Source: Acidobacteriota bacterium (lineage in GTDB: Bacteria; Acidobacteriota; Thermoanaerobaculia; Thermoanaerobaculales; Thermoanaerobaculaceae). Taken from it: 64,000 nucleotides of DNA. Where the stretch lies: the NCBI GenBank assembly GCA_016213675.1, contig JACQZW010000034.1:1-64000 (forward strand), written 5' to 3'. Shown piece by piece: positions 1 to 64,000 of this stretch. Each line of letters begins with the position of its first letter. Position 1 is the first letter of the stretch. The notes under the pieces are model-generated. The model was not told where the DNA came from, did not search any database, and saw only the letters and a list, made by a program, of their open reading frames with translations. The translations under genes and the position numbers were made by a program.

Positions 1-47
1 GGGGCGGGCTGCCGCCCGCCCCTCGCCCGCGACGTGAAGTCGCGGGC
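1..47. repeat. REP-like double hairpin with GTGAA loop
   Basis: Two adjacent palindromes are visible. The first (1-22) pairs a GGGGCGGG arm with a CCCGCCCC arm. The second (25-47) has a perfect 9-bp stem, GCCCGCGAC pairing with GTCGCGGGC, closed by the five-base loop GTGAA. The same loop sequence closes hairpins at 24073-24105 and 44244-44276, so this is probably a member of one dispersed family. The function is unknown; a REP-type repeat or RNA 3' end element is possible. Confidence 0.55.
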
Positions 48-80
48 TTCACCCCACCCGCCGCCGCGCCCGTGGCGCGG

Positions 81-118
81 CGCCTGAGAGCCTGTGATAA
101 TTCACAAGCTCTCAGGCG
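81..118. repeat. 38-bp imperfect palindrome
   Basis: An 11-bp arm CGCCTGAGAGC (81-91) pairs with GCTCTCAGGCG (108-118). After one mismatch an inner TGTGA/TCACA stem (93-97, 102-106) surrounds a TAAT loop. The AT-rich centre stands out from the GC-rich surroundings. It could be a MITE-like repeat, an operator or a transcript end; no gene lies before it in the window. The rest of 1-230 shows no convincing gene. Confidence 0.5.
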
Positions 119-230
119 AATGGCGGTGGCGAAACCCGCCAATTGCCGAGAGTCGCCACGGCATCTCCAACCCAAGTAACGACACGTCAACGGCTTCGCG
201 TTGGCACGGTGGTTGCGATTACAGCCATCG

Positions 231-506
231 ATGGTCCTGAGGATTGAGCCCGCCCCGTACGACTCGCCGACGCTTCTCAAGCTCGTCGGGAGGATCACCT
301 CGCCGGACGTCCAGCAGTTGAAGGTGCTGATCGCGGAGATGCCCAACCCCGTCGCCCTCGACCTCCAGGAGGTGGAACTCGTCGACCTCGACGCCGTTCG
401 CTTCCTGGCGGCCGCCGAACGAAGAGGCGTCGAGCTCCGCAGCCTTCCGCCGTACGTCCGCGCCTGGGTCCTCCTGGAGACGGAGAGGCTCGGCGAGTCC
501 GAGTGA
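231..506 (+). CDS. STAS-domain protein (anti-sigma antagonist-like)
   Basis: A small 91-residue protein with the pattern of a STAS domain: an N-terminal strand (TLLKLVGRITS), a central LDLQEVELVDLDAVRFL block equivalent to the antagonist core, and a final helix after the motif PPYVRAW. STAS proteins bind anti-sigma factors or act in signalling complexes; no partner kinase or anti-sigma factor is adjacent. I prefer ATG 231 over an upstream TTG at 201, because the domain begins directly after it; neither start has a clear ribosome binding site. The usual phosphorylatable Ser/Thr of SpoIIAA is not evident (the site reads LVDLDA), so it may be a non-phosphorylated variant. Confidence 0.6.
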   Translation: MVLRIEPAPYDSPTLLKLVGRITSPDVQQLKVLIAEMPNPVALDLQEVELVDLDAVRFLAAAERRGVELRSLPPYVRAWVLLETERLGESE

Positions 507-543
507 CGGGCTCTCTACCGACGGACCCGAAAGGAGAAACACA

Positions 544-1263
544 ATGGAACGGATGCTAGTCGTGGTGTTCGACAACGAGAAGAAGGCCTACGAGGGCGAG
601 TCGGCGCTCACACAGTTGGAGCGCGAAGGACTCCTCACGATCTACGAACGAGCCGTGATCGTGAAGCACGCGGAGGGCACCGTCAGCCTCAAGCAGGCCG
701 ATGTGGAGGCACCGCTCGGATCGCTGGCCGGCTCCGCCGTCGGCGGCCTGGTCGGGCTCCTTGGAGGGCCGGTGGGAGTGGCCGTCGGGGCGGCGTCGGG
801 TCTCGCGCTCGGCGCGCTCTACGACGTCGACAGCGCCCGCATCGGCGAGGACTTCCTCGACGACGTCTCGAAGTCACTGACGCCGAACAAGGTCGCGGTC
901 GTCGCGGAGGTGGAGGAGGAGTGGACGACGCCCGTCGACGCGCGGATGGAGGCTCTCGGCGGGACCGTGCTCCGCCGCGCTCTCTGGGAGGTGCAGGAGA
1001 CCAGGCGCGAGGAGGAGATCGCCGCGATGAAGGCGGATCTTGAGCAGCTCAAGAGCGAGATCTCGAAGGCCCAGGCCGACCGGCGCGCGAAGCTCCAGAA
1101 GAAGATCGACCAGCTCCAGGCAAAGGTGGACGCGCAGGTCGAGAAGGCCAAGCAGCGGCGCGCCGCGTTCGAAGCGCGCCAGACGGCGAAAAGAGACGTC
1201 CTCAAGCAGAACGCCGCCACCGCCGACCAGGCCCTCAAGAAGCTGGCGCACACCCCCGTCTAG
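544..1263 (+). CDS. DUF1269-family membrane-associated protein
   Basis: The 239-residue product matches the DUF1269 layout: an N-terminal ferredoxin-like half (MLVVVFDNEKKAYEGESAL), a glycine-rich hydrophobic hairpin at about residues 60-95 (GSAVGGLVGLLGGPVGV), and a second alpha/beta half. About residues 155-225 are a long charged coiled coil rich in Lys, Glu and Ala, which is longer than in typical family members. A clear AAGGAG lies 8 bases before the ATG. The gene sits just before an HdeD-like membrane protein, a pairing consistent with stress or envelope roles, but the biochemical function is unknown. Confidence 0.7.
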   Translation: MERMLVVVFDNEKKAYEGESALTQLEREGLLTIYERAVIVKHAEGTVSLKQADVEAPLGSLAGSAVGGLVGLLGGPVGVAVGAASGLALGALYDVDSARIGEDFLDDVSKSLTPNKVAVVAEVEEEWTTPVDARMEALGGTVLRRALWEVQETRREEEIAAMKADLEQLKSEISKAQADRRAKLQKKIDQLQAKVDAQVEKAKQRRAAFEARQTAKRDVLKQNAATADQALKKLAHTPV

Positions 1264-1292
1264 GACCAGGAAATTCAACAGGAGGACTCGTC

Positions 1293-1868
1293 ATGACCAC
1301 GAAATCGCTTTCCCGAGAGGTCTCCCGCAGTGCAGGCTGGAGCATCTTCATGGGCATCCTGACGGCCGCCGTCGGCGCCGTCATGATCTTCTACCCGCTC
1401 GCGACCGCCGCCGCTTCCACCGTCTTCTTCGGAGCGGCGCTCCTCGTCGCCGCGGTCGCGCAGTTGGTCTTTGCGTTCACCTCGCCCACCGTCGGGCGGT
1501 TCTTTCTCAAGCTCCTCCTCGGCCTTCTCTATGGCGTCGCCGGGCTCTGCCTCATCGCGTTGCCGGGCATGGGCCTGGTGACGCTCACCGCGGTGCTCGG
1601 GGCGATGCTGATCGCCGAGGCCGTCGTCGAGACGGCCCTCGGCTTCTCGGTTCCCGCGGGGGGCGGCCGAGGCTGGTTCTTTGTCGGTGGCCTCTTCAGC
1701 CTCCTTCTCGGGATTCTCATCATCGTGCAGTGGCCGGCCAGTTCGGTGTGGGCGATCGGGACGATGGTCGGCGCAGGCGTCCTGTTCAACGGAATCACGC
1801 GCATCGTGACCTCGATGTGGGTGCGCAGCGAAGTGCGCGAGCTCCAGCGGTCCACCGCAGCCGCGTGA
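1293..1868 (+). CDS. HdeD-family (DUF308) membrane protein
   Basis: A 191-residue integral membrane protein with about six hydrophobic segments (for example GILTAAVGAVMIFYPLATAA and ALLVAAVAQLVFAF), the pattern of the HdeD/DUF308 family. E. coli HdeD contributes to acid resistance at high cell density; the role here is inferred only from the family. An AGGAGG ribosome binding site precedes the ATG with ideal spacing. It is about 30 bases downstream of the DUF1269 gene and probably co-transcribed with it. Confidence 0.72.
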   Translation: MTTKSLSREVSRSAGWSIFMGILTAAVGAVMIFYPLATAAASTVFFGAALLVAAVAQLVFAFTSPTVGRFFLKLLLGLLYGVAGLCLIALPGMGLVTLTAVLGAMLIAEAVVETALGFSVPAGGGRGWFFVGGLFSLLLGILIIVQWPASSVWAIGTMVGAGVLFNGITRIVTSMWVRSEVRELQRSTAAA

Positions 1869-1981
1869 TGGTCTCGGCCGGGCGTCCGCGAGAGCCACTA
1901 TCGTGCTCTCGCGGACGCACCCCGAATCGCTGCGACGATGAAGCACGAGCTTCCGCACCTCGACGAAGGGGAGAGTCCGTC

Positions 1982-2062
1982 ATGACCATCGCGCTCTGGA
2001 TCGCACAAGGGCTCGCCGCGCTCGTCTTCCTCGTTACGTTCGAGTGCCAGGTACGCCTCTAG
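1982..2062 (+). pseudogene. Truncated DoxX-like N-terminal remnant
   Basis: A 26-codon reading frame behind a strong GGGGAGAG ribosome binding site encodes MTIALWIAQGLAALVFLV, which looks like the first membrane helix of DoxX-family proteins. It then loses similarity and stops. The break coincides with the start of the tandem repeat at 2075. The likely reading is a gene whose 3' part was deleted by the rearrangement that built the repeats. A genuine short membrane peptide cannot be excluded. Confidence 0.4.
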
Positions 2063-2074
2063 TCGACTTGTCTC

Positions 2075-2486
2075 AGCGAACTAGAAACCGCGCGGGAGCG
2101 GTGATCGAGTGACCGCCGGCTTGGAGGGGTCGCGGTACCGGGAGCGCCGCGGAGCCGTTGACCACCGCATCACACAGCCTCCTACCGCCCGCCCTCGGCT
2201 TCGGGCGGTCGGCGTGCAGCCCGGGTCGCGCCGCCCGCCCGACCTCCGCGCGATGCGGGGGCTCGCCCCCGCGGCCCCCAAAGCGAACGAAAAGGCCGCG
2301 CCGGGAGCAGTGGTCGAGTGACCGCAGGCTTGGAGCGGTCGCGGTACCGGGAGCACCGCGCTCCGGTAGTCCTCCGCATCACACAGCCTCCGCCCCCCAC
2401 TCGCGGCTCTGGTCCACCGCCGAGCAGCCCGGGTCGCACCCCCGCCCACGCCACCGTGCGATGCGGGGGCTAGCCCCCGCGCCCCT
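2075..2486. repeat. Two tandem ~207-bp copies next to tRNA-fMet
   Basis: The motif AGCGAAC followed by an A-rich stretch and CCGCG begins at 2075, 2282 and 2488. The intervening copies share long blocks, including GGTCGCGGTACCGGGAGC, GCATCACACAGCCTCC and a hairpin whose 8-bp stem GCGGGGGC/GCCCCCGC is identical in both with a two-base loop. The third start merges into the tRNA terminator palindrome. The copies diverge by scattered substitutions, so the duplication is not recent. No gene is supported in this 400-base stretch. Confidence 0.75.
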
Positions 2487-2607
<121 letters not shown>

Positions 2608-2760
2608 TCGATGTCCGGGCCGACTTCACCCGAGGGTGCGAATTCTAGCCGAGGCGGCGCGAAAGTCAAGGGCGGAGGCGCCAAAACGGCGTGCTTCCGG
2701 GCGGTAGCAGCAGTCCAGGAGCGGGCACAGCGCTTGCTTGGTCGGGTGTGGGAGGTGGCG

Positions 2761-3741
2761 ATGACGGACCCGGAGGCGCGGGAGCGGATCGAGGCGGCGC
2801 AGGCGAAGTGCACGGTCCTGCTCGCCGAGGTGTCGCGGGCGGTGCTCGGCCAGCGGCCGCTCGTCGAGCACCTCCTGCTCGGCGCGCTGTGCCGCGGCCA
2901 CGTGCTGCTCGAGGGCGTGCCGGGGCTCGGCAAGACGCTCGCCGCCCGGTCGTTCGCGGCGGCCGTGAAGGGCTCGTTCTCCCGCATCCAGTTCACCCCC
3001 GACCTGCTTCCCGGCGACCTCACCGGCACCGAGATCTACGACCCGGAACGCCGCACCTTCGTCCCGCGCCTCGGACCCATCGCGGCAAACCTCCTGCTCG
3101 CCGACGAGGTCAACCGGGCGCCGGCGAAGGTGCAGTCGGCGCTGCTCGAGGCGATGGAGGAGCGGCAGGTGACGATCGGCGGGACGACCTTCCCGATGCC
3201 CAAGCCGTTCCTCGTGCTCGCCACCGAGAACCCCATCGAGCTCGAGGGGACCTACCCGTTGCCCGAGGCACAGGTCGACCGCTTCCTGTTCAAGGTCCGC
3301 GTCCCGTACCCGGCCGAGGCCGACGAGCGGCGCGTGGTCGACGCCCACCTCGACGACGGGATCCCCGAGGTGGAGCCGGTGTTGAGCCTGGCCGACCTGG
3401 ACCTCGCCTGTCGCGCCACCGCGGAGGTCCGGGTCGACCCGCGGATCCGCGAGTACTGCGTGCGCGTGGTGCGGGCGACCCGCGGCAACGGGGGACGGGG
3501 CGGGCCGCTCGGCGCCTGGGTGCGCTACGGCGCCTCGCCCCGCGCCGCGGTGGCGCTCGCCGTCGCCGCGCGGGCGCTGGCGCTGCTGCGCGGACGCTCG
3601 TGGGCGATCCCCGAGGACGTCAAGGAGGTCGCTCCGGCCGTGCTCCGCCACCGGCTGATCCTGAACCTCGAGGCGCAGGCCGAGGAGGTCGATGTCGACG
3701 AGCTGATCGGCCAGTTGCTCCTGTCCGTGGAGGTGCCGTGA
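2761..3741 (+). CDS. MoxR-family AAA+ ATPase
   Basis: A 326-residue MoxR ATPase. The Walker A motif GVPGLGKT places its lysine at residue 58; Walker B is LLADEVN (Asp115-Glu116). NPIELEGTYPLPEAQVDRF is the family's sensor/arginine-finger region, followed by the C-terminal lid. MoxR proteins act as chaperone-like ATPases for von Willebrand-type (VWA) partners, which matches the DUF58 and Bat genes behind it. ATG 2761 follows GGGAGGTGG at good spacing; longer reading frames upstream run into the tRNA. It is the first gene of a five- to six-gene overlapping operon. Confidence 0.92.
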   Translation: MTDPEARERIEAAQAKCTVLLAEVSRAVLGQRPLVEHLLLGALCRGHVLLEGVPGLGKTLAARSFAAAVKGSFSRIQFTPDLLPGDLTGTEIYDPERRTFVPRLGPIAANLLLADEVNRAPAKVQSALLEAMEERQVTIGGTTFPMPKPFLVLATENPIELEGTYPLPEAQVDRFLFKVRVPYPAEADERRVVDAHLDDGIPEVEPVLSLADLDLACRATAEVRVDPRIREYCVRVVRATRGNGGRGGPLGAWVRYGASPRAAVALAVAARALALLRGRSWAIPEDVKEVAPAVLRHRLILNLEAQAEEVDVDELIGQLLLSVEVP

Positions 3742-4622
3742 GCCTGGCCGCCACCTGGCGGCGTTTCCTCGGCGGGGGTGTCCCGGCTCCCGAGCCGCCG
3801 GCCGACCTGCCGCGGGCGCTGAGCCGCCTGCAGCTCGCCGCCCGCTCGCGGATCGCGGCGCCGTGGGCCGGGGCGTACCGCACCGCGTTCAAGGGCCAGG
3901 GCCTGGAGTTCGCCGGGGTCCGCGAGTACGTCCCCGGCGACGACAGCCGCACGATCGACTGGCGGGTCACCGCGCGCACCGGCCGGCTGTCGGTCCGCCG
4001 CTACGTCGAGGAGCGCGACCGCACCGTGCTGCTCGTCGTCGACGTCGGCGCCGCCACCGACCTCGGCAGCGGCGATCGGACCTTGCGCGAGGTGGCCGCG
4101 GAGGTCGTCGCGCTGGTCGGGAGCGCCGCGCAGGCGGCCGGGGATCGGGTCGGGCTGGTGGCCTGGAGCGACCGGCCCGAGCTGCTGCTGCCGCCGACCC
4201 GGCGGACCGCCGCGCTGCTCCGCATGGTCGGCGAGCTGCTCAAGCTGGGCCCGCGCAGCGCCGTCGCCGACCTCGACGCGGCGCTGGCGACGGCGCGCCG
4301 GCTGGTCCGCCATCGCGGCGTCGTGGTCGTGGTGTCGCCGCTGCTGTCCGACGGCGTGCGCCGCTCGCTGGCGGCGCTGGCGACGCGTCACCAACTGCTC
4401 GTCGTGCGCCTCACCGACCCGCGCGCCGGGCGCGGGTGGGCCGCCGGCCGACTCCCCGCGGTGGGCGTCGGTGGGGCCGTCGGGTCGAGCCGGGTGGCCG
4501 CACCGCCGCCGCTCGACCTCGCCGGGCTCGGAGTCCGGTCGGTCACCGTCACGCCCCGCACCGAGCTGGCGGCGGCCCTCGCCCGGGCGTTCTCCGGTCG
4601 CGCCGGAGGGGCTCGTGGGTAG
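3738..4622 (+). CDS. DUF58 protein (MoxR partner)
   Basis: A 294-residue protein with the DUF58 signature GLEFAGVREYVPGDDSRTIDWRVTA (about residues 55-80) followed by a VWA-like fold with LLVVDVGAATDL. DUF58 proteins almost always sit beside MoxR. The GTG start overlaps the moxR stop (GTGA), implying translational coupling. The metal-site pattern is DVGAAT rather than DxSxS, so it may not bind metal. Confidence 0.85.
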   Translation: MSLAATWRRFLGGGVPAPEPPADLPRALSRLQLAARSRIAAPWAGAYRTAFKGQGLEFAGVREYVPGDDSRTIDWRVTARTGRLSVRRYVEERDRTVLLVVDVGAATDLGSGDRTLREVAAEVVALVGSAAQAAGDRVGLVAWSDRPELLLPPTRRTAALLRMVGELLKLGPRSAVADLDAALATARRLVRHRGVVVVVSPLLSDGVRRSLAALATRHQLLVVRLTDPRAGRGWAAGRLPAVGVGGAVGSSRVAAPPPLDLAGLGVRSVTVTPRTELAAALARAFSGRAGGARG

Positions 4623-5340
4623 CCTCGCGGCCCTGCTGCTCGCCGCGGCCGTCCAGGTGCCGTTGGGCGCCGCGGTGACGGTCACGGTCGAACGGGGAAG
4701 CGCGCTGCCGGCGGCCGGGCAGGTGGTCGGCGAGTTCCTCGTCGCCTCGTCGGCGCGATCCGGCTCCGGCGGTCGCGTTGCCGTCGAGCTGCGCCCGCTG
4801 GCGCTCGGTGCCCTGACCGTCCCGCTCGCCGGCGGCCCCCGGCCGGCCGTCGTCGAGGTCACGCCGACCCTCGAGGCGGCCGCCGCGCTCGCCCCGCCGC
4901 GCGCGCCCGCGCTGCCGCTGCCGCGGGCGTGGCTGGCGGGTGGCGGGCTCCTGCTTGCGGGGATGACCCTGCTCGCCGTGCGCCGGCGACGCCGGACCGC
5001 CGGCAAGGATCCGGTCGTCGCCCTGCGGCAGGCGCTGTCACCCTACGCCACCGAGGTCGGCTGGCGGCGGGCGGACGGGGCGGATCCCGTCGCCCACGCG
5101 GTTCGCGAGTTCCTGACGGCCGCCCTGAGACGGCCGTTCGCGGCCATGACCACCCGCGAGGTGGCCGGCGAGCTGGTCGTGAGCGTGGGACCGGTCCGCG
5201 CCGCCCCGTTCGTCACGGCGCTCGAGCTCGCCGACGCGCTGCGCTTCGCCGGTGCCGCGGTGTCGCCCGAGGCAGGCGCGCGCTGCGTGGCGGTGCTGCT
5301 CGGGACGGTCGCCCCGGCGGTGGCGGAGAGGGCCGCATGA
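4615..5340 (+). CDS. Membrane-anchored Bat-operon protein of unknown function
   Basis: A 241-residue protein with an N-terminal signal-like segment (GSLAALLLAAAVQVPLGAA), a short beta-rich extracytoplasmic part, one transmembrane helix at about residues 102-120 (LAGGGLLLAGMTLLAV) followed by an RRRRR stop-transfer cluster, and a cytoplasmic tail. By position it corresponds to the DUF4381 or BatD-like partner often found between DUF58 and BatA. The start GTG 4615 overlaps the end of the DUF58 gene by 8 bases. No catalytic motif is seen. Confidence 0.55.
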   Translation: MGSLAALLLAAAVQVPLGAAVTVTVERGSALPAAGQVVGEFLVASSARSGSGGRVAVELRPLALGALTVPLAGGPRPAVVEVTPTLEAAAALAPPRAPALPLPRAWLAGGGLLLAGMTLLAVRRRRRTAGKDPVVALRQALSPYATEVGWRRADGADPVAHAVREFLTAALRRPFAAMTTREVAGELVVSVGPVRAAPFVTALELADALRFAGAAVSPEAGARCVAVLLGTVAPAVAERAA

Positions 5341-6260
5341 CCGACTTCGCCCACCCGGCGCTGCTCGTCGTCGCCGCACTGGCCCCGCTCGCTGCACTCG
5401 CCTTGCTGCTCGTCCGCCGCCGCCGCCAGCGGGTCCCGGCGCTCGCCGTGTCGCGCCCCCGGTTCGGCCGGATCCTCGACGGTGCCGCCGTCACGCTGGC
5501 GCTCGCGGGTCTGACCGCGGCCTGGGTGGCGGCCGCCGGGCCGCGCCGCCCGGCGCCCGCCGCCCCCGCGCCGGCTGGCCTCGATCTCGTGCTGCTCCTC
5601 GACGTCTCCGGTTCGATGGGCCGGCCGACCGGCGGCGGGGAGTCCCGACTCTCCGAGGCGCTGAAGGTGGCGGACCGCTTCCTCGACTCGCGCCCGGTCG
5701 ACCGGGTGGCCCTGGTGGCCTTCGCCAACCGGTCCGCCGTGGTCGCGCCGCTCACCCGGGACCACGCGGCGATCCGCCGCCTCGCCCGGGCAGTGACGGC
5801 CGGCGCGCTCGGCCGGGGCACGGCGCTGGGGGACGCGCTGGCCGTCGCGAAGGGCCGGCTCGACGGCTCGCCGCGCGGCTCCGGCGCCATCGTGGCGGTC
5901 ACCGACGGGCTGTCCAACGCGGGCGCCCTCGACCCCCGCACCGCCGCGGTCACGCTGGCGGCGCTCGGGATTCCGGTCGACACGGTCGCGGTCGGCGCCG
6001 CCGGGGCGTCGGCCGACGGCCCGGATCGCGCGCTCCTGCGCGACATCGCGGTGGCGACCGGCGGCCACCACCTGGTCGCCGGAGACGCCACCGCCGTCGA
6101 GGCGGCGTTCGCCGAGCTGTCGCGCCTTCGCCCGAGTCCGCGTGGCGGCGAGGAGGCGGTCGCGTGGGAGGACCGCTCGCACCAGCCGGCGGGCTGGGCG
6201 GCCGCGGCGTTGCTGCTGGCCGGGTCGCTCGAGATGGCGGGCCGGAGGGTGTGGGGATGA
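5337..6260 (+). CDS. BatA-type VWA-domain membrane protein
   Basis: A 307-residue BatA-like protein: two N-terminal transmembrane segments (about residues 7-26 and 55-70), then a VWA domain with an intact metal-ion-dependent adhesion site DVSGS at residues 89-93 and a TDG motif (VAVTDGLSNAG). A final transmembrane helix lies near the C terminus. The ATG overlaps the preceding stop (ATGA). Bat proteins form a membrane complex with BatB-E linked in other bacteria to aerotolerance and stress; the role here is inferred. Confidence 0.85.
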   Translation: MTDFAHPALLVVAALAPLAALALLLVRRRRQRVPALAVSRPRFGRILDGAAVTLALAGLTAAWVAAAGPRRPAPAAPAPAGLDLVLLLDVSGSMGRPTGGGESRLSEALKVADRFLDSRPVDRVALVAFANRSAVVAPLTRDHAAIRRLARAVTAGALGRGTALGDALAVAKGRLDGSPRGSGAIVAVTDGLSNAGALDPRTAAVTLAALGIPVDTVAVGAAGASADGPDRALLRDIAVATGGHHLVAGDATAVEAAFAELSRLRPSPRGGEEAVAWEDRSHQPAGWAAAALLLAGSLEMAGRRVWG

Positions 6261-7819
6261 GCTGGACCGCGCCGGGCTTCCTGCTGCTGGCCGCCGCCGC
6301 CGTCGCGTTGCTGCCGGCGGCGGCGCTGGCGGCCAGGTGGCGGCGGATGCAGATGCTCCGCCTGGCGACCCCCCGGGTGTGGCGGCGCTGGCTGGGGGGC
6401 GTCCCGGCCACCGGCATGGCGCGGGTGGTCCTCCTCCTCCTGGCGGCCGCCGTGGCCGCGACCGGCGCCGCGCGGCCGCGCTGGGGGCGCGCCGGGGCGG
6501 ACGCCGTGGGCATGCTGGACGTGGCCGTGGCGGTCGACGTCTCGCAGTCGATGCGGACCGCCGACGTCGCGCCGAGCCGTCTCGAGCGCGCCGTCACGGT
6601 GGTTCGTGGCGCCGTTGACCTGCTTCCCGAGGCTCGGGTCGCGCTGACCGTCGGGGCGGGGGAGTCGCTCACGCTGGTGCCGCTCAGCGCGGATCGCGAG
6701 GCGCTGCGGGCCGCCCTGGCAGCGCCGATGCCGCCGGCGGGGATGACGCCGGGCTCCAACCTGGCCGTCCTGCTCACGGCCGGTGCCGGCCAGCTCGTCG
6801 GCGGCCGCGGCGGTCGCGCCCTCCTGGTGGCGACCGACGGCGAGGAGCACGAGGGGACGGCGGCCGAGGTCGCCGCCGGGCTGCGCCGCGAAGGTATTTC
6901 GGTGGTCGTGCTGCAGTGCGGGAGCGGGCAGGGCGGCCCGGTTCCGGTGGCGAACGCCGAGGGCGCCACGACCTACCTGCGCGATCGCCGCGGGGCGCTG
7001 GTGCACAGCCGCGCCCGGCGGGAGGTCCTGGCCGCGCTCGCCGGTGACGAGGCGGCGGTCATCGACGCCGGGGCGCCGGGCGCCGCCGGCCGCCTGGCGG
7101 CCCGGCTCGCCGAAACGACGCACGATGCGGAGGAGGCGTCCCGACCGGAGCGCACCGCCCCGTTCGCCCTCCTCGCGGCCCTGGTCGCGACGGCGGCGTT
7201 CCTGACCTGGCCTTGGCGCCGCGGGGCGAGGCTCGCGGTCGCGGCGCTCGCGCTGGCCGCACCGGTCGGGGCCGCGGAAGAGCCGTCCGAGTCGGGCTCG
7301 TGGCCACGCTGGGTCCCCGGAGCCTGGTACCCGGCCGCCGTGCAGGCCGGCCGGCATCTCGAGCGCGGCGACGCCGAGGCGGCCCGGCGTGCCTTCCGGA
7401 CCGCGCTCGTCCGTGGCCCGCGGGTCGAGGCGCTGGCCCTCGGCGCCGCCTCCGCCGCCGCCGTGGGCGGGGACGCCGCCGGCATGGCCGACCTCGTGGG
7501 GCGCTGCGGGTCGGCACGCGGGGAGTTCGTGGCGTGCTACAACGCCGGCGTGGCGAGCCTGCTGCTCGGCGACGAGACCGGGGCGATCGCGGCGCTGCGC
7601 CGGGCCGTCGTGCTGCGACCGGCCGACCCCGACGCCTGGCGCAACCTCGAGGTCGCCCTTCTCCGACAGCGCCAGCGAGCCACTCCATCCGGGGGACCGG
7701 CCCGGCCGGCGGTGACCGACATGGAGGCCGCCCTGTTCGACTCGGCGGCCGCGGCGGCCCTGCAGCCGGCCGCGCTGGAGCTGACCAGCAGGGGCGCCGT
7801 GGTGGAGGCCCCGTGGTGA
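6257..7819 (+). CDS. BatB-BatC fusion: VWA domain plus TPR repeats
   Basis: This 520-residue protein begins as BatB: two transmembrane segments, a VWA domain with DVSQS at residues 94-98, and VATDGEEHEG. After another transmembrane stretch and a signal-like AVAALALAAPVGAAEE, about residues 340-470 contain TPR-like helices (AGRHLERGDAEAARRAFRTA, GDETGAIAALRRAVVLRPADPDAW) as in BatC. BatB and BatC are commonly separate genes; here they are one chain. The ATG overlaps the batA stop. Confidence 0.82.
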   Translation: MSWTAPGFLLLAAAAVALLPAAALAARWRRMQMLRLATPRVWRRWLGGVPATGMARVVLLLLAAAVAATGAARPRWGRAGADAVGMLDVAVAVDVSQSMRTADVAPSRLERAVTVVRGAVDLLPEARVALTVGAGESLTLVPLSADREALRAALAAPMPPAGMTPGSNLAVLLTAGAGQLVGGRGGRALLVATDGEEHEGTAAEVAAGLRREGISVVVLQCGSGQGGPVPVANAEGATTYLRDRRGALVHSRARREVLAALAGDEAAVIDAGAPGAAGRLAARLAETTHDAEEASRPERTAPFALLAALVATAAFLTWPWRRGARLAVAALALAAPVGAAEEPSESGSWPRWVPGAWYPAAVQAGRHLERGDAEAARRAFRTALVRGPRVEALALGAASAAAVGGDAAGMADLVGRCGSARGEFVACYNAGVASLLLGDETGAIAALRRAVVLRPADPDAWRNLEVALLRQRQRATPSGGPARPAVTDMEAALFDSAAAAALQPAALELTSRGAVVEAPW

Positions 7820-9375
7820 GCCTCGCCGCCCTCGCGTTGGCCGTCGCGGCGGCCGTGGCGACCCCGGTGGCATCGACCGACGCGCCGCGGATGACGGCGA
7901 GGTTCGCCCCCGGCACGATCCCGGGGACGGTCCGCTACCAGGTCGTCGTCGACGGTGTCGCCCGCACGGACCTGCGCGGGACGCTCGGCCCGCTGCGCAA
8001 CCTCGTCGTGGTCGCCGGGCCGCTTCTCGCGCAGGAGGTCGCCTGGCGGGCCGACCGCACCGCCGCGGTCACCGTCCTGACCTGGGTGCTGCGCGCGCCC
8101 GGCCCGGGGTCGATCGGCGTCGGGCCGACCCGCATCGAGATCGACGGGCGGGACGTCGTCACCAGGGAGGTCGGCGGCACGGCCTTCCTCGGCGGCCACA
8201 CCAGCGCCGAGCCTGCTCCGCCGAGCCTCCGCCTCGAGCTGTCGCGCCGCCGCGTCGTCGTCGGGGAGGCGCTGGTCGCCGAGTTCTTCCTCCAAGCCTC
8301 GGCCGGGGAAGCCGACGACGCCTGGGAGGTGAGGCCGAGGTTCCCGGACGTGTGGAGCGAGCCCCTGGTCGGACCGCGTCCGCCCGCGGGCGTGGAGACG
8401 CGGGAGCGCTCGATCGGCGGGTGGCTGGTCATCCCGGCGCGCGCCGGGGCGCTCGAGATCCCCGCCGCCCGGGCGAGCCGCGCCCCGACCGTGACCGACC
8501 GCGACGAGCCTCTCCGCCCGGACCGAACGGTGTCGAGTGCCCCGGAAACCGTCGAGGTCGAGCCGCTGCCCGCGCCCCCCGCCGGGTTCTTCGGCGCCGT
8601 CGGCGACTTCACCGTCACCCGGCGGGTCACCCCGGAGCGCGTCCAGGCCGGCGAGCTGACCACCCTCGAGCTCGAGGTCCGCGGGAACGGCAACTTCCCG
8701 CTCATGGACACGCCGCCGTTCGCGGTGCCGCCCGGTGTGACCGCGTTCCCGGCGGAGGACACCCACGGCTGGGAGGCGAGCCGTGACGGGCTGACCGGCT
8801 CGCGGGCGTGGCGGGTCCCGCTGACGGCCGACGCGGCCGGCCGGTTCGTCCTGCCGGCGGGGGAGCTGACGACGTTCCGGCCCGGCCACGGCTTCGTCCG
8901 CCACGTCGTTCCCGCCCTCGATCTGACGGTCGAGCCAGGCGTGTCCCGGGAGCGCAAGGCGACGATCGATCGCGTGATCGGGAGCGGCGGCGGGTCGCGG
9001 ATGGGCTGGTTGGTGGCCGGGTTGGCCGTTGGGGCCGGGGCCGCCGTGTCGGGCCTGGCGCTCCGCCGGCGCCGGCGCGCCACCCGGCTGGCCGCCCGCT
9101 CCGCGGCGGCCCCCGGGGAGGAGCTGGCGCGCCTGCGGTCGCGGCTCGACCGGGCCTGTCGCGAGCGTTTCGCGGTCGTCCCGATCGACGGCGAGGAGGC
9201 GCTGGGCGAGGGCGGTTGCCCGCAGCGGGAGGCGGCCGAGCTGGTCGCCCTCCACCACGACCTGCGCCGCGCCGAGCTCGCCCCCGGCCTCGGGGACCGC
9301 CAAGGCGGGATCCTGGCCCTGTCCGAGCGCGTTCGTGCGGCGCTGGTCCGACTGCACAGCGCTGATACACTGTAG
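7816..9375 (+). CDS. BatD-like surface protein
   Basis: A 519-residue protein with a signal peptide (SLAALALAVAAAVATPVAS), about 380 residues of beta-sandwich sequence typical of BatD (the strand pattern LELSRRRVVVGEALVAEFFL and the motif VTPERVQAGELTTLELEVRGNGN), one transmembrane helix near residue 400 (GWLVAGLAVGAGAAVSGLAL), and a cytoplasmic helical tail. The GTG start overlaps the preceding stop (GTGA). It closes the operon: its tail contains the -10 element of the next gene. Confidence 0.82.
   Translation: MSLAALALAVAAAVATPVASTDAPRMTARFAPGTIPGTVRYQVVVDGVARTDLRGTLGPLRNLVVVAGPLLAQEVAWRADRTAAVTVLTWVLRAPGPGSIGVGPTRIEIDGRDVVTREVGGTAFLGGHTSAEPAPPSLRLELSRRRVVVGEALVAEFFLQASAGEADDAWEVRPRFPDVWSEPLVGPRPPAGVETRERSIGGWLVIPARAGALEIPAARASRAPTVTDRDEPLRPDRTVSSAPETVEVEPLPAPPAGFFGAVGDFTVTRRVTPERVQAGELTTLELEVRGNGNFPLMDTPPFAVPPGVTAFPAEDTHGWEASRDGLTGSRAWRVPLTADAAGRFVLPAGELTTFRPGHGFVRHVVPALDLTVEPGVSRERKATIDRVIGSGGGSRMGWLVAGLAVGAGAAVSGLALRRRRRATRLAARSAAAPGEELARLRSRLDRACRERFAVVPIDGEEALGEGGCPQREAAELVALHHDLRRAELAPGLGDRQGGILALSERVRAALVRLHSADTL
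9366..9371 (+). promoter_or_regulatory. Candidate -10 (TACACT) for leaderless cyclase mRNA
   Basis: TACACT lies exactly 7 bases before the GTG start of the cyclase gene, so transcription should begin at or near the start codon. There is no ribosome binding site. The same TAnnnT-N7-start arrangement precedes 20359 (minus), 26591 and 62201. No good -35 is visible. Confidence 0.45.
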
Positions 9376-9378
9376 TGC

Positions 9379-10512
9379 GTGACAGAGCGCGAGATCTGCG
9401 TGCTGCCGGCCGGTGAGCTCGAGCCGTTTCTCGAGCGCTACCGGCACGACACCGCGATCCCGGAGGCGATGGACGCGAGCAGCTTCATCCGCGAGGTGCT
9501 GCAGCGCGCCGCCGCGTTCGTCCCCTCCGAGGCCGGATCGGTGCTCCTCGACCAGCCGTTCGAGCGCGCCGCGGATCCCGCCAACCCCGCGCTCTACTTC
9601 ATTGCCACCTTCGGGCCGTCCGCAGAAGGGCTGCTCGGGGCCTCGATCCCTGCCCACGAGGGGGTGGTCGGCCACGTCTACAAGACCGGCGAGTCGCACT
9701 TGCTCGTCGACCCGCACCACGACCCGTTCTTCTACGCGCGGTTCGACGAGACGCACGAGTTCCGCACCCGGAGCCTGCTCGCCGTGCCGATCCGCATCGA
9801 GAACTCGGTCTGCGGCGTGATCGAGATGGTCAACCGGCGCGACGGGTGGCCGTTCGACGAGCACGACAAGGCCCTGCTCGAGATCTTCGCGGCCTACACG
9901 TCGGTGTCGATCCAGAACCTCCTCGATGCGAGGCGGGCCGGCGAGGCGGCGCGCAGCGACGACCTCACGGGCCTCGCCAACGACCGCCTCTTCCACCGTC
10001 GCCTCGCCCAGGACCTCGAGCACGCCGACGCTGCCGGTGGGCGCGTGGCGCTGCTCTTCATGGACCTCGACAACTTCAAGGAGGTCAACGACACCCATGG
10101 CCACCTGGCGGGAAGCCAGGTGCTCAAGGAGGTCGGCTACCTGCTGCGGCGGGTGGTCCGCCTGCCCGGCGCGACCCTGGCCCGCTACGGGGGCGACGAG
10201 TTCGTGATCATCCTGCCGGGCTTCGACCTCACCACCGCAGACCGGGTCGCCGAGGAGATCCGCCGGACGATCCGCGAGCAGTCGTTCCTCCGCGGGCGGT
10301 TCTCGTGGGCCGCGGGTGCCGTCGAGTTCCGGGGCCCCCTGACGTGCTCGATCGGCGTTGCCGTCTATCCCGAGCACGTCCCGCGGGAGGGCTCCTCGGA
10401 CCACCGGCGGAACCAGCTCCTGCGCGCCTCCGACCGGGCGATGTACGCGGCCAAGGCCGCCGGCAAGGACCGGGTGGTCCTCGCCGACGCCGTCTCCGCG
10501 GTGTCAGAATGA
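9379..10512 (+). CDS. GAF-GGDEF diguanylate cyclase
   Basis: A 377-residue soluble protein. Residues about 30-185 form a GAF sensor domain (SVLLDQ, HEGVVGHVYKTGE, LLAVPIRIENSVCGVIEMVN). Residues about 195-370 form a GGDEF domain starting DDLTGLANDRLF, with active-site GGDEF at residues 271-275. It should make cyclic-di-GMP from two GTP. No RxxD inhibitory site precedes GGDEF (the stretch reads RLPGATLARY), so product inhibition may be absent. It begins 3 bases after the batD stop but probably has its own promoter. With the HD-GYP protein at 12225 it flanks htrA. Confidence 0.9.
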   Translation: MTEREICVLPAGELEPFLERYRHDTAIPEAMDASSFIREVLQRAAAFVPSEAGSVLLDQPFERAADPANPALYFIATFGPSAEGLLGASIPAHEGVVGHVYKTGESHLLVDPHHDPFFYARFDETHEFRTRSLLAVPIRIENSVCGVIEMVNRRDGWPFDEHDKALLEIFAAYTSVSIQNLLDARRAGEAARSDDLTGLANDRLFHRRLAQDLEHADAAGGRVALLFMDLDNFKEVNDTHGHLAGSQVLKEVGYLLRRVVRLPGATLARYGGDEFVIILPGFDLTTADRVAEEIRRTIREQSFLRGRFSWAAGAVEFRGPLTCSIGVAVYPEHVPREGSSDHRRNQLLRASDRAMYAAKAAGKDRVVLADAVSAVSE

Positions 10513-10554
10513 CGCGCTGATCGCGACCAGCTCCCTGCGCACGCCTGAGGAATG

Positions 10555-10570
10555 TGGCACGCACATTGCT
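10555..10570 (+). promoter_or_regulatory. Sigma-54 (RpoN) promoter of htrA
   Basis: TGGCACG-N4-TTGCT matches the -24/-12 consensus (TGGCACG-N4-TTGCA/T) at every conserved position, including the GG and GC dinucleotides with correct spacing. Transcription would start near 10581, leaving a leader of about 40 bases with an AAGGAG ribosome binding site before ATG 10623. Sigma-54 promoters need an enhancer-binding activator, which is not encoded in this window. Confidence 0.75.
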
Positions 10571-10622
10571 TGGTTTTTTGGGGAGGACCGGTGCAGCCGG
10601 TCCCGACCTTAAGGAGTCGACC

Positions 10623-12140
10623 ATGACCACGAAACCCCGCAATCTCCTCTCGCTCGGCGCCGTCGGCGTCGGCGCCGCCGCCCTCGGCATGGTGCTCGCC
10701 GGCGGCCTGGGCATCACTCCCGCCGGCAACGCTCGCGAGGCCGCCGACGCTCCGGTGCGCAAGGCCGCGACGCCGGCCGCCGTGGCCTCGGTGATGGGCG
10801 GCTATCCGGACTTCGCCACCCTCGCCGAGCGCGTCAACGCCTCGGTCATCTCGGTCTTCACCACCGACGTGGTCAAGCCGTCGGAGATGCGCCGCTATCA
10901 CCGCGACGTCGACCCGTTCGAGTTCTTCTTCGGGCCCCAGGGGCCCCAGGGCAGGCCCAACCAGCCGCCGACCCGGCAGGGCGCCGGGAGCGGGTTCTTC
11001 ATCAGCGAGGACGGCCTGGCCGTCACCAACAACCACGTGGTCGAGGGCGCCGACAAGATCCAGGTGCTGCTCGCCGACTCGGGGTCGCGACTCGACGCCA
11101 AGGTGGTCGGCCGCGATCCCGCCACCGACATCGCCCTGATCAAGGTCGAGGGCAAGGGGCCGTTCGTGCCGCTGCCGCTCGGTGACTCGGAGCGGTTGCG
11201 GGTCGGCGAGTGGGTGATGGCGGTCGGCAACCCCCTCAACATGGATCACACCGTCACCGTCGGCGTCGTCTCGGCCAAGGGCCGCCAGCTCGGCCTGTCC
11301 GACCAGACCAGCTCCTTCGAGAACTTCATCCAGACCGACGCCGCCATCAACCTCGGCAACTCGGGCGGGCCGCTCGTCAACATCCGCGGCGAGGTGATCG
11401 GCATCAACACCGCGATCAACGCGGCCGGGCAGAACCTCGGCTTCGCCGTGCCGGTCAATACCGCCAAGATGGTCATCCCGCAGCTCAAGGACAAGGGCAA
11501 GGTCACCCGCGGCTACCTCGGCGTGAACATCACGAACGTGACCGACGAGACCAAGGAGGCGTTCAACCTGTCCTCGACCGACGGCGCGTTCGTCCAGGAA
11601 GTCGTCAAGGGCGGACCTGCCGACAAGGCCGGCCTCGCGAAGGGCGACGCGATCACCGCGGTCAACGGCTCCCCAGTGAAGGACAACCGGCAGCTCATCG
11701 ACAAGGTCGCCGCCCTCTCGCCGGGCAGCAAGGTCGAGCTCGACGTGGTCCGCGACGGCAAGCGCAAGGCGTTCACCGCGACGCTGTCCGAGCGGCCCGG
11801 GACCGTCGAGGCGGCCGAGGCCGAGACGGGCGAGCCGCAGAACGCGACCGCCAGGCTCGGGCTGGAGGTCGAGGACCTTTCGACCCGCTCCCGCCGCAGC
11901 TTCGAGATCCCCAAGGACCTCGAGGGCGTGGTCATCACCGGCGTCGACGAGCTGTCCGCCGCCGACGACGCGGGGCTGCGGGTGGGCGATGTGATCACCG
12001 AGATCAACAGCCAGGAGGTCACCTCCGTCGACGAGCTCAGGTCGGCCATGGAGAAGGTCCGGTCGGGCCAGCGCGTGCGGCTCTACGTCTATCGCCCCCA
12101 GGCCGATCGGAGCACCTACCTGACGCCGCGCATGCCCTGA
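10623..12140 (+). CDS. HtrA/DegP-type periplasmic serine protease
   Basis: A 505-residue protease-chaperone of the Do/DegQ family. It has an N-terminal signal or anchor (LLSLGAVGVGAAALGMVLAGG) and a trypsin-like domain with the triad His138 (TNNHVV), Asp169 (ATDIAL) and Ser247 (GNSGGPL). Two PDZ domains follow: about residues 295-385 (GYLGVNITNV) and 405-500 (LGLEVEDL). It is expected to degrade or refold misfolded envelope proteins. A linker with the repeat GPQ lies before the catalytic domain. A sigma-54 promoter precedes it and a GC-rich hairpin follows. Confidence 0.93.
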   Translation: MTTKPRNLLSLGAVGVGAAALGMVLAGGLGITPAGNAREAADAPVRKAATPAAVASVMGGYPDFATLAERVNASVISVFTTDVVKPSEMRRYHRDVDPFEFFFGPQGPQGRPNQPPTRQGAGSGFFISEDGLAVTNNHVVEGADKIQVLLADSGSRLDAKVVGRDPATDIALIKVEGKGPFVPLPLGDSERLRVGEWVMAVGNPLNMDHTVTVGVVSAKGRQLGLSDQTSSFENFIQTDAAINLGNSGGPLVNIRGEVIGINTAINAAGQNLGFAVPVNTAKMVIPQLKDKGKVTRGYLGVNITNVTDETKEAFNLSSTDGAFVQEVVKGGPADKAGLAKGDAITAVNGSPVKDNRQLIDKVAALSPGSKVELDVVRDGKRKAFTATLSERPGTVEAAEAETGEPQNATARLGLEVEDLSTRSRRSFEIPKDLEGVVITGVDELSAADDAGLRVGDVITEINSQEVTSVDELRSAMEKVRSGQRVRLYVYRPQADRSTYLTPRMP

Positions 12141-12161
12141 CGCGGCGCACCCGGCACAACC

Positions 12162-12197
12162 ACGGCGCGGCCGCCGGACCATCGGCGGCCGCGCCGT
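12162..12197. terminator. Strong GC hairpin after htrA
   Basis: A perfect 15-bp stem, ACGGCGCGGCCGCCG pairing with CGGCGGCCGCGCCGT, with a 6-base loop. It follows the htrA stop by 21 bases. There is no clear U-tract, so it may protect the mRNA 3' end or terminate inefficiently. Confidence 0.6.
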
Positions 12198-12208
12198 CGC
12201 GTCGCGGG

Positions 12209-12214
12209 TATACT
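12209..12214 (+). promoter_or_regulatory. Candidate -10 (TATACT) for response-regulator gene
   Basis: TATACT lies 10 bases before ATG 12225, implying a leader of only a few bases. No Shine-Dalgarno sequence is present in the gap (TCTCTCAACA), so the mRNA is probably leaderless or nearly so. Confidence 0.5.
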
Positions 12215-12224
12215 TCTCTCAACA

Positions 12225-13184
<960 letters not shown>

Positions 13185-13263
13185 GCGACGCCGGACCGGG
13201 TCGGCGCGACTGAAGGGGGCTGTCCCCTGATCCCCGTCCCGGGTCCCTGTTTTCCCCTGCCTC

Positions 13264-13292
13264 TTGGCAGTTCGCGGTTTGTAGTCTAAGCT
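13264..13292 (+). promoter_or_regulatory. Probable rho promoter
   Basis: TTGGCA (13264-13269) and TAAGCT (13287-13292) are separated by 17 bases. The same -10 with 17-base spacing precedes the tRNA-Pro gene. It would give a rho leader of about 120 bases. Upstream, 13214-13228 holds a short AGGGG/CCCCT hairpin that may end the HD-GYP transcript. Confidence 0.5.
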
Positions 13293-13297
13293 TGCGG

Positions 13298-13330
13298 TGG
13301 GACTGCGGCGACGGTTAGCGTCGCGTCCCA
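13298..13330 (+). ncRNA. Stem-loop in the rho 5' leader
   Basis: The start of the leader can fold: outer stem TGGGAC/GTCCCA and inner stem GCGACG/CGTCGC, with a 4-base bulge on one side and a GTTAG loop. rho genes are commonly autoregulated by attenuation in their leaders. This hairpin, immediately at the predicted transcript start, is a candidate control or stabilising element; no peptide start is obvious in it. Confidence 0.45.
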
Positions 13331-13418
13331 GATCCTTTCAAACGCCGTGACGCGAGGCGCGCCCCCACACCAGGGTGGGCGCGACCGCGGAACGCAGGTG
13401 TTGAGGAGCCAGAAGAAG

Positions 13419-14678
13419 ATGTTCGAAGACAGTCCCGCTTTACCCTCGTCTCCTGCCGACGAGCGCGATGGCGCGCAGCAGTCCTCCCGTCGCCGGCGGC
13501 CGCGCCGCCGGCGTGGCCGGCGCGGTGGAGGTCATGACGCCACCCCGGCGGTGACGACCTCCGGCACCGGCTACCTGTCGTGTCGCGACGACGGGAAGGC
13601 GCTCCTGCTCCAACGGCAGGCGCGCTTCCGGCAGACCTCCGACGCCCCGCTCGTCGATGCGGCGCTGGCCAGCCGCTGGCACCTGGAGAGCGGAGTTCTC
13701 CTCGAGGGGCAGCTCCAGACCGGCAACGGCCGCGCGCGGCCTACGATGGTGGAGATCACGACCATCGAGGGGATGCCGCCCGACGAGTACCGCGCCAAGG
13801 CGGTGCCGTTCGCCGAGCTCACCTCCATCGATCCCGACGAGCGCTTCCATCTCGAGACCGAGCCGGAGATCCTCGAGCCCCGCGTCATCGAGCTCATGGC
13901 GCCGATCGGCAAGGGCCAGCGCTGCCTGATCGTCGCGCCGCCCAAGGCGGGCAAGACCCGGCTGCTCCAGCAGCTCGCCCACGCCATCGCCGTCAACCAC
14001 CCGGAGACCCGCATCTTCGTCCTTCTCGTCGACGAGCGTCCCGAGGAGGTCACGGACTGGCGGCGCAGCATCATCCAGGGCGAGGTGTTCGCGTCGTCGT
14101 CGGACGAGTCGGTGGCGAGTCACATCGAGATCTCGGAGATGCTCCTCGAGCGCGCCCGCCGCCTCGTCGAGCTCGGCGAAGACGTCGTCGTCTTCATGGA
14201 CTCGCTAACGCGGATGTCGCGCGCCTACAACAACAACCAGAAGAGCTCGGGCCGGATCATGTCCGGCGGCATCGACGCCCGCACGATGGAGAAGCCGCGG
14301 CGCTTCTTCGGCTCGGCGCGCAAGGCCGAGCACGGCGGCTCGCTGACCATCGTCGCGACCTGCCTGATCGACACCGGTTCGCGGATGGACGAGGTGATCT
14401 TCCAGGAGTTCAAGGGCACCGGGAACATGGAGATCGTCCTCACCCGCGACCTGTTCGAGAAGCGGATCTTCCCGACCATGGACCTCTCCCAGTCCGGCAC
14501 CCGCAAGGAGGAGAAGCTCTACTCCAAGGACGAGGTCGAGAAGATCTACCTGCTCCGCCGGGCGCTCGCCTCGCTGTCGCGCCACGAGGCGATGCAGCTC
14601 CTGCTCTCGAAGCTGAAGCAGTTCAAGACCAACGCGGACTTCCTCGCCAACATCCAGAACGTCGCCAACGGTCGGTAG
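13419..14678 (+). CDS. rho: Transcription termination factor Rho
   Basis: A 419-residue Rho helicase. The P-loop PPKAGKT (Lys179), LVDERPEEVTDW (Walker B region), the Q-loop region RAYNNNQKSSGRIMSGGID and the R-loop region KGTGNMEIVL are all present. The RNA-binding cold-shock-like domain spans about residues 45-125. The usual N-terminal helical Rho_N domain is absent; residues about 20-45 are instead an Arg-rich basic stretch (RRRRPRRRRGRRGGG) likely to bind RNA. ATG 13419 follows GAGGAG and the AGAAGAAG stretch; longer frames have no better start. Confidence 0.95.
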   Translation: MFEDSPALPSSPADERDGAQQSSRRRRPRRRRGRRGGGHDATPAVTTSGTGYLSCRDDGKALLLQRQARFRQTSDAPLVDAALASRWHLESGVLLEGQLQTGNGRARPTMVEITTIEGMPPDEYRAKAVPFAELTSIDPDERFHLETEPEILEPRVIELMAPIGKGQRCLIVAPPKAGKTRLLQQLAHAIAVNHPETRIFVLLVDERPEEVTDWRRSIIQGEVFASSSDESVASHIEISEMLLERARRLVELGEDVVVFMDSLTRMSRAYNNNQKSSGRIMSGGIDARTMEKPRRFFGSARKAEHGGSLTIVATCLIDTGSRMDEVIFQEFKGTGNMEIVLTRDLFEKRIFPTMDLSQSGTRKEEKLYSKDEVEKIYLLRRALASLSRHEAMQLLLSKLKQFKTNADFLANIQNVANGR

Positions 14679-14689
14679 GGGTCGCCCCG

Positions 14690-14873
14690 CCCGCCCACCC
14701 AGGGGTGCCCTCCCGCCCAAGCGACCAGGGGTGCACGCCCGCCCGCCCCTCCAGGGATGCACGCCCACCCTTCCACCCAGGGGTGCCCTCCCACCCGCCC
14801 GCCCAGGGTTGAAGAATTGCTAAGTCAGGAATTCGCTCAGATTCTGCTTCAACCCTCCAACCCTTCAACCCAA
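14690..14873 (+). repeat. Intergenic repeat family 'CCAGGGnTGC', copy A
   Basis: About five degenerate units of roughly 26 bases carry the core CCAGGGGTGC-C-CTCCC or CCAGGGATGCACGCCC. They end in an inverted repeat GGGTTGAAG (14806-14814) / CTTCAACCC (14847-14855), followed by CAACCC-rich sequence. The same architecture recurs at 24140-24320 (opposite orientation) and 28371-28550. No coding potential is supported. Confidence 0.65.
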
Positions 14874-14905
14874 AGAAAAAGCCGGCCCGCACGAGGCGGG
14901 CCGGC
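14870..14905 (-). terminator. Rho-independent terminator of the TonB-dependent receptor gene
   Basis: The stem GCCGGCCCGC/GCGGGCCGGC has a 5-base loop. On the minus strand it is followed by a T-rich stretch (TTTTTCTTT), 25 bases after the receptor stop codon. Confidence 0.8.
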
Positions 14906-14930
14906 CGGTTGTAACGGTGCGTCCTGAGGT

Positions 14931-17624
14931 CTAGAACTCGATGCGGAAACCGACCTCGTAGCGGCGCGGGGTCTGCCACGTGTCGGCCTCGCCGAACGCG
15001 TGGTCGCCGCAACCGGTGTCGCTCTCGCAGACGCCGGTGACCTGCTCCTGACCGAACACGTTGTAGATGGTGCCGATCAGCTCGGTGCGGATGGCGCCGA
15101 GCTTGAGCGCGTAGGAGGCCGACATGTCGAGGCCCCAGTTGTCGTTGGCGCGGTAGGAGCCGCGGGGGTCGACGAACTCGTCACCGTAGGGGTCGGCAGC
15201 CGTGGTTCGCGAGTAGGCGAAGCCCGAGGACCAGTAACCGTCGAGGCCGAGCGTGAAGTTGTAGGGCAGCAGCACGTAGCCGTTCAGCTTGACGCGGTGC
15301 CGGCGGTCGTCGGACAGGTAGCCGTAGGTGTTGACGAAGTGAACGGGGTAGACGTCGAAGTCGACGCCGGCGTTCTGGGTGTACTCGACGTTGCCCTCGG
15401 ACTTGGAGTAGGTGTAGGAGGCGAGCAGGTTCAGCCAGTCCTTGGCGCGGGTCTCGAACTTGACGATGACACCCTCGTAGTCGCGCTTGAGGTCGGGCAG
15501 GTTCGCCATGACGTAGTAGTCGCAGGACGCGTCGGCGCTCGGGTTGGTAACGTTGCCGTCGCAGGTGTCCTCGAAGATGTCGCGGGTCTTCTTGTCGATG
15601 TAGGAGACCTCGATCGAGGTGCGGTTGAAGACCTCCTGCTCGTAGCCGATGATCAGCTCGTCGGCGTACGTCGGCTTGAGGTTGGCGGCGATCTCGTTGG
15701 GCAGCGAGCCGAAGATGTCGGCCGAGGGGACCTGGTACCAGCCGTTGGGATCCCATCCGTCGGGTCCCTCGGTCCACGGGCGGCCGAGGCCGGCGGCGTA
15801 GGTCTGGCACTGCTCCGGCGAGGTGAAGCCGCGCAGCGTCGAGCACGAGCGCCAGCGGTACGAGGTGGACAGCGCGGTGCGGGCGAAGTTCGGCAGCGTC
15901 ATGGCGTTCGGGTGCATGAAGCGACCGTACGAGGCCTTGACGAGGCTCTTCGCGTCACCCCTGACATCCCAGGCGATCCCGACGCGGGGCTGCAGCATGT
16001 CCATGTCGGCGATGTCGCTGCCCGAGTTGTTCTGGTAGCTCACGGTGTCGTAGCGCACGCCGAGCTTGACGGTCAGGGTCGGGGTCGGCTTCCAGGCGTC
16101 CTGCAGGTAGCCGGTGTACATCTTTCCGTCGTTCTCGATCGTGCCGGGGTCGCTGTCGAACCACATGAGGTAGGGGATCGAAAGGAGGGGGTCGCCTTCG
16201 CCATACCACCACTCCTCGGTGACGTCGTCGTAACGGTAGCCGTCGGCCGTGGTGTAGTTGTGCGAGCGGAAGAACAGCTTGGAGTACTCGGCGCCGCCCT
16301 TGAACTCGTGGGAGCCGGCGAGCTCGTCGACGAACCACGTCAGGTTGGTCTTGAACTCGTCACGGTTGCGGTCGGAGAACTGGGCGTTGGTGTAGTTGCC
16401 ATAGGCCGTGCCGAGGATGATGTTGGCATGGCCCACGGCATTGTTGCTGCCGGCTGGGTTCGAGTCGAGGCTCGACCGGTTCACACCGATAGAGGTGCTC
16501 CACAGCAGGCTGGGGGACAGGACCCCGTTCAGCTCGGCCTGGTAGATGCTGCCGCCCTGCTCCTGCAGTCTCACGGCGTCGGCGGCGACGTACTCGCTGG
16601 CGTTGGCGTTGTCGATGGTCGCCGGGTCGCCGGAGAGCTTGCCGATGACGCGCCAGTTCGGGCTCACCTGCCAGGTCAGCTTGCCGATGTAGTTCTCGCC
16701 CTCGTACTTGCGGGTGGTCGCGGAACTGACCGGGGTGGTCTGCGAGTCGATGTACTCCCCGGACAGGAAGAACCACAGGTTGTCGCGGATGATCGGGCCG
16801 CCGAAGGTGGCCGACGGGTCGAGGTACTTGACCTTCTGATCGTCCTTGTCGAAGTGGTCGCCGTTCTCGTAGAAGCCGGAGTCGCGGAAGCGGATGTCCA
16901 GCGTGCCCGAGAAGTCGTTGCCGCCCGACTTGGTGACCAGGTTGACGATACCGCCGGTCGCACGCCCGTACTCGGCCTCGAAGCCGCCGGTCTGGAAGGA
17001 GATCTCCTGGATGGCGTCGAAGTTGAAGTTGGTGCCGAAGGTCGCAGTGACCGGGTCGGTGGTGTCGAGACCGTCGATGAAGTAGGCGTTCTCGCCGGAG
17101 GTCGAGCCGAACACGCTCGGGTTGTTGGTGCCGACGACGCCCGGGGCCATGTTGAGCACGCTCTGGTAGCCGCGCCGGGTGGAGCCGATCGCCGCGGTCT
17201 TCAGGAAATCGTTGGAGAACGTCTGCGACGTCGAAACCTGGGTCGGATCGACGACCGGCGTCTCGGCGACGACCGTGATCTCCTCGCCGAACTTCGACGG
17301 CGGCATGACCACGTTGATCTCGGTGGTGCGGTCGAGGCGGACCTCGACGCCGTTGCGCTCCTGGGCGACGAAGCCCGAGAGCTCGGCCTTGATGGTGTAG
17401 ACGCCCGGGGCGAGACCGGGGAACGAGAAGTTGCCGTCGATCTCGGTCACGGCCATCTGGGCGCCGCCGATGAGTGCCGGCGACGCGATCGTCACCGTCA
17501 CGCCCGGCAGGGGGAGCCCGTTGTCGTCGGCCACGGTGCCGGAGAGCTTGCCCGTGGTTCCGGCGAACGCGGCAGACGCCAGCAGCGCCGCCACGACGCC
17601 CAGTAGAACAGCATTCCTCTTCAT
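14931..17624 (-). CDS. TonB-dependent receptor with carboxypeptidase-regulatory-like domain
   Basis: An 897-residue outer-membrane receptor. The signal peptide MKRNAVLLGVVAALLASAAF is followed by a carboxypeptidase-regulatory-like beta-sandwich (residues about 25-105: LSGTVADDNGLPLPGVTV). A plug domain (about 115-240) contains EITVVAETPVV and the motif YFIDGLDTTDP. The large beta-barrel ends in a terminal phenylalanine (GFRIEF), as expected for BAM-assembled porins. This subfamily is expanded in Acidobacteriota, where many substrates are unknown. ATG 17624 follows AAGGAGCAACC. The pseudokinase-TonB gene lies immediately upstream on the same strand. Confidence 0.9.
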   Translation of the reverse strand: MKRNAVLLGVVAALLASAAFAGTTGKLSGTVADDNGLPLPGVTVTIASPALIGGAQMAVTEIDGNFSFPGLAPGVYTIKAELSGFVAQERNGVEVRLDRTTEINVVMPPSKFGEEITVVAETPVVDPTQVSTSQTFSNDFLKTAAIGSTRRGYQSVLNMAPGVVGTNNPSVFGSTSGENAYFIDGLDTTDPVTATFGTNFNFDAIQEISFQTGGFEAEYGRATGGIVNLVTKSGGNDFSGTLDIRFRDSGFYENGDHFDKDDQKVKYLDPSATFGGPIIRDNLWFFLSGEYIDSQTTPVSSATTRKYEGENYIGKLTWQVSPNWRVIGKLSGDPATIDNANASEYVAADAVRLQEQGGSIYQAELNGVLSPSLLWSTSIGVNRSSLDSNPAGSNNAVGHANIILGTAYGNYTNAQFSDRNRDEFKTNLTWFVDELAGSHEFKGGAEYSKLFFRSHNYTTADGYRYDDVTEEWWYGEGDPLLSIPYLMWFDSDPGTIENDGKMYTGYLQDAWKPTPTLTVKLGVRYDTVSYQNNSGSDIADMDMLQPRVGIAWDVRGDAKSLVKASYGRFMHPNAMTLPNFARTALSTSYRWRSCSTLRGFTSPEQCQTYAAGLGRPWTEGPDGWDPNGWYQVPSADIFGSLPNEIAANLKPTYADELIIGYEQEVFNRTSIEVSYIDKKTRDIFEDTCDGNVTNPSADASCDYYVMANLPDLKRDYEGVIVKFETRAKDWLNLLASYTYSKSEGNVEYTQNAGVDFDVYPVHFVNTYGYLSDDRRHRVKLNGYVLLPYNFTLGLDGYWSSGFAYSRTTAADPYGDEFVDPRGSYRANDNWGLDMSASYALKLGAIRTELIGTIYNVFGQEQVTGVCESDTGCGDHAFGEADTWQTPRRYEVGFRIEF

Positions 17625-17881
17625 GGTTGCTCCTTTCTCCTCTGTGGTTCCTCGCCGCCCCATGCGGCGAAATGACGTGCCACCGGTCGGTGGCGAACAT
17701 GTACTATACATCACAAGAGCGTCACAGGCTGCATTTCAGCCACTCGCTCGGCCACCTTACGGGTGGCCCACTCTGAGCAACTTCCGTGCCGGTTTTGGAT
17801 CGTGATCGCAGAGTCTGCCGATCCGCTGGTGTTCGAGAATCCGGATGCGCGGCCGGGCATCCGGATAAATACGAAGAAGCG
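17625..17881. other. Receptor upstream region with palindromes
   Basis: No gene is supported here. It holds ATGTACTATACAT (17699-17711), a near-perfect palindrome containing TATAGT on the minus strand, which could combine a -10 element and an operator for the receptor. A 7-bp stem GGCCACC/GGTGGCC (17750-17768) surrounds TTACG. The region is clearly AT-richer than its flanks, as expected for a regulated promoter. No good -35 is seen. Confidence 0.4.
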
Positions 17882-17904
17882 GCCCGCCGGTGTGACCGGC
17901 GGGC
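17882..17904 (-). terminator. Terminator of the pseudokinase-TonB gene
   Basis: A 9-bp stem GCCCGCCGG/CCGGCGGGC with a 5-base loop lies 25 bases past the stop codon. On the minus strand it is followed by a CTTCTTCGTATTTA tail. Confidence 0.65.
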
Positions 17905-17928
17905 CCCCCGGTTCGTCGTCTCACAGGA

Positions 17929-19866
17929 TCAGCGGGTGCGTGACAGGTCCACCCGCATGGTCACGGTCGCCCACGTCTTCACCTTGACGCCGTCCTTCAT
18001 GCCGGGCTTGAAGCGGTACTGCCGGGCCGCGTCCTGGCAGGCCTCGTCGATCCCCAGCTTGCCGACCGGGAAGCCGCGCATCACCTGGACGTCGTCCACC
18101 GAGCCCTTGTCGTTGACCAGCACGCGGAGGATCACCACGCCCTGGGCGGAGACCTTGGCGGCAACGGCGGCGCGCGGGATGGTCGGCTTGACCTCGACCA
18201 GGGACTGAGGGGTCACGTCGAGCTGCGTGAAGTCCACCATGTCCCCGGGACGGACGGCGCTCGGCGACGTGGTCTCGGCCGGTGGTGCGGTGGCTGGCAC
18301 GATCTCGGCCGGTGCCGAGGTCGGCTGGATCAGCGGCGCCGTCGTCGGTTCGATCGCCAGCGGCCCCGAGGTCGGCTTCGGCGGGACGGCCTGCTGCGCG
18401 ACCGTCGCGACCGGAGGCGGCGCGGCTTGAGGCAACGACGCCGCCTTCACCGAAGCGGCCGCCTCGGCCTTGGCCCGTTCGGCGCGGACCCGGGCGAGCT
18501 CTTCCTCCTTGCGACGCTGCTCCGCGAGTCGGGCGTCGAGCTCGCGCTTCTGCTGTTCGATCCTGGCCTGTTCCTCGGCGGTCAGCGGCTTCTTGCCGGT
18601 GGCCGCGGCCTGCTTCGAGGCTTCCATCTGGCGTTGCATCTCCTCGGTTCGGGCCTTCTCGGCGGCGAGCTGATCGGCGAGGTCCTTCTCCTTCTTGGAG
18701 TACTCGGCGAGCTGCTCCTGGACCAGCTTGGCGATGGTCGCCTGGTCGACCGCCTGCGGAGCGGGACGCCCGAAGAGGAGGTAGGCGATCACCGCCACCA
18801 GCACGGCGACCCCGGCGATCGCGATGTACAGGCCGGTGCGGCTGGGCGGTGGCGCCGGAGCGACCTCGACGGCCGCTGCCGCTGCCGACTCGGAACGTGG
18901 GGCCCGGAAGTAGGGCGTGACGTCGAGGCTCTTCTCGCGCTGTACCTCGCGATCTTCTTCCTCGATCTCGTGGCGGTACAGACGGTCCATGAAGAGCGCG
19001 AGGTTGAACGTCGTCGGCGAGTACGCGCCGCCGTAGAGAAGCTTCTCCAGCTCGCGCTTGAAGTCGGCGGCGGAGCCGTAGCGATCCTCGGGGCGGGGGG
19101 CCAGCGCCTTCTGGACGATGGCCAGCACGTCGGCCGGGACCGGTCCCTCCTCCTGCGCCAGGTGCGGCGCCTGCAGCGCTGCGGCCCGGGCGGCGGACTC
19201 GAGGGGCAGCGGCGTCCCGCACAGGAGCTGGTAGAGGATGGCGCCGAGCGAGTAGACGTCGGAGCGCCGGCTCGGCGTGTGGCTGGCCAGGACCTCGGGG
19301 GCCAGGTATGCCGCCGCCATCTCCTGGACGGCGACCCGGTCGAGGTTGGCGAGCAGCCCGCGGGCGAGGCCGAAGCCGCCCACCAGTGCTTCGCCGTCGT
19401 TCCCGATCAGCACGAGCTGCGGGACCAGGAAGCCGTGCACGAGCGGCTCACCGCGAACCTCGACGGCGAGCGCGGCGGAGAGGGCGGCTGCCATCTTCTC
19501 GGCGATCAGGAGGGCGTTGTCGATGGCGACCGGGAACTGCTCCTGGCCGACCCGCTCGAGGAGCTGGTCGAGGGGTTGCGACGGGACGTAGTCCCACGCC
19601 ACGTAGGGCACCCCGCCCTCGACGCCGCACGCCGCGTTGCGGACCACGTTGGAGGCCCGGAACATCTGCGAGAGCTGGTTGGTCACCGGGACCTCGGCGG
19701 CGAGCGCGGTGCGGTCGAGCCCTACCTGGTCGAAGCGGCGCAGCCAGACGATCCGCTTGAACCCCAGGCGCTCCATCTCGCCGGCGCGCCAGAGCGTGCC
19801 GAAACCGTCCTGCGATCGCTGCTTTAAGAGGAGAAAGTTGCCAAATGAGGTGTACGACGCCGCCAT
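17929..19866 (-). CDS. Pseudokinase-TonB fusion (energy transducer)
   Basis: A 645-residue chimera. Residues about 8-285 have a serine/threonine-kinase fold, recognisable by YLAPE (187-191), RRSDVYSLGAILYQLLCGTPLP (200-221) and DRYGSAADFKREL. Its catalytic residues are lost: the HRDLKPxN loop reads HGFLVPQ (144-150), DFG reads GGFG (163-166), and the beta-3 lysine is not evident (RIVWLRRF, 38-45). A transmembrane helix near 345-366 (GLYIAIAGVAVLVAVIAYLLF) leads to a charged coiled coil, a Pro/Thr-rich spacer and a TonB C-terminal domain (about 565-645: GVVILRVLVNDKGSVDDVQVM). The kinase part would be cytoplasmic and TonB periplasmic. ATG 19866 follows GGGAGG. Confidence 0.88.
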   Translation of the reverse strand: MAASYTSFGNFLLLKQRSQDGFGTLWRAGEMERLGFKRIVWLRRFDQVGLDRTALAAEVPVTNQLSQMFRASNVVRNAACGVEGGVPYVAWDYVPSQPLDQLLERVGQEQFPVAIDNALLIAEKMAAALSAALAVEVRGEPLVHGFLVPQLVLIGNDGEALVGGFGLARGLLANLDRVAVQEMAAAYLAPEVLASHTPSRRSDVYSLGAILYQLLCGTPLPLESAARAAALQAPHLAQEEGPVPADVLAIVQKALAPRPEDRYGSAADFKRELEKLLYGGAYSPTTFNLALFMDRLYRHEIEEEDREVQREKSLDVTPYFRAPRSESAAAAAVEVAPAPPPSRTGLYIAIAGVAVLVAVIAYLLFGRPAPQAVDQATIAKLVQEQLAEYSKKEKDLADQLAAEKARTEEMQRQMEASKQAAATGKKPLTAEEQARIEQQKRELDARLAEQRRKEEELARVRAERAKAEAAASVKAASLPQAAPPPVATVAQQAVPPKPTSGPLAIEPTTAPLIQPTSAPAEIVPATAPPAETTSPSAVRPGDMVDFTQLDVTPQSLVEVKPTIPRAAVAAKVSAQGVVILRVLVNDKGSVDDVQVMRGFPVGKLGIDEACQDAARQYRFKPGMKDGVKVKTWATVTMRVDLSRTR

Positions 19867-19939
19867 GAGCAGATCCTCCCGGGCATCCCCGGCCAAAGCT
19901 AGCACCCGGTCACAGGAAGGTCAACGTCCGGCCGGAGTT

Positions 19940-20359
19940 TCACGACCCCGCTCGTGCCCGTCCCGCCAGGAACGTCTCGAGGATCAACCGGGCCGCGACC
20001 CCGTCGATCACCGAGTCCCAACGTCGCGGCGGGACCCCGGCCTCGCGCAGCAGCGACTGCGCCGCCGCCGTGGTACCACGCTCGTCGACCGTCTCGACCG
20101 GGACGTCGAGAGAGGTGCGCAGCGCCGCGACGACGGCAGCGACGCGCACCTCGCCGCGGCCCTCGCCGCCCCGGGTGACCGGGACTCCGACGACCACGCC
20201 GCCGACCTCGCGGTCCCGGACCAGGACGCCGACCGCGGCGGCGAGAGCCTCGGGACCGTGGAAGGCGAGCGGCGGCAGGGGAGCGACGACGCGCTCGTCG
20301 CCATCGGAGACGGCGACGCCGACGCGGGCGCGACCGACGTCGAGGGCGATCCATCGCAT
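19940..20359 (-). CDS. ruvX: RuvX/YqgF-type Holliday-junction resolvase-like protein
   Basis: A 139-residue RNase H-fold protein: IALDVGRARVGVAVSD carries the first acidic residue, VGVPVTRGGEG is the conserved GLP-loop equivalent, VETVDERGTTAAA carries the second acidic block, and DSVIDGVAARLILE carries the last. The family acts in pre-16S rRNA processing and/or recombination. The start was set to ATG 20359 because a TATGCT element lies exactly 7 bases upstream. It is divergent from the thiolase gene. Confidence 0.85.
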   Translation of the reverse strand: MRWIALDVGRARVGVAVSDGDERVVAPLPPLAFHGPEALAAAVGVLVRDREVGGVVVGVPVTRGGEGRGEVRVAAVVAALRTSLDVPVETVDERGTTAAAQSLLREAGVPPRRWDSVIDGVAARLILETFLAGRARAGS

Positions 20360-20366
20360 GAGCGAG

Positions 20367-20372
20367 AGCATA
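20367..20372 (-). promoter_or_regulatory. Candidate -10 (TATGCT) for leaderless ruvX
   Basis: On the minus strand TATGCT is followed by 7 bases (CTCGCTC) and then ATG of ruvX. No ribosome binding site fits, so the transcript is predicted to start at or next to the start codon. Confidence 0.45.
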
Positions 20373-20517
20373 GTGGATCGGGGCGGCGGGGCGACAGCAG
20401 CGTGGGGTCGGGCCGGACGCGCCGCAGCCCGACGCGTCGGATTGCGGCCACGGTGACGGCCGCCGCCGACGGGCGTGCGGCGGCGGGCTACAATCGGCGA
20501 CGGAGCAGGAGGTGCGC

Positions 20518-21702
20518 ATGCCTGAGGAGATCGTCATCGTCGGCACGGCACGGACCCCTATCGGGAGCTTCCTCGGAGCGCTCGCTGCCGTTCCCGCGCC
20601 CCGCCTGGGAGCCGTGGCCATCAGGGCCGCGGTCGAGCGGGCCGGCGTGGCGCCGGGCGCCGTCGACCAGGTGATCATGGGCCACGTGCTGCAGGCCGGC
20701 GTCGGCCAGGCGCCGGCGCGCCAGGCACTGATCTACGCCGGGCTGCCTGACAGCGTGCCCGCGGTGACCCTCCACCAGGTGTGCGGCTCCGGTATGCGGG
20801 CGGCGATGATGGCCGCCAACGACCTCCGCTGCGGTGACGGGGAGATCATGGTCGCCGGCGGGATGGAGAGCATGTCCAACGCGCCCTACCTGCTGCCGGG
20901 CGGACGGACCGGGATGCGCCTGGGCCATGGCCAGGTCCTCGACCACCTGGTCTTCGACGGCCTGTGGGACCCTTACGGCGACAAGCACATGGGCAACTGC
21001 GCCGAGACCTGCGCGCGCCACTACGCGTTCACGCGGGAGGCTCAGGACGCGTTCGCCCGCGTCTCGTACGAGCGCGCCATCGCGGCGGCCGCCGCCGGCG
21101 CCTTCGACGCCGAGACGGTCGCCGTCGAGATCCCCGCCAGGAAGGGCGAGCCGGTCAGGGTCACGAGGGACGAGGAGCCGACCCGCGCGGACCTGGCCAA
21201 GATGGCCAGCCTGCGGCCGGCGTTCGACAAGGACGGCACGGTCACCGCGGCGAACGCCTCGAAAATCAACGATGGGGCGGCGGCGCTCGTACTCACGACC
21301 GAAGGCCGCGCGCGGCGCGACGGCCTTACGCCGCTCGCCCGCATCGTCGCCCACGCCGGCGTTGCGCAGCAGCCGGAGTGGTTCACCACGGCGCCGGTCG
21401 GGGCGATGCGCAAGGCGGTCGAGCGTGCCGGCGTGCGGATGGAGGACATCGACCTGTTCGAGGTCAACGAGGCGTTCGCGGTGGTCGCCATGGCCGCGAT
21501 GAAGGAGCTCGCGATCCCACATGAGAAGCTCAACGTCCATGGCGGGGCGGTCGCGCTCGGCCACCCCATCGGGGCCTCTGGGGCGCGCATCGTGATCACC
21601 CTGCTGCACGCCCTCCGCCGGCGAGGCCTGCGCCTCGGTTGCGCGGGGATCTGCATCGGCGGCGGCGAGGCCACCGCGATGGTGATCGAGTCGCTCGCGT
21701 GA
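20518..21702 (+). CDS. Acetyl-CoA acetyltransferase (thiolase)
   Basis: A 394-residue thiolase of the degradative or biosynthetic type II class. The nucleophile is Cys89 in HQVCGSGM, the general base His349 in GHPIGASGAR, and the second cysteine Cys379 in GICIGGGEA; NEAFAVV is also conserved. It interconverts two acetyl-CoA with acetoacetyl-CoA plus CoA. GGAGGTGCGC precedes ATG 20518, and TACAAT at 20489-20494 may be its -10. Its stop overlaps the start of lptD, an unexpected partner. Confidence 0.93.
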   Translation: MPEEIVIVGTARTPIGSFLGALAAVPAPRLGAVAIRAAVERAGVAPGAVDQVIMGHVLQAGVGQAPARQALIYAGLPDSVPAVTLHQVCGSGMRAAMMAANDLRCGDGEIMVAGGMESMSNAPYLLPGGRTGMRLGHGQVLDHLVFDGLWDPYGDKHMGNCAETCARHYAFTREAQDAFARVSYERAIAAAAAGAFDAETVAVEIPARKGEPVRVTRDEEPTRADLAKMASLRPAFDKDGTVTAANASKINDGAAALVLTTEGRARRDGLTPLARIVAHAGVAQQPEWFTTAPVGAMRKAVERAGVRMEDIDLFEVNEAFAVVAMAAMKELAIPHEKLNVHGGAVALGHPIGASGARIVITLLHALRRRGLRLGCAGICIGGGEATAMVIESLA

Positions 21703-23828
21703 GGCGCCTCGTCCTCGCAGCACTCGCCGTGGCCCTCGTCGGCACGGTTGCGGCTTCGGCCGCCGACATCGGCGAGTACATCAAGCTCAGCGCCCACCAG
21801 CAGTACTGGGTGCGGGACCAGATGTGGTGCGGGCTGGGCGAGGTGGAGGTCACGTACCAGGACATCACCTTGCGCTGCGACCAGGTCGAGGTGGACCTCG
21901 AGACCATGGAGCTCCACGCCGAGGGCAACGTGGTCATCGACCAGGGCGAGGCGCGCTTCGCCTGCTCCCGGGCCCGTTTCGACCTCCGCAAGAAGGTCGG
22001 TATCTTCTACGAGGCGCAGGGGTTCTTCCCGCCCTCGTACCACTTCCGGGGTGCCGAGATCGAGCGCCTCGACGAGACGCACTACCGCCTCCACCGCGGG
22101 AGCTTCACGAGCTGTAACCTCGACGACGACAGTCCGCCTCCCTGGACCATCGACCTGCGCGACGCCGTCGTCGAGCTCGAGGGGTACGGTCACTTCCGCG
22201 GCGTCTCCCTCAAGGTCCGGGGGGTGCCGGTCTTCTACGCGCCACGCCTGCTCTGGCCGGTGAAGCGCGACCGGTCGGCCGGCCTGATGGTGCCGACCAT
22301 CGGCTACTCCGACCGAAACGGGGCGTACCTGGGAAACGCGCTCTTCATGCCTCTGACCCGCTCGCTCGACACCACGCTCTACCTCGACCTCTACTCGAAG
22401 GGGTACGTCGGACTGGCCAACGAGTGGCGGTGGGCGCCCGCCGAGAACGCCAAGGGCGAGCTGTTCGCCTCCACGGTCCGCGACCCCGACACGAACCAGT
22501 GGGAGTGGAAGCTGCAGGGCAAGCACACCCAGCTCTTCCCGGGAGGCTACGCGCTGCGCGCCGAGCTGCTCGACTACTCGGACATCGACTTCTTCCAGCG
22601 CTTCGAGAAGACCTTCGACCGCAACACCCTGCGGTCCATCTACTCGTTCGGGACGATGTCGCGGATCTGGGGTCCGCAGGCCGTCAACCTGAGGATCGAC
22701 AGTCGCCAGACGTTCTTCGCGAGCACCGGCGGCAGCACGAGCGGGTCCCGCGTGGTCCTCGACCGGCTGCCCGAGCTCGAGTATCGACTGCGCTCGACGC
22801 GACTCCTCGAGAGCCCGTTCTACGTGTCGCTCATCGCGGTGGCCGACCGGTTCCAGGTCGAGCGCTCGGCCACCCTGCGGGGCAGCTACGCGCGATTCGA
22901 CGCGTTCCCCTCCGTCTCGTTGCTCACCGCGGGTGTTCCGTGGTTCAACGTCACGCCCTCGGTCGGCGCCCGCGCGACCTACTACACCGCCCGCTATTCC
23001 GCCAACCGGACGACGTTCGAGGACGAGCCGCTGTGGCGCCGGTACGCCACCGCCGGCGTGTCGCTGGTGGGACCGTCGTTCTCGCGCATCTTCACGAAGG
23101 GAGAGTCGAAGTTCAAGCACCTCGTCGAGCCGCGGGTGGAGTACGGCTACGTGTCCAACCCCGGCAGCTCGTTGCAGATCCCAGTGTTCGACGAGAAGGA
23201 CTCGGTGCTCGTGCAGAACCGTCTGCGCGGCATTCTCGCCAACCGGCTGTTCTTCAAGGGCGGGGATGGCGCGAGCCGCGAGGTGGCGAGCCTCGAGATC
23301 AGCCAGGAGTACTCGTTTTCCGATCCGCTGACCGCGGCAAATCCGGGACTCGGGCTGCCCGCGAGCCGTCAGGGGCCCCTGTCGTTCTGGCTGCGCACCT
23401 CGCCCTACCCGCAGGTTACGATCGACGCCCGCACCGACTTCGATGCCGTGACCAACAATATGCGCTCGGCGTCGCTCACCGGGGGCGTCTTCACCGGTGT
23501 CGCGAACGTCGGCTTGACCTGGTACTCGAGCTTCAACGCGGCCACGGAGAGCGTGACCTCCTCGCAGACCCGGCTCTTCTTCGCCATCGCGCCGCCTACC
23601 GCACGCTGGCGGATCGAGTCGCAGCTCGCGTACGACATCCACAACGCGAAGCTCCTCGACCAGCGGTACGTCTTCCAGTGGCGGGGGAGTTGCTGGTCGG
23701 CGTATGCCGAGATCCGCGACTATCGGATCGAGCCCTACACCCGTCGCGACTACCGCATCGCGATCGACCTGACCGGGCTCGGCACGTTCCTCGACATCCG
23801 CGGCAGCCTCGACGCCCTCGCGCGCTGA
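21699..23828 (+). CDS. lptD: LPS-assembly protein LptD
   Basis: A 709-residue outer-membrane protein. A signal peptide (RRLVLAALAVALVGTVAASAA) precedes an OstA-like N-terminal domain (EVTYQDITLRCDQVEVDLETMELHAEGNVVI) and a large beta-barrel with the conserved LptD stretch PVFYAPRLLWPVKRDRSAG. It inserts lipopolysaccharide into the outer leaflet, so the organism should make LPS or LOS. The GTG start overlaps the thiolase stop (GTGA), implying translational coupling. Confidence 0.9.
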   Translation: MRRLVLAALAVALVGTVAASAADIGEYIKLSAHQQYWVRDQMWCGLGEVEVTYQDITLRCDQVEVDLETMELHAEGNVVIDQGEARFACSRARFDLRKKVGIFYEAQGFFPPSYHFRGAEIERLDETHYRLHRGSFTSCNLDDDSPPPWTIDLRDAVVELEGYGHFRGVSLKVRGVPVFYAPRLLWPVKRDRSAGLMVPTIGYSDRNGAYLGNALFMPLTRSLDTTLYLDLYSKGYVGLANEWRWAPAENAKGELFASTVRDPDTNQWEWKLQGKHTQLFPGGYALRAELLDYSDIDFFQRFEKTFDRNTLRSIYSFGTMSRIWGPQAVNLRIDSRQTFFASTGGSTSGSRVVLDRLPELEYRLRSTRLLESPFYVSLIAVADRFQVERSATLRGSYARFDAFPSVSLLTAGVPWFNVTPSVGARATYYTARYSANRTTFEDEPLWRRYATAGVSLVGPSFSRIFTKGESKFKHLVEPRVEYGYVSNPGSSLQIPVFDEKDSVLVQNRLRGILANRLFFKGGDGASREVASLEISQEYSFSDPLTAANPGLGLPASRQGPLSFWLRTSPYPQVTIDARTDFDAVTNNMRSASLTGGVFTGVANVGLTWYSSFNAATESVTSSQTRLFFAIAPPTARWRIESQLAYDIHNAKLLDQRYVFQWRGSCWSAYAEIRDYRIEPYTRRDYRIAIDLTGLGTFLDIRGSLDALAR

Positions 23829-23888
23829 ATGCTCCTCGCGGACGGCTGTCCGGCTCGCCGTCGGGCACGCCGCGAGCGTCGCTTCGGG

Positions 23889-23917
23889 TTGCGGAGCCGG
23901 AGTGGCTGGTGTAAGCT
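23889..23917 (+). promoter_or_regulatory. Promoter of tRNA-Pro
   Basis: TTGCGG (23889-23894) and TAAGCT (23912-23917) are spaced by 17 bases, with a TGGTG extended -10. The tRNA begins 13 bases after the -10. The same -10 and spacing occur before rho. Confidence 0.55.
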
Positions 23918-23930
23918 CCGCGCTCCAGGT

Positions 23931-24007
<77 letters not shown>

Positions 24008-24072
24008 TTAGTGCGGGGGGCCCGCTGGCCCCCCACCCTTTTCCCCCGCCAGCTACGCCCCCCGTGCCCCCG

Positions 24073-24105
24073 GGCGCTCCGGCGAAGTGAATTCGCCTTC
24101 GCGCC
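24073..24105 (+). repeat. GTGAA-loop bipartite hairpin, copy B
   Basis: GGCGC-TCC-GGCGAA-GTGAA-TTCGCC-TTC-GCGCC: an outer 5-bp stem, a small internal loop, an inner 6-bp stem and a GTGAA loop. It matches the copy at 44244-44276 except for two compensating inner base pairs. It lies 66 bases after tRNA-Pro. Confidence 0.7.
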
Positions 24106-24139
24106 TCGACGCGCCTCGACCCAGCACCCGCCCGCCATT

Positions 24140-24320
24140 CGAGGGCTACGCGCCCGCCCACCCGACCAGGATTGAAGCCACCAAGCAGGGGTAAGTGGGG
24201 ACCTGCCCCTGCTGCCTTTGCTGTTCTTGCTTCAAGCCTGGGTGATGGGGCGGGCGGGCAACCCTGGAGGGTTGGGTGGGAGTGCAACTCTGGGTGGAAG
24301 GGTGGGTGTGCACCCCTGCT
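24140..24320 (-). repeat. Intergenic repeat family 'CCAGGGnTGC', copy B
   Basis: An inverted pair CCAGGATTGAAG (24166-24177) / CTTCAAGCCTGG (24230-24241) encloses a further perfect 8-bp stem AGCAGGGG/CCCCTGCT (24184-24191, 24206-24213). To the right, units read in reverse orientation (GGGCAACCCTGGAGGG, AGTGCAACTCTGGGTGG, GTGTGCACCCCTG) match the units at 14690 and 28371. No coding potential is supported between tRNA-Pro and 24490 otherwise. Confidence 0.65.
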
Positions 24321-24327
24321 TCCACGA

Positions 24328-24357
24328 ATGGCACGGAACTCGCACGTGGGCTAGACT
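24328..24357 (+). promoter_or_regulatory. Candidate promoter of the 24490 gene
   Basis: ATGGCA (24328-24333) and TAGACT (24352-24357) are 18 bases apart, with GC before the -10 as in other promoters of this window. It would give a leader of about 125 bases. Confidence 0.4.
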
Positions 24358-24489
24358 GCGCGCGCGGACGACGCCCGCTGTGCAGCCGGCGAATCCGCTG
24401 CCGGCCAGGCGAATCGGGGGTCGGCCGGCGTGACGGACGAGAGGCGATCTGACACGGCCAGTGCCAGATTGGCCCGATGGGAGAGTGGC

Positions 24490-25368
24490 ATGCGGGTAGG
24501 TGTTCGCGGAGTCTCGGTTGCGGTCGTCGTGCTCGGTGGGGTGGCCTTCGCCGGCGCTCAGGATTTCGGGGCTCAGGCCCCGACCGCAGTGGCGGCGATC
24601 AAGGGCGCCTGCGACGCTGCCGGCGGTCTTGACGCGTTTCGCAAGCTCGGGATCGTCCAGGTCGAGGTGACCCGCGAGGAGATCACCCAGGACGGCCACA
24701 CGAGCGCGATCCGAAACGGCTTCTTCTTCACCGCCCCGGGTCCGACGCCGGGCCGCATGGAAGTGCCGGAAAAGAAGGTGATCGCCGGGGACGACGGCGA
24801 CAAGGGATGGGCCGTGATCGACGGTAAGCCCGACCCCAAACCGTCCACCCAGTACATGGTGAAGCGCCTCCTGCACGGAGACCTCTTCCCGCTGCTGCTC
24901 CCGTTCAGCCTGACCTGGGAGGGGGTGAGCGTCACCGGCGTCGAGCCGGCCGAGGTGGAAGGGCGGCAGGTGTGGCGCCTCAAGGTGCAGCTCGCCCGGA
25001 CCTTCTTCTTCACGCCGCAGATCGGCACGCTGTGGACGGTGGACGTCGACCGCAAGACATACATGCTGGTCCGGGCCGAGAGCCCGGCCACCGACATCGG
25101 CAAGGGGATGGTCGCCGACGGCATGCGGTTCTCGTGGGAAGGTCCGGTGAAGGTCGGCGGCGTCTGGTTCCGCGGCACGCAGCGACTCGAAGGCGTGGAC
25201 ATGGACGGCAACCCGAAGGCGCACAACCGGGTGGACAAGATCGTCTACAAGCTGCTCCCGCCGATCGCCTCGGCGCAGCTCTTCGCCAATCCGATCCCCC
25301 CGGAGCTGCGGCCCAAGCTGCCGATCGGGAAGCCGCCGCAACAGCCGGCGGCTGCGCCCAAGAAGTAG
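24490..25368 (+). CDS. Secreted protein of unknown function
   Basis: A 292-residue protein with a clear signal peptide (VGVRGVSVAVVVLGGVAFAGA). The mature part starts with a helix (AVAAIKGACDAAGGLDAFRKL) and continues as alternating beta-strands, ending in a Pro/Ala-rich tail. The layout, with a helix packed on a long antiparallel sheet and a start like 'GGxDAFRK', recalls LolA-like outer-membrane lipoprotein-sorting proteins, but no diagnostic motif is visible. GGGAGAG precedes ATG 24490. It lies 53 bases before an exported hydrolase, possibly in one transcript. Confidence 0.6.
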   Translation: MRVGVRGVSVAVVVLGGVAFAGAQDFGAQAPTAVAAIKGACDAAGGLDAFRKLGIVQVEVTREEITQDGHTSAIRNGFFFTAPGPTPGRMEVPEKKVIAGDDGDKGWAVIDGKPDPKPSTQYMVKRLLHGDLFPLLLPFSLTWEGVSVTGVEPAEVEGRQVWRLKVQLARTFFFTPQIGTLWTVDVDRKTYMLVRAESPATDIGKGMVADGMRFSWEGPVKVGGVWFRGTQRLEGVDMDGNPKAHNRVDKIVYKLLPPIASAQLFANPIPPELRPKLPIGKPPQQPAAAPKK

Positions 25369-25421
25369 CACCACGGCCGGGGCGCCGAGGCGCCCGGCGC
25401 AGGGGTGGCGAGGAGGCGAAC

Positions 25422-26486
25422 GTGCTCGTTCAGCGCCCAGTTCTCGTGGTCCTTCTGGCGTCGACCTTCGCCCGTGGCCTGTGCGCACAGGCCACCTCGG
25501 ACCCGGCGGACCTCGCCCGTCGGGTCGGCGAGCTCCAGGCGTCACAGCAGGCCATCGAGCACCGACTCGACGAGCTGGCCAAGGCCATCGACGACATCGC
25601 CTGGGTGCAGCGTGTCGGCGACGTGGCCGAGGTGGACAAGTGGCGCATCGTCGGTCCCCCCGACGCGAACCCGAAGAACCCCACGGCGCCCGGGGCAGGC
25701 AACCCGGTCAAGTTCTACACCTACACGTTCGTCCCCCGCGACCGTGAGCCCGGCACGAAGCTGCCCATGGTGGTCCTTCCTCATGGCGGTGTGCACGCCG
25801 ACTTCGCGACCTACCACACCCACATCGTTCGCGAGCTGATCGCCCAGGGCTACGTCGTGGTGGCTCCGGAGTACCGCGGTTCGACCGGCTACGGCGAGTC
25901 GTTCTACGAGCTCATCGACTACGGCGGCCGCGAGATCGACGACACCCGGGCCGCGAAGGAGTGGGCGCTCGCGAACTTCGACTTCGTCGACCCGCACCGG
26001 GTGGGGCTGGTCGGCTGGAGCCACGGCGGTCTCATCGTCCTGATGGAGAGCTTCGCCCACCCGCAGGACTACGCGTGCGTCTTCGCCGGCGTCCCGGTCT
26101 CCGACCTCGTCATGCGGTTGGGGTACCACGACAAGGACTACGAGGACCTGTTCGCGGCCGACTACCACGTCGGCAAGACGGTCCGCCAGGACATCGCCGA
26201 GTACAAGCGCCGCTCGCCTGTCTGGAACGTCGAGAAGCTCGCCGTGCCCCTTCTCATCCACACCACGACCAACGACGAGGACGTCAACGTGATCGAGGTC
26301 GAGCACCTCGTCCAGGCCCTCAAGGCGGCCGACAAGAAGTTCGAGTACAAGACCTTCCCCGACGCACCCGGCGGCCACAGCTTCGATCGCCTCGACACCC
26401 CGGTCGCCCGGTCGATCCGGACCGAGATCTGGCAGTTTCTCGCCAGGCACCTCAAGCCCCCGCACCCGCCCAAGGCCCGGGAGTGA
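25422..26486 (+). CDS. Exported alpha/beta hydrolase (S9-like peptidase or esterase)
   Basis: A 354-residue exported hydrolase. The signal peptide (VQRPVLVVLLASTFARGLCAQ) is followed by a helical stretch (about 25-65) and an alpha/beta-hydrolase domain. The triad is predicted as Ser200 (GWSHGG), Asp285 (TTTNDEDVNV) and His319 (GGHSFDR), and the oxyanion region is LPHGG. The domain resembles the C-terminal catalytic part of prolyl oligopeptidases, but the beta-propeller is missing, so dipeptidyl-peptidase or esterase activity is equally possible. GTG 25422 follows GAGGAGGCGAA. Confidence 0.82.
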   Translation: MLVQRPVLVVLLASTFARGLCAQATSDPADLARRVGELQASQQAIEHRLDELAKAIDDIAWVQRVGDVAEVDKWRIVGPPDANPKNPTAPGAGNPVKFYTYTFVPRDREPGTKLPMVVLPHGGVHADFATYHTHIVRELIAQGYVVVAPEYRGSTGYGESFYELIDYGGREIDDTRAAKEWALANFDFVDPHRVGLVGWSHGGLIVLMESFAHPQDYACVFAGVPVSDLVMRLGYHDKDYEDLFAADYHVGKTVRQDIAEYKRRSPVWNVEKLAVPLLIHTTTNDEDVNVIEVEHLVQALKAADKKFEYKTFPDAPGGHSFDRLDTPVARSIRTEIWQFLARHLKPPHPPKARE

Positions 26487-26555
26487 GCGAGCGACTCCGT
26501 TCGGCGTCGTCGCTCCACGACGAGCCCGGGGGCACCCGCCGGGGGGCGGGGGCAC

Positions 26556-26583
26556 GTGACGCGATCGGTGGCCTTGCTAGACT
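26556..26583 (+). promoter_or_regulatory. Candidate promoter for leaderless mRNA (26591 gene)
   Basis: GTGACG (26556-26561) and TAGACT (26578-26583) are spaced by 16 bases. The ATG follows the -10 by exactly 7 bases (CCGCCCC) and there is no ribosome binding site. Confidence 0.5.
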
Positions 26584-26590
26584 CCGCCCC

Positions 26591-27418
26591 ATGCGGCTGG
26601 AGCGCGGTCTCATGCTGGTGGCGCCGGCAGTCCTCGTGTCGCTCGCCTGCGGTCGGGGTCCCCGGCCCCTGGCCGAGGTCGGGGGCCGGGCCATCACGCT
26701 CGCGGAGCTCAGTGCCGCGGTGACGGTACAGACCGGCCGGCCGATCGGCGAGGCCTCGACCGACCTCCAGGCCGCGTTGTTCGAGGCGTTCCTCGAGGAG
26801 GAGGTCGTGCTCGCCGCCTCGGGCGACCCCGGTGATCGGAACCTGCCGATCGGCCAGCGGCCGTCGCGCTGTCGTACGCTGATGGCCTCGCTGTGCGCGC
26901 CCCCTCCGCCGCCGACCGATGCCGAGATCGACGCGTTCCTCGCCCGCCGCGGCGCGACAGCAGCGCTCCCGGAGCGGATCCGGGTGCGGCAGCTCGTGCT
27001 GCCCGACCAGGCCACGGCGTCAAAGGCGCGAGAGCGGATCCGCCAGGGCGAGGACTTCGTCTCCCTTTCGCGCGAGGTCTCGCGGGCGCCAAACGCGGCC
27101 CAGGGTGGGGCGATCGGTTGGGTCGAACGCGGTCAGCTCCCGCCGGAGTTCGAGGCGGCGACGTTCGCTCTCGCGGACGGGGGAGTCAGCCTGCCGGTTC
27201 AGTCGGACTCGGGATGGCACGTATTCCAGGTCGTCGAACGGCGCGCCGCCGGTGCCGACGACGGCTCCCGAAACCGGACGCGTGACGAGGTGATGTCCCT
27301 GGCCCTCGAAACCGCGCGACGGGCGTGCCTGCGCGGGCTGGCTGCGCGGGTCGGGGTTCGGGTTGATTGCCGGGACGTGGCCTTTCCTTGTCGGAACCCA
27401 TTCGAGGACAGAACATGA
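26591..27418 (+). CDS. Parvulin-type peptidyl-prolyl isomerase, probable lipoprotein
   Basis: A 275-residue exported protein. The N-terminus ends VLVSLACG, which could be a lipobox cysteine, though the -3 position is not ideal. Residues about 25-75 resemble the SurA/PrsA N-terminal helices. A rotamase domain follows (about 125-220): RIRVRQLVLPDQATASKARERI, GEDFVSLSREVS, GGAIGWVERGQLPPEFEAATFAL, SGWHVFQVVER. It likely assists folding of envelope proteins. Its stop overlaps the next, SurA-like gene (ATGA), so the two act as a pair. Confidence 0.82.
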   Translation: MRLERGLMLVAPAVLVSLACGRGPRPLAEVGGRAITLAELSAAVTVQTGRPIGEASTDLQAALFEAFLEEEVVLAASGDPGDRNLPIGQRPSRCRTLMASLCAPPPPPTDAEIDAFLARRGATAALPERIRVRQLVLPDQATASKARERIRQGEDFVSLSREVSRAPNAAQGGAIGWVERGQLPPEFEAATFALADGGVSLPVQSDSGWHVFQVVERRAAGADDGSRNRTRDEVMSLALETARRACLRGLAARVGVRVDCRDVAFPCRNPFEDRT

Positions 27419-28368
27419 AGACAGCTCACGCGCTGCTGTTCCTGATGCTCGCCACGCCGGCGCTCGCCGACGAACCCCGCCGGCTGGTGGAGGGTATCGT
27501 CGTGCGGGTCAACGACCGGATCCTGACCACCTCCGACATGCGCCAGCGGGTCGCCGAGCGGCTTGCCGAGACCGGCCGGCCGGTTCCCCCCGAGCAGTAC
27601 CCCGACCTGGTCAGAGACGCCGCCGACGAGCTGTGCATGCTCGAGCGCGGCGTCGAGCTCAAGATCGAGGTCTCGGACGACGAGGTTTCCGCTGCGGTCA
27701 AGGAGCTCCGGGTGCAGAACCGGGTCGAGGACGAGGCCACGTTCGAGCAGATGCTCCTCAGTACCGGGATGACGCTCAAGGCGCTCCGCGCCAGGCTGCG
27801 CGACACGATGATCGTCAACCGGGTGCTGTCCCGCGAGGTCGGCAACTTCCCGATCACCGAGGAAGAGCTCCGCCAGCGGCTCGCCCGCAACGAAGAGCTC
27901 TATCGGGAGCCTGAGAAGGTCCACCTCGAGCACGTCGTCTACCCACTGGCGCCGGACGACAAGGACAGGGCCGAGAAGGAGGCAGCGGCGCGCCGCCTGG
28001 TCGCCGCCGTCCGGGCAGGAGGCGACTTCCTCGCCCTCGTCAAGCAGGAGACCGAGGCCGCACTGGCGACCGGTGGCGACCTCGGCGAGCTCGTCGATAC
28101 CGACCTGCGGGACGAGATCCGCCTTGCCGTCGCCCTGCTCAAGCCGGGCGAGGTGTCCGACCCGTTCCTCAGCCTCGCCGGGGTCCACGTGGTCCGGGTC
28201 GTCGAGCGGATCCCCTCCAAGGTCAAGCCCTTCGAGACGGTGGTCGAAGAGCTGCGCCAGCGGGAGATGTCGGAACGCTACCGGGACCGCATGACCGGCA
28301 TCGTCGAGGACCTCAAGAAGCGCTACGTCGTCGAGGTTCACCCCGAGCTGTTCCAGCCGCCGACGTAG
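27415..28368 (+). CDS. SurA-like periplasmic chaperone/PPIase
   Basis: A 317-residue protein. The signal peptide (KTAHALLFLMLATPALA) leads to a SurA N-terminal domain (GIVVRVNDRILTTSDMRQRV; TFEQMLLSTGMTLKALRARLRDTMIVNRVL). A single parvulin-like domain (about 180-285) has VHLEHVVYPLAPDD, GGDLGELVDTDL and VHVVRVVERI. SurA delivers outer-membrane proteins to BAM; clients nearby include LptD. E. coli SurA has two parvulin domains, this has one. It is coupled to the preceding PPIase. Confidence 0.82.
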   Translation: MKTAHALLFLMLATPALADEPRRLVEGIVVRVNDRILTTSDMRQRVAERLAETGRPVPPEQYPDLVRDAADELCMLERGVELKIEVSDDEVSAAVKELRVQNRVEDEATFEQMLLSTGMTLKALRARLRDTMIVNRVLSREVGNFPITEEELRQRLARNEELYREPEKVHLEHVVYPLAPDDKDRAEKEAAARRLVAAVRAGGDFLALVKQETEAALATGGDLGELVDTDLRDEIRLAVALLKPGEVSDPFLSLAGVHVVRVVERIPSKVKPFETVVEELRQREMSERYRDRMTGIVEDLKKRYVVEVHPELFQPPT

Positions 28369-28370
28369 GT

Positions 28371-28550
28371 CTGGCCCCTCCACCCGCCCCTCCAGGATTG
28401 CCCGGCCGAACACTCGGCCAGGGTTGCACATCCACCCGCCCCTCCAGGGTTGCCCACCCGACCACCCGCCCAGGGTTGAGGGAACACTGGACGGAGAAGG
28501 TACCTCGATCCTGCTTCAACCCTTCAACTCTCCAACCCTTCAACCCTCGA
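28371..28550 (+). repeat. Intergenic repeat family 'CCAGGGnTGC', copy C
   Basis: About four degenerate units (CCAGGATTGCCCGGCC, CCAGGGTTGCACATCC, CCAGGGTTGCCCACCC) end in GGGTTGA (28473-28479), paired with TCAACCC (28516-28522), then a CAACCC-rich tail like copy A. It fills the gap before the dcw promoter. No gene is supported here. Confidence 0.65.
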
Positions 28551-28572
28551 TTTCGAGCCGTTCCGAGAGGGC

Positions 28573-28601
28573 TTGACAGCCCCCCCAGTCCATACCATCA
28601 T
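28573..28601 (+). promoter_or_regulatory. dcw cluster promoter
   Basis: A perfect -35 TTGACA (28573-28578), a 17-base spacer and CATCAT (28596-28601). The predicted start, near 28608, falls inside the first MraZ-box repeat, so repressor binding would block RNA polymerase. Confidence 0.7.
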
Positions 28602-28605
28602 GGCG

Positions 28606-28640
28606 GTGGAAAAAAGTGGAAGGAAGTGGACCGCCGTGGG
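28606..28640 (+). promoter_or_regulatory. MraZ box: four 10-bp direct repeats
   Basis: GTGGA, GTGGA, GTGGA and GTGGG begin at 28606, 28616, 28626 and 28636, exactly one helical turn apart, between the promoter and mraZ. This is the form of operator that the MraZ ring is known to bind in other bacteria (regularly spaced G-rich repeats). The arrangement predicts autoregulation of the whole dcw operon. Confidence 0.82.
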
Positions 28641-28675
28641 CAATGTCCGCCACCGCGGACCCGGAACGGACGACG

Positions 28676-29116
28676 ATGCAGACGTTTCGAGGGAGCTATC
28701 AGGCCACGATCGACGACAAGGGTCGCCTGAAGCTCCCCGCGCGCCTCAAGAGTCAGCTCGATGAGTGGTTTGGCGCCCAGGTGTTCGTCACCTCGCTGTC
28801 GCCCAACGAGCTGCGCGTCTATCCGCTGGGCGTCTGGGAGGAGCTCGAGCAGCGGTTCCTCGCGCGTCCGTCGATGGATCCGCTCGTCCAGCGCCTCCTC
28901 GAGCACGCCAACTACGGGCAGGAGGACGAGCTCGACGCGCAAGGTCGTGTCCTCGTTCCGGCCCTGCTGCGGGACGTAATCGGCATCAACGGCGAGGTGG
29001 TCGTGTCGGGCCGCGGTCGCTTCCTCGCCGTGGTCGCCCGCGACCGGGCCCAGGCCGAACTGTCCAAGGCTTTTACAGCGGAAGAACTCTCCACCCTGGC
29101 GGGGATGGAGCAGTGA
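28676..29116 (+). CDS. mraZ: Transcriptional regulator MraZ
   Basis: A 146-residue MraZ with two SpoVT/AbrB-like halves: FRGSYQATIDDKGRLKLPARL (start) and YGQEDELDAQGRVLVPALLRD (about residue 80 onward). MraZ assembles into a ring and regulates the dcw operon by binding repeats upstream of its own gene; four such repeats end 36 bases before this ATG. It is the first gene of the 14-gene cluster. Confidence 0.93.
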   Translation: MQTFRGSYQATIDDKGRLKLPARLKSQLDEWFGAQVFVTSLSPNELRVYPLGVWEELEQRFLARPSMDPLVQRLLEHANYGQEDELDAQGRVLVPALLRDVIGINGEVVVSGRGRFLAVVARDRAQAELSKAFTAEELSTLAGMEQ

Positions 29117-29123
29117 GCGTGCG

Positions 29124-30056
29124 ATGGCGGAGCCGGCACACCAGCCCGTCATGGTGCGCCAGGTCGTCGACTGGCTGGCGCCGCGCCCCGGCGGCCTGGT
29201 GGTCGACGCCACCGTCGGCCTCGGCGGTCACGCGGCCGCGCTGCTCGGTGCCTGTCCGGGCCTGCGCCTGCTCGGCCTCGACGTCGACCCCGAGGCGCTC
29301 GCGGCGGCTCGCGAGCGGCTGGCAGGCTTCGGCGAACGGTCCGAGCTGGTCCAACGCTCGTACTGGGAACTCGCCGCTGTCCTCGAAGCGCGCGGCATCG
29401 AGCACGTGGACGGCGTGCTGTTCGATCTGGGGGTGTCATCCCTGCAGTTGGACTCGCCGCAACGCGGGTTCTCGTTTCGGTTCGAGGCGCCACTCGACAT
29501 GCGCTTTTCCGGCGGCGGGGTGACCGCCGCCGAGCTGCTGGCCGATGCGGACGAGGAGGAGCTGGTGCGGTGGCTTGTCGAGTACGGGGAGGAGCCGAGG
29601 GCTCGCCGCGTAGCGCGTGCGATCGCCCAGGCCCGGCGGCGCGCGACGATCGCGACGACGACCGAGCTGCGGCGGATCGTCACGGCCGCCCTCGGCGGCC
29701 GGCACGGCAAGATCGACCCCGCCACCCGGACCTTCCAGGCGCTGCGCATCGCCACCAACCGCGAGCTCGAGGGCATCCCGCTGGCTGTCGAGGCCGCCGC
29801 GCGCGCCCTGGTTCCCGGCGGCCGCGTGGCGGTCATCTCCTTCCACTCGCTCGAGGATCGACTCGTCAAGCACGCCCTGCGCCGCCTGTCGGGACGGTGC
29901 GTGTGCCCGCCCGGGTCGTTCGCCTGCCAGTGCCGCCCGGAGTCGCTGGTCGAGGTGCTCACCCCTCACCCGGCGCGGCCGGACCGCGACGAGGAGCGGA
30001 CGAACCCGCGGGCACGGTCGGCGAAGCTGCGGGTGGCGGCGCGGAGGGCGTCGTGA
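29124..30056 (+). CDS. rsmH: 16S rRNA m4C1402 methyltransferase RsmH
   Basis: A 310-residue SAM-dependent methyltransferase (formerly MraW). The SAM motif is VVDATVGLGGHAAALL; LFDLGVSSLQLDSPQRGFSF, IDPATRTFQALRIATNRELE and VISFHSLEDRLVKHA are hallmark blocks. It N4-methylates C1402 of 16S rRNA. It starts 7 bases after mraZ, the only clear gap in an otherwise overlapping operon. A CxC-rich stretch (RCVCPPGSFACQC) near the end could bind metal. Confidence 0.95.
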   Translation: MAEPAHQPVMVRQVVDWLAPRPGGLVVDATVGLGGHAAALLGACPGLRLLGLDVDPEALAAARERLAGFGERSELVQRSYWELAAVLEARGIEHVDGVLFDLGVSSLQLDSPQRGFSFRFEAPLDMRFSGGGVTAAELLADADEEELVRWLVEYGEEPRARRVARAIAQARRRATIATTTELRRIVTAALGGRHGKIDPATRTFQALRIATNRELEGIPLAVEAAARALVPGGRVAVISFHSLEDRLVKHALRRLSGRCVCPPGSFACQCRPESLVEVLTPHPARPDRDEERTNPRARSAKLRVAARRAS

Positions 30057-30445
30057 AGGTGCTCTCCTATCGTCCGTCCAACTCGTGGCTGCAACGGCAG
30101 CTCGACGAGCGCTGGCGCGCGTGGTTGACCCGCTGCTGCGCCGGGGCCGCGGTCGTCGGTGTGGCGCTCGGTGCGCTCGTCGGGCCGCGCCAGCAGAACG
30201 TCCGGCTGCGCTATGAGATCGCCCAACGCGGTGCCAGCGTCGCGGAGCTCGAACGGTCACGCCGGCGGCTGCTCCTCGAGCGCGAGGCGCTGACCTCGCC
30301 GGGCTCGTTGGCCCGGGAGCTGCCCGACCTCGGCCTCGAACTGGTGACCCGGGAACGGGTCGCGTACCTGACCGCGGACGGCCGGATCGTCGCGGCGCCG
30401 ACGCGCCCGCCCCGGCCGGCGCGGCCCGCCCAGGAGCCGCGCTGA
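30053..30445 (+). CDS. ftsL: Cell division protein FtsL
   Basis: A 130-residue bitopic membrane protein: a short basic N-terminus, one transmembrane helix (about residues 27-44: CCAGAAVVGVALGALVG) and a leucine-zipper-like coiled coil (VRLRYEIAQRGASVAELERSRRRLLLEREAL). The position between rsmH and ftsI and this layout identify it as FtsL. It would act with FtsQ and FtsB. GTG 30053 overlaps the rsmH stop. Confidence 0.8.
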   Translation: MKVLSYRPSNSWLQRQLDERWRAWLTRCCAGAAVVGVALGALVGPRQQNVRLRYEIAQRGASVAELERSRRRLLLEREALTSPGSLARELPDLGLELVTRERVAYLTADGRIVAAPTRPPRPARPAQEPR

Positions 30446-32136
30446 TGCTGTCGCCCTCGCGTGCCCGCCTGCTGCACGGCGCTCTCGTGCTGTGGGCCAT
30501 CCTGGTCGTCGCGCGGCTGGCGCAGGTCCAGCTCCTGCAGCACGACGAGTGGCAGGCGGAAGCCACGGAGCAGCAGGAGCAGATCGTCGAGGTCCAGGCG
30601 CCTCGCGGCGACATCCTGACCCGGGACGGTCGGGTCCTGGCGGGCTCGCTGGAGCGCATGACGGTCTGCGCCAACCCGCGTCGCGTTCCCCGCGCGCAGT
30701 GGGCCGCCGTCGCGCGCAAGCTCTCGCCGGCGACCGGTCTCTCCGAACGCGAGATCAACGCACGCTTCGCGTCGGCCGCCGGGTTCCTCTACCTCGCCAA
30801 GGACCTCGATCCTGAGGTCGAGCGGACAGTCGCCCGCCTCGGACAAGAGGGCGTGTGGACCGAGCGCAGCGAGCGTCGCCTCTACCCGCACGGCGAATTC
30901 GCCGGGCCGGTGGTCGGCTTCGTCAACGGCGAGGAGCGTGGTCAGGCGGGCCTCGAGGGGTTCTTCGAGTCGACGCTGCGCGGTGCGCCGAGCCGATACC
31001 ACCTGGTGCGCGACGGCAAGAGCGTCGGCACCCCGCTCGACCTCTCGCTCGAGCGCGAGGGGCGGGCCGGGCTCTCGCTCCGCACCTCCCTCGACAGCCG
31101 CATCCAGCTCGTCGTCGAGGAAGAGCTCGGCCGCACCATGGCCGAGATCGGCGCACGCGGCGCGACCGCGGTGGTCATGGACCCGTGGACGGGCGAGCTG
31201 CTGGCAGTCGTCTCGCTGCCCGCCTACGACCCGGCCCGACCCGGCCAGATCCCGGCCGAGCTTCGCCGCAACCGCGCCGCCGAGGACGCGTTGGAGCCCG
31301 GCTCCACGTTCAAGCCGGTGGTGATCGCGGCGGCCCTGGCGGCCGGCGTTCTCACGCCGTACGAGCTGGTGGACTGCTCCGGCGGTGGCGTCCAGGTGGC
31401 CGGCGTGTTCATCCGCGACCACGCGAACTACGGGCTGCTGCCGGTCCGCCAGGTGCTCGCGCAGTCGTCGAACGCCGGAACGATCCGCATTGCCCACCGG
31501 ATGGGCCCGGCCCAGCTCGACGCGACGATCCGCGGCCTCGGGTTCGGCCAGACCACCGGCGTCGAGCTGCCCGCCGAGGCGCGCGGCATCTACCGCACGA
31601 CGGACCGCTGGTCGGCACTCTCCCGGGCGGGGCTCGCGCTGGGCCAGGAGATCTCCGCGTCCGCGCTGCAGATCGCGCGCGCCTATGCGGCGATCGGCAA
31701 CGGCGGGACCCTGGTGCGCCCGCGCCTCGTGCTCGAGACGATCGACGGGAGCACCGGCCGCGTCGTCACGCCGTACGTGCCCGATCCGGGTCGCCGGGTG
31801 CTGCCCGCCGAGGTGGCGCGCCAGGTCGCCGGCATGCTGCAGGCCGTGGTCGACGAGGGCACCGGCAAGTCGGCTCGCGTCGAGGGGTACCACGCGGCGG
31901 GCAAGACCGGCACGGCGCAGAAAGCGGGTGTCGGCGGCTACGGCGGCGGAATGCACGCGGCGTGGTTCGCCGGCTTCCTGCCGCGCGAGCACCCGCGGGT
32001 GGTCATCGTGGTGTGCGTCGACCAGCCGGAGAAGACGTTCTGGGCCGCCGACGTGGCCGCGCCGGCGTTCGGCCGGATCGCCACGCGGCTGGTGACGCTC
32101 CTCGGCATGCTGCCGCTGGAAGGGGAGCAGGCGTGA
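30445..32136 (+). CDS. ftsI: Division transpeptidase FtsI (PBP3)
   Basis: A 563-residue class B penicillin-binding protein. An N-terminal transmembrane anchor (LLHGALVLWAILVVARLAQVQ) precedes the dimerisation domain (EVQAPRGDILTRDGRVLA) and the transpeptidase domain with Ser287 in STFK, SSN near 340 and KTG at Lys487. It cross-links septal peptidoglycan. There are no PASTA repeats. The ATG shares one base with the ftsL stop (TGATG). Confidence 0.94.
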   Translation: MLSPSRARLLHGALVLWAILVVARLAQVQLLQHDEWQAEATEQQEQIVEVQAPRGDILTRDGRVLAGSLERMTVCANPRRVPRAQWAAVARKLSPATGLSEREINARFASAAGFLYLAKDLDPEVERTVARLGQEGVWTERSERRLYPHGEFAGPVVGFVNGEERGQAGLEGFFESTLRGAPSRYHLVRDGKSVGTPLDLSLEREGRAGLSLRTSLDSRIQLVVEEELGRTMAEIGARGATAVVMDPWTGELLAVVSLPAYDPARPGQIPAELRRNRAAEDALEPGSTFKPVVIAAALAAGVLTPYELVDCSGGGVQVAGVFIRDHANYGLLPVRQVLAQSSNAGTIRIAHRMGPAQLDATIRGLGFGQTTGVELPAEARGIYRTTDRWSALSRAGLALGQEISASALQIARAYAAIGNGGTLVRPRLVLETIDGSTGRVVTPYVPDPGRRVLPAEVARQVAGMLQAVVDEGTGKSARVEGYHAAGKTGTAQKAGVGGYGGGMHAAWFAGFLPREHPRVVIVVCVDQPEKTFWAADVAAPAFGRIATRLVTLLGMLPLEGEQA

Positions 32137-33590
32137 CGCTGCGCCAGCTCGCCGCGGCCTGCGAGGCCCGCCTGCACGGCGACGGCGGTGCCGAGGCGAC
32201 CGGCATCACCCACCGCTCCGGGGATGTGCGACCCGGCGTGGTCTTCGCGGCTTTGCCCGGGCTCAAGCGGCACGGGATCGAGTTCGTGCCGGAGGTCCGG
32301 GAGCTCGGCGCCGTCGCAGTCCTCTCCGACCGTGACCCGGGCGGGGGAGCCTGGCTGGAGGCGGTCAGCCCGCGCCGCGCCGCCGCGCTCGCCGCCTGGG
32401 CCCTGGCCGGCGCGCCCCATCGCCGGCTGCGCATGGTCGGTGTGACCGGGACCAACGGCAAAAGCACCGTCGTCGACCTCGTCGGCCGGATCGCCGCGGC
32501 GGCCGGGGAGCGTCCGGGCGTGTTCGGCACGCTGGCCTACTCGCTCCCGCACCGCAGCGAGAGGGCGGCACGGACGACGCCGGAGGCCACCGACCTCGCC
32601 CCGCTGCTCGCCGAGCTCGTCGAGCACGGCGGCACCGTGGCGTCGATGGAGGTGTCGTCGCACGCCATCGCGCTCGATCGCGTGGCGGGCCTCGAGTTCG
32701 ACGTCGTGGCGTTCACCAACCTCACCCGTGACCACCTCGACTTCCATCGCGACATCGAGGATTACTTCGCGACCAAGGCGTCGCTCTCCGCCTCACTGCG
32801 CCCGAAGCCGCCGGGCCGGCGGGTAATCGGCGCCGATGACCCGTTCATGGCCCGCTTGTTGGCCGAGCGGCGGTCGGGTGACCTGTCGTTCGGGCTCGAC
32901 GCCGGCTGCGACGTCACGGCCCGCGACGTCCGCCTGGAAGTGGGCGGCTCCCGGTTCGTCCTGGTCACGCCGGCCGGGGAGGTCGACGTCGCGCTCCCGC
33001 TGGTCGGTCGCCACAACCTGCGCAACGCGCTGGCCGCCGCCGGCTGCGCCGCGGCGCTGGCGTGGCCGCTCGACGCCGCCGCGGCGGGCCTGGCGGCGGC
33101 CGAGCCTGTTCCCGGCCGGCTGGAGCCCGTCGACGCCGTACCCGGCCTGCCCGTGTTCGTCGACTACGCGCACACCCCGGACGCCCTCGAGCAGGTGATC
33201 CGCTCCCTGCGCGAGGTGTCGGACCGCAAGCTCATCGTGGTGTTCGGCTGCGGCGGCGACCGCGACCGCGGCAAGCGGGCGCCGATGGGCGAGGTCGTCG
33301 GACGGCTCGCCGACGTGCCGATCGTGACCTCCGACAACCCGCGCAGCGAGGACCCCGACGCGATCATCGCGCAGGTCATGACCGGCGTGCGGGCCTCGGG
33401 CAACCCGCGAGCGTTGACCATCGCCGACCGCCGCGAGGCGATCGCCGCCGCGCTCTCTGTCGCCGACGACCGCTCGGTCGTGCTGGTCGCCGGCAAGGGC
33501 CACGAAACCGAGCAGATCTTCGCCGACCGCACGGTCCCCTTCGACGATCGGGTCGTGGTGCGCGAGCTGGCGCGCCGCCGGAGGGCGTGA
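32133..33590 (+). CDS. murE: UDP-MurNAc-L-Ala-D-Glu:amino acid ligase MurE
   Basis: A 485-residue Mur ligase. ATP-binding GVTGTNGKST, the carbamylated-lysine region (EDYFATKASL), and the C-terminal domain with VFVDYAHTPDALE and DNPRSEDP. The DNPR motif marks enzymes that add meso-diaminopimelate, so the peptidoglycan is probably of the DAP type. The GTG start overlaps the ftsI stop (GTGA). Confidence 0.94.
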   Translation: MTLRQLAAACEARLHGDGGAEATGITHRSGDVRPGVVFAALPGLKRHGIEFVPEVRELGAVAVLSDRDPGGGAWLEAVSPRRAAALAAWALAGAPHRRLRMVGVTGTNGKSTVVDLVGRIAAAAGERPGVFGTLAYSLPHRSERAARTTPEATDLAPLLAELVEHGGTVASMEVSSHAIALDRVAGLEFDVVAFTNLTRDHLDFHRDIEDYFATKASLSASLRPKPPGRRVIGADDPFMARLLAERRSGDLSFGLDAGCDVTARDVRLEVGGSRFVLVTPAGEVDVALPLVGRHNLRNALAAAGCAAALAWPLDAAAAGLAAAEPVPGRLEPVDAVPGLPVFVDYAHTPDALEQVIRSLREVSDRKLIVVFGCGGDRDRGKRAPMGEVVGRLADVPIVTSDNPRSEDPDAIIAQVMTGVRASGNPRALTIADRREAIAAALSVADDRSVVLVAGKGHETEQIFADRTVPFDDRVVVRELARRRRA

Positions 33591-34939
33591 TGCGGCGAAC
33601 CCTGGCCGAGCTCGCCCGTCTCCTCGCCACCCCGCCGGTCGCGCCCGACGTGGTCGTGACCGGCGCCGCCATCGACTCGCGGGCCTGCCGGCCGGGCGAC
33701 CTGTTCGTCGCCATCCGCGGCGAGAGGACCGACGGGCACGACTACCTCGCCGATGCCGCCGCCCACGGCGCCGTCGCGGCGCTCGTCGCTCGCGAGGTGG
33801 CGCACCCCCTGCCGCAGCTTCTGGTCGCCGATCCGGTCGCCGCCCTGCAGCGCCTGGCGGCCAGCGAGCGGGCGCGCTCGGCCGGCCGCCTCGTCGGGAT
33901 CACCGGCTCCGTCGCCAAGACGACCACCAAGGAGTTCCTCGCCGCCCTGCTCTCGACCACGTTCCGGACCGGCTCCACGGCGGGCTCGCGCAACTCCCAG
34001 GCCGGGTTCCCGGCCGAGCTGTGCTCCCGACCCGACGGCCTGGAGTGGTTCGTCGCCGAGTTGGGGATGAGCCACGCCGGGGAGCTCGACCGCCTCGGCG
34101 CGGTGGCCCAGCCCGACGCCCTGCTCTACACCGTGATCGCCCCGGTGCACCTGGAGTACTTCGCCAGCATCGAGGCGATCGCCGAGGCCAAGGCCGAGCT
34201 CATCCCGCATCTCGCCGGCGACGGCCTGCTCGTGCTCAACGCCGCCGACGGCCGGGTCGCGCGGCTCGCCGGCCGGTTCGCGGGCCGGGTCGTGCGCTAC
34301 GGGATCCCCGGTTCGAGCGACCTGTGGCTCGACGGCTACGAGGGGCGGGGCCTGCTCGGCGCCAGCTTCACGTTGCGCGGCCGCGACGTCGCGATCCCGG
34401 TCGAGTGGGCGATGGCCGGGCGGCATCAGGCGGCGAACCTGGTGGCGGCCGCGGCGTGCGCCCTCGCCCTCGGGGTGAAGGCCGAGCACGTCGCGCCCTG
34501 TGCCGCGACGCTCACGCCCGCGCCCCGGCGCGGCGAGGTGCACGTCCTGCCTTCCGGGATCACCCTCGTCGACGACTCGTACAACGCCTCGCCGGTCGCC
34601 GTGACCAGGCTCCTCGAGCTGCTGGCCGAGACGGAGGGGCGACGCGTGGCCGTGCTCGGCGAGATGCTTGAGCTGGGCCGGGACAGCCTGGCGCTCCACC
34701 GCGAGATCGGCCTGGTCGCCGGCCGCTCCGCGGACGTCGTGATCGCCGTCGGCGGGCCGCCGGCCGCCGCCCTCGCCGACGCCGCGACCGGCGCCGAGAC
34801 CCATGCGGTCGAGGACGCCGCGGCGGCGGTGGCGGTGCTCGCCGGGCTGCTCCGGAAGGGCGACGTCGTGCTGGTCAAGGGCTCCCGCGGCATCGGACTC
34901 GACCGGGTGGCCGACGCCCTGCGCCGGGGGGAGCGCTGA
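33590..34939 (+). CDS. murF: UDP-MurNAc-tripeptide:D-Ala-D-Ala ligase MurF
   Basis: A 449-residue Mur ligase. Domain 1 has DSRACRPGDLFVAIRGERTDGH, the ATP site is GITGSVAKTTTKE, the central domain has TVIAPVHLEYFAS, and the C-terminal domain has DDSYNASP. It attaches D-Ala-D-Ala. The P-loop has Ala where the family usually has Gly (GSVAKT rather than GSxGKT). The start shares one base with the murE stop. A D-Ala-D-Ala ligase gene is not in this cluster. Confidence 0.94.
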   Translation: MRRTLAELARLLATPPVAPDVVVTGAAIDSRACRPGDLFVAIRGERTDGHDYLADAAAHGAVAALVAREVAHPLPQLLVADPVAALQRLAASERARSAGRLVGITGSVAKTTTKEFLAALLSTTFRTGSTAGSRNSQAGFPAELCSRPDGLEWFVAELGMSHAGELDRLGAVAQPDALLYTVIAPVHLEYFASIEAIAEAKAELIPHLAGDGLLVLNAADGRVARLAGRFAGRVVRYGIPGSSDLWLDGYEGRGLLGASFTLRGRDVAIPVEWAMAGRHQAANLVAAAACALALGVKAEHVAPCAATLTPAPRRGEVHVLPSGITLVDDSYNASPVAVTRLLELLAETEGRRVAVLGEMLELGRDSLALHREIGLVAGRSADVVIAVGGPPAAALADAATGAETHAVEDAAAAVAVLAGLLRKGDVVLVKGSRGIGLDRVADALRRGER

Positions 34940-36024
34940 TGCTGTACTGGCTCCTGTGGAACGCGCACGAGCTCTGGCGTCCGCTCAACGTCTTTCGTTA
35001 CATCACGTTCCGCGGCGCCCTCGCGATCGTGACCGCGCTCGTCTTCGGCATTCTGCTCGGCCCCTGGTTGATCCGCATGCTCCGGGAGCACCAGATCGGT
35101 CAGTCGATCCGCGAGGAGGGGCCGGCCAGCCACCAGAAGAAGGCCGGGACCCCGACGATGGGCGGGCTGCTCATTCTCGCGGCCATCGTCGTCCCCGTCC
35201 TCCTGTGGGGCGACCTCACCGAGCCGCTCGTGTGGATCGTGACGCTGACCACGATCCTGTTCGGCGGCATCGGCTTCCTCGACGACTACCTGAAGGTCAC
35301 CCACGGCAAGAACCTCGGCCTGCGCGTCTGGCAGAAGCTCGGCCTCCAGGTCGTCCTCGGCGCCGGGGCCGCGGTCGCGATCCGCCTCGCCGCCGGGCAC
35401 GCCCCCCACGCCGGGGTGATCGCGTTCCCCTTCCTGAAGAACGTCAACCTCGACCTCGGCGTGTTCTACGTCCCGTTCATCGCCTTCGTGCTGGTCGGCG
35501 CGTCCAACGCGGTCAACCTGACCGACGGGCTGGACGGTCTCGCCGTCGGGTCGGTGATGATCGCGTCGGCGACCTACTCGATCCTCTGCTACTGCGCGGG
35601 CCACGCCAAGATCGCCCGCTACCTGCAGATCCCGCTGGTGACCGGGTCGGGCGAGGTCGCGGTGTTCCTCGCCGCCATGGTCGGTGCGTCGCTCGCGTTC
35701 CTGTGGTTCAACTGCCACCCGGCACAAGTGTTCATGGGCGACGTCGGGTCGCTGGCGCTCGGTGCCGCGATCGGCTGCTCGGCGGCGATCGCCAAGCAGG
35801 AGCTGGTCCTGATCATCGTCGGCGGGTTGTTCGTCGTCGAGGCGCTGTCGGTGATCGTCCAGGTCGCGAGCTTCAAGACGCGCGGCAAGCGGGTCTTCCG
35901 GATGTCCCCGCTGCACCACCACTTCGAGCTCGGCGGCTGGGCCGAGACGCAGGTCGTCGTCCGGTTCTGGATCGTCGCCATCGTGTTCGCCCTCGCGGGC
36001 CTGGCGACCTTGAAGCTGCGATGA
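34939..36024 (+). CDS. mraY: Phospho-MurNAc-pentapeptide transferase MraY
   Basis: A 361-residue polytopic enzyme with about ten transmembrane segments. The signatures are AGTPTMGGLLI, FLDDYLKVTHGKN, NLTDGLDGLA and SPLHHHFE (the catalytic Asp and His blocks). It makes lipid I from undecaprenyl phosphate. The start shares one base with the murF stop (TGATG). Confidence 0.96.
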   Translation: MLYWLLWNAHELWRPLNVFRYITFRGALAIVTALVFGILLGPWLIRMLREHQIGQSIREEGPASHQKKAGTPTMGGLLILAAIVVPVLLWGDLTEPLVWIVTLTTILFGGIGFLDDYLKVTHGKNLGLRVWQKLGLQVVLGAGAAVAIRLAAGHAPHAGVIAFPFLKNVNLDLGVFYVPFIAFVLVGASNAVNLTDGLDGLAVGSVMIASATYSILCYCAGHAKIARYLQIPLVTGSGEVAVFLAAMVGASLAFLWFNCHPAQVFMGDVGSLALGAAIGCSAAIAKQELVLIIVGGLFVVEALSVIVQVASFKTRGKRVFRMSPLHHHFELGGWAETQVVVRFWIVAIVFALAGLATLKLR

Positions 36025-37364
36025 GCGAGACGACCCCTCGCCGCGCGCTGGTGATCGGCCTCGGAAGCTCCGGGGTGGCCGCGGCGCGGCTGCTCGCCGC
36101 CGACGGCTGGCGGGTGACGGTCAACGACCGCGCCGGCGAGGCGGAGCTCGGCGCCAGGCGCGCCGAGCTGCCGGAGTCCGTCGCCACGGTGTTCGGCGGG
36201 CATCCCCTCGAGCTGCTCGGTGGGGTGGACCTGGTGGTCGCCTCGCCGGGGGTGCGTTGGGACCTCGAGCTGCTCGTCGAGGCGCGACGTCGCGGCATCG
36301 AGACGATCGCCGAGGTCGAGCTCGCCTGGCGGCGACTGGCCGGGACGCCCCTGGTCGGGATTACCGGGTCGAACGGCAAGACCACGACGACGGCGCTCGT
36401 CGGCGAGATCCTGCGGGTCGCCGGCCTCAAGACCGCGGTCGGCGGCAACATCGGCCACCCCGCGTCGGACCACGCGTTGCAGGGCGGATGGGACGCGCTG
36501 GTGTGGGAGCTGTCGTCGTTCCAGCTCGAGGGGTGCACGACGCTTCGCCCCCGGGTCGGCGTCCTCCTCAACCTGTCGCCCGACCACCTGGACCGCCACC
36601 CGACGCTGGCCGCGTACCTGGCGGCAAAGACCAGGCTGTTCGCCCGCCAGACCGCGGACGACGTCGCGGTCGCAGGCGGCGACGACCCGGCCCTCGCCGA
36701 CCTCGCGGTCCCGTCGCGGCTCGAGCGCTTCTCGGTCGTCGACCGGTCGGCGGCGGCGCACCTCGCCGGAGACACCCTCGTCCTCGACGGCGCGGCGCTC
36801 CTGCCGCGCGCCGAGCTGCCCCTGCTCGGCGACCACAACGTCGCCAACGCGCTGGCGGCCGCGCTGGCCGCCGCTCGGATGGGGGCGGACCGGGAGTCGA
36901 TCGCCCGCGCGCTACGCACCTTCAAGGGCCTGCCCCACCGCCACCGCGTGGTCGCGACGGTGGCCGGCGTCCGCTTCGTCGACGACTCCAAGGGCACCAA
37001 CATCGGCGCCACCGCGGCCGGGCTCGCCGGCTACCCGGCCGGGACGATCCACCTCATCCTCGGCGGCCTCGGCAAGGGCCAGGACTTCGCCGAGCTTCGC
37101 CCGGCCGTCGCCGGCCGGGTCGCGACCGTCTACCTGATCGGCGAGGCCACCGACGAGATCGCCAACGCGCTCGCCGGGGTCGTCCCGGTCGAACGGTGCG
37201 GGACCCTCGCCGAGGCCGTCGCCCGGGCCGCCGCGCAGGCGAGGCGCGGCGACACCGTACTGCTCTCGCCGGCCTGCGCCTCGTTCGACCAGTTTCGCGA
37301 CTACGGCCACCGCGGCGACGAGTTCGCCCGGCTGGCGAACGCCCTCCCGGGGGGAGACCGCTGA
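36021..37364 (+). CDS. murD: UDP-MurNAc-L-alanine:D-glutamate ligase MurD
   Basis: A 447-residue ligase with a Rossmann N-terminus (ALVIGLGSSGVAAARLLAADGW), ATP site GITGSNGKTTTTAL, NLSPDHLDRH, LAAKTRLF (carbamylated-lysine block) and the C-terminal DDSKGTNIGAT. It adds D-glutamate to UDP-MurNAc-L-Ala. The ATG overlaps the mraY stop. Confidence 0.95.
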   Translation: MSETTPRRALVIGLGSSGVAAARLLAADGWRVTVNDRAGEAELGARRAELPESVATVFGGHPLELLGGVDLVVASPGVRWDLELLVEARRRGIETIAEVELAWRRLAGTPLVGITGSNGKTTTTALVGEILRVAGLKTAVGGNIGHPASDHALQGGWDALVWELSSFQLEGCTTLRPRVGVLLNLSPDHLDRHPTLAAYLAAKTRLFARQTADDVAVAGGDDPALADLAVPSRLERFSVVDRSAAAHLAGDTLVLDGAALLPRAELPLLGDHNVANALAAALAAARMGADRESIARALRTFKGLPHRHRVVATVAGVRFVDDSKGTNIGATAAGLAGYPAGTIHLILGGLGKGQDFAELRPAVAGRVATVYLIGEATDEIANALAGVVPVERCGTLAEAVARAAAQARRGDTVLLSPACASFDQFRDYGHRGDEFARLANALPGGDR

Positions 37365-38440
37365 TGCCGCGCACCCGCGAGGTCGATCGCTACCTGCTCG
37401 CTGCGGCCCTGGTCGGCGCGGCGTTCGGGGTCGTGATGGTCGCCTCGGCGTCGGCGCCGCTGGCCCGCGAGTACTACGACCTGCCCGAGGGCGAGTTCGC
37501 GTTCCGCCAGGCGATGGCGGTGCTGCTCGGCGCCGGGGCCCTGCTCGCCGCGACGTTCGTGCCCTTGGACTGGCTGACCAACCGGAAGGTCGCCTTCGGG
37601 GCGCTGTTCGTGACCTGGGGGCTCCTGCTCGCGGCGTACCTCCAGCCCACGGTGGCCGGTACCCATCGCTGGCTGCGCCTGCCGATCGGTTCGCTCCAGC
37701 CGTCGGCCATCGCCAAGGTGACGCTGCCGCTGGCCCTCGCGGCACTGATCGCCTACCACCGCGAGCTGCGCCGCGACCAGAAGCGGACGTTCCTCGTCGC
37801 CGGCGGCCTGGTGCTGGTCACCTTCGGCCTGGTCCTCGCGGAGCCGGACCTCGGCTCGGCGGTCCTGCTCGTCGTCGCTGCGGCCGCGGTCCTGATGCTC
37901 GCCGACATGCCGTGGAAGCCGATGGCACTGGCCGGCGCCGCGCTCGTCCCGGTGTTCCTCGTCGCCATCGCGCTCAAGCCGTACCGGGTCGAGCGGATGC
38001 GCTCGTTCTTCGGTTCCACCTCGTACCAGGTCCACCAGTCATTGATCGCCTTGGGGCGCGGCGGCCTCTTCGGCGAGGGACCTGGCGCGAGCGTGCAGAA
38101 GCTGTTCTACCTGCCGCAGCCGCACACCGACTTCATCTTCGCGATCGCCGGCGAGGAGCTCGGCTTCGTCGGGGCACTCGTCATCCTCGGCGTGCTCGGT
38201 GTCGTGGTGTGGCGGGGGTTCCGTGCCGCCGAGCGGGCGGCGGCGCTGTCCCACGCGCTCCTCGCCGCCGGCCTGACGACGACGATCGCCGTCCAGGCCC
38301 TGCTCAACGTGTCGGTGTGCCTCAAGCTGCTCCCGGCCAAGGGGCTGCCGCTGCCGCTCATCTCGTCAGGCGGCTCGGACGTGGTCCTGACGATGGCCGC
38401 CATCGGGCTGTTGCTCAACATCGCCAAGGAGGGCGCGTGA
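37364..38440 (+). CDS. ftsW: Septal glycan polymerase FtsW
   Basis: A 358-residue SEDS-family membrane protein with about ten transmembrane segments. The characteristic loops are GTHRWLRLPIGSLQPSAIAK, LAEPDLGSAVLL (catalytic Asp) and the final LPLPLISSGGSDVV. It polymerises lipid II at the septum with FtsI. The start shares one base with the murD stop. Confidence 0.95.
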   Translation: MPRTREVDRYLLAAALVGAAFGVVMVASASAPLAREYYDLPEGEFAFRQAMAVLLGAGALLAATFVPLDWLTNRKVAFGALFVTWGLLLAAYLQPTVAGTHRWLRLPIGSLQPSAIAKVTLPLALAALIAYHRELRRDQKRTFLVAGGLVLVTFGLVLAEPDLGSAVLLVVAAAAVLMLADMPWKPMALAGAALVPVFLVAIALKPYRVERMRSFFGSTSYQVHQSLIALGRGGLFGEGPGASVQKLFYLPQPHTDFIFAIAGEELGFVGALVILGVLGVVVWRGFRAAERAAALSHALLAAGLTTTIAVQALLNVSVCLKLLPAKGLPLPLISSGGSDVVLTMAAIGLLLNIAKEGA

Positions 38441-39537
38441 CCGAGGTGGTCATCGCCGGCGGCGGCACGGGCGGCCACCTTTTCCCCGGCCTCGCGGTTG
38501 CCGTGGCGCTGGCCGAGCGGGGCGTCGCGGTGTCGTGGCTCGGCGCCGCCCGCGGCCTCGAGGCGGTCCGGGTGCCGGAGGCCGGCATCCCGCTCCGCCT
38601 GCTCCCGGTCACCGGTGCGGTCGGACGGTCCCGACTTGCTCAGGCCGGCGCCGGCCTCCGCCTGGTGCCCGGCTTCGCCCTGGCGTTCGCCCACCTGCTG
38701 CGCCGCCAGCCGGTGGCCCTGCTCGCCGTCGGCGGCTACGCGGCGTTGCCAGGCGCCCTGGCCGCGGCGGCGCTCGGGATCCCGGTGGTCCTGCAGGAGC
38801 AGAACGCCGTGCCCGGCGTGACCAACCGGCTGCTCGCGCCGTGGTCGGTGGCCATCGCCTGCGGCTTCCGCGAGGCGTTGTCCTCGTTCCCGTCGCTGCC
38901 GGCCCGCTGGACGGGGAACCCGGTGCGGGCCGCGTTCTTCGCCGTCGCTCCGGGTTCTGCGGCGCCGGCCGGAGTGCTCGTCCTCGGCGGCAGTCAGGGT
39001 TCGGCGTTCCTCAACCAGGTCTTGCCCGAGGCGTTCGCCGTCGCCGCCCGGCAGTGCGAGCTGCCGCCAATCGTTCACCAGGCCGGCCCGCGCTGGGCCG
39101 ACGACGTCCGGATGCGCTACGCCGCGCACGGCGTGACGGCCGAGGTCGTGCCGTTCATCGAGGATCCGGCCGGGGCCCTCGCCCGGGCCGGGCTGGTGGT
39201 CGCCCGGGCCGGCGCCCTGACCGTCTCGGAGCTCGCCGCGGCCCGTCGCCCGGCGCTCCTTGTCCCGTTCGCCGCCGCCGCGCACGGCCACCAACTGGCC
39301 AACGCGCGCGCCCTGGAGTCCTGCGGCGCCGCCGAGCTGCTCGAGGAGCGCGAGGCGAGCCCGCAGCGGCTCGCGGCCTCGCTCACCCGGCTCCTCGCCG
39401 ACCCGACCGGGCTGGCCGAGCGCGGCCGCGCCGGGACGACGCTCGTCCGACCCGACGCCGCGGCCGACATTGCGGCGCTGCTCCTGTCCCGCTCCGGCTT
39501 CGCGCCGGAGCCGCACCACGGCCGGGAGGCGGCATGA
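38437..39537 (+). CDS. murG: UDP-GlcNAc transferase MurG
   Basis: A 366-residue GT28 enzyme. GGGTGGHLFPGLAVA is the N-terminal lipid-I-binding loop; GGYAALPGALAA, LQEQNAVPG and LVVARAGALTVSELAAA are diagnostic. It converts lipid I to lipid II at the inner membrane. The GTG start overlaps the ftsW stop. Confidence 0.95.
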   Translation: MTEVVIAGGGTGGHLFPGLAVAVALAERGVAVSWLGAARGLEAVRVPEAGIPLRLLPVTGAVGRSRLAQAGAGLRLVPGFALAFAHLLRRQPVALLAVGGYAALPGALAAAALGIPVVLQEQNAVPGVTNRLLAPWSVAIACGFREALSSFPSLPARWTGNPVRAAFFAVAPGSAAPAGVLVLGGSQGSAFLNQVLPEAFAVAARQCELPPIVHQAGPRWADDVRMRYAAHGVTAEVVPFIEDPAGALARAGLVVARAGALTVSELAAARRPALLVPFAAAAHGHQLANARALESCGAAELLEEREASPQRLAASLTRLLADPTGLAERGRAGTTLVRPDAAADIAALLLSRSGFAPEPHHGREAA

Positions 39538-40910
39538 ACTTCGGGCACGTCCGCCACCTCCACTTCGTCGGCGTCGGCGGCGCCGGCATGTGCGGTCTCG
39601 CCGAGCTGCTCCACGGCGACGGGCTCGAGGTGTCTGGCTGCGACCAGGCGGCCAGCGAGACCACCGCACGGCTCGAGGCGCTCGGCATCCCGGTGGCGAT
39701 CGGGCACGACCCGTCACACCTGGAGCGCGCCCAGGTCGTGGTCATCTCCTCGGCCGTGGCGGGCGAGAACGCCGAGGTCGCGGCCGCCCGCGCCCGCGGC
39801 ATCCCGGTCATCCGCCGGGCCGAGATGCTCGGCGAGATCTCGCGGCTGCGCTGGTCGATCGCCGTCGCCGGCACCCACGGCAAGACGACGACGACCTCGC
39901 TCACCGGGTTCGTGCTGACCCGGGCCGGCCTCGATCCGACGGTGGCGGTCGGCGGCCGGGTCCACTTCCTCGGTGCCCACGCGCGTCTCGGCCGCTCCGA
40001 GTACCTGGTCTGCGAGGCCGACGAGTTCGACCGCTCGTTCCTGGCCCTCTCGCCCGTCCTGGCGGTGCTCACCGCGATCGAGGCCGAGCACCTCGATACC
40101 TACGGGACGGTCGAGGCGATGGAGGAGGCCTTCGTCGCCTTCGCGAACCGCGTGCCTTTCTACGGCGCGGTGATCGCCTGCGTCGACGACGGCGGCGTGC
40201 GCCGGCTCCTCCCCCGGCTCTCCCGCCGGCTGCTCACGTACGGGACCACGCCCCAGGCCGACCTGGTCGCCCGCGCGGTGAAACCGACGCCGGAGGGCAC
40301 CCGCTGCCGCGTGGTGTGGCACGGCGGGGAGCTCGGCGAGCTGACGGTCCCCCTCGCCGGGCGGCACAACCTTCTCAACGCGCTCGCGGCGCTTGCCTGC
40401 GCCCTTGAGGTGGACATCCCGTTCGACACCGCGGCGGAGGCGATCACGGAGTTCACCGGTGTGGCTCGCCGTTTCGAGCGGAAGGGCGAGCGCGACGGGG
40501 TCGTGCTGGTCGACGACTACGCGCACCATCCAACCGAGGTGGCGGCGACGCTGCAGGCGGCCCGGCAGCGTTTCCCGGAGTCGCGCCTCGTCCTCCTCTT
40601 CCAGCCTCACCTCTTCTCGCGCACCCAGGCATTCGCCCGGGAGTTCGGCGAAGCCTTGCTTGCAGCCGACGTCGTGCTGGTGCTGCCGATCTACCCGGCG
40701 CGGGAGCGACCGATCCCCGGGGTGAGCTCGGTCCTGGTCGCCGACGCGGCGCGGGCCTCGGGGCACCGTCAGGTGCTCGCCCCGTCGTCGTTCGACGAGG
40801 CACTGGCGCTCCTCGCCGACATGCTCCGGCCCGGCGACGCGCTGTTCACGATGGGGGCGGGCGACGTCATCCACCTCGGCGAGCGCTGGCTTCAAGGAGC
40901 CCGGTCGTGA
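39534..40910 (+). CDS. murC: UDP-MurNAc:L-alanine ligase MurC
   Basis: A 458-residue ligase: N-terminal HFVGVGGAGMCGLAELL, ATP site AGTHGKTTTTSL, CEADEFDRSFL, and C-terminal VDDYAHHPTEV plus FQPHLFSRTQAF. It starts the Mur peptide stem by adding L-alanine. In many genomes murB and ddl follow murC; both are missing here. The ATG overlaps the murG stop. Confidence 0.95.
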   Translation: MNFGHVRHLHFVGVGGAGMCGLAELLHGDGLEVSGCDQAASETTARLEALGIPVAIGHDPSHLERAQVVVISSAVAGENAEVAAARARGIPVIRRAEMLGEISRLRWSIAVAGTHGKTTTTSLTGFVLTRAGLDPTVAVGGRVHFLGAHARLGRSEYLVCEADEFDRSFLALSPVLAVLTAIEAEHLDTYGTVEAMEEAFVAFANRVPFYGAVIACVDDGGVRRLLPRLSRRLLTYGTTPQADLVARAVKPTPEGTRCRVVWHGGELGELTVPLAGRHNLLNALAALACALEVDIPFDTAAEAITEFTGVARRFERKGERDGVVLVDDYAHHPTEVAATLQAARQRFPESRLVLLFQPHLFSRTQAFAREFGEALLAADVVLVLPIYPARERPIPGVSSVLVADAARASGHRQVLAPSSFDEALALLADMLRPGDALFTMGAGDVIHLGERWLQGARS

Positions 40911-41635
40911 GCGGCATCATCGTTCGCCGTCGCCCGTGGTGGCGGCCCGCCCTCCGCGCCCTGCCGCTCGCCGTCGCCCTCGGTCTCACCGGCACGCTGG
41001 CCGCGGCGCTGCAGGTGCGCGAGGTCCGGGTCTCCGGGACGAGCCGCTTCCCGTCCCGCGAAGTCGAGCGGGTCCTCGGCGCCGCCCTCGGCACCCCGGC
41101 CGTGGCCGCCCGGCCCGAGGCGCTCCGCGCGCTGGTCCGCGCGCTGCCGTGGGTCGAGGACGCCCACGTGAAGATCTCCCTCGACGGCGTGGTCGCCTGC
41201 GCGGTGAGCGAGCGCGTCCCGGTGGCCGTCGCCGTCGACGGCCCGGCCCGCCAGCTCGTCGATGCCGCGGGGAACCTCCTCGGCCCTGCAGCCGGGACTC
41301 GTGCCGCCCTCGAGATCGACTCCTTCGGTCCGCATCCAGGCGAGCGGGCGGACCTCCTGGCGCGCATCCCGGAGCTCGAGCGCGCCTGGGGCGGCCACCT
41401 CGCCCGCGCCGTGCGCGTCGGGCCTCGCGACGTCGAGCTCGGCTTCGATGGCGCTCCCTGCACCGTGGTCGCCGATCCCGGCGCGCCGGACGGCGTCGCC
41501 ACCGCGCGGCGGGTGCTGGCCGCCTGGGCCGCCTCGCACGACGCCGCTCCCCGTCGGCTCGACGTCCGCGTCCCCGGGCGCGTCGCCGTGCTGCCCGCCC
41601 CGCCGCCCGAGCCTCCGGTCGGGGAGGTCTCCTGA
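40907..41635 (+). CDS. ftsQ: Divisome protein FtsQ (POTRA domain)
   Basis: A 242-residue bitopic protein: cytoplasmic N-terminus, transmembrane helix (about 20-37: RALPLAVALGLTGTLAAAL), a POTRA domain starting VREVRVSGTSRFPSREVERVLG, and the following FtsQ beta domain. It links FtsA/FtsZ to the FtsBL-WI complex. The GTG start overlaps the murC stop. Confidence 0.85.
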   Translation: MSGIIVRRRPWWRPALRALPLAVALGLTGTLAAALQVREVRVSGTSRFPSREVERVLGAALGTPAVAARPEALRALVRALPWVEDAHVKISLDGVVACAVSERVPVAVAVDGPARQLVDAAGNLLGPAAGTRAALEIDSFGPHPGERADLLARIPELERAWGGHLARAVRVGPRDVELGFDGAPCTVVADPGAPDGVATARRVLAAWAASHDAAPRRLDVRVPGRVAVLPAPPPEPPVGEVS

Positions 41636-42909
41636 TGGCGCAGGGCCCGCGCATCCTCGCCGGCCTCGACGTGGGCAACCAGCGCGTGCTCGCGCTCGTC
41701 GCCGAACTCGACGAGCACGACGAGCTGATCATCCGCGGCGTCGGCGTCGCCCCGTCGGCGGGAATGCGGGCCGGCCAGGTGGTGCAGATGAAGCCGGTGG
41801 TGGCCGCGATCAAGGCCGCCGTCGAAGAGGCCGAGTTCATGGCCAAGCTCCCGGTCGAACGCGTGCTCGCGTCGGTCGCCGGGACGTTCGTCTCCGGCCG
41901 GATGACCCGGGCCGCGATCATGCTCGGGCCGCGCGAGCGCGAGGTGACTGCCAAGGACCTCACGCAGCTCCACGCCGCCGCCCAGCGGCAGCCGCTGCCG
42001 CCCGGTCACACCGTGCTCAACGTCATCACCCACTCGTACATGCTCGACGACCAGGACGGCGTCCTCGACCCGCAGGACATGGTCGGCCGCCAGCTCGCCG
42101 TCGACGCCTACGTGCTGGCCTGCCAGGAGAGCCACGTCCGCACACTCGAGAAAGCGATCAACGCGGCCGGGCTCGTCGTCGAGGAGTTCCTCTTCGCGCC
42201 GGTGGCCTCGGCGATGGCCACCCTGACCGAGGACGAACGCCGCCTGGGCGGGATCGTGGTCGACATCGGCTACGGCAACACCACGTTCGCCGCCTTCTCG
42301 TCCGAGAAGCTGGTCGCGGCCGGCTGTTTCCCGCTCGCCGGCAACAAGGTCAACGACGACATCGTGCACCGCTTCCAGACCACCGCGGCAGGAGCGGAGA
42401 AGGTCAAGGTCGCGGCGGCCACCATGCTCCTAGCCGACGTCGGCGAGGAGGAGACGCTGTCGGTGCCGACCATCGACGGCCGCGGCGCCCACGTCATCCC
42501 GCGCCGCGCCCTGTGCGAGACGGTGCGCTTCCGGCTGCAGGAGATCTTCGAGCTCGTCCTCGCCGACGTGATGCGGCAGGCGCCCGCGGACACACCGTTC
42601 ACCGGCGTGGTGCTGTCCGGGGGCGGCGCGCACCTCGACGGCCTCGTCGCCCTCGCCGAGGAGGTCTTCGTCAAGCGCGCCCGCCTGGCCGAGCTGGAAG
42701 GGGTGGCGGACGCCACCAACCTGCTGGCCAGCTCGGAGCTGCCGTCGCGGTCGCCGGCGGTCGCGGTCGGACTGCTCGCCTACGGCAAGAAGCTCCTCGT
42801 TCCCACGAACGTTCCGGTCGTCCGGGCGCAGCGGCGCCACGACGGCCTCATCTCGAGACTGACCAGGAAATTCATGGCCAAAAGGGAGGTGGCTCATGAT
42901 CATGTTTGA
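41635..42909 (+). CDS. ftsA: Cell division actin homologue FtsA
   Basis: A 424-residue actin-fold ATPase: ILAGLDVGNQRVLALVAE (phosphate 1), a 1C (SHS2) domain, GGIVVDIGYGNTTFA (phosphate 2) and GVVLSGGGAHLDGL (adenosine motif). The C-terminal LISRLTRKFMAK is a likely amphipathic membrane-targeting helix. It anchors FtsZ to the membrane. Its last 14 bases overlap ftsZ, whose ribosome binding site lies inside ftsA. Confidence 0.95.
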   Translation: MAQGPRILAGLDVGNQRVLALVAELDEHDELIIRGVGVAPSAGMRAGQVVQMKPVVAAIKAAVEEAEFMAKLPVERVLASVAGTFVSGRMTRAAIMLGPREREVTAKDLTQLHAAAQRQPLPPGHTVLNVITHSYMLDDQDGVLDPQDMVGRQLAVDAYVLACQESHVRTLEKAINAAGLVVEEFLFAPVASAMATLTEDERRLGGIVVDIGYGNTTFAAFSSEKLVAAGCFPLAGNKVNDDIVHRFQTTAAGAEKVKVAAATMLLADVGEEETLSVPTIDGRGAHVIPRRALCETVRFRLQEIFELVLADVMRQAPADTPFTGVVLSGGGAHLDGLVALAEEVFVKRARLAELEGVADATNLLASSELPSRSPAVAVGLLAYGKKLLVPTNVPVVRAQRRHDGLISRLTRKFMAKREVAHDHV

Positions 42910-44083
42910 CGACAAACCGGAGCACAGCGCACCCGCGATCACCATCGCCGACGAGTCGGCACCCGCAGTCATCAAGGTGGTCGGCGTCGGCGGTGGTGGC
43001 TGCAACGCCATCAACCGCATGATCAGCGCCGGCGTCAAGGGCGTGGAGTTCATCGCCGTCAACACCGACGGCCAGGCGCTGCGCGCCAGCAATGCGGGGA
43101 TCAAGATCCAGCTCATCACCCCGAACGGACGCGGCAAGGCGCTGGGCGCCGGCTGCGACCCGGACGCCGCGCACAAGGCGGCGCTCGACAAGACCGACGA
43201 GCTCATCGAGTGCCTCGAGGGCGCCGACATGGTGTTCATCGCGGCCGGCATGGGCGGCGGCACCGGCACCGGTGCGGCCCCGGTCGTGGGCAACCTGGCG
43301 CGCGACGCCGGTGCGCTCACCGTCGCGGTCGTCACCAAGCCGTTCGCCTTCGAGGGCACGCGCAAGGCGAAGATCGCCGAGAAGGGGATCGACGAGCTGC
43401 GCAAGGCGGTGGACACTCTGATCACGGTGCCCAACAACCGCCTGCTGCAGATGGTCTCGCCCAACGTCTCGGTCGAGGAGGCGTTCCAGCTCGCCGACGA
43501 GGCGCTGCGTCACGGCGTGCAGGGGATCTCCGACATCATCAACGAGACCGGCGTGATCAACCGCGACTTCGCCGACGTCGAGACGGTGATGCGCGGCGGC
43601 GGCATGGCGCTGATGGGGATCGGCGTCGGCAGCGGCGAGCACCGCGCCATCGAGGCGGCGCAGCAGGCGTTCTCCTCGCCGCTCCTCGAGGAGACCTCGC
43701 TGGAGGGTGCCCAGCGCGTGCTGGTCAACTTCGTCGGCGGGCCAGACACCACGATCACCGAGATCAACGAGGCCGCCGAGCTGGTTTCCAAGCGCTGCGC
43801 GCCCGACGCGTTGTTCCTCTTCGGCTACGGGCAGCGTGCCGAGCTTGCCGGCAAGATCCAGGTGACGGTCGTCGCCACCGGCTTCGGGCACACAGCGGTG
43901 GAGGCCCAGGCGGTGAGGACCGACCGGCCGATCAGCCGGGAGATCCAGCTCAAGCCCGAGCCCAACCCGTCGACGGCGGCGAACCCGTACCTGCCGTCTG
44001 CCCTGCCGCCCGACTACGGCGTCAACGTCGGGAACTTCGCGGAGTTCGATACGCCGACGTACCTGCGTCGGCAGCTCGACTAG
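42896..44083 (+). CDS. ftsZ: Cell division tubulin homologue FtsZ
   Basis: A 395-residue FtsZ. The GTP-binding core holds GVGGGGCNAINRM, FIAVNTDGQAL, the tubulin signature GGGTGTGAAP and the T7-loop block NRDFADVETVM. A linker of about 40 residues ends in the conserved tail DTPTYLRRQ, which should bind FtsA. The T3-region block reads GAGCDPD where most FtsZ proteins have GAGANPE. GGGAGGTGG precedes ATG 42896; an in-frame ATG at 42902 is an alternative. It is the last gene before the terminator. Confidence 0.97.
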   Translation: MIMFDDKPEHSAPAITIADESAPAVIKVVGVGGGGCNAINRMISAGVKGVEFIAVNTDGQALRASNAGIKIQLITPNGRGKALGAGCDPDAAHKAALDKTDELIECLEGADMVFIAAGMGGGTGTGAAPVVGNLARDAGALTVAVVTKPFAFEGTRKAKIAEKGIDELRKAVDTLITVPNNRLLQMVSPNVSVEEAFQLADEALRHGVQGISDIINETGVINRDFADVETVMRGGGMALMGIGVGSGEHRAIEAAQQAFSSPLLEETSLEGAQRVLVNFVGGPDTTITEINEAAELVSKRCAPDALFLFGYGQRAELAGKIQVTVVATGFGHTAVEAQAVRTDRPISREIQLKPEPNPSTAANPYLPSALPPDYGVNVGNFAEFDTPTYLRRQLD

Positions 44084-44150
44084 CTCTTTCTCCTCCTCTC
44101 CTCGCCCGGGCGCCAACGCCACCTCCGGCGCCCAGGCCTTCTCCTCTCTC

Positions 44151-44184
44151 CCCGCCCCGGTTGGCCGCCGGGGCGGAATTTTCT
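44151..44184 (+). terminator. Terminator of the dcw operon
   Basis: The 9-bp stem CCGCCCCGG/CCGGGGCGG with a 7-base loop is followed by AATTTTCTT. It lies 67 bases after the ftsZ stop. Confidence 0.8.
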
Positions 44185-44204
44185 TGCGGGGGGGCCGGGC
44201 GCCC

Positions 44205-44412
44205 CCACCCACACCGCCGCGCCCTTGCCCCCCCGAGCCCCCCGGCGCTCCGGGCAAGTGAATTGCCCTCCGCGCCCTGTTCGCGCCCCCACCCGAGGCC
44301 CGCGGACCCCTCGCCCGCACCGCCGCGCCCTTGCCCCCCCGAGCGCCCCGGGCGCTCCGGGCAAGTGAACTCCCCTCCGCGCTCTTCTCGCGCCCCCACC
44401 CGAGGCCCGCTG
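44205..44412 (+). repeat. Tandem ~107-bp repeat carrying two GTGAA hairpins
   Basis: Two direct copies, period 107 bases, share CCGCCGCGCCCTTGCCCCCC and the end CCCCCACCCGAGGCCCGC. Each holds a hairpin of the family seen at 24073. Copy 1 (44244-44276) is perfect: GGCGC-TCC-GGGCAA-GTGAA-TTGCCC-TCC-GCGCC. Copy 2 (44351-44383) has a decayed right arm (CTCCCC) and GCGCT. No coding sequence is supported in 44185-44522. Confidence 0.75.
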
Positions 44413-44522
44413 GTTGCCGGCCTGCGCGGTCGGGAGTCCACGGCCGGGCATCGAATGCGAAGGGCATGGCAAACGGCACGGGAGGCGTGACAAGAGAGGG
44501 GGGTCGGAGCGACTCTACTGAC

Positions 44523-45143
44523 ATGGAGCCGGTGGTGGGTGCGGATCGGATCGCGGTGGCTCGGGACCCAGGCGAGCGAGGAGGGCCGGTTTCGCACGCG
44601 CAGGGCGGTCTCGGCGCCGACGACTGGCGGCGGATCTTCGCCGGCCTGGCGGACGGCGACGAGCGCGCGCTCGAGGCGCTGTACCGCGCAACGGCGGGAC
44701 GGGTCTTCGGCCTCGCGCTGTGGCGCACCGGCTCGGTCGAGGACGCCTGCGACGTCGTCCAGGAGGTGTTCGTCCGCGTGGCCGGGCAGGCCCGCCGGCT
44801 GAGCCGGGTCGCCGACCCCCGCGGCTGGCTGCTCGGGCTCGCCCACCACGTCGCGGTCGACACCGTGCGGCGCCGGCGCCGCCAACGTGAGGCGCCCCTC
44901 GACGAGGCGCCGTTCCTCACCGCCCCCGAGCACGACTCTGCCCGGCTGGTCGACGCCCAGCGCGTGACTCGACTCCTGGGCCACCTGCCGCCGGCGCAGC
45001 GCGAGGCGGTTTACCTCAAGCACTACGCCGACTGCACGTTCGCCGAGATCGGGGCGATCGCCGGGGTACCGACGTTCACCGCGGCCAGCCGGTACCGCCT
45101 CGGCATCGACAGGCTCCGTCGCCTGCTGGAGACGACGCCATGA
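44523..45143 (+). CDS. ECF-type RNA polymerase sigma factor
   Basis: A 206-residue sigma-70-family factor with region 2 (LYRATAGRVFGLALWRTGSVEDACDVVQEVFVRV) and region 4 (HLPPAQREAVYLKHYADCTFAEIGAIAGVPTFTAASRYRLGIDRLRRLL) and no region 3, as in extracytoplasmic-function sigma factors. The first about 35 residues are extra and poorly conserved, so a later start is possible. The ribosome binding site (GGAG) is distant. The next gene overlaps and is likely its membrane partner. Confidence 0.85.
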   Translation: MEPVVGADRIAVARDPGERGGPVSHAQGGLGADDWRRIFAGLADGDERALEALYRATAGRVFGLALWRTGSVEDACDVVQEVFVRVAGQARRLSRVADPRGWLLGLAHHVAVDTVRRRRRQREAPLDEAPFLTAPEHDSARLVDAQRVTRLLGHLPPAQREAVYLKHYADCTFAEIGAIAGVPTFTAASRYRLGIDRLRRLLETTP

Positions 45144-45571
45144 ACGACGACCGGGATCCGCTGACGCACCTGCTGGATGGACTCGCGCCGCCCCCACCGC
45201 CCGCACGCCTCGAGTCGCGCGTGCTCCGCGCGGCCCGGGAGGCGCTGGAGCGGGATCGTTCGCGCGACGGGTGGGCACGCGCGTGGGAGAGCCCGGTCTG
45301 GCGGCTGGCCTGGGCGGCGGCTCTCGCGGTGCTGATCGCTGGCCACGTCGGCCTGTCGCTCCAACCCCCGGCGGGCGGTGGGGTGGCCGGACCACCCGCC
45401 GCCGCGCCGCCGCCCACCGCCGGCGGCGAGCTGGCCGCGGTGGGCGGCCTGCAGCGCCTGGACGTCGACGCGCGACCGCTGACCGGGATCGTGCACGAGC
45501 AGCCGGCGGAGGCCCCCGTCCCGCGCCGGACCAACCCACGAGGCGAGATCGACAAGGAGACGAGATCATGA
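45140..45571 (+). CDS. Small single-pass membrane protein, possible anti-sigma factor
   Basis: A 143-residue protein with a cytoplasmic N-terminus of about 50 residues, one transmembrane helix (LAWAAALAVLIAGHVGL, about 53-69) and a Pro/Ala-rich outer tail. The overlap with the ECF sigma gene (ATGA) and this topology suggest a membrane anti-sigma factor. The usual HxxxCxxC zinc motif is absent, so the assignment rests on context only. Confidence 0.5.
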   Translation: MNDDRDPLTHLLDGLAPPPPPARLESRVLRAAREALERDRSRDGWARAWESPVWRLAWAAALAVLIAGHVGLSLQPPAGGGVAGPPAAAPPPTAGGELAAVGGLQRLDVDARPLTGIVHEQPAEAPVPRRTNPRGEIDKETRS

Positions 45572-46680
45572 GCGCCACGAAGAGCGTGCCCACGTCGTTG
45601 CGGGTCGTCGCGGCCGTCGCGGTGGTCGTCGTGCTGGCCGGGCTGCTGGGCATCCGGTTGCTCGCTCTGGAGACCCCTCCGGCCACCGGTGCTGCGGCGC
45701 CCCGGCCACCCGCGGCCGTCGTCCCGCCACCCCGTGTCGCGGCGCCGGAGAGCCTCGCGGTACCCTGCTGGGGATGCCCGGAGGCCGAGGGCTGGCCGCT
45801 GCGCTTCCGGACCGACCTGGAAGTCCTCGCCCCGCTCGGCACCGGTACCGGCAACGCCGCGGAGTTCTTCAAGGACTTCGCGAAGCCGAACGGGTCGAGG
45901 CTCTCCGAGGCGACGGCCGCCGTGGCCCGCCGGGTCGACGGTCCTCCCGGGCTCGACAAGGTGCTGCCCGCGGACGACCCGCTGCTGCTCGAGGCCGAGC
46001 CGTGGTGCGACCAGGCGACGATGCGCTTCTACCCGGAGTTCTTCAAAGTCGACGGGTGGTCCACCCAGCTCCCCAACCTCATCGTCCCGCTCAATCTCGC
46101 CCGCTCCTGGGTGGCCCGCGGGATGTCCGCGACCGACCCGGCGCGGGCCATGGAGGACTTCCGTCGCGCCATCCGGCTCGGCCGGCTCCTGCGGCAGGAA
46201 GACGTGACCGTCATCGCCGACCTCGTCGGCCTGGCCTGCATCCGCGTTGGGGCGCAGGGGATTCACGACAGGGCGGTGAAGGAGGGTGACGGCCGGCTCG
46301 CCCTGGCCGCGGCGATCGTGCTGGGCGAGCACGCGCCGCAGCGTCTCCTGACCTCGGCGCGGTTGACCCGCACCGACCTGACGCCGTACCTGCGCAAGAG
46401 CGGCGACGCCAAGCTGACGCTGGCGCTACCCGACGCCCGCCTCGAGGCGATCCTCGCCGTCGCGAAGGGGGATCCGGACCGCCGGTTCCGATGTGAGGCG
46501 ATCATCGAGCTCAACGTCGTGCGGTTACTGGGCACCGGCCCGCAGCAGGGGCGGGCATCGGGCCTCCTCGCGGAGCTCGCCGCGGAGCGCGACCCGATCG
46601 TCGCCGCCACGGCCGTCTGGAGCCGCGACACACAGTCGTCCGCCGAGGGCCTCGCCGGCGTCTTCCGGGTCGAGGAGTAG
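45568..46680 (+). CDS. Membrane-anchored protein of unknown function
   Basis: A 370-residue protein with one N-terminal transmembrane helix (LRVVAAVAVVVVLAGLLGIRLL), a Pro-rich spacer, a CWGC pair near residue 70 and a mostly alpha-helical outer domain (for example ARAMEDFRRAIRLGRLLRQEDVTVIADLVGLACIRVG). It overlaps the preceding gene (ATGA), so it belongs to the sigma-factor operon. I do not recognise the family. Confidence 0.55.
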   Translation: MSATKSVPTSLRVVAAVAVVVVLAGLLGIRLLALETPPATGAAAPRPPAAVVPPPRVAAPESLAVPCWGCPEAEGWPLRFRTDLEVLAPLGTGTGNAAEFFKDFAKPNGSRLSEATAAVARRVDGPPGLDKVLPADDPLLLEAEPWCDQATMRFYPEFFKVDGWSTQLPNLIVPLNLARSWVARGMSATDPARAMEDFRRAIRLGRLLRQEDVTVIADLVGLACIRVGAQGIHDRAVKEGDGRLALAAAIVLGEHAPQRLLTSARLTRTDLTPYLRKSGDAKLTLALPDARLEAILAVAKGDPDRRFRCEAIIELNVVRLLGTGPQQGRASGLLAELAAERDPIVAATAVWSRDTQSSAEGLAGVFRVEE

Positions 46681-46779
46681 CCCGAGGTCCGCCGCGGCTG
46701 CCCGCCTTGACAGCCAGCCGGCGAGCTGCCAGGGTTGACCTACGACTCGCAGCGACCCAAGCCAAGGAGGACTCGTGAC

Positions 46780-47376
46780 ATGAGGAGGTTTCCCCCCGCG
46801 TCTCTCGTCGCCATCGTAATCGTGCTGTCCCTGCTCGTGCTCGCGCCGATCGCGACCGCCTCGGACAAGTACGAGAAGAACGAAAACGTCAAGATCGACC
46901 CGGCCAAGAAGCCGGCCCCGGGCAAGGCCTTGATCTACTTTGCCCGCACTCAGGTGATGGGCGCGGCGATCAAGGCGAAGCTCTACGCCGGCGAGGAGTT
47001 CGTCAGCATCCTGGCGAGCAAGTCGTTCGTGCCGTGGGAGTGCGACCCCGGGAAGCACGTCTTCGCCGTCGTCGCCGAGAACGCCGGGCTGCTCGACGCC
47101 GAGGTGGTCGCCGACAAGATCTACGTCGTCCAGGTGGCGATGCACATGGGCGCCATGAAGGCGCGCGTCCACTTCGAGGTGGCACGCAAGGACAGCGAGG
47201 CGCTCGAGGAGTTCCTCAAGGCCAAGGAGGACCTCGAGGGGATCACCACCACGGACGACGGCCGCGCCTGGGCGAAGGAAGACGCCGAGAACGACCTCAA
47301 GAAGATGAAGAAGTACCGCGAGAAGGGCGAGGTCGAGACGCTCAAGCCCGAGGACGGCACCGACACCCTGCCGTAG
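46780..47376 (+). CDS. Secreted DUF2846-like protein
   Basis: A 198-residue protein with a signal peptide (LVAIVIVLSLLVLAPIATA). The domain ALIYFARTQVMGAAIKAKLYAGEEFVSIL-…-PGKHVFAV resembles DUF2846 proteins, which are short beta-rich envelope proteins. A charged Lys/Glu-rich C-terminal helix follows. AAGGAGG precedes ATG 46780. It may be a target of the adjacent ECF sigma system, but no link is shown by sequence. Confidence 0.55.
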   Translation: MRRFPPASLVAIVIVLSLLVLAPIATASDKYEKNENVKIDPAKKPAPGKALIYFARTQVMGAAIKAKLYAGEEFVSILASKSFVPWECDPGKHVFAVVAENAGLLDAEVVADKIYVVQVAMHMGAMKARVHFEVARKDSEALEEFLKAKEDLEGITTTDDGRAWAKEDAENDLKKMKKYREKGEVETLKPEDGTDTLP

Positions 47377-47382
47377 CCCGGC

Positions 47383-49512
47383 TCAACGCACGAACGCCGC
47401 GTCGGCCCAGTCGGCGTGGTCGCAGTCGCGCCCCCGGCGCCCCTCGAGGACGGCGAGGGTGACGGCGTCGACCCCGCGGAGCGGCACGTCCAGCGGCCTG
47501 GCTCCGTCGGCGGAGGTGAGGATGCCGCTCGAGTAGAGCGGGCGGCCGGCTTGGTCGTACACCTCGAACACGACGTCGCCGCGGCCGCACCCGCGTGCCT
47601 GCTCGGCGACGCCGACCACGGCGTGGAGCCCGGTGGCGCCGGCCGGGACCCGCCACGACAGCGCGCACGGGGCGTGCATGCCGATGCCGTGCTCGTAGCG
47701 GATGCCGTCGAGCACCAACGGGTCACCGTTGAACGAGCGGTCCATCTGCGGCGGCGCGAACGGACAGTCGATCCGCGCGGGGGCCAGCGACGAGAGGGGT
47801 ACGACACCGTCCGGGGGCGTTACCGGCAAGGAGGTCATCTCGTAGAAATAGACCCTCCTCCCGCCGAACTCGACCTCGGCAACCGACCGGGCGGCCGCGG
47901 GCCGTCCGTGCGGCGTGACCACGAGCGTGCGCGGCCGGCCGGCCCGCTCCCACTCGCGGACGCCGGTCGCGACGTCGGTGAAGTGGTACCTCGGGAACGG
48001 CCTGCAGTCGTCGGTGTCGCCGGCGGCCGGTCCCGCTCCGGTCGCCCGGAGCTCGGCCGGCGTCATCCCGCCGAACGCCGCGAGGTAGAGGCACGTCATG
48101 GCGCCGAACGGCTCGAAGACCACCGCCTCGTACGCCGGTGCGAGCTCGCCGAGACGCTCCGCAGTCCGGACCAGGAGGTGCTGCTGCCCGGCGTCGCGGA
48201 GCTCCTCGGAGTGCGCGTAGCGGGCGACGCCGGCGGCCCCGAGCGCGAGGGCGAGGAGCAGGACGAGGGCGGCGTAGGCGCCGCCGAGGAGCCGGGTCGC
48301 GGGGGAGGATTGCCCGCTGCCGGCGCGGGGCACGGCGGAGCGGCCGGCGACCAGCATGCCCGCGACCAGGCGGGTGAGGACGGCGCCGAGCGCCGCTGCG
48401 CCCAGCGCCGAGAACGCCGGCACCAGCACCGAGGCGGCCGAGGCGCGCAGGGCGTTGGGTACTGGGTCGGTGAGGGCGGCGGGCAAGAGCCCGGCGAATA
48501 GGGCGAGGTACGCGGCGGCGAGGAGCGGGATCGCCTTGCGCGGCACCGCGAGCCAGCCGAGCAGCAGCCCGGGGTAGAACAGCACCGCCTCGATCGGCAA
48601 GGCGCGGCCGACCGACAGATTGTTGACGGTGCCGAACGAGAAGAAGAGGTGACGCGGGTCGAGGTTGACGGCGAGGCCCCGCACCGTCTGCCTCGCGAGG
48701 TCGAGCAATCCAGCGTGCGGCAGCACTCCGCCGGGCGCCAGGCCGAGAAGGCCGGCCGGCGAGCGGGTCGAGACGACCACCTGCGGCAGGGCGCCGACCA
48801 CGACGGCCGCGGTGAAGACGACCGCAGCCGCGGCGAGCGGCCGCCACCGTCCCCGGCGTCCCGCCGTTGCGAGGAGGTGCGCCAGGGCGCCGGCCCCGAC
48901 CACGGTCGAGGCGAGAAACGCGGGCTGACCCGCGTTGGCCGACAGGCCGACCGCGAGCCCGAGCACGGCCACCCCCGCGGGCGGGAACCCCGACTCCGCC
49001 GCGGCGTGCCAGAGGAAGAGGACGAGGAGCACGAAGAAGGCGGGTAGGGCCGCGTCCTGGTGGGCCATTCGGGAGTACAGCAGGTGCCAGGGCGAGAGCG
49101 CCGCGAAGACCAGGGCGAAGAGCGCGGCGGTCCGGCCGGCGAGGTCGCGGACTACGAGGAAGAGGAGCGCCAAGGTCACGATTCCGAGGAGCGCCGACGG
49201 CAGGCGACCGGCGGCCACCGAGAAGCCCGTGAGCGCTTGCGGTGCGGCGCACAGCCAGGCCTGCAGCGCGGGCCGTCGCTCGCCCTCGCCGGGACCGCGC
49301 AGCACGGTGGGGAGCTCCGCTCCGAAGCGGTCGGCGCCGGTGGTGGCGAGCGACCAGCCGTCGACGAGGTTCGACAGCTCGTCCGGCCCCACCGCGAGGG
49401 GGTAGTCGCCGAGCGAGAGCAGGCGCAGCACGGCGCCGAGCACGAGCGCCGCCACCACCAGCCCTCGGTGACCGGGCAGGGCGGCAACCTCCGGCTCGGG
49501 CCGATCCGTCAC
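47383..49512 (-). CDS. GT39-type membrane glycosyltransferase with C-terminal NPCBM domain
   Basis: A 709-residue protein. The N-terminal about 480 residues hold roughly ten to twelve transmembrane segments of the PMT/ArnT (GT39-like) fold, with an acidic pair in the first outer loop (LAVGPDELSNLVDG). A middle extracytoplasmic part precedes an NPCBM domain (about 570-709) with the signature GIRYEHGIGMHAPC and DCDHADW. It likely moves a sugar from a polyprenyl-phosphate donor; NPCBM should bind carbohydrate. The GTG start overlaps the stop of the upstream gene, its paralogue. Confidence 0.8.
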   Translation of the reverse strand: MTDRPEPEVAALPGHRGLVVAALVLGAVLRLLSLGDYPLAVGPDELSNLVDGWSLATTGADRFGAELPTVLRGPGEGERRPALQAWLCAAPQALTGFSVAAGRLPSALLGIVTLALLFLVVRDLAGRTAALFALVFAALSPWHLLYSRMAHQDAALPAFFVLLVLFLWHAAAESGFPPAGVAVLGLAVGLSANAGQPAFLASTVVGAGALAHLLATAGRRGRWRPLAAAAVVFTAAVVVGALPQVVVSTRSPAGLLGLAPGGVLPHAGLLDLARQTVRGLAVNLDPRHLFFSFGTVNNLSVGRALPIEAVLFYPGLLLGWLAVPRKAIPLLAAAYLALFAGLLPAALTDPVPNALRASAASVLVPAFSALGAAALGAVLTRLVAGMLVAGRSAVPRAGSGQSSPATRLLGGAYAALVLLLALALGAAGVARYAHSEELRDAGQQHLLVRTAERLGELAPAYEAVVFEPFGAMTCLYLAAFGGMTPAELRATGAGPAAGDTDDCRPFPRYHFTDVATGVREWERAGRPRTLVVTPHGRPAAARSVAEVEFGGRRVYFYEMTSLPVTPPDGVVPLSSLAPARIDCPFAPPQMDRSFNGDPLVLDGIRYEHGIGMHAPCALSWRVPAGATGLHAVVGVAEQARGCGRGDVVFEVYDQAGRPLYSSGILTSADGARPLDVPLRGVDAVTLAVLEGRRGRDCDHADWADAAFVR

Positions 49513-51641
49513 GGTGAGTCCGGCGCCGCGAGGACGAACGCGGCGTTCACCCAGTCGGCGTGGTCACAGTCGCGGCCGTTGCGCCCCTCGCCGGCGACCA
49601 GCGTCAGGGTCGTGACGCCGGCGAGCGGGACCGTCAGCTTTCGGGGCGGCTGGTCCGGCGTGAGCGGCTCGGTCGAGGCGAGCACCCGGCCGTCCTGGTC
49701 GCGCAGCTCGAACACGACGTCGGCCCGGCCGCACTGCCGGACCCCGTCGGAGACGCCGACCAGGGCTCGGAACTCGGCGGCGCCGGCGGGAACGGCGTAG
49801 CCCATCGAGCAGGGCGCGTGCATGCCGATCCCCCGCGCGTACTGGACGCCGTGCACGACCAGGGGCAGGTCGTCCCACGCCCGATCGGTCTTCGGCGGAG
49901 CGAACCCGAACTCGACGGAGGTCGGCGTCACGGTGCTCAGCAGCACCGTGCCCCGGTCGGCCTGGACGAGAGGCACCCAGCCGGGGTCGTACTCGGAGAG
50001 GAAGATGCGCTCGCCGAGCCACTCGAACTGCTCGACCGGCCGGGCCATTTCCGGCCGTCCCCAGCGGCTCGCGACCAGCCAGCGCGGCCTTCCGGCCCGC
50101 CGCCAGTCGTGCCAGGCCGCGAGGGGATCGGCGAAGCGGTACTTCCCAAGTCGCGTGCAGCGGTCCCACGTCTCCGGCAGGATCACCTTGTCCAAGCGCT
50201 GGAACTCTGCGGGCGCGATGCCGGCGAACGCGGCGACATAGAGGTAGGCCTGGATGCCGAACGGCTCGACGACCACGCCGGCGTAGTCCGCCTGATGTGC
50301 ACCGAGCCGCTCGCCCAGCTTGACCAGGACGTGCTGCTGCTGGATGTCGCGCATCTCGACGGAGCCGACGTAGGTGGCCGCCAGACGTCCGCCGACCGCG
50401 GCGATCGCGGCGAGCACGGCGGCGAGGTAGACCGCGCCGGCCGTGCGACGGACCGCCCCGGCGCCCGACAGGCGGCCGACGGCCCAGAGCAGCAGGCGGC
50501 CGATGACCACGACCCCGAGGGCGGATAGCACCGGCAGCAGGATGCTCGTCCCCGAGGCCCGCAGGGCGTGGGGCTCGTTCTCGGTGAGGGCCGCCGGCAG
50601 GTTGCAGAGCAGCAGGGCGACGACGAGGTGCACCAGGCTGCGCCGGCGGGTGCGGCGCAGCGCGAACCACGAGCACGCGAGCCCGGCGTAGAAGAAGACC
50701 AGCTCGACCGGGAGCCCGCGGGCGATCGACAGGAAGTTGTACTCGCCGAACGACAGGAACAGGTACCGGGGCGACAGGTTCGCCGCCAGGTTCCCGAGGT
50801 AGGAGAAGACGAGTCCGCCTTCGGTGCGATGCCAGAGGACGCGGTCGGTGGCGCGCGAGAAGAAGTGGGTGGGGTCGGTGAGCATGACCCACACCTGCGG
50901 CAGGGCACCGAGCAACGCCGTGCCGGCGAGCACCGCCAGCGGGGCGAGCAGCCTGCGGGCCGAGTGCGTCCGCCGCCACGTGGTCCGGGCGGCATCGAGC
51001 GCGACGACGACGAACAGGCCGAAGGCGACGAGCTTGGTGGCCTGGTAGGAGTTGGTCGCCAGCCCGAGGCAGAAGCCCAGTGCCACGAGCGAGCGCACCG
51101 CGTAGCGGCGCAGCAGCGCGCGCTGCCAGAGCAGCAGTCCGGCGATGACGAAGAACGGGGGCAGCGAGGTGCCCTCGTGGGCGATGCGCGAGTACAGCAC
51201 GTGCCAGGGTGAAAGCGCGCCGAGCGCGACCGCCGCCAGGGCGGCGGCCCGGCCGGCCAGGGTCTGCACGTACCGCCACAGGAGGATCAGCGCCAGGGCG
51301 CCGAGAAGCGCCGAGGGCAGACGCCCGGCGGTCACGGAGAAGCCGAGCACGCGTACCGACCCGGCGCTAAGCCACGCCTGGAGCGCCGGACGGTAGTCGA
51401 GGTTGCCGAAGCCGCGAACGATGAACGGCAGGCGGCTGCCGAACCGGTCGGCGCCGGTCTCGGCGATGCAGTAGCCGTCGTAGGCGTTGGACAGCTCGTC
51501 CTGGTGCATCGGCAGCGGGTAGTCGCCGAGGTAGAGGAGGCGGAGCAGGACGCCGGCGAGCAGGAACGCGACCAGCACGACGCGGTGGCCAGGGAGGGTC
51601 AGAGCGGTCTCCTGCGCGCGGGCTGGCACGAGTGGAATCAT
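49509..51641 (-). CDS. GT39-type membrane glycosyltransferase with C-terminal NPCBM domain (paralogue)
   Basis: A 710-residue paralogue of the 47383 gene with the same layout: a first-loop acidic pair (LPMHQDELSNAYDG), a polytopic PMT/ArnT-like core (RLPSALLGALALILLWRYVQ; ALSPWHVLYSRIAHEGTSLP), an outer domain, and an NPCBM domain (GVQYARGIGMHAPC … DCDHADW). ATG 51641 was chosen because it lies just before the first transmembrane helix; a longer frame has no good start. It is divergent from the third NPCBM gene. Confidence 0.8.
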   Translation of the reverse strand: MIPLVPARAQETALTLPGHRVVLVAFLLAGVLLRLLYLGDYPLPMHQDELSNAYDGYCIAETGADRFGSRLPFIVRGFGNLDYRPALQAWLSAGSVRVLGFSVTAGRLPSALLGALALILLWRYVQTLAGRAAALAAVALGALSPWHVLYSRIAHEGTSLPPFFVIAGLLLWQRALLRRYAVRSLVALGFCLGLATNSYQATKLVAFGLFVVVALDAARTTWRRTHSARRLLAPLAVLAGTALLGALPQVWVMLTDPTHFFSRATDRVLWHRTEGGLVFSYLGNLAANLSPRYLFLSFGEYNFLSIARGLPVELVFFYAGLACSWFALRRTRRRSLVHLVVALLLCNLPAALTENEPHALRASGTSILLPVLSALGVVVIGRLLLWAVGRLSGAGAVRRTAGAVYLAAVLAAIAAVGGRLAATYVGSVEMRDIQQQHVLVKLGERLGAHQADYAGVVVEPFGIQAYLYVAAFAGIAPAEFQRLDKVILPETWDRCTRLGKYRFADPLAAWHDWRRAGRPRWLVASRWGRPEMARPVEQFEWLGERIFLSEYDPGWVPLVQADRGTVLLSTVTPTSVEFGFAPPKTDRAWDDLPLVVHGVQYARGIGMHAPCSMGYAVPAGAAEFRALVGVSDGVRQCGRADVVFELRDQDGRVLASTEPLTPDQPPRKLTVPLAGVTTLTLVAGEGRNGRDCDHADWVNAAFVLAAPDSP

Positions 51642-51728
51642 AACGCCGGCACCCGCGGAGCCCGCGGAATCACGGGTACGTCCTCGAGAACGGGACGCCC
51701 GGCCGGGGCCGAAGCCTCGGGGGGTTGC

Positions 51729-51734
51729 TAGAAT
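51729..51734 (+). promoter_or_regulatory. Candidate -10 (TAGAAT) for the 51762 gene
   Basis: TTGCTAGAAT lies 27 bases before ATG 51762, in the 120-base divergent gap; a GGAG ribosome binding site follows. The GC-TA context matches other -10 elements here. No convincing -35 is seen. Confidence 0.4.
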
Positions 51735-51761
51735 CGCGATCGTACCAGTGTCGGAGCGGTC

Positions 51762-54272
51762 ATGACCTTGCCAGGGCTCTTGCACCATTGGGCTTCGCTC
51801 GTCTGGCCCCAGGACGCGGCCGCCGTGCTGCTCGCCCTGGCGGCGGTGGCGACGCTGGGTGTCGGGCTGGTCCGCCGCCGCCTCGATGCCGGGCGCCACC
51901 TGCCGGTCGTCGGCGTGGTCGTCGTGTGCGAGCTCTCGCTGCTGCTCGCCACGGTGCTCCAGGTGCCGCTGCACCGACTGTGGCCCGCCGGGATCCTCGT
52001 CGCCGGCCTGCTCCTCGTGCGGCTCTGGCGCGGACGTCGTGATCCGGAGCGTGCGGCGGTGTCGGGCGGCGAGCGGGCCTCCGGGCGGGCGCTCCTGGCC
52101 GTTGCCGCGACGCTGGCCGCCCTCCTCCTCCTCGTCCGCCTGGGCAGCTCACCGGGGCTCCTGCTGACCTGGGAGCCGTCGGTCATCGAGGGGTTCGGCG
52201 AGTCGGCTCGGGCCGGGGCGGGCGCGGGCGAGTTCCTCCTCGAGGCGGCACTCTGGGACGAAGGGCTGGTCAGTCGCGGCGACCACTCGCTCCTCTACGG
52301 CGCCCCGACCTACGCGCTGCTCCGGACCACCGGGTTCCAGGTGTGGCAGCTCCGCATCGTCGCGGCGCTGTTGGCCATCGCGTGCGTGCCGGCGGTCTTC
52401 GCGATGACCCAACGGTTCGGAGCGGGGGCCGCTGGCGCTGCCGCGCTCGTGCTCTCGGTGTCGCTGCCGCTGCTCCATTACGGGCGCTACGGCACGTCGC
52501 TCTCCGGCACGCTGCTGGGCGTGCTCCTGGCGACCTGGGCGTGCTGGGACTTCGTCGAGCATCCGGCACGGCGGTGGTGGCGTGGCCCGCTGGCGGGTGC
52601 GGCCCTCGCGGTGGCCACGCTCGGCTACTCGCCGGGGCGCCTGGTCGTCCTCGGGCTGCTCGGCGTGGTCGCCGTGGCGACGCTGCGCCTGACCCGGCAG
52701 ACGCCGGGCGCCTGGGCGGGCCCTGTGCTGCTCGTCGCGGTCCTGGTCGGCTTCTGGGCGTTCCAGGCCGCCAACCACGCGAACCGGCGGTTCTTCACGG
52801 CGCGTGGCGAGCAGGTCCTGACCTTCATGCAGCAGTCCGAGTACCTCAAGGAGTACCTCGGCCGCGTCGTCAGCCCCGACGCCCTGACCGTCGCCGACCG
52901 GGTGGAGCTGGCCGCCCGGGTCGCAGCCAGGAGGGCGCCCGAGCTCCTCGCGGTCGTGACCGCCGGGTTCGACCGCCGGCTCTCTTCTGACGACGTGGTG
53001 GGCAGCGACCCGCCGCGGCTCGCCCTCGTCTTCCCGCCGCTCCTGCCGTTCGTCGCGTTCGGCCTGCTCTGTTCGCTGCGTCGCTGGCGGCGGCCGGAGC
53101 ACGCCACGCTGCTCGTCTGGGTTGCGGTGATCTGCGGACCGCTCCTCCTCACCACCCGTGTCGACGCCCACCGCGGCATGTTGCTGGCGGTGCCGCTCAC
53201 GCTGTGGGCGGCGCTCGGGCTCGACGAGGCGGCAGCGACGATGCGCGAGGCGGGCGTCGCGGCGGTCGTTCGCCGCTCGCTCGGTGTGGCGCTCGTGGCG
53301 CTGGGCGCCTGGACGGCGGCCGTCGCGATCTTCCCGGCCGCGGCTTTCCCGTCGCCGTTCGGCCGCGCGCTGGCCGCCGAGCTCGCGTCGATCCGCGGGA
53401 CGGTGGTCCTGGCCTCCACCGCCGACCACCGCGAGGTCGGCCGCGTCGACCTCGCGATGCTCGAGCGCCAGCGCGTACCGCCCCGCGACACGGGCCAGCT
53501 CCTCGAGGAGCGGATCCTGCGGCCGATCGCGGACCCGCCGTCGCCCGATCCCTACTGGGTCCGCGAGCTGATCGCCGCGGTCGGACGGGGGACGCTGCTC
53601 CTCGCCCCGGCGGATCGCTTCTACGACGTCGCCTTCGCACTCCAGGAGGCCGGGGCGACGGTCGTCGAGAAGGGGCCGGTGGACGCCCGCTTCTGGCGCG
53701 CCTCGTTGGGCGGCGCCGACACCGGCGGAGCAGTCGCGGCGGAGGTGTCGCGGATCGTGCCCCGGGCGACGCCGAGCCCGACGCCGACGCCCTTCGTCGT
53801 GCCGTTGCGCGACGGCCCCCGGACGTCGCTCCTGACGCTCGAGCCGACGAAGGTGGAGTTCTCCTTCGCGGCACCGCGCGTCGACCAGACCCTGGCCGGC
53901 GGCCCGATCGTCCTCGGCGGGGTCGAGTACGCCCGCGGCATCGGCATGCACGCCTGGTCCCGGATGACCTACCCGGTGCCCACGGGCGCGACCGCCTTCC
54001 AGGCCGTCGTCGGCTTGTCGAAGAACGTCCGCGACTGTGACGTCGCCTTGGTCCGATTCGAGGTGCTCGGGGAGAACGGCGAGCTGCTGTGGACGAGCGG
54101 TCTCGTCGACAATCGGACGCCGCCCCAGGGCGTGCTCGTCGACGTCGCCGGGCGCAAGGAAATCACGCTGGCCGTGACCGAGGGAGAGAACGGTCGCGAC
54201 TGCGACCACGGCGACTGGGCGGAGCCGTCGTACCTGCTCAGCGCCGAGGCGCCGGCGGGCGGGGCACGCTGA
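51762..54272 (+). CDS. Large polytopic membrane protein with C-terminal NPCBM domain
   Basis: An 836-residue protein. Residues about 1-550 hold many transmembrane segments with a glycosyltransferase-39-like flavour (DEGLVSRGDHSLLYGAPTYALLR; VDAHRGMLLAVPLTLWAAL), but the conserved core is weaker than in its neighbours. An extracytoplasmic region ends in an NPCBM domain (GVEYARGIGMHAWS … DCDHGDW). The gene runs opposite to its two relatives and converges on the DUF2298 fusion gene, with a 35-base overlap of coding ends. Confidence 0.72.
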   Translation: MTLPGLLHHWASLVWPQDAAAVLLALAAVATLGVGLVRRRLDAGRHLPVVGVVVVCELSLLLATVLQVPLHRLWPAGILVAGLLLVRLWRGRRDPERAAVSGGERASGRALLAVAATLAALLLLVRLGSSPGLLLTWEPSVIEGFGESARAGAGAGEFLLEAALWDEGLVSRGDHSLLYGAPTYALLRTTGFQVWQLRIVAALLAIACVPAVFAMTQRFGAGAAGAAALVLSVSLPLLHYGRYGTSLSGTLLGVLLATWACWDFVEHPARRWWRGPLAGAALAVATLGYSPGRLVVLGLLGVVAVATLRLTRQTPGAWAGPVLLVAVLVGFWAFQAANHANRRFFTARGEQVLTFMQQSEYLKEYLGRVVSPDALTVADRVELAARVAARRAPELLAVVTAGFDRRLSSDDVVGSDPPRLALVFPPLLPFVAFGLLCSLRRWRRPEHATLLVWVAVICGPLLLTTRVDAHRGMLLAVPLTLWAALGLDEAAATMREAGVAAVVRRSLGVALVALGAWTAAVAIFPAAAFPSPFGRALAAELASIRGTVVLASTADHREVGRVDLAMLERQRVPPRDTGQLLEERILRPIADPPSPDPYWVRELIAAVGRGTLLLAPADRFYDVAFALQEAGATVVEKGPVDARFWRASLGGADTGGAVAAEVSRIVPRATPSPTPTPFVVPLRDGPRTSLLTLEPTKVEFSFAAPRVDQTLAGGPIVLGGVEYARGIGMHAWSRMTYPVPTGATAFQAVVGLSKNVRDCDVALVRFEVLGENGELLWTSGLVDNRTPPQGVLVDVAGRKEITLAVTEGENGRDCDHGDWAEPSYLLSAEAPAGGAR

Positions 54273-57200
54273 TGGCGACCACCCCGAGCTCGATGTCGGT
54301 GACGAGGAGGCGCCCGTCCGGAGCGAAGGCGAGCCCGAGCGGCGTGTGCAGCTTCACGCCGCGAGCCGGGTCACCCGTGACGGTGCTCAGGAGGGCGCCG
54401 CTCTGGCTGTACGCACGGACTTCCCCGGCGAGGGGCACGGTGACCCACACGACGCCCTGTTGATCGACGACTGCGTGGGGCTCGGAGTACACGCCCCGCC
54501 GCCAACCGGGAACCGCGAAGCCGCTCTGCGGCCGACCGTCCGCGTCGAACGCCTGCAGGCGGCCGTTGCCGCTGTCGCACACCCACACCCGGCCGTCGGG
54601 CGCCACCGTGACGCCCATCGGCTCGTTCAGCCTGCCGGGCGCCGTGCCCTGCCCGCCCCACTCGGCCTGCCGCACGCCGGTGGCAGAGAAGCGCACGATC
54701 CGGTGATTGCCGGTGTCGGCGACGAAGACGGTGCCGGCGGGGGAGACCGCGATCCCGCGCGGGCCGAAGAACCCCCCGGACCAGTCGCGGAGGTAGGAGC
54801 CGTCGCGGTCGAACACTTGCACGCGGCCGTTCCACGTGTCGGCCACGTACACGTTGCCGTCCGGCCCGAGGGCGATCCCGCAGGGATCCTGGAACTCGCC
54901 CGGCGCCGTACCGCGTCGCCCCCAGGTCAGGGTGGAGCGGAGCTCGAGGTCGAGGCGCTGGACCCGGTTGTTGCCGAAGTCGCAGACGAAGGCGGCGGTG
55001 GTGTCGGCGACCACGGCGCGGGGCTGCCGGAACGTGCCCGGCGGGTCCTGCGCCACGCCGCCGGCGACCTCCTCGTCGGTGAGGGCAGCGCGGTCGGGGG
55101 CGTGCGGCGCTGGGCCGCCGGCCGGGAACGCGCCGGCGACCGCGAAAATGGTCACCGCGGCGCTGCGGTAGACCGGCGTGAGCAGGTCCGACCAGGACTC
55201 GAAGCGCTTCAGGTTGGCTCCGGCGTAGGTCCGGCGCTCGAGGTCGCCGACCCACACCAGCGCGACGTCGTGCCGCCGCAACACGCGGCGGACCGTGCCG
55301 GGATCTGGCGAGGTGTAGATCGTCTCGACGTCGCGCTTCCGCCAATTGATCTCGTTCCACGACCGGCCGCGCTGGTACACGTGGTAGTCCCAGCCGAGGA
55401 CCGTGGCGAGGCCCGTGTTCATCGCGACCCGGGCGTAGCGCTGGTACGACGGCCCGTACGCCTCGCAGACGACGGGGCTGCCGGCCACGTTGCGCTCGAC
55501 CCAACGGAACGCGGCGAGCTCGGCCGGGTCGGACCGCTCGAGGTAGGCCATGCCGTCGAGGGTGAACCGCGGACCGTCCGCCCGCCGTGGGTGGAGCGCG
55601 CCCCAGGCGGCGACGCCGGCGGTCAGTACCGCCACGGCCGCCGCGGCCGCGACCGCCGCGAGCCACAGCCTGCGGCGGCCCGGCGCACCGCGCGTGTCCC
55701 GCCACGTCTCGCGCAGTGCGCACGCGGCCGCCAGGGCGAGCAGGAACCACGCGTCGAGGTAGAACTTGAACAGCGTGTTCATGCGGTCCCAGACGTAGAC
55801 CAGCTCGCAGCCCGCGACCAGGATCAGCGCCGCCGCCGCCAGCGCGGACCCCAGGCGCGACCCGGACGGCAGCCGGGGATGGAGCGCCAGGGCCAGGGCG
55901 ATGGTGCCGAGGAGCGCCGCGAAGGGCCCGATCGACGGCGCCTGGCGGAGGTGGACGGCGAGCAGGCCGCGGAGGTCGACGAGCGAGAGGACGAGCAGGA
56001 TCCCGGCGGCGACCAGGGCGGTGCGACGTCCCCGTGACAGCCGGCCGTCCGGTCCGCCGAGCAGGCGGCGCCAGGCGACGAACAGGGTGGGCACGACGAT
56101 GAGGAGGAACAGCCCGAAGATCTGGAGCACGTCGGACGGGTACGCCCACGGGCCGCGCTCCCACCCCCAGTTGCGGAGCGGCGGCGTGAAGTGTGACCAG
56201 AACGGACGACAGGCGAGGAAGGCGCCGCCGGTGATCGCGGCCGCCGGCAGCAGCAACCGGAGGAGGAGGTGCTTGGGGGCGCGTCGCCAGCCGGTGTCGC
56301 GGATTCCGGCGATGACGTCGAGGCCGAGCAGCAGCGCGATGAGTCCGAGGTAGGTCGGCGTGCTCCAGCCGTTGGTGATCGACACGGCGCCGAGGGCGAG
56401 GGCGAGGAAGGCGAGCAGGGCGAACCGCCCGCCGCGCCCGAGGGGCGCCTCGCCGCGGTCGTGCCGCGAGGCCCATAGCAGCAGCAGGGCGACGAACGCG
56501 GCGGCGAACGGCATGACGAGGACATGGGCGTGCAGGTCGGCGAAGACGAAGCTCCAGAAGGGGTACTCGTTGATGGTGTTGGGGACGACCCGGGAGGTCG
56601 CCCAGAAGGTGTCGAAGTTGGCCGCCCGGCGGGCGAGCAGCTCGCGCGGTCCGGACAGGTTCCCGACGAACAGCGTCAGGGCGACCGCGGCGATCCCGAG
56701 GCGGGTGCTGCGACCGAGGAGGAGGCCGGCGGCCAGGACCGCGGCCGCGGTGAGCGCGGCGGTCAGCGCGATCCCGAGGTTGAACATCAGCGCCGGGTGC
56801 ACGGCCAGCGCCTTGCCGAGGGCGGCCACCGTGAAGTGGCCGAAATAGGTATACGACAGGGGGACGCCTGCGAACCACGGCTCCACGGGGGGAAGCGAGG
56901 TGGCCCGGTACAGCGTGTTGAGGAACGCGAAGTCCATCGGCTTCTCGCCCCAGGTGATCTCGGGGTTGAGCGCTCGGAGCCCGAGGAAGAACGCGAACGT
57001 GGCCCAGACGACCACCTCGGTCGCGACGATCTCACCGCGAGAGGTGCTCGGCGCGTTTCGCCAGCGCCGCACCGCGACGCCGCCGGCGAGCAGCGTCACG
57101 GCGACCCCGAGCGCCGTCGCGCCCGTGAACGGCAACGCCCCGAGGCTCACCGGCAGCCAGACCGCCCAGGCCAGCGCCACCACGCCGAGGACCTTGGAGA

Positions 57201-59025
57201 GGGCGTAGAGCCCCGGCCGGGGCGGCAGCACGGCGGCGATCAGGGCGTAGGCGGCGAGGCCGAGCAGCTCGAGGAGCAGCACGGTCGCGAGCGAGGAGGC
57301 GGGCGAGGAGCGCGACAGCTCGCGCCCGCCGGCGCTGGAGTGGTCGGGCTCGGCCAGCAGCAGGTCGCGTCGGGTGAGCGGCTGCGACGGCATGCCGCCG
57401 GTGATCCGGGCCTTGAGGTCATCGACCGCGAGCCGGTCGACGTTGCGGAAGACGAGCACCTTCGGGTGGTCGTAGACGGAGAACGACTCGTCGGCGAGCT
57501 CGGTCGGGAAGGCGATCCCGAAGAGCTGCGGCCGCGAGGAGAAGGAGGCTTCGAGGCGGTAGCCGAGGTCGCCGGCGAACAGCCGGCGGAAGTAGTGGTT
57601 GGTGAGCGGGTAGCGGTACGGCACGCGGGTGATCGCACCGACCAGGCGCTTGGTCGGCATGACGAGCCAGTCCGAGGAGGCCAGCCGCGCGGCGAGGAGC
57701 TCCGCCTTGGCCGGAGAATCGGGCTCGTAGTACGGCATCTCGAACACCGAGTAGCGCTCGGGGGTACGCCCGCCGAGACCGAACGGGAAGCCCTCGTCCC
57801 AGTGCTGCGTGAGGACCCTGGCGCCGCGCGGGACGTTGCGATAGAACCAGTCGGAGGCGGCCACCACGGTGTGTGGCCGCCCGTAGATCGTGAGGAACGC
57901 GAGCAGCCACGCGAGGGTGCCGGCGAGCACCGTGCCCCGGACGATCCGCCCGGCCCGCCCGCGGGCGGCCCACGACTCGAGCAGGGCCGCGGCCCACAGC
58001 GCCAGGAGCGGGTAGAGCGGCAGCATGTAGCGGGGGAACTTGACGTCGAAGCCGCCGGTGATGGCGAAGTAGGGCAGTGCGAAGGCGAAGAGGATCCACT
58101 CGCCGCGGCCCCACCCGCGGAGCGCCGGGCCGGCGCGCCGGGCGGCGCCGACGAGCGCCGCAAGGCCGAGGAGTGGCGCCATCCCCCACACGACCATCTC
58201 GGCGAGCGGGTAGAGGTAGCGCAGCGTGCCGACGTACTGGATGGTGTAGGGGAGCACCCCGGCACGGCGGACCATCCCGCTCTGCTCGGCCACGTCGTGG
58301 AGGAACTGCGGATCGAGGAACGCGTACGGCTCACCGACGAAGAAGGCCGCCAGCGCACACGCGGCGGCCAGCGCGCCACCGGCGAGCGCCGGCCGCACCC
58401 GACGGTCCGCCCGCCAGCGCGCCACCACGGCCAGGGCGAGCGGCAGGAACAACGGCGCCGCCGACACCTTGGTCGCCAGGGCGAGTCCGCAGAGCGCTCC
58501 GGCGATCGCCCAGTCGCGAGCGCGGCCGGCCTCGGCCACGCGCAGGAGGACGAGCAGCGCGGCGAGCACCAGGGTGGCGAGGGGGATGTCGTTGGTCGCG
58601 AAGTGCGAGTTCTGCACGTGCAGGACGGCGGCCCCGAGAAGCGCGGCGGCGAGCAGCCCGGTCCGCTCGTCAACCAGCCGCCGCCCGAGCAGGCCGACGA
58701 GGAGCACCGCGGCGGCGCCCCACAGCGCGGAAAGCGCCCGTCCCAGGAGGATCGCCCCGCCGTAGCCGGTTGCCGCCGGATACAGCGGCGACACGACGGT
58801 CCCGACCGCCTTCGTCATGTAGAAGGGGAACGTCCCGTAGGCGAAGAAGTGCGGGTTGAGCTGGGGCGGGACGAACGAGATCTCGGCGACCGCCTGGGCG
58901 ATTCGCCGCTCGTCGGGGTGGTACCAGTGGGAGTCGTCCCAGTTCAGCCCGACCAGCCGTACCGCCAGGGCCAGCACGGCCAGCCCGAGCAGCCGGGCGC
59001 GAAAGGACCTGAAGGATCCGAGCAT
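54238..59025 (-). CDS. Giant fusion: GT39 glycosyltransferase + DUF2298 (YYY) + NHL repeats
   Basis: A 1595-residue, highly polytopic protein. Residues 1 to about 560 are a PMT-type glycosyltransferase (HWYHPDERRIAQAV carries the first-loop acidic residues; PRYMLPLYPLLALWAA). About 600-1250 is a DUF2298 membrane domain, recognised by TWGEKPMDFAFLNTLYRATSLPP, PWFAGVPLSYTYFGHF and FVFADLHAHVLVMP. From about 1325 an NHL beta-propeller begins (VADTWNGRVQVFDRDG, VADTGNHRIVRF, VCDSGNGRLQAFDADG) and runs to the end. The combination suggests sugar transfer coupled to an extracytoplasmic binding platform. It starts at ATG 59025 with no clear ribosome binding site. Confidence 0.85.
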   Translation of the reverse strand: MLGSFRSFRARLLGLAVLALAVRLVGLNWDDSHWYHPDERRIAQAVAEISFVPPQLNPHFFAYGTFPFYMTKAVGTVVSPLYPAATGYGGAILLGRALSALWGAAAVLLVGLLGRRLVDERTGLLAAALLGAAVLHVQNSHFATNDIPLATLVLAALLVLLRVAEAGRARDWAIAGALCGLALATKVSAAPLFLPLALAVVARWRADRRVRPALAGGALAAACALAAFFVGEPYAFLDPQFLHDVAEQSGMVRRAGVLPYTIQYVGTLRYLYPLAEMVVWGMAPLLGLAALVGAARRAGPALRGWGRGEWILFAFALPYFAITGGFDVKFPRYMLPLYPLLALWAAALLESWAARGRAGRIVRGTVLAGTLAWLLAFLTIYGRPHTVVAASDWFYRNVPRGARVLTQHWDEGFPFGLGGRTPERYSVFEMPYYEPDSPAKAELLAARLASSDWLVMPTKRLVGAITRVPYRYPLTNHYFRRLFAGDLGYRLEASFSSRPQLFGIAFPTELADESFSVYDHPKVLVFRNVDRLAVDDLKARITGGMPSQPLTRRDLLLAEPDHSSAGGRELSRSSPASSLATVLLLELLGLAAYALIAAVLPPRPGLYALSKVLGVVALAWAVWLPVSLGALPFTGATALGVAVTLLAGGVAVRRWRNAPSTSRGEIVATEVVVWATFAFFLGLRALNPEITWGEKPMDFAFLNTLYRATSLPPVEPWFAGVPLSYTYFGHFTVAALGKALAVHPALMFNLGIALTAALTAAAVLAAGLLLGRSTRLGIAAVALTLFVGNLSGPRELLARRAANFDTFWATSRVVPNTINEYPFWSFVFADLHAHVLVMPFAAAFVALLLLWASRHDRGEAPLGRGGRFALLAFLALALGAVSITNGWSTPTYLGLIALLLGLDVIAGIRDTGWRRAPKHLLLRLLLPAAAITGGAFLACRPFWSHFTPPLRNWGWERGPWAYPSDVLQIFGLFLLIVVPTLFVAWRRLLGGPDGRLSRGRRTALVAAGILLVLSLVDLRGLLAVHLRQAPSIGPFAALLGTIALALALHPRLPSGSRLGSALAAAALILVAGCELVYVWDRMNTLFKFYLDAWFLLALAAACALRETWRDTRGAPGRRRLWLAAVAAAAAVAVLTAGVAAWGALHPRRADGPRFTLDGMAYLERSDPAELAAFRWVERNVAGSPVVCEAYGPSYQRYARVAMNTGLATVLGWDYHVYQRGRSWNEINWRKRDVETIYTSPDPGTVRRVLRRHDVALVWVGDLERRTYAGANLKRFESWSDLLTPVYRSAAVTIFAVAGAFPAGGPAPHAPDRAALTDEEVAGGVAQDPPGTFRQPRAVVADTTAAFVCDFGNNRVQRLDLELRSTLTWGRRGTAPGEFQDPCGIALGPDGNVYVADTWNGRVQVFDRDGSYLRDWSGGFFGPRGIAVSPAGTVFVADTGNHRIVRFSATGVRQAEWGGQGTAPGRLNEPMGVTVAPDGRVWVCDSGNGRLQAFDADGRPQSGFAVPGWRRGVYSEPHAVVDQQGVVWVTVPLAGEVRAYSQSGALLSTVTGDPARGVKLHTPLGLAFAPDGRLLVTDIELGVVAISVPRPPAPRR

Positions 59026-59060
59026 GCGTCCGAGACCGCAGGAAGCCTAGCAGAGCGTCC

Positions 59061-60104
59061 GGGGTCAGGTCTTGTACTATGTGGGTTACGGGAGGTGTCG
59101 AGCCATGGCGCGACCGCTGCGGTTGGAGCATCCGGGGGCAGTCTGGCACGTCACCAGCAGGGGAAACGCGCGGGAGGCCATCTTCCTCGACGACGGCGAC
59201 CGATCGGCGTTCCTCGAGCTTCTGGCGAAGTCCGTCGAGATGTGCCGCTGGCGGCTGCACGCCTACGTCTTGATGACGAATCACTTTCACCTGCTGCTCG
59301 AGACCCCCGAGCCGAATCTCTCCCGGGGCATGCGGCAGCTCAACGGGGTGTACACGCAGAGGTTCAACCGCCGCCACCGGCGCACCGGTCATGTCCTGCA
59401 GGGTCGGTTCGGGGCCGTGCTGGTGGAAAGGAACGCGCACCTGCTCGAGCTCGCGAGGTACGTGGTGCTCAACCCGGTGCGGGCCGGTATGGTGCCGTCA
59501 CCGGGGACTTGGGCGTGGAGCAGCTTCCGTGCAACCGCTGGTCTCGCAGACGGGCCGTCCTGGCTCGATACCGCATGGCTGCTGGCGCAACTCGACCCGG
59601 GGAGCCCGAGCCGGGCCCGACTGCGGTACCGGCAGTTCGTCGCGGAAGGCGTGGCCGGCGAGTACAACCCTTGGGATTCACTCGTCGGGCAGATCTATCT
59701 CGGTGGTGAGGAGTTCCTCGCCGGTATCGAGCGCATGGCGCGGGGCCATGCGGCCGTGCGGGAACATCCCCGGCTGCAGCGGGAGGTCCGCCGGCCGTCT
59801 GCCGGGGAGCTCCTGGACGTGGTCTCGGCCGAGTTCGGCACGAGCGCAGCGAAGATGCGCGACGTGAAACGCGGGGAGGCGCGAAAGGCGCTGGCTCTCG
59901 TCGGGCGCATCGATGGTGCGCTGCGGCTCCGCGAGATCGGTGAGCTGCTCGGGATCGCCGACTGGTCGGTGACCAACCTCGTCAAGGCCGCAGACGGACT
60001 CATGGCGACGAACGAGCGCTTTCGGAAGCAGGTCGAGCGGGTCAGGGCCCGGCTGCGGCGCGCGACCTGAGGCCGTCAACCCACATAGTACAAGACCTGA
60101 CCCC
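59061..60104 (+). mobile_element. IS200-like (RAYT-type) element with 27-bp perfect inverted ends
   Basis: The terminal inverted repeats are identical over 27 bases (59061-59087 and 60078-60104), beginning GGGGTCAGGTCTTGTACTAT. One transposase gene fills the interior. No target duplication is visible, as expected for HUH transposases. It sits between the DUF2298 fusion and the DUF362 gene, 4 bases past the latter's stop codon. Perfect ends suggest recent or maintained activity. Confidence 0.88.
59105..60070 (+). CDS. Y1 (HUH) transposase, RAYT-like, with C-terminal helical domain
   Basis: A 321-residue transposase. The Y1 domain (about 1-130) has the HUH metal site at His60 and His62 (MTNHFHLLLE) and a catalytic tyrosine at Tyr119 (LARYVVLNPVRAGM). 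GVYTQRFNRRHRRTGHVLQGRF is typical of REP-associated tyrosine transposases. Residues about 195-321 form an extra helical, DnaA-C-like domain (GEARKALALVGRIDGALRLREIGELLGI) likely to bind DNA. ATG 59105 follows GGGAGGTG. Confidence 0.9.
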   Translation: MARPLRLEHPGAVWHVTSRGNAREAIFLDDGDRSAFLELLAKSVEMCRWRLHAYVLMTNHFHLLLETPEPNLSRGMRQLNGVYTQRFNRRHRRTGHVLQGRFGAVLVERNAHLLELARYVVLNPVRAGMVPSPGTWAWSSFRATAGLADGPSWLDTAWLLAQLDPGSPSRARLRYRQFVAEGVAGEYNPWDSLVGQIYLGGEEFLAGIERMARGHAAVREHPRLQREVRRPSAGELLDVVSAEFGTSAAKMRDVKRGEARKALALVGRIDGALRLREIGELLGIADWSVTNLVKAADGLMATNERFRKQVERVRARLRRAT

Positions 60105-60108
60105 GTAG

Positions 60109-61212
60109 TCAGAGGAGGGAGCCGTCGGCGCGGTAGCGGGCGAAGAGGGCGCCCCAGGGCGAGGTGCGGATGAACTCGCGTTCGCGGCGGGTGCCGAAGA
60201 CGGGGTACCAGAGGTAGTCGTGGTACAGGTAGGAGCCGGCCACGAACAGGTAGACGAGTGGCGTGTGGAAGAAGAGCTTCTGCAGCCGCTTCAGGGGCCC
60301 GAACCAGAGGATGTCGCCGACGCGGCTGGCGAGGTTGTCCCCGACCGAGAAGCCCCAGCTCTCGTGGCCGATCTCCGGCTGCCCTACGAGCTCGATGTCG
60401 CGTGGGTCGGCGGTGCCGAGGCCGCGCTCGTGGGCGAGGGCCAGGTAGCGGATCGACATCGGGTCGAAGCCCATGAGCCGGGCCGCGACCGCGTCGATGG
60501 CGACCTGATCGGCCGAGGCGAGGAGCACGTCCTTGCGCACCGGTTCCATGGTGCGGGGTCCGGGACCGTTGCCCGCCGTGGTGCCGTCCATGACGGCGAA
60601 CAGGCCAGAGTGGATCTCCTTCTGGATGGCGAGCAGGTCGACGAGCGTCTCGTGGATCCACGTGTGGGTGTAGTGCCGCCGCGTCGCCAGCAGGCCGCCG
60701 AAGGCGTTCTTCATCGCGCCGGTCGTCGTCGTGTAGATGTGGCACTTGACCGTCGGCAGGTGGACGATGTTCTTCCCGACGAAGAACTCGGGGATGTGAA
60801 TGCCGTCCGGGAAGATCTTCGGCAGCGCGAGCATCGGCGCCTTCGGCTCGTAGCGGACCCACTTCAGGTCGTGCGCGAAGCAGTTGTAGCGGATCGGCAC
60901 GCCGTGGCGCTCGAGGACGGAGACGAACCCGTTGAGCCGCTCCCCCTTCTTCGGGTCCGTGACCACGGTGTCGTTCTGCACGCACACGAGGTCGCCGAAC
61001 CCCGCCCCGCGCAGCGCCGCGATGGTCCCCTCGAGCTGCCACGGGGTGGTGTTCGCTCCCGGGTAGGCGAAGTGCCAGGAGATGTTGTCCTTCAGGATCG
61101 TGGTCCGCCCCGGGGTCAGCGCCTGGCGGACCCCGGCGAGCTCGCACAGCCGCGCGATGTCGGGCAGGACGGTCTCGGTGCCGGTGCGGAGGATGGCGAC
61201 GCGGCTCTTCAA
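60109..61212 (-). CDS. DUF362-family protein
   Basis: A 367-residue protein of the DUF362 group: ILKDNISWHFAYPGANTTPWQ, KNIVHLPTVKCHIYTTTTGAMKNAFGG and DVLLASADQVAIDAVAARLMGFDP are the family's conserved blocks. No 4Fe-4S cysteine cluster is present, so it is the cluster-free form; function is unknown. I chose the TTG at 61212, because GGAGGA lies just upstream and the TTGA overlaps the UbiA stop, the same coupling seen elsewhere here. A hydrophobic stretch occurs near the C-terminus (FHTPLVYLFVAGSYLYHDYLWYPV). Confidence 0.75.
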   Translation of the reverse strand: MKSRVAILRTGTETVLPDIARLCELAGVRQALTPGRTTILKDNISWHFAYPGANTTPWQLEGTIAALRGAGFGDLVCVQNDTVVTDPKKGERLNGFVSVLERHGVPIRYNCFAHDLKWVRYEPKAPMLALPKIFPDGIHIPEFFVGKNIVHLPTVKCHIYTTTTGAMKNAFGGLLATRRHYTHTWIHETLVDLLAIQKEIHSGLFAVMDGTTAGNGPGPRTMEPVRKDVLLASADQVAIDAVAARLMGFDPMSIRYLALAHERGLGTADPRDIELVGQPEIGHESWGFSVGDNLASRVGDILWFGPLKRLQKLFFHTPLVYLFVAGSYLYHDYLWYPVFGTRREREFIRTSPWGALFARYRADGSLL

Positions 61213-62078
61213 GGGTGTCCTCCGGCGCGGAACACGATGGTGCCCGCGAGCGCCCCCCAGAGCAGCACGGCGGCGAGCAATGGGCGGTCGGCGAGCAGCG
61301 TCGCGGTGGGGTCCTGGGAGCCCGAACGGGTGAGCAGGAAGAGGTAGCGGAGGATGCCGAACAGCACGATGGGCGCGGTGTAGAGCAGGGCGTGGGTGTG
61401 GAACTTCGCGACGGTGTCCGCAGCGACGGTGTAGAGCACGTAGGCGATCACGGTCACGCCCGCGAGCAGCGTCACCGCCTCGGTGAGGAACGCCGCCGGG
61501 TAGCGCGGCGTGCGCGCATCGGGGTGGTCGAGCTCCGGCACCCGCTTGCCGAACGCCAGCAGGAGCGCGAGGAGGAAGCCGCAGATCAACAGCCAGTGGG
61601 AGATCTCGACGTCGATCGCGAGGGCGCCGGCGACCAGGCGGACCACGAAGCCGGCCGCCAGGAGCATCGCCTCGAGCACCGCGACCTTCTTCAGCCACAG
61701 GGAGTAGAGCACGTTGATCGCGAGGTAGGCGGCCAGTGAGAGCAGCACGCCCCGGCCGAGCGCGATGCCCGTGACGAACGCCGATCCGGCGAGTAGCGCG
61801 GCCGCGAGCAGGGCCGTGGCGGCGGCCAGCTCGCCGGAGGCCACCGGACGGAGCCGCTTGACCGGGTCCGCGCGGTCGGCCTCGCGGTCCAGCACGTCGT
61901 TGAGGAGGTAGACGCTCGAGGAGGCCAGGCAGAACAGGAAGGCCGCCGCGCCGACGCGGGCCAGTGCCGGTGGGTCGAACGCGTGACCGGAGAAGAGCGC
62001 CGGCGCCACGACGAAGCCGTTCTTCAGCCAGTGGCGTGGTCGCATGGCGCGGAGCAGGACGGGAAGCGTGGCCGCCAT
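61209..62078 (-). CDS. UbiA-family prenyltransferase, decaprenyl-phosphate phosphoribosyltransferase-like
   Basis: A 289-residue polytopic enzyme with about eight transmembrane helices. The first Asp-rich motif is NDVLDREADRADP (Asn60-Asp64-Asp68), and KRLRPVASGEL follows. The N-terminal MRPRHWLKNGFVVAPALFSG is characteristic of decaprenyl-phosphate phosphoribosyltransferase (DPPR synthase), which places phosphoribose on a polyprenyl phosphate. Other UbiA members remain possible. Its stop overlaps the TTG start of the DUF362 gene. Start ATG 62078 has a TACCAT element 8 bases upstream. Confidence 0.8.
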   Translation of the reverse strand: MAATLPVLLRAMRPRHWLKNGFVVAPALFSGHAFDPPALARVGAAAFLFCLASSSVYLLNDVLDREADRADPVKRLRPVASGELAAATALLAAALLAGSAFVTGIALGRGVLLSLAAYLAINVLYSLWLKKVAVLEAMLLAAGFVVRLVAGALAIDVEISHWLLICGFLLALLLAFGKRVPELDHPDARTPRYPAAFLTEAVTLLAGVTVIAYVLYTVAADTVAKFHTHALLYTAPIVLFGILRYLFLLTRSGSQDPTATLLADRPLLAAVLLWGALAGTIVFRAGGHP

Positions 62079-62086
62079 CGCGTCGG

Positions 62087-62092
62087 ATGGTA
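62087..62092 (-). promoter_or_regulatory. Candidate -10 (TACCAT) for near-leaderless UbiA mRNA
   Basis: On the minus strand GCTACCAT is followed by 8 bases and ATG. There is no ribosome binding site. Confidence 0.4.
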
Positions 62093-62187
62093 GCACCTGG
62101 AAGAAGGGGTACACGGACCAGGGGACAGGATGCGACCGAAGGACGCACCGATTAGACCAGGCTCCGAGCCTCAGGTCCCAAGCCTGC

Positions 62188-62193
62188 TAGCAT
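62188..62193 (+). promoter_or_regulatory. Candidate -10 (TAGCAT) for leaderless tlyA
   Basis: TGCTAGCAT is followed by exactly 7 bases (CGTCAAG) and the ATG of tlyA. No ribosome binding site fits. Confidence 0.45.
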
Positions 62194-62200
62194 CGTCAAG

Positions 62201-62953
62201 ATGGCCCAGAAGTCGCGCCTGGATCAGTTCCTCGTCGACCGTGGCCTGGCGCCGTCGCGGGCCCGGGCACAGTCGCTGATCCTCGCTGGGGTGGTCACCG
62301 TGGACGGGAAGCGGGCCGACAAGGCCGGTCGCAGCGTCGCCGTGGACGCCGCCGTCGAGGTCGTGGCGGCCGACCATCCGTGGGTGTCGCGGGGCGGGGT
62401 CAAGCTCGCGGCGGCGCTCGAAGCCTTCGCTCTCGACGTCGCGGGGCGCCGCTGCCTCGACGTCGGGGCGTCCACCGGCGGCTTCACCGACGTCCTGCTC
62501 CAGCGCGGCGCCGTGAGCGTCGTGGCGCTGGACGTCGGACGCGGCCAGCTCGACTGGCGGCTCCGCAACGACCCGCGCGTCGAGGTGCGGGAGGGGGTCA
62601 ATGCGCGGCACCTGGCCGCAGGCGACCTCCCCGGAACGTTCGGCATCGTCACCGTCGACGTCTCGTTCATTTCGCTCCGCCTCGTGCTGCCGGCGCTGCT
62701 GCCGTTCCTCGACCCTGGCGGCGACCTCGTCTGCCTGGTCAAGCCGCAGTTCGAGGCCGGGCGCGAGGAGGTCGGCAGGGGCGGCGTCGTCCGCAACGCG
62801 GCGGCCCGCGAGGCCGCGATCGCCGCCGTCCTCGTCGAGGCGGGGCGGCTCGGTCTGGGCTGCCGTGGCCGCATCCCCTCGCCGATCGCCGGTCCGGCCG
62901 GCAACGTCGAGGAGCTCGCCTGGTTCCGGCGGCCGGAGCCGACCGGGGCTTGA
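62201..62953 (+). CDS. tlyA: TlyA-family rRNA 2'-O-methyltransferase
   Basis: A 250-residue protein with an N-terminal S4 RNA-binding domain (RLDQFLVDRGLAPSRARAQSLILAGVVTVDG) and an FtsJ-type methyltransferase domain: SAM motif DVGASTGGFTDVLL, catalytic lysine/acidic residues in SRGGVKL, DVSFIS, LVKPQFEAG and NVEELAW. TlyA methylates 16S and 23S rRNA. Haemolysin naming of the family is historical. The gene is predicted to be leaderless. Confidence 0.9.
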   Translation: MAQKSRLDQFLVDRGLAPSRARAQSLILAGVVTVDGKRADKAGRSVAVDAAVEVVAADHPWVSRGGVKLAAALEAFALDVAGRRCLDVGASTGGFTDVLLQRGAVSVVALDVGRGQLDWRLRNDPRVEVREGVNARHLAAGDLPGTFGIVTVDVSFISLRLVLPALLPFLDPGGDLVCLVKPQFEAGREEVGRGGVVRNAAAREAAIAAVLVEAGRLGLGCRGRIPSPIAGPAGNVEELAWFRRPEPTGA

Positions 62954-62978
62954 CCGGCCGTCCGGCGGCACCTACCTT
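62950..62978 (+). promoter_or_regulatory. Promoter of the 63012 gene
   Basis: TTGACC (62950-62955) and TACCTT (62973-62978) are separated by 17 bases; the -35 overlaps the tlyA stop codon. GGAGG precedes ATG 63012. Confidence 0.6.
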
Positions 62979-63011
62979 GATTCCACACGCACTCGACGAA
63001 TGGAGGCTCCC

Positions 63012-64000
63012 ATGGCTCGGAAGACTGGGTTGACCCTTCTCCTCTGCACCGCTGCCCTCATCTCCTCGTCCCTGGCGATCGCGGTGGGTCCCGCAGGACG
63101 ACCCGCGATGTCGGCGCAGCAGGCGCTCGCCAAGCTCCCCCCGGATCGGCTGCAGCAACTCTCGCCGGCGACCTGGGAGGCGATCAACTCCGGCACCCTG
63201 TCCGGCGAGGAGCTCCTCGCCTCGCTCGGTCTCGCGCCGGTGGTCCGGGCGGCGGCGCCGCCGGACGTCCAGACCAAGGCGTTCCTCCAGCACTGGATGT
63301 ACAACTACACGTGCCTGATCGCCGGGATCGGCGAAGACCCGATCGGCGAGGCGGGCATCGACGGCCGCTGCTCCAACCAGCCGATGACCTCGACTCCCGG
63401 CGCCCCCTCGCTCAGCCCCAGCTACAACGGCTCGCAGGACGGGTCGATGTACACCGGGTACTACAACGCACCGAGCGACAGCGCGACGTGCACGACGACC
63501 CACACGAACCTGACCCGCTACTTCGTCGCGTGGATCTATGCCCCGAGGACCCGGTCGGGCTATGCGTTCATCGGCGCGGCCGACTACTACAAGCTGTGGG
63601 TCAACGGCACGTTGGTTTCGTCGCGGACGACCGGCGGGATGAAGTTGTGGACGGTGGACGAGTACTCGGCACCGGTGACGCTGGAGCACGGGTGGAACCT
63701 CGTCGTCTTCCGGCACACGTTCCCGCAGCTCGGGCCTTACACCGAGGGTGATCCCAACCTCAACTACAAGTACTTCTCGGTCCGCTTCGCGGCCGACGCC
63801 GCAGGGACGCCGATGACCGACCTGGTTGCCGGCCACGATCCCAACTGCCTCGACACCTCGACCGACCTCGCCGTCTACTCCCGGGCCCACGTGGCCAACA
63901 TCGCGCACATCACCGGGGTCGGCGGGGCACAGTGGCGGACCGACGTGACGCTCGCCAACAACACCTTCACGCGCTGGCAGTACCGCCTCCGGTACTACCG
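63012..64000 (+). CDS. Secreted protein with lectin-like domain (3' end outside the window)
   Basis: 329 codons are visible, no stop. A signal peptide (MARKTGLTLLLCTAALISSS) is followed by a short helical part and a jelly-roll/PA14-like stretch (GYAFIGAADYYKLWVNGTLV … GWNLVVFRHTF). A cysteine-containing segment leads to ITGVGGAQWRTDVTLANN, a repeat typical of secreted proteins in Thermoanaerobaculia-like Acidobacteriota. It is probably a large extracellular protein; the catalytic or binding role cannot be named from this part. Confidence 0.75.
   Translation, partial: MARKTGLTLLLCTAALISSSLAIAVGPAGRPAMSAQQALAKLPPDRLQQLSPATWEAINSGTLSGEELLASLGLAPVVRAAAPPDVQTKAFLQHWMYNYTCLIAGIGEDPIGEAGIDGRCSNQPMTSTPGAPSLSPSYNGSQDGSMYTGYYNAPSDSATCTTTHTNLTRYFVAWIYAPRTRSGYAFIGAADYYKLWVNGTLVSSRTTGGMKLWTVDEYSAPVTLEHGWNLVVFRHTFPQLGPYTEGDPNLNYKYFSVRFAADAAGTPMTDLVAGHDPNCLDTSTDLAVYSRAHVANIAHITGVGGAQWRTDVTLANNTFTRWQYRLRYY

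Follow-up and report, generated by a model that had tools for sequence, protein, structure and literature searches.

The window, a stretch of 64,000 nucleotides of Acidobacteriota DNA, contains on its minus strand a single open frame of 645 codons, beginning with an ATG at 19866 and ending with a stop at 17929. The 645-residue product is built, in order, of a pseudokinase domain, a transmembrane helix, ~ 100 residues of helix, a Pro/Thr spacer and a TonB C-terminal domain (TonB_C). Pfam recognizes the kinase domain (Pkinase, E = 4.7e-12, residues 58-263) and TonB_C (E = 1.2e-10, residues 568-637), both exceeding the curated cut-offs, and no further domain, including any gliding-type cytosolic domain as in GltJ/AgmX. 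The features of the locus are listed below.

14931 to 17714, same strand: TonB-dependent receptor gene, next after the pseudokinase gene
17881 to 17905, minus strand: terminator-like hairpin, 11-bp stem, immediately downstream of the pseudokinase gene (z-score -3.7; T-rich tail weak)
17929 to 19866, minus strand: pseudokinase-transmembrane-helix-TonB_C protein, 645 aa
17947 to 18246, minus strand: TonB C-terminal domain with conserved lead-in, residues 541-640
18247 to 18438, minus strand: Pro/Thr/Ala-rich spacer, residues 477-540, predicted disordered (pLDDT < 50 over most of it)
18439 to 18744, minus strand: two long predicted periplasmic helices, residues 375-423 and 430-476
18769 to 18837, minus strand: transmembrane helix, residues about 344-366, no His, Arg immediately N-terminal to it
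18961 to 19026, minus strand: conserved juxtakinase helix motif AYSPTTFNLALFMDRLYRHEIE, residues 281-302
19027 to 19866, minus strand: pseudokinase domain, residues 1-280, catalytic residues lost
19867 to 19939: gap between the RuvX and pseudokinase genes, the place where relatives have MltG
19940 to 20371, minus strand: RuvX homologue, upstream; relatives have the order RuvX-MltG-pseudokinase, here present without MltG

The same full-length layout recurs in many other genomes, indicating that it is not a product of chance, of a frameshift or of a chimeric contig. An assembly error joining two genes, raised as a caveat in the first-pass annotation of this DNA, is thereby ruled out as well. The search for kinase-fold and TonB_C fusions in Acidobacteriota which that annotation had proposed yielded many at full length, and the layout is spread across the phylum. 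At a threshold of E = 1e-25 or better, 79 of 297 sampled Acidobacteriota genomes give a match, a count that represents the maximum for the pseudokinase type, as a few genomes (e.g., G011 and G039) match only via the longer, catalytically intact paralogue described below. A search of plasmids returned kinase-domain matches only, and a single GTDB pattern scan covered close relatives.

An AlphaFold2 model built from 45 family members offers a greater level of detail about this architecture. The kinase domain is predicted with a pLDDT of ~ 97 and TonB_C mostly with 90-98; between them lie the transmembrane helix (residues 344-365 in the model), the two long helices and the disordered spacer. The helical pair also gives a weak match to TolA_full (E = 0.0044), which stays under the cut-off of that profile. 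In Foldseek comparisons, the kinase part matches mycobacterial PknA, PknI and PknE (target TM 0.70-0.78). The C-terminal part folded alone matches TonB C-terminal domains, including that of 1u07, with the best match to 6i97_D of the FoxA-TonB complex (target TM 0.81), and it is closer to TonB than to TolA. Pfam, model confidence and fold comparison thus agree on the kinase fold that the first-pass annotation had recognized, and the arrangement of transmembrane helix, Pro/Thr spacer and TonB_C downstream of it is borne out by Pfam and the model. Basic residues directly ahead of the transmembrane helix in most members are compatible with a cytoplasmic N-terminus. The predicted topology remains the one suggested initially, with the dead kinase in the cytoplasm and TonB_C in the periplasm.

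Aligned with an intact paralogue, the window protein displays substitutions at all catalytic positions: Gly to Asp in the Gly-loop, Lys to Arg in beta-3, Glu to Thr in alpha-C, HRD to HGF, Leu for the catalytic Asn, and DFG to GFG. The replacement of the HRD Asp, DFG Asp and beta-3 Lys noticed at first reading is therefore correct, these positions being occupied by F, G and R, respectively. To place this protein in its family, we aligned the catalytic sites of 51 pseudokinase proteins (one gene occurs twice, leaving 50 distinct) and 13 long paralogues. Neither the HRD Asp nor the catalytic Asn is found in any of the 51; the beta-3 Lys is retained in a single one, with Arg taking its place in 38. 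The Gly-loop and DFG are degenerate, and the Asp at the DFG position, present in 19 of the 51, never occurs together with the HRD Asp. All of these sites are intact in 13 of the 13 long paralogues. Homologues of the same type with intact HRD and DFG, which would have spoken against a dead kinase, were not seen; those relatives that are intact belong to a paralogous group of their own, which carries an extra receiver domain.

In a tree of 71 kinase domains, a single branch (support 100/100) separates the 43 pseudokinases from the remaining domains, so that a single label change accounts for their distribution. The dN/dS of the pseudokinase domain is 0.07-0.29, taken only from pairs where it was computable, and in the window's own clade TonB_C is under looser constraint (0.34-0.58) than the pseudokinase half. 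Catalytic loss common to one clade, combined with low dN/dS, indicates that the loss is old and that the domain is maintained, which rules out a recent pseudogene or decaying kinase. The N-terminal domain is a bacterial pseudokinase, with its fold kept, its catalytic residues gone family-wide and its sequence under purifying selection.

Certain pseudokinases were later found to be enzymes, and Arg in place of the beta-3 Lys in 38 of the 51 proteins could be taken as a hint at another activity of the fold, such as AMPylation or glutamylation in the manner of SelO or SidJ (the latter mentioned in PMC12599244). However, the Gly-loop, alpha-C Glu, HRD Asp, Asn and DFG are jointly degenerate and vary between clades, unlike a preserved new active site, making a noncanonical enzyme a most improbable explanation.

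The strongest conservation in the protein lies directly behind the kinase domain, in the stretch [YF]SPTTFN[LM]A[FY][FY][ML]..L[FY]R.E (residues about 281-302). Across 45 sequences F287 and A290 are invariant and T286 and N288 nearly so, and the dN/dS of the motif is 0-0.12. In the AlphaFold2 model it falls within a helix that follows the kinase domain and precedes the transmembrane segment, and the active long paralogue has a related stretch, e.g., PTPTSADLAIYMH. The motif may act as a docking or signal-transmission element. The first-pass annotation did not describe this helix.

The TonB-type C-terminus raises the question whether the protein is an energy transducer. In TonB and TolA, a Ser-X3-His (SHLS) motif of the transmembrane helix provides docking to the ExbB and TolQ motors (PMC12215075; PMC12204202); Ser16 and His20 of TonB touch ExbB, and this His is indispensable (PMC12215075). 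After setting aside rows lacking a transmembrane segment, one duplicate and two unrelated kinases, we found the transmembrane helix to be free of His in all 49 distinct pseudokinase-TonB_C proteins and in all 12 long paralogues examined, meaning that the SHLS docking motif for ExbB is missing from every one of them. The transmembrane His is present in each of five ordinary TonB-type proteins encoded by this genome, including one whose gene lies just upstream of an ExbB. No ExbB or ExbD gene lies beside the pseudokinase gene, which is on contig 8; MotA/ExbB is matched twice in this genome, on contigs 50 and 51. Judged by the helix sequence, canonical docking on ExbB appears unlikely, while other forms of energization are possible, and ExbB/ExbD are not expected to power the protein.

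The first-pass annotation had read the gene as a TonB energy transducer, whose pseudokinase head would sense a cytoplasmic ligand and gate ExbB/ExbD-powered action on TonB-dependent receptors, the adjacent one included. Its TonB_C fold is genuine, with TonB bound to FoxA as the best PDB match, an ExbB-like gene lies close to the long paralogue in three genomes, and the gene that comes next on this strand does encode a TonB-dependent receptor. That receptor does not behave as a conserved partner, however. In the closest genome (G262), where the protein is 61% identical, it is absent from the locus and Rho follows the gene directly, and in the window the terminator-like hairpin separates the two genes. 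Synteny and hairpin together rule out an operon with the receptor and leave the proposed gating of it unsupported. With the His missing from every member checked, ordinary His-bearing TonBs available in the same genome and both ExbB-type matches on other contigs, the energy-transducer reading is highly unlikely.

The upstream side of the gene is more uniform among relatives, which display the conserved order RuvX, MltG and pseudokinase gene; in several genomes LptD and a thiolase are encoded divergently from these genes. MltG is located directly upstream, codirectional and at short gaps, in 17 of the 20 class-level genomes that have both genes. This context is suggestive, since in Enterococcus faecalis the Hanks kinase IreK phosphorylates MltG directly (PMC12369325). 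In Anabaena, septal peptidoglycan is shaped by SjdR, which is a TonB-like protein (PMC8262864). The pseudokinase protein could accordingly be imagined as a regulator or anchor of peptidoglycan synthesis working with this lytic transglycosylase. Yet neither G000 nor G262, the two genomes of the window's family, has an MltG match anywhere, and both keep the pseudokinase gene, whereas MltG is present in 36 of 36 other genomes checked. Furthermore, the two genes are unlinked in family f33 (probably Holophagae), 11 genomes have MltG but no pseudokinase gene, and the RuvX-MltG adjacency could be merely inherited synteny. The loss of MltG from a family that retained the gene disfavors a dedicated partnership, which we have lowered from main reading to an unlikely one. 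At one locus of another genome (L074:1543-5600, G200), two tandem pseudokinase-TonB_C genes lie right behind MltG.

A second protein of related layout is encoded in the same genome on contig 13 (C13:28.6-31.5 kb), where a receiver-like domain, an intact kinase, a transmembrane helix and TonB_C are joined in one protein. This long paralogue shares with the pseudokinase protein the kinase fold, the transmembrane helix devoid of His, the spacer and TonB_C, and occurs in the same genomes; it differs in its intact catalytic residues, its extra N-terminal receiver-like domain and its length of about 950 aa. We found no name for this type of protein. In most long paralogues, the phospho-acceptor Asp of the receiver domain is replaced by Ser or Thr (e.g., L094:10488-10847), yielding a pseudo-receiver on an active kinase. 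The sample drawn from the window's family, order and class comprised 33 genomes, in which we scored the long paralogue by alignment of its receiver part. Of the 22 that encode the pseudokinase protein, 19 have the long paralogue as well, and none of the other 11 has it; the resulting p value of 1.9e-6 overstates independence, because all 11 double-negative genomes belong to one genus and there are few independent events. Several genomes outside the class have both proteins. Genomes of family f33 possess the pseudokinase protein and show no recognizable long paralogue by the receiver-part alignment.

Literature searches found no description of a kinase-TonB fusion, in agreement with the initial impression that no system with this exact coupling had been described. 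Several known systems resemble the protein in part. TonB of the ExbB/ExbD/TonB system has the C-terminal fold, the Pro-rich spacer and the single transmembrane helix in common with it; here, the transmembrane SHLS His and adjoining ExbBD genes are missing, and a large pseudokinase head and a long helical arm are added. TolA is comparable in its transmembrane helix, long helical domain II and C-terminal binding domain, whereas our protein has a C-terminal fold nearer to TonB, no SHLS His and a pseudokinase head. MviN is a membrane pseudokinase acting as an envelope scaffold. EssB/YukC are likewise membrane pseudokinase scaffolds in the envelope (PMC12599244). Both MviN and EssB/YukC differ in having no TonB_C, in belonging to other lineages and in their extracytoplasmic parts. 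SjdR and the gliding proteins GltJ/AgmX, which are not plain nutrient transducers, combine a cytosolic part, a central transmembrane helix and a periplasmic TonB-like region (PMC8262864), but no kinase is described in the cytosolic part of any of them. Seven families of bacterial pseudokinases (ActPs1-3, GLW, CP1, DYD and DLHK) show a similar loss of catalytic motifs, and their review mentions neither TonB nor Acidobacteriota (PMC12599244). The GLW family also has a C-terminal transmembrane helix, but the HRD position of our pseudokinase proteins reads HG[FVLA] rather than GLW.

These features can tentatively be best explained by an envelope-spanning pseudokinase scaffold or sensor, as opposed to a nutrient-import component powered by the proton-motive force, a reading that we consider plausible and hold with caution. 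The pseudokinase would bind a protein partner in the cytoplasm, while the helices and the spacer would carry TonB_C through the periplasm. There, beta-strand addition, the mode used by TonB and TolA, may join TonB_C to an envelope protein, and occupancy or oligomer state might be signaled on to the pseudokinase. In the cytoplasm, the partner would most likely be an active Hanks kinase, and the first candidate for it is the long paralogue, which adds a pseudo-receiver to this layout and is present in most related genomes. We further hypothesize, with considerably less confidence, that a kinase/pseudokinase pair, each member bearing a TonB-type periplasmic arm, assembles in the inner membrane and couples Ser/Thr phosphorylation to the condition of the outer envelope, which is possible though rather doubtful at present.

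If true, the pair would represent an envelope-sensing system of Acidobacteriota that employs TonB domains as sensors rather than motors. Within one phylum, the TonB C-terminal domain is found combined with a dead as well as with an active kinase-type head, in both cases without the motor-coupling residue. Confirmation of a scaffold or sensor role would render "energy transducer TonB" annotations of such proteins misleading, would add a signaling or tethering use to TonB domains, and would make a bacterial pseudokinase family preserved phylum-wide accessible to testing.

Two additional observations concern the surroundings of the long paralogue. At L100, L107 and L109, an ExbB-like gene lies near the active kinase-TonB_C gene, and L109 also displays a His-bearing TonB. 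Directly 3' of the active receiver-kinase-TonB_C gene, a small conserved coiled-coil gene is present at L099:9948-10175 and at 10 of 11 other loci (11 of 12 in all), encoding in most of them a protein of 76-90 aa with the consensus DQQRxFYExTLxVTxxEIxxLKxQIEEELSKVK.
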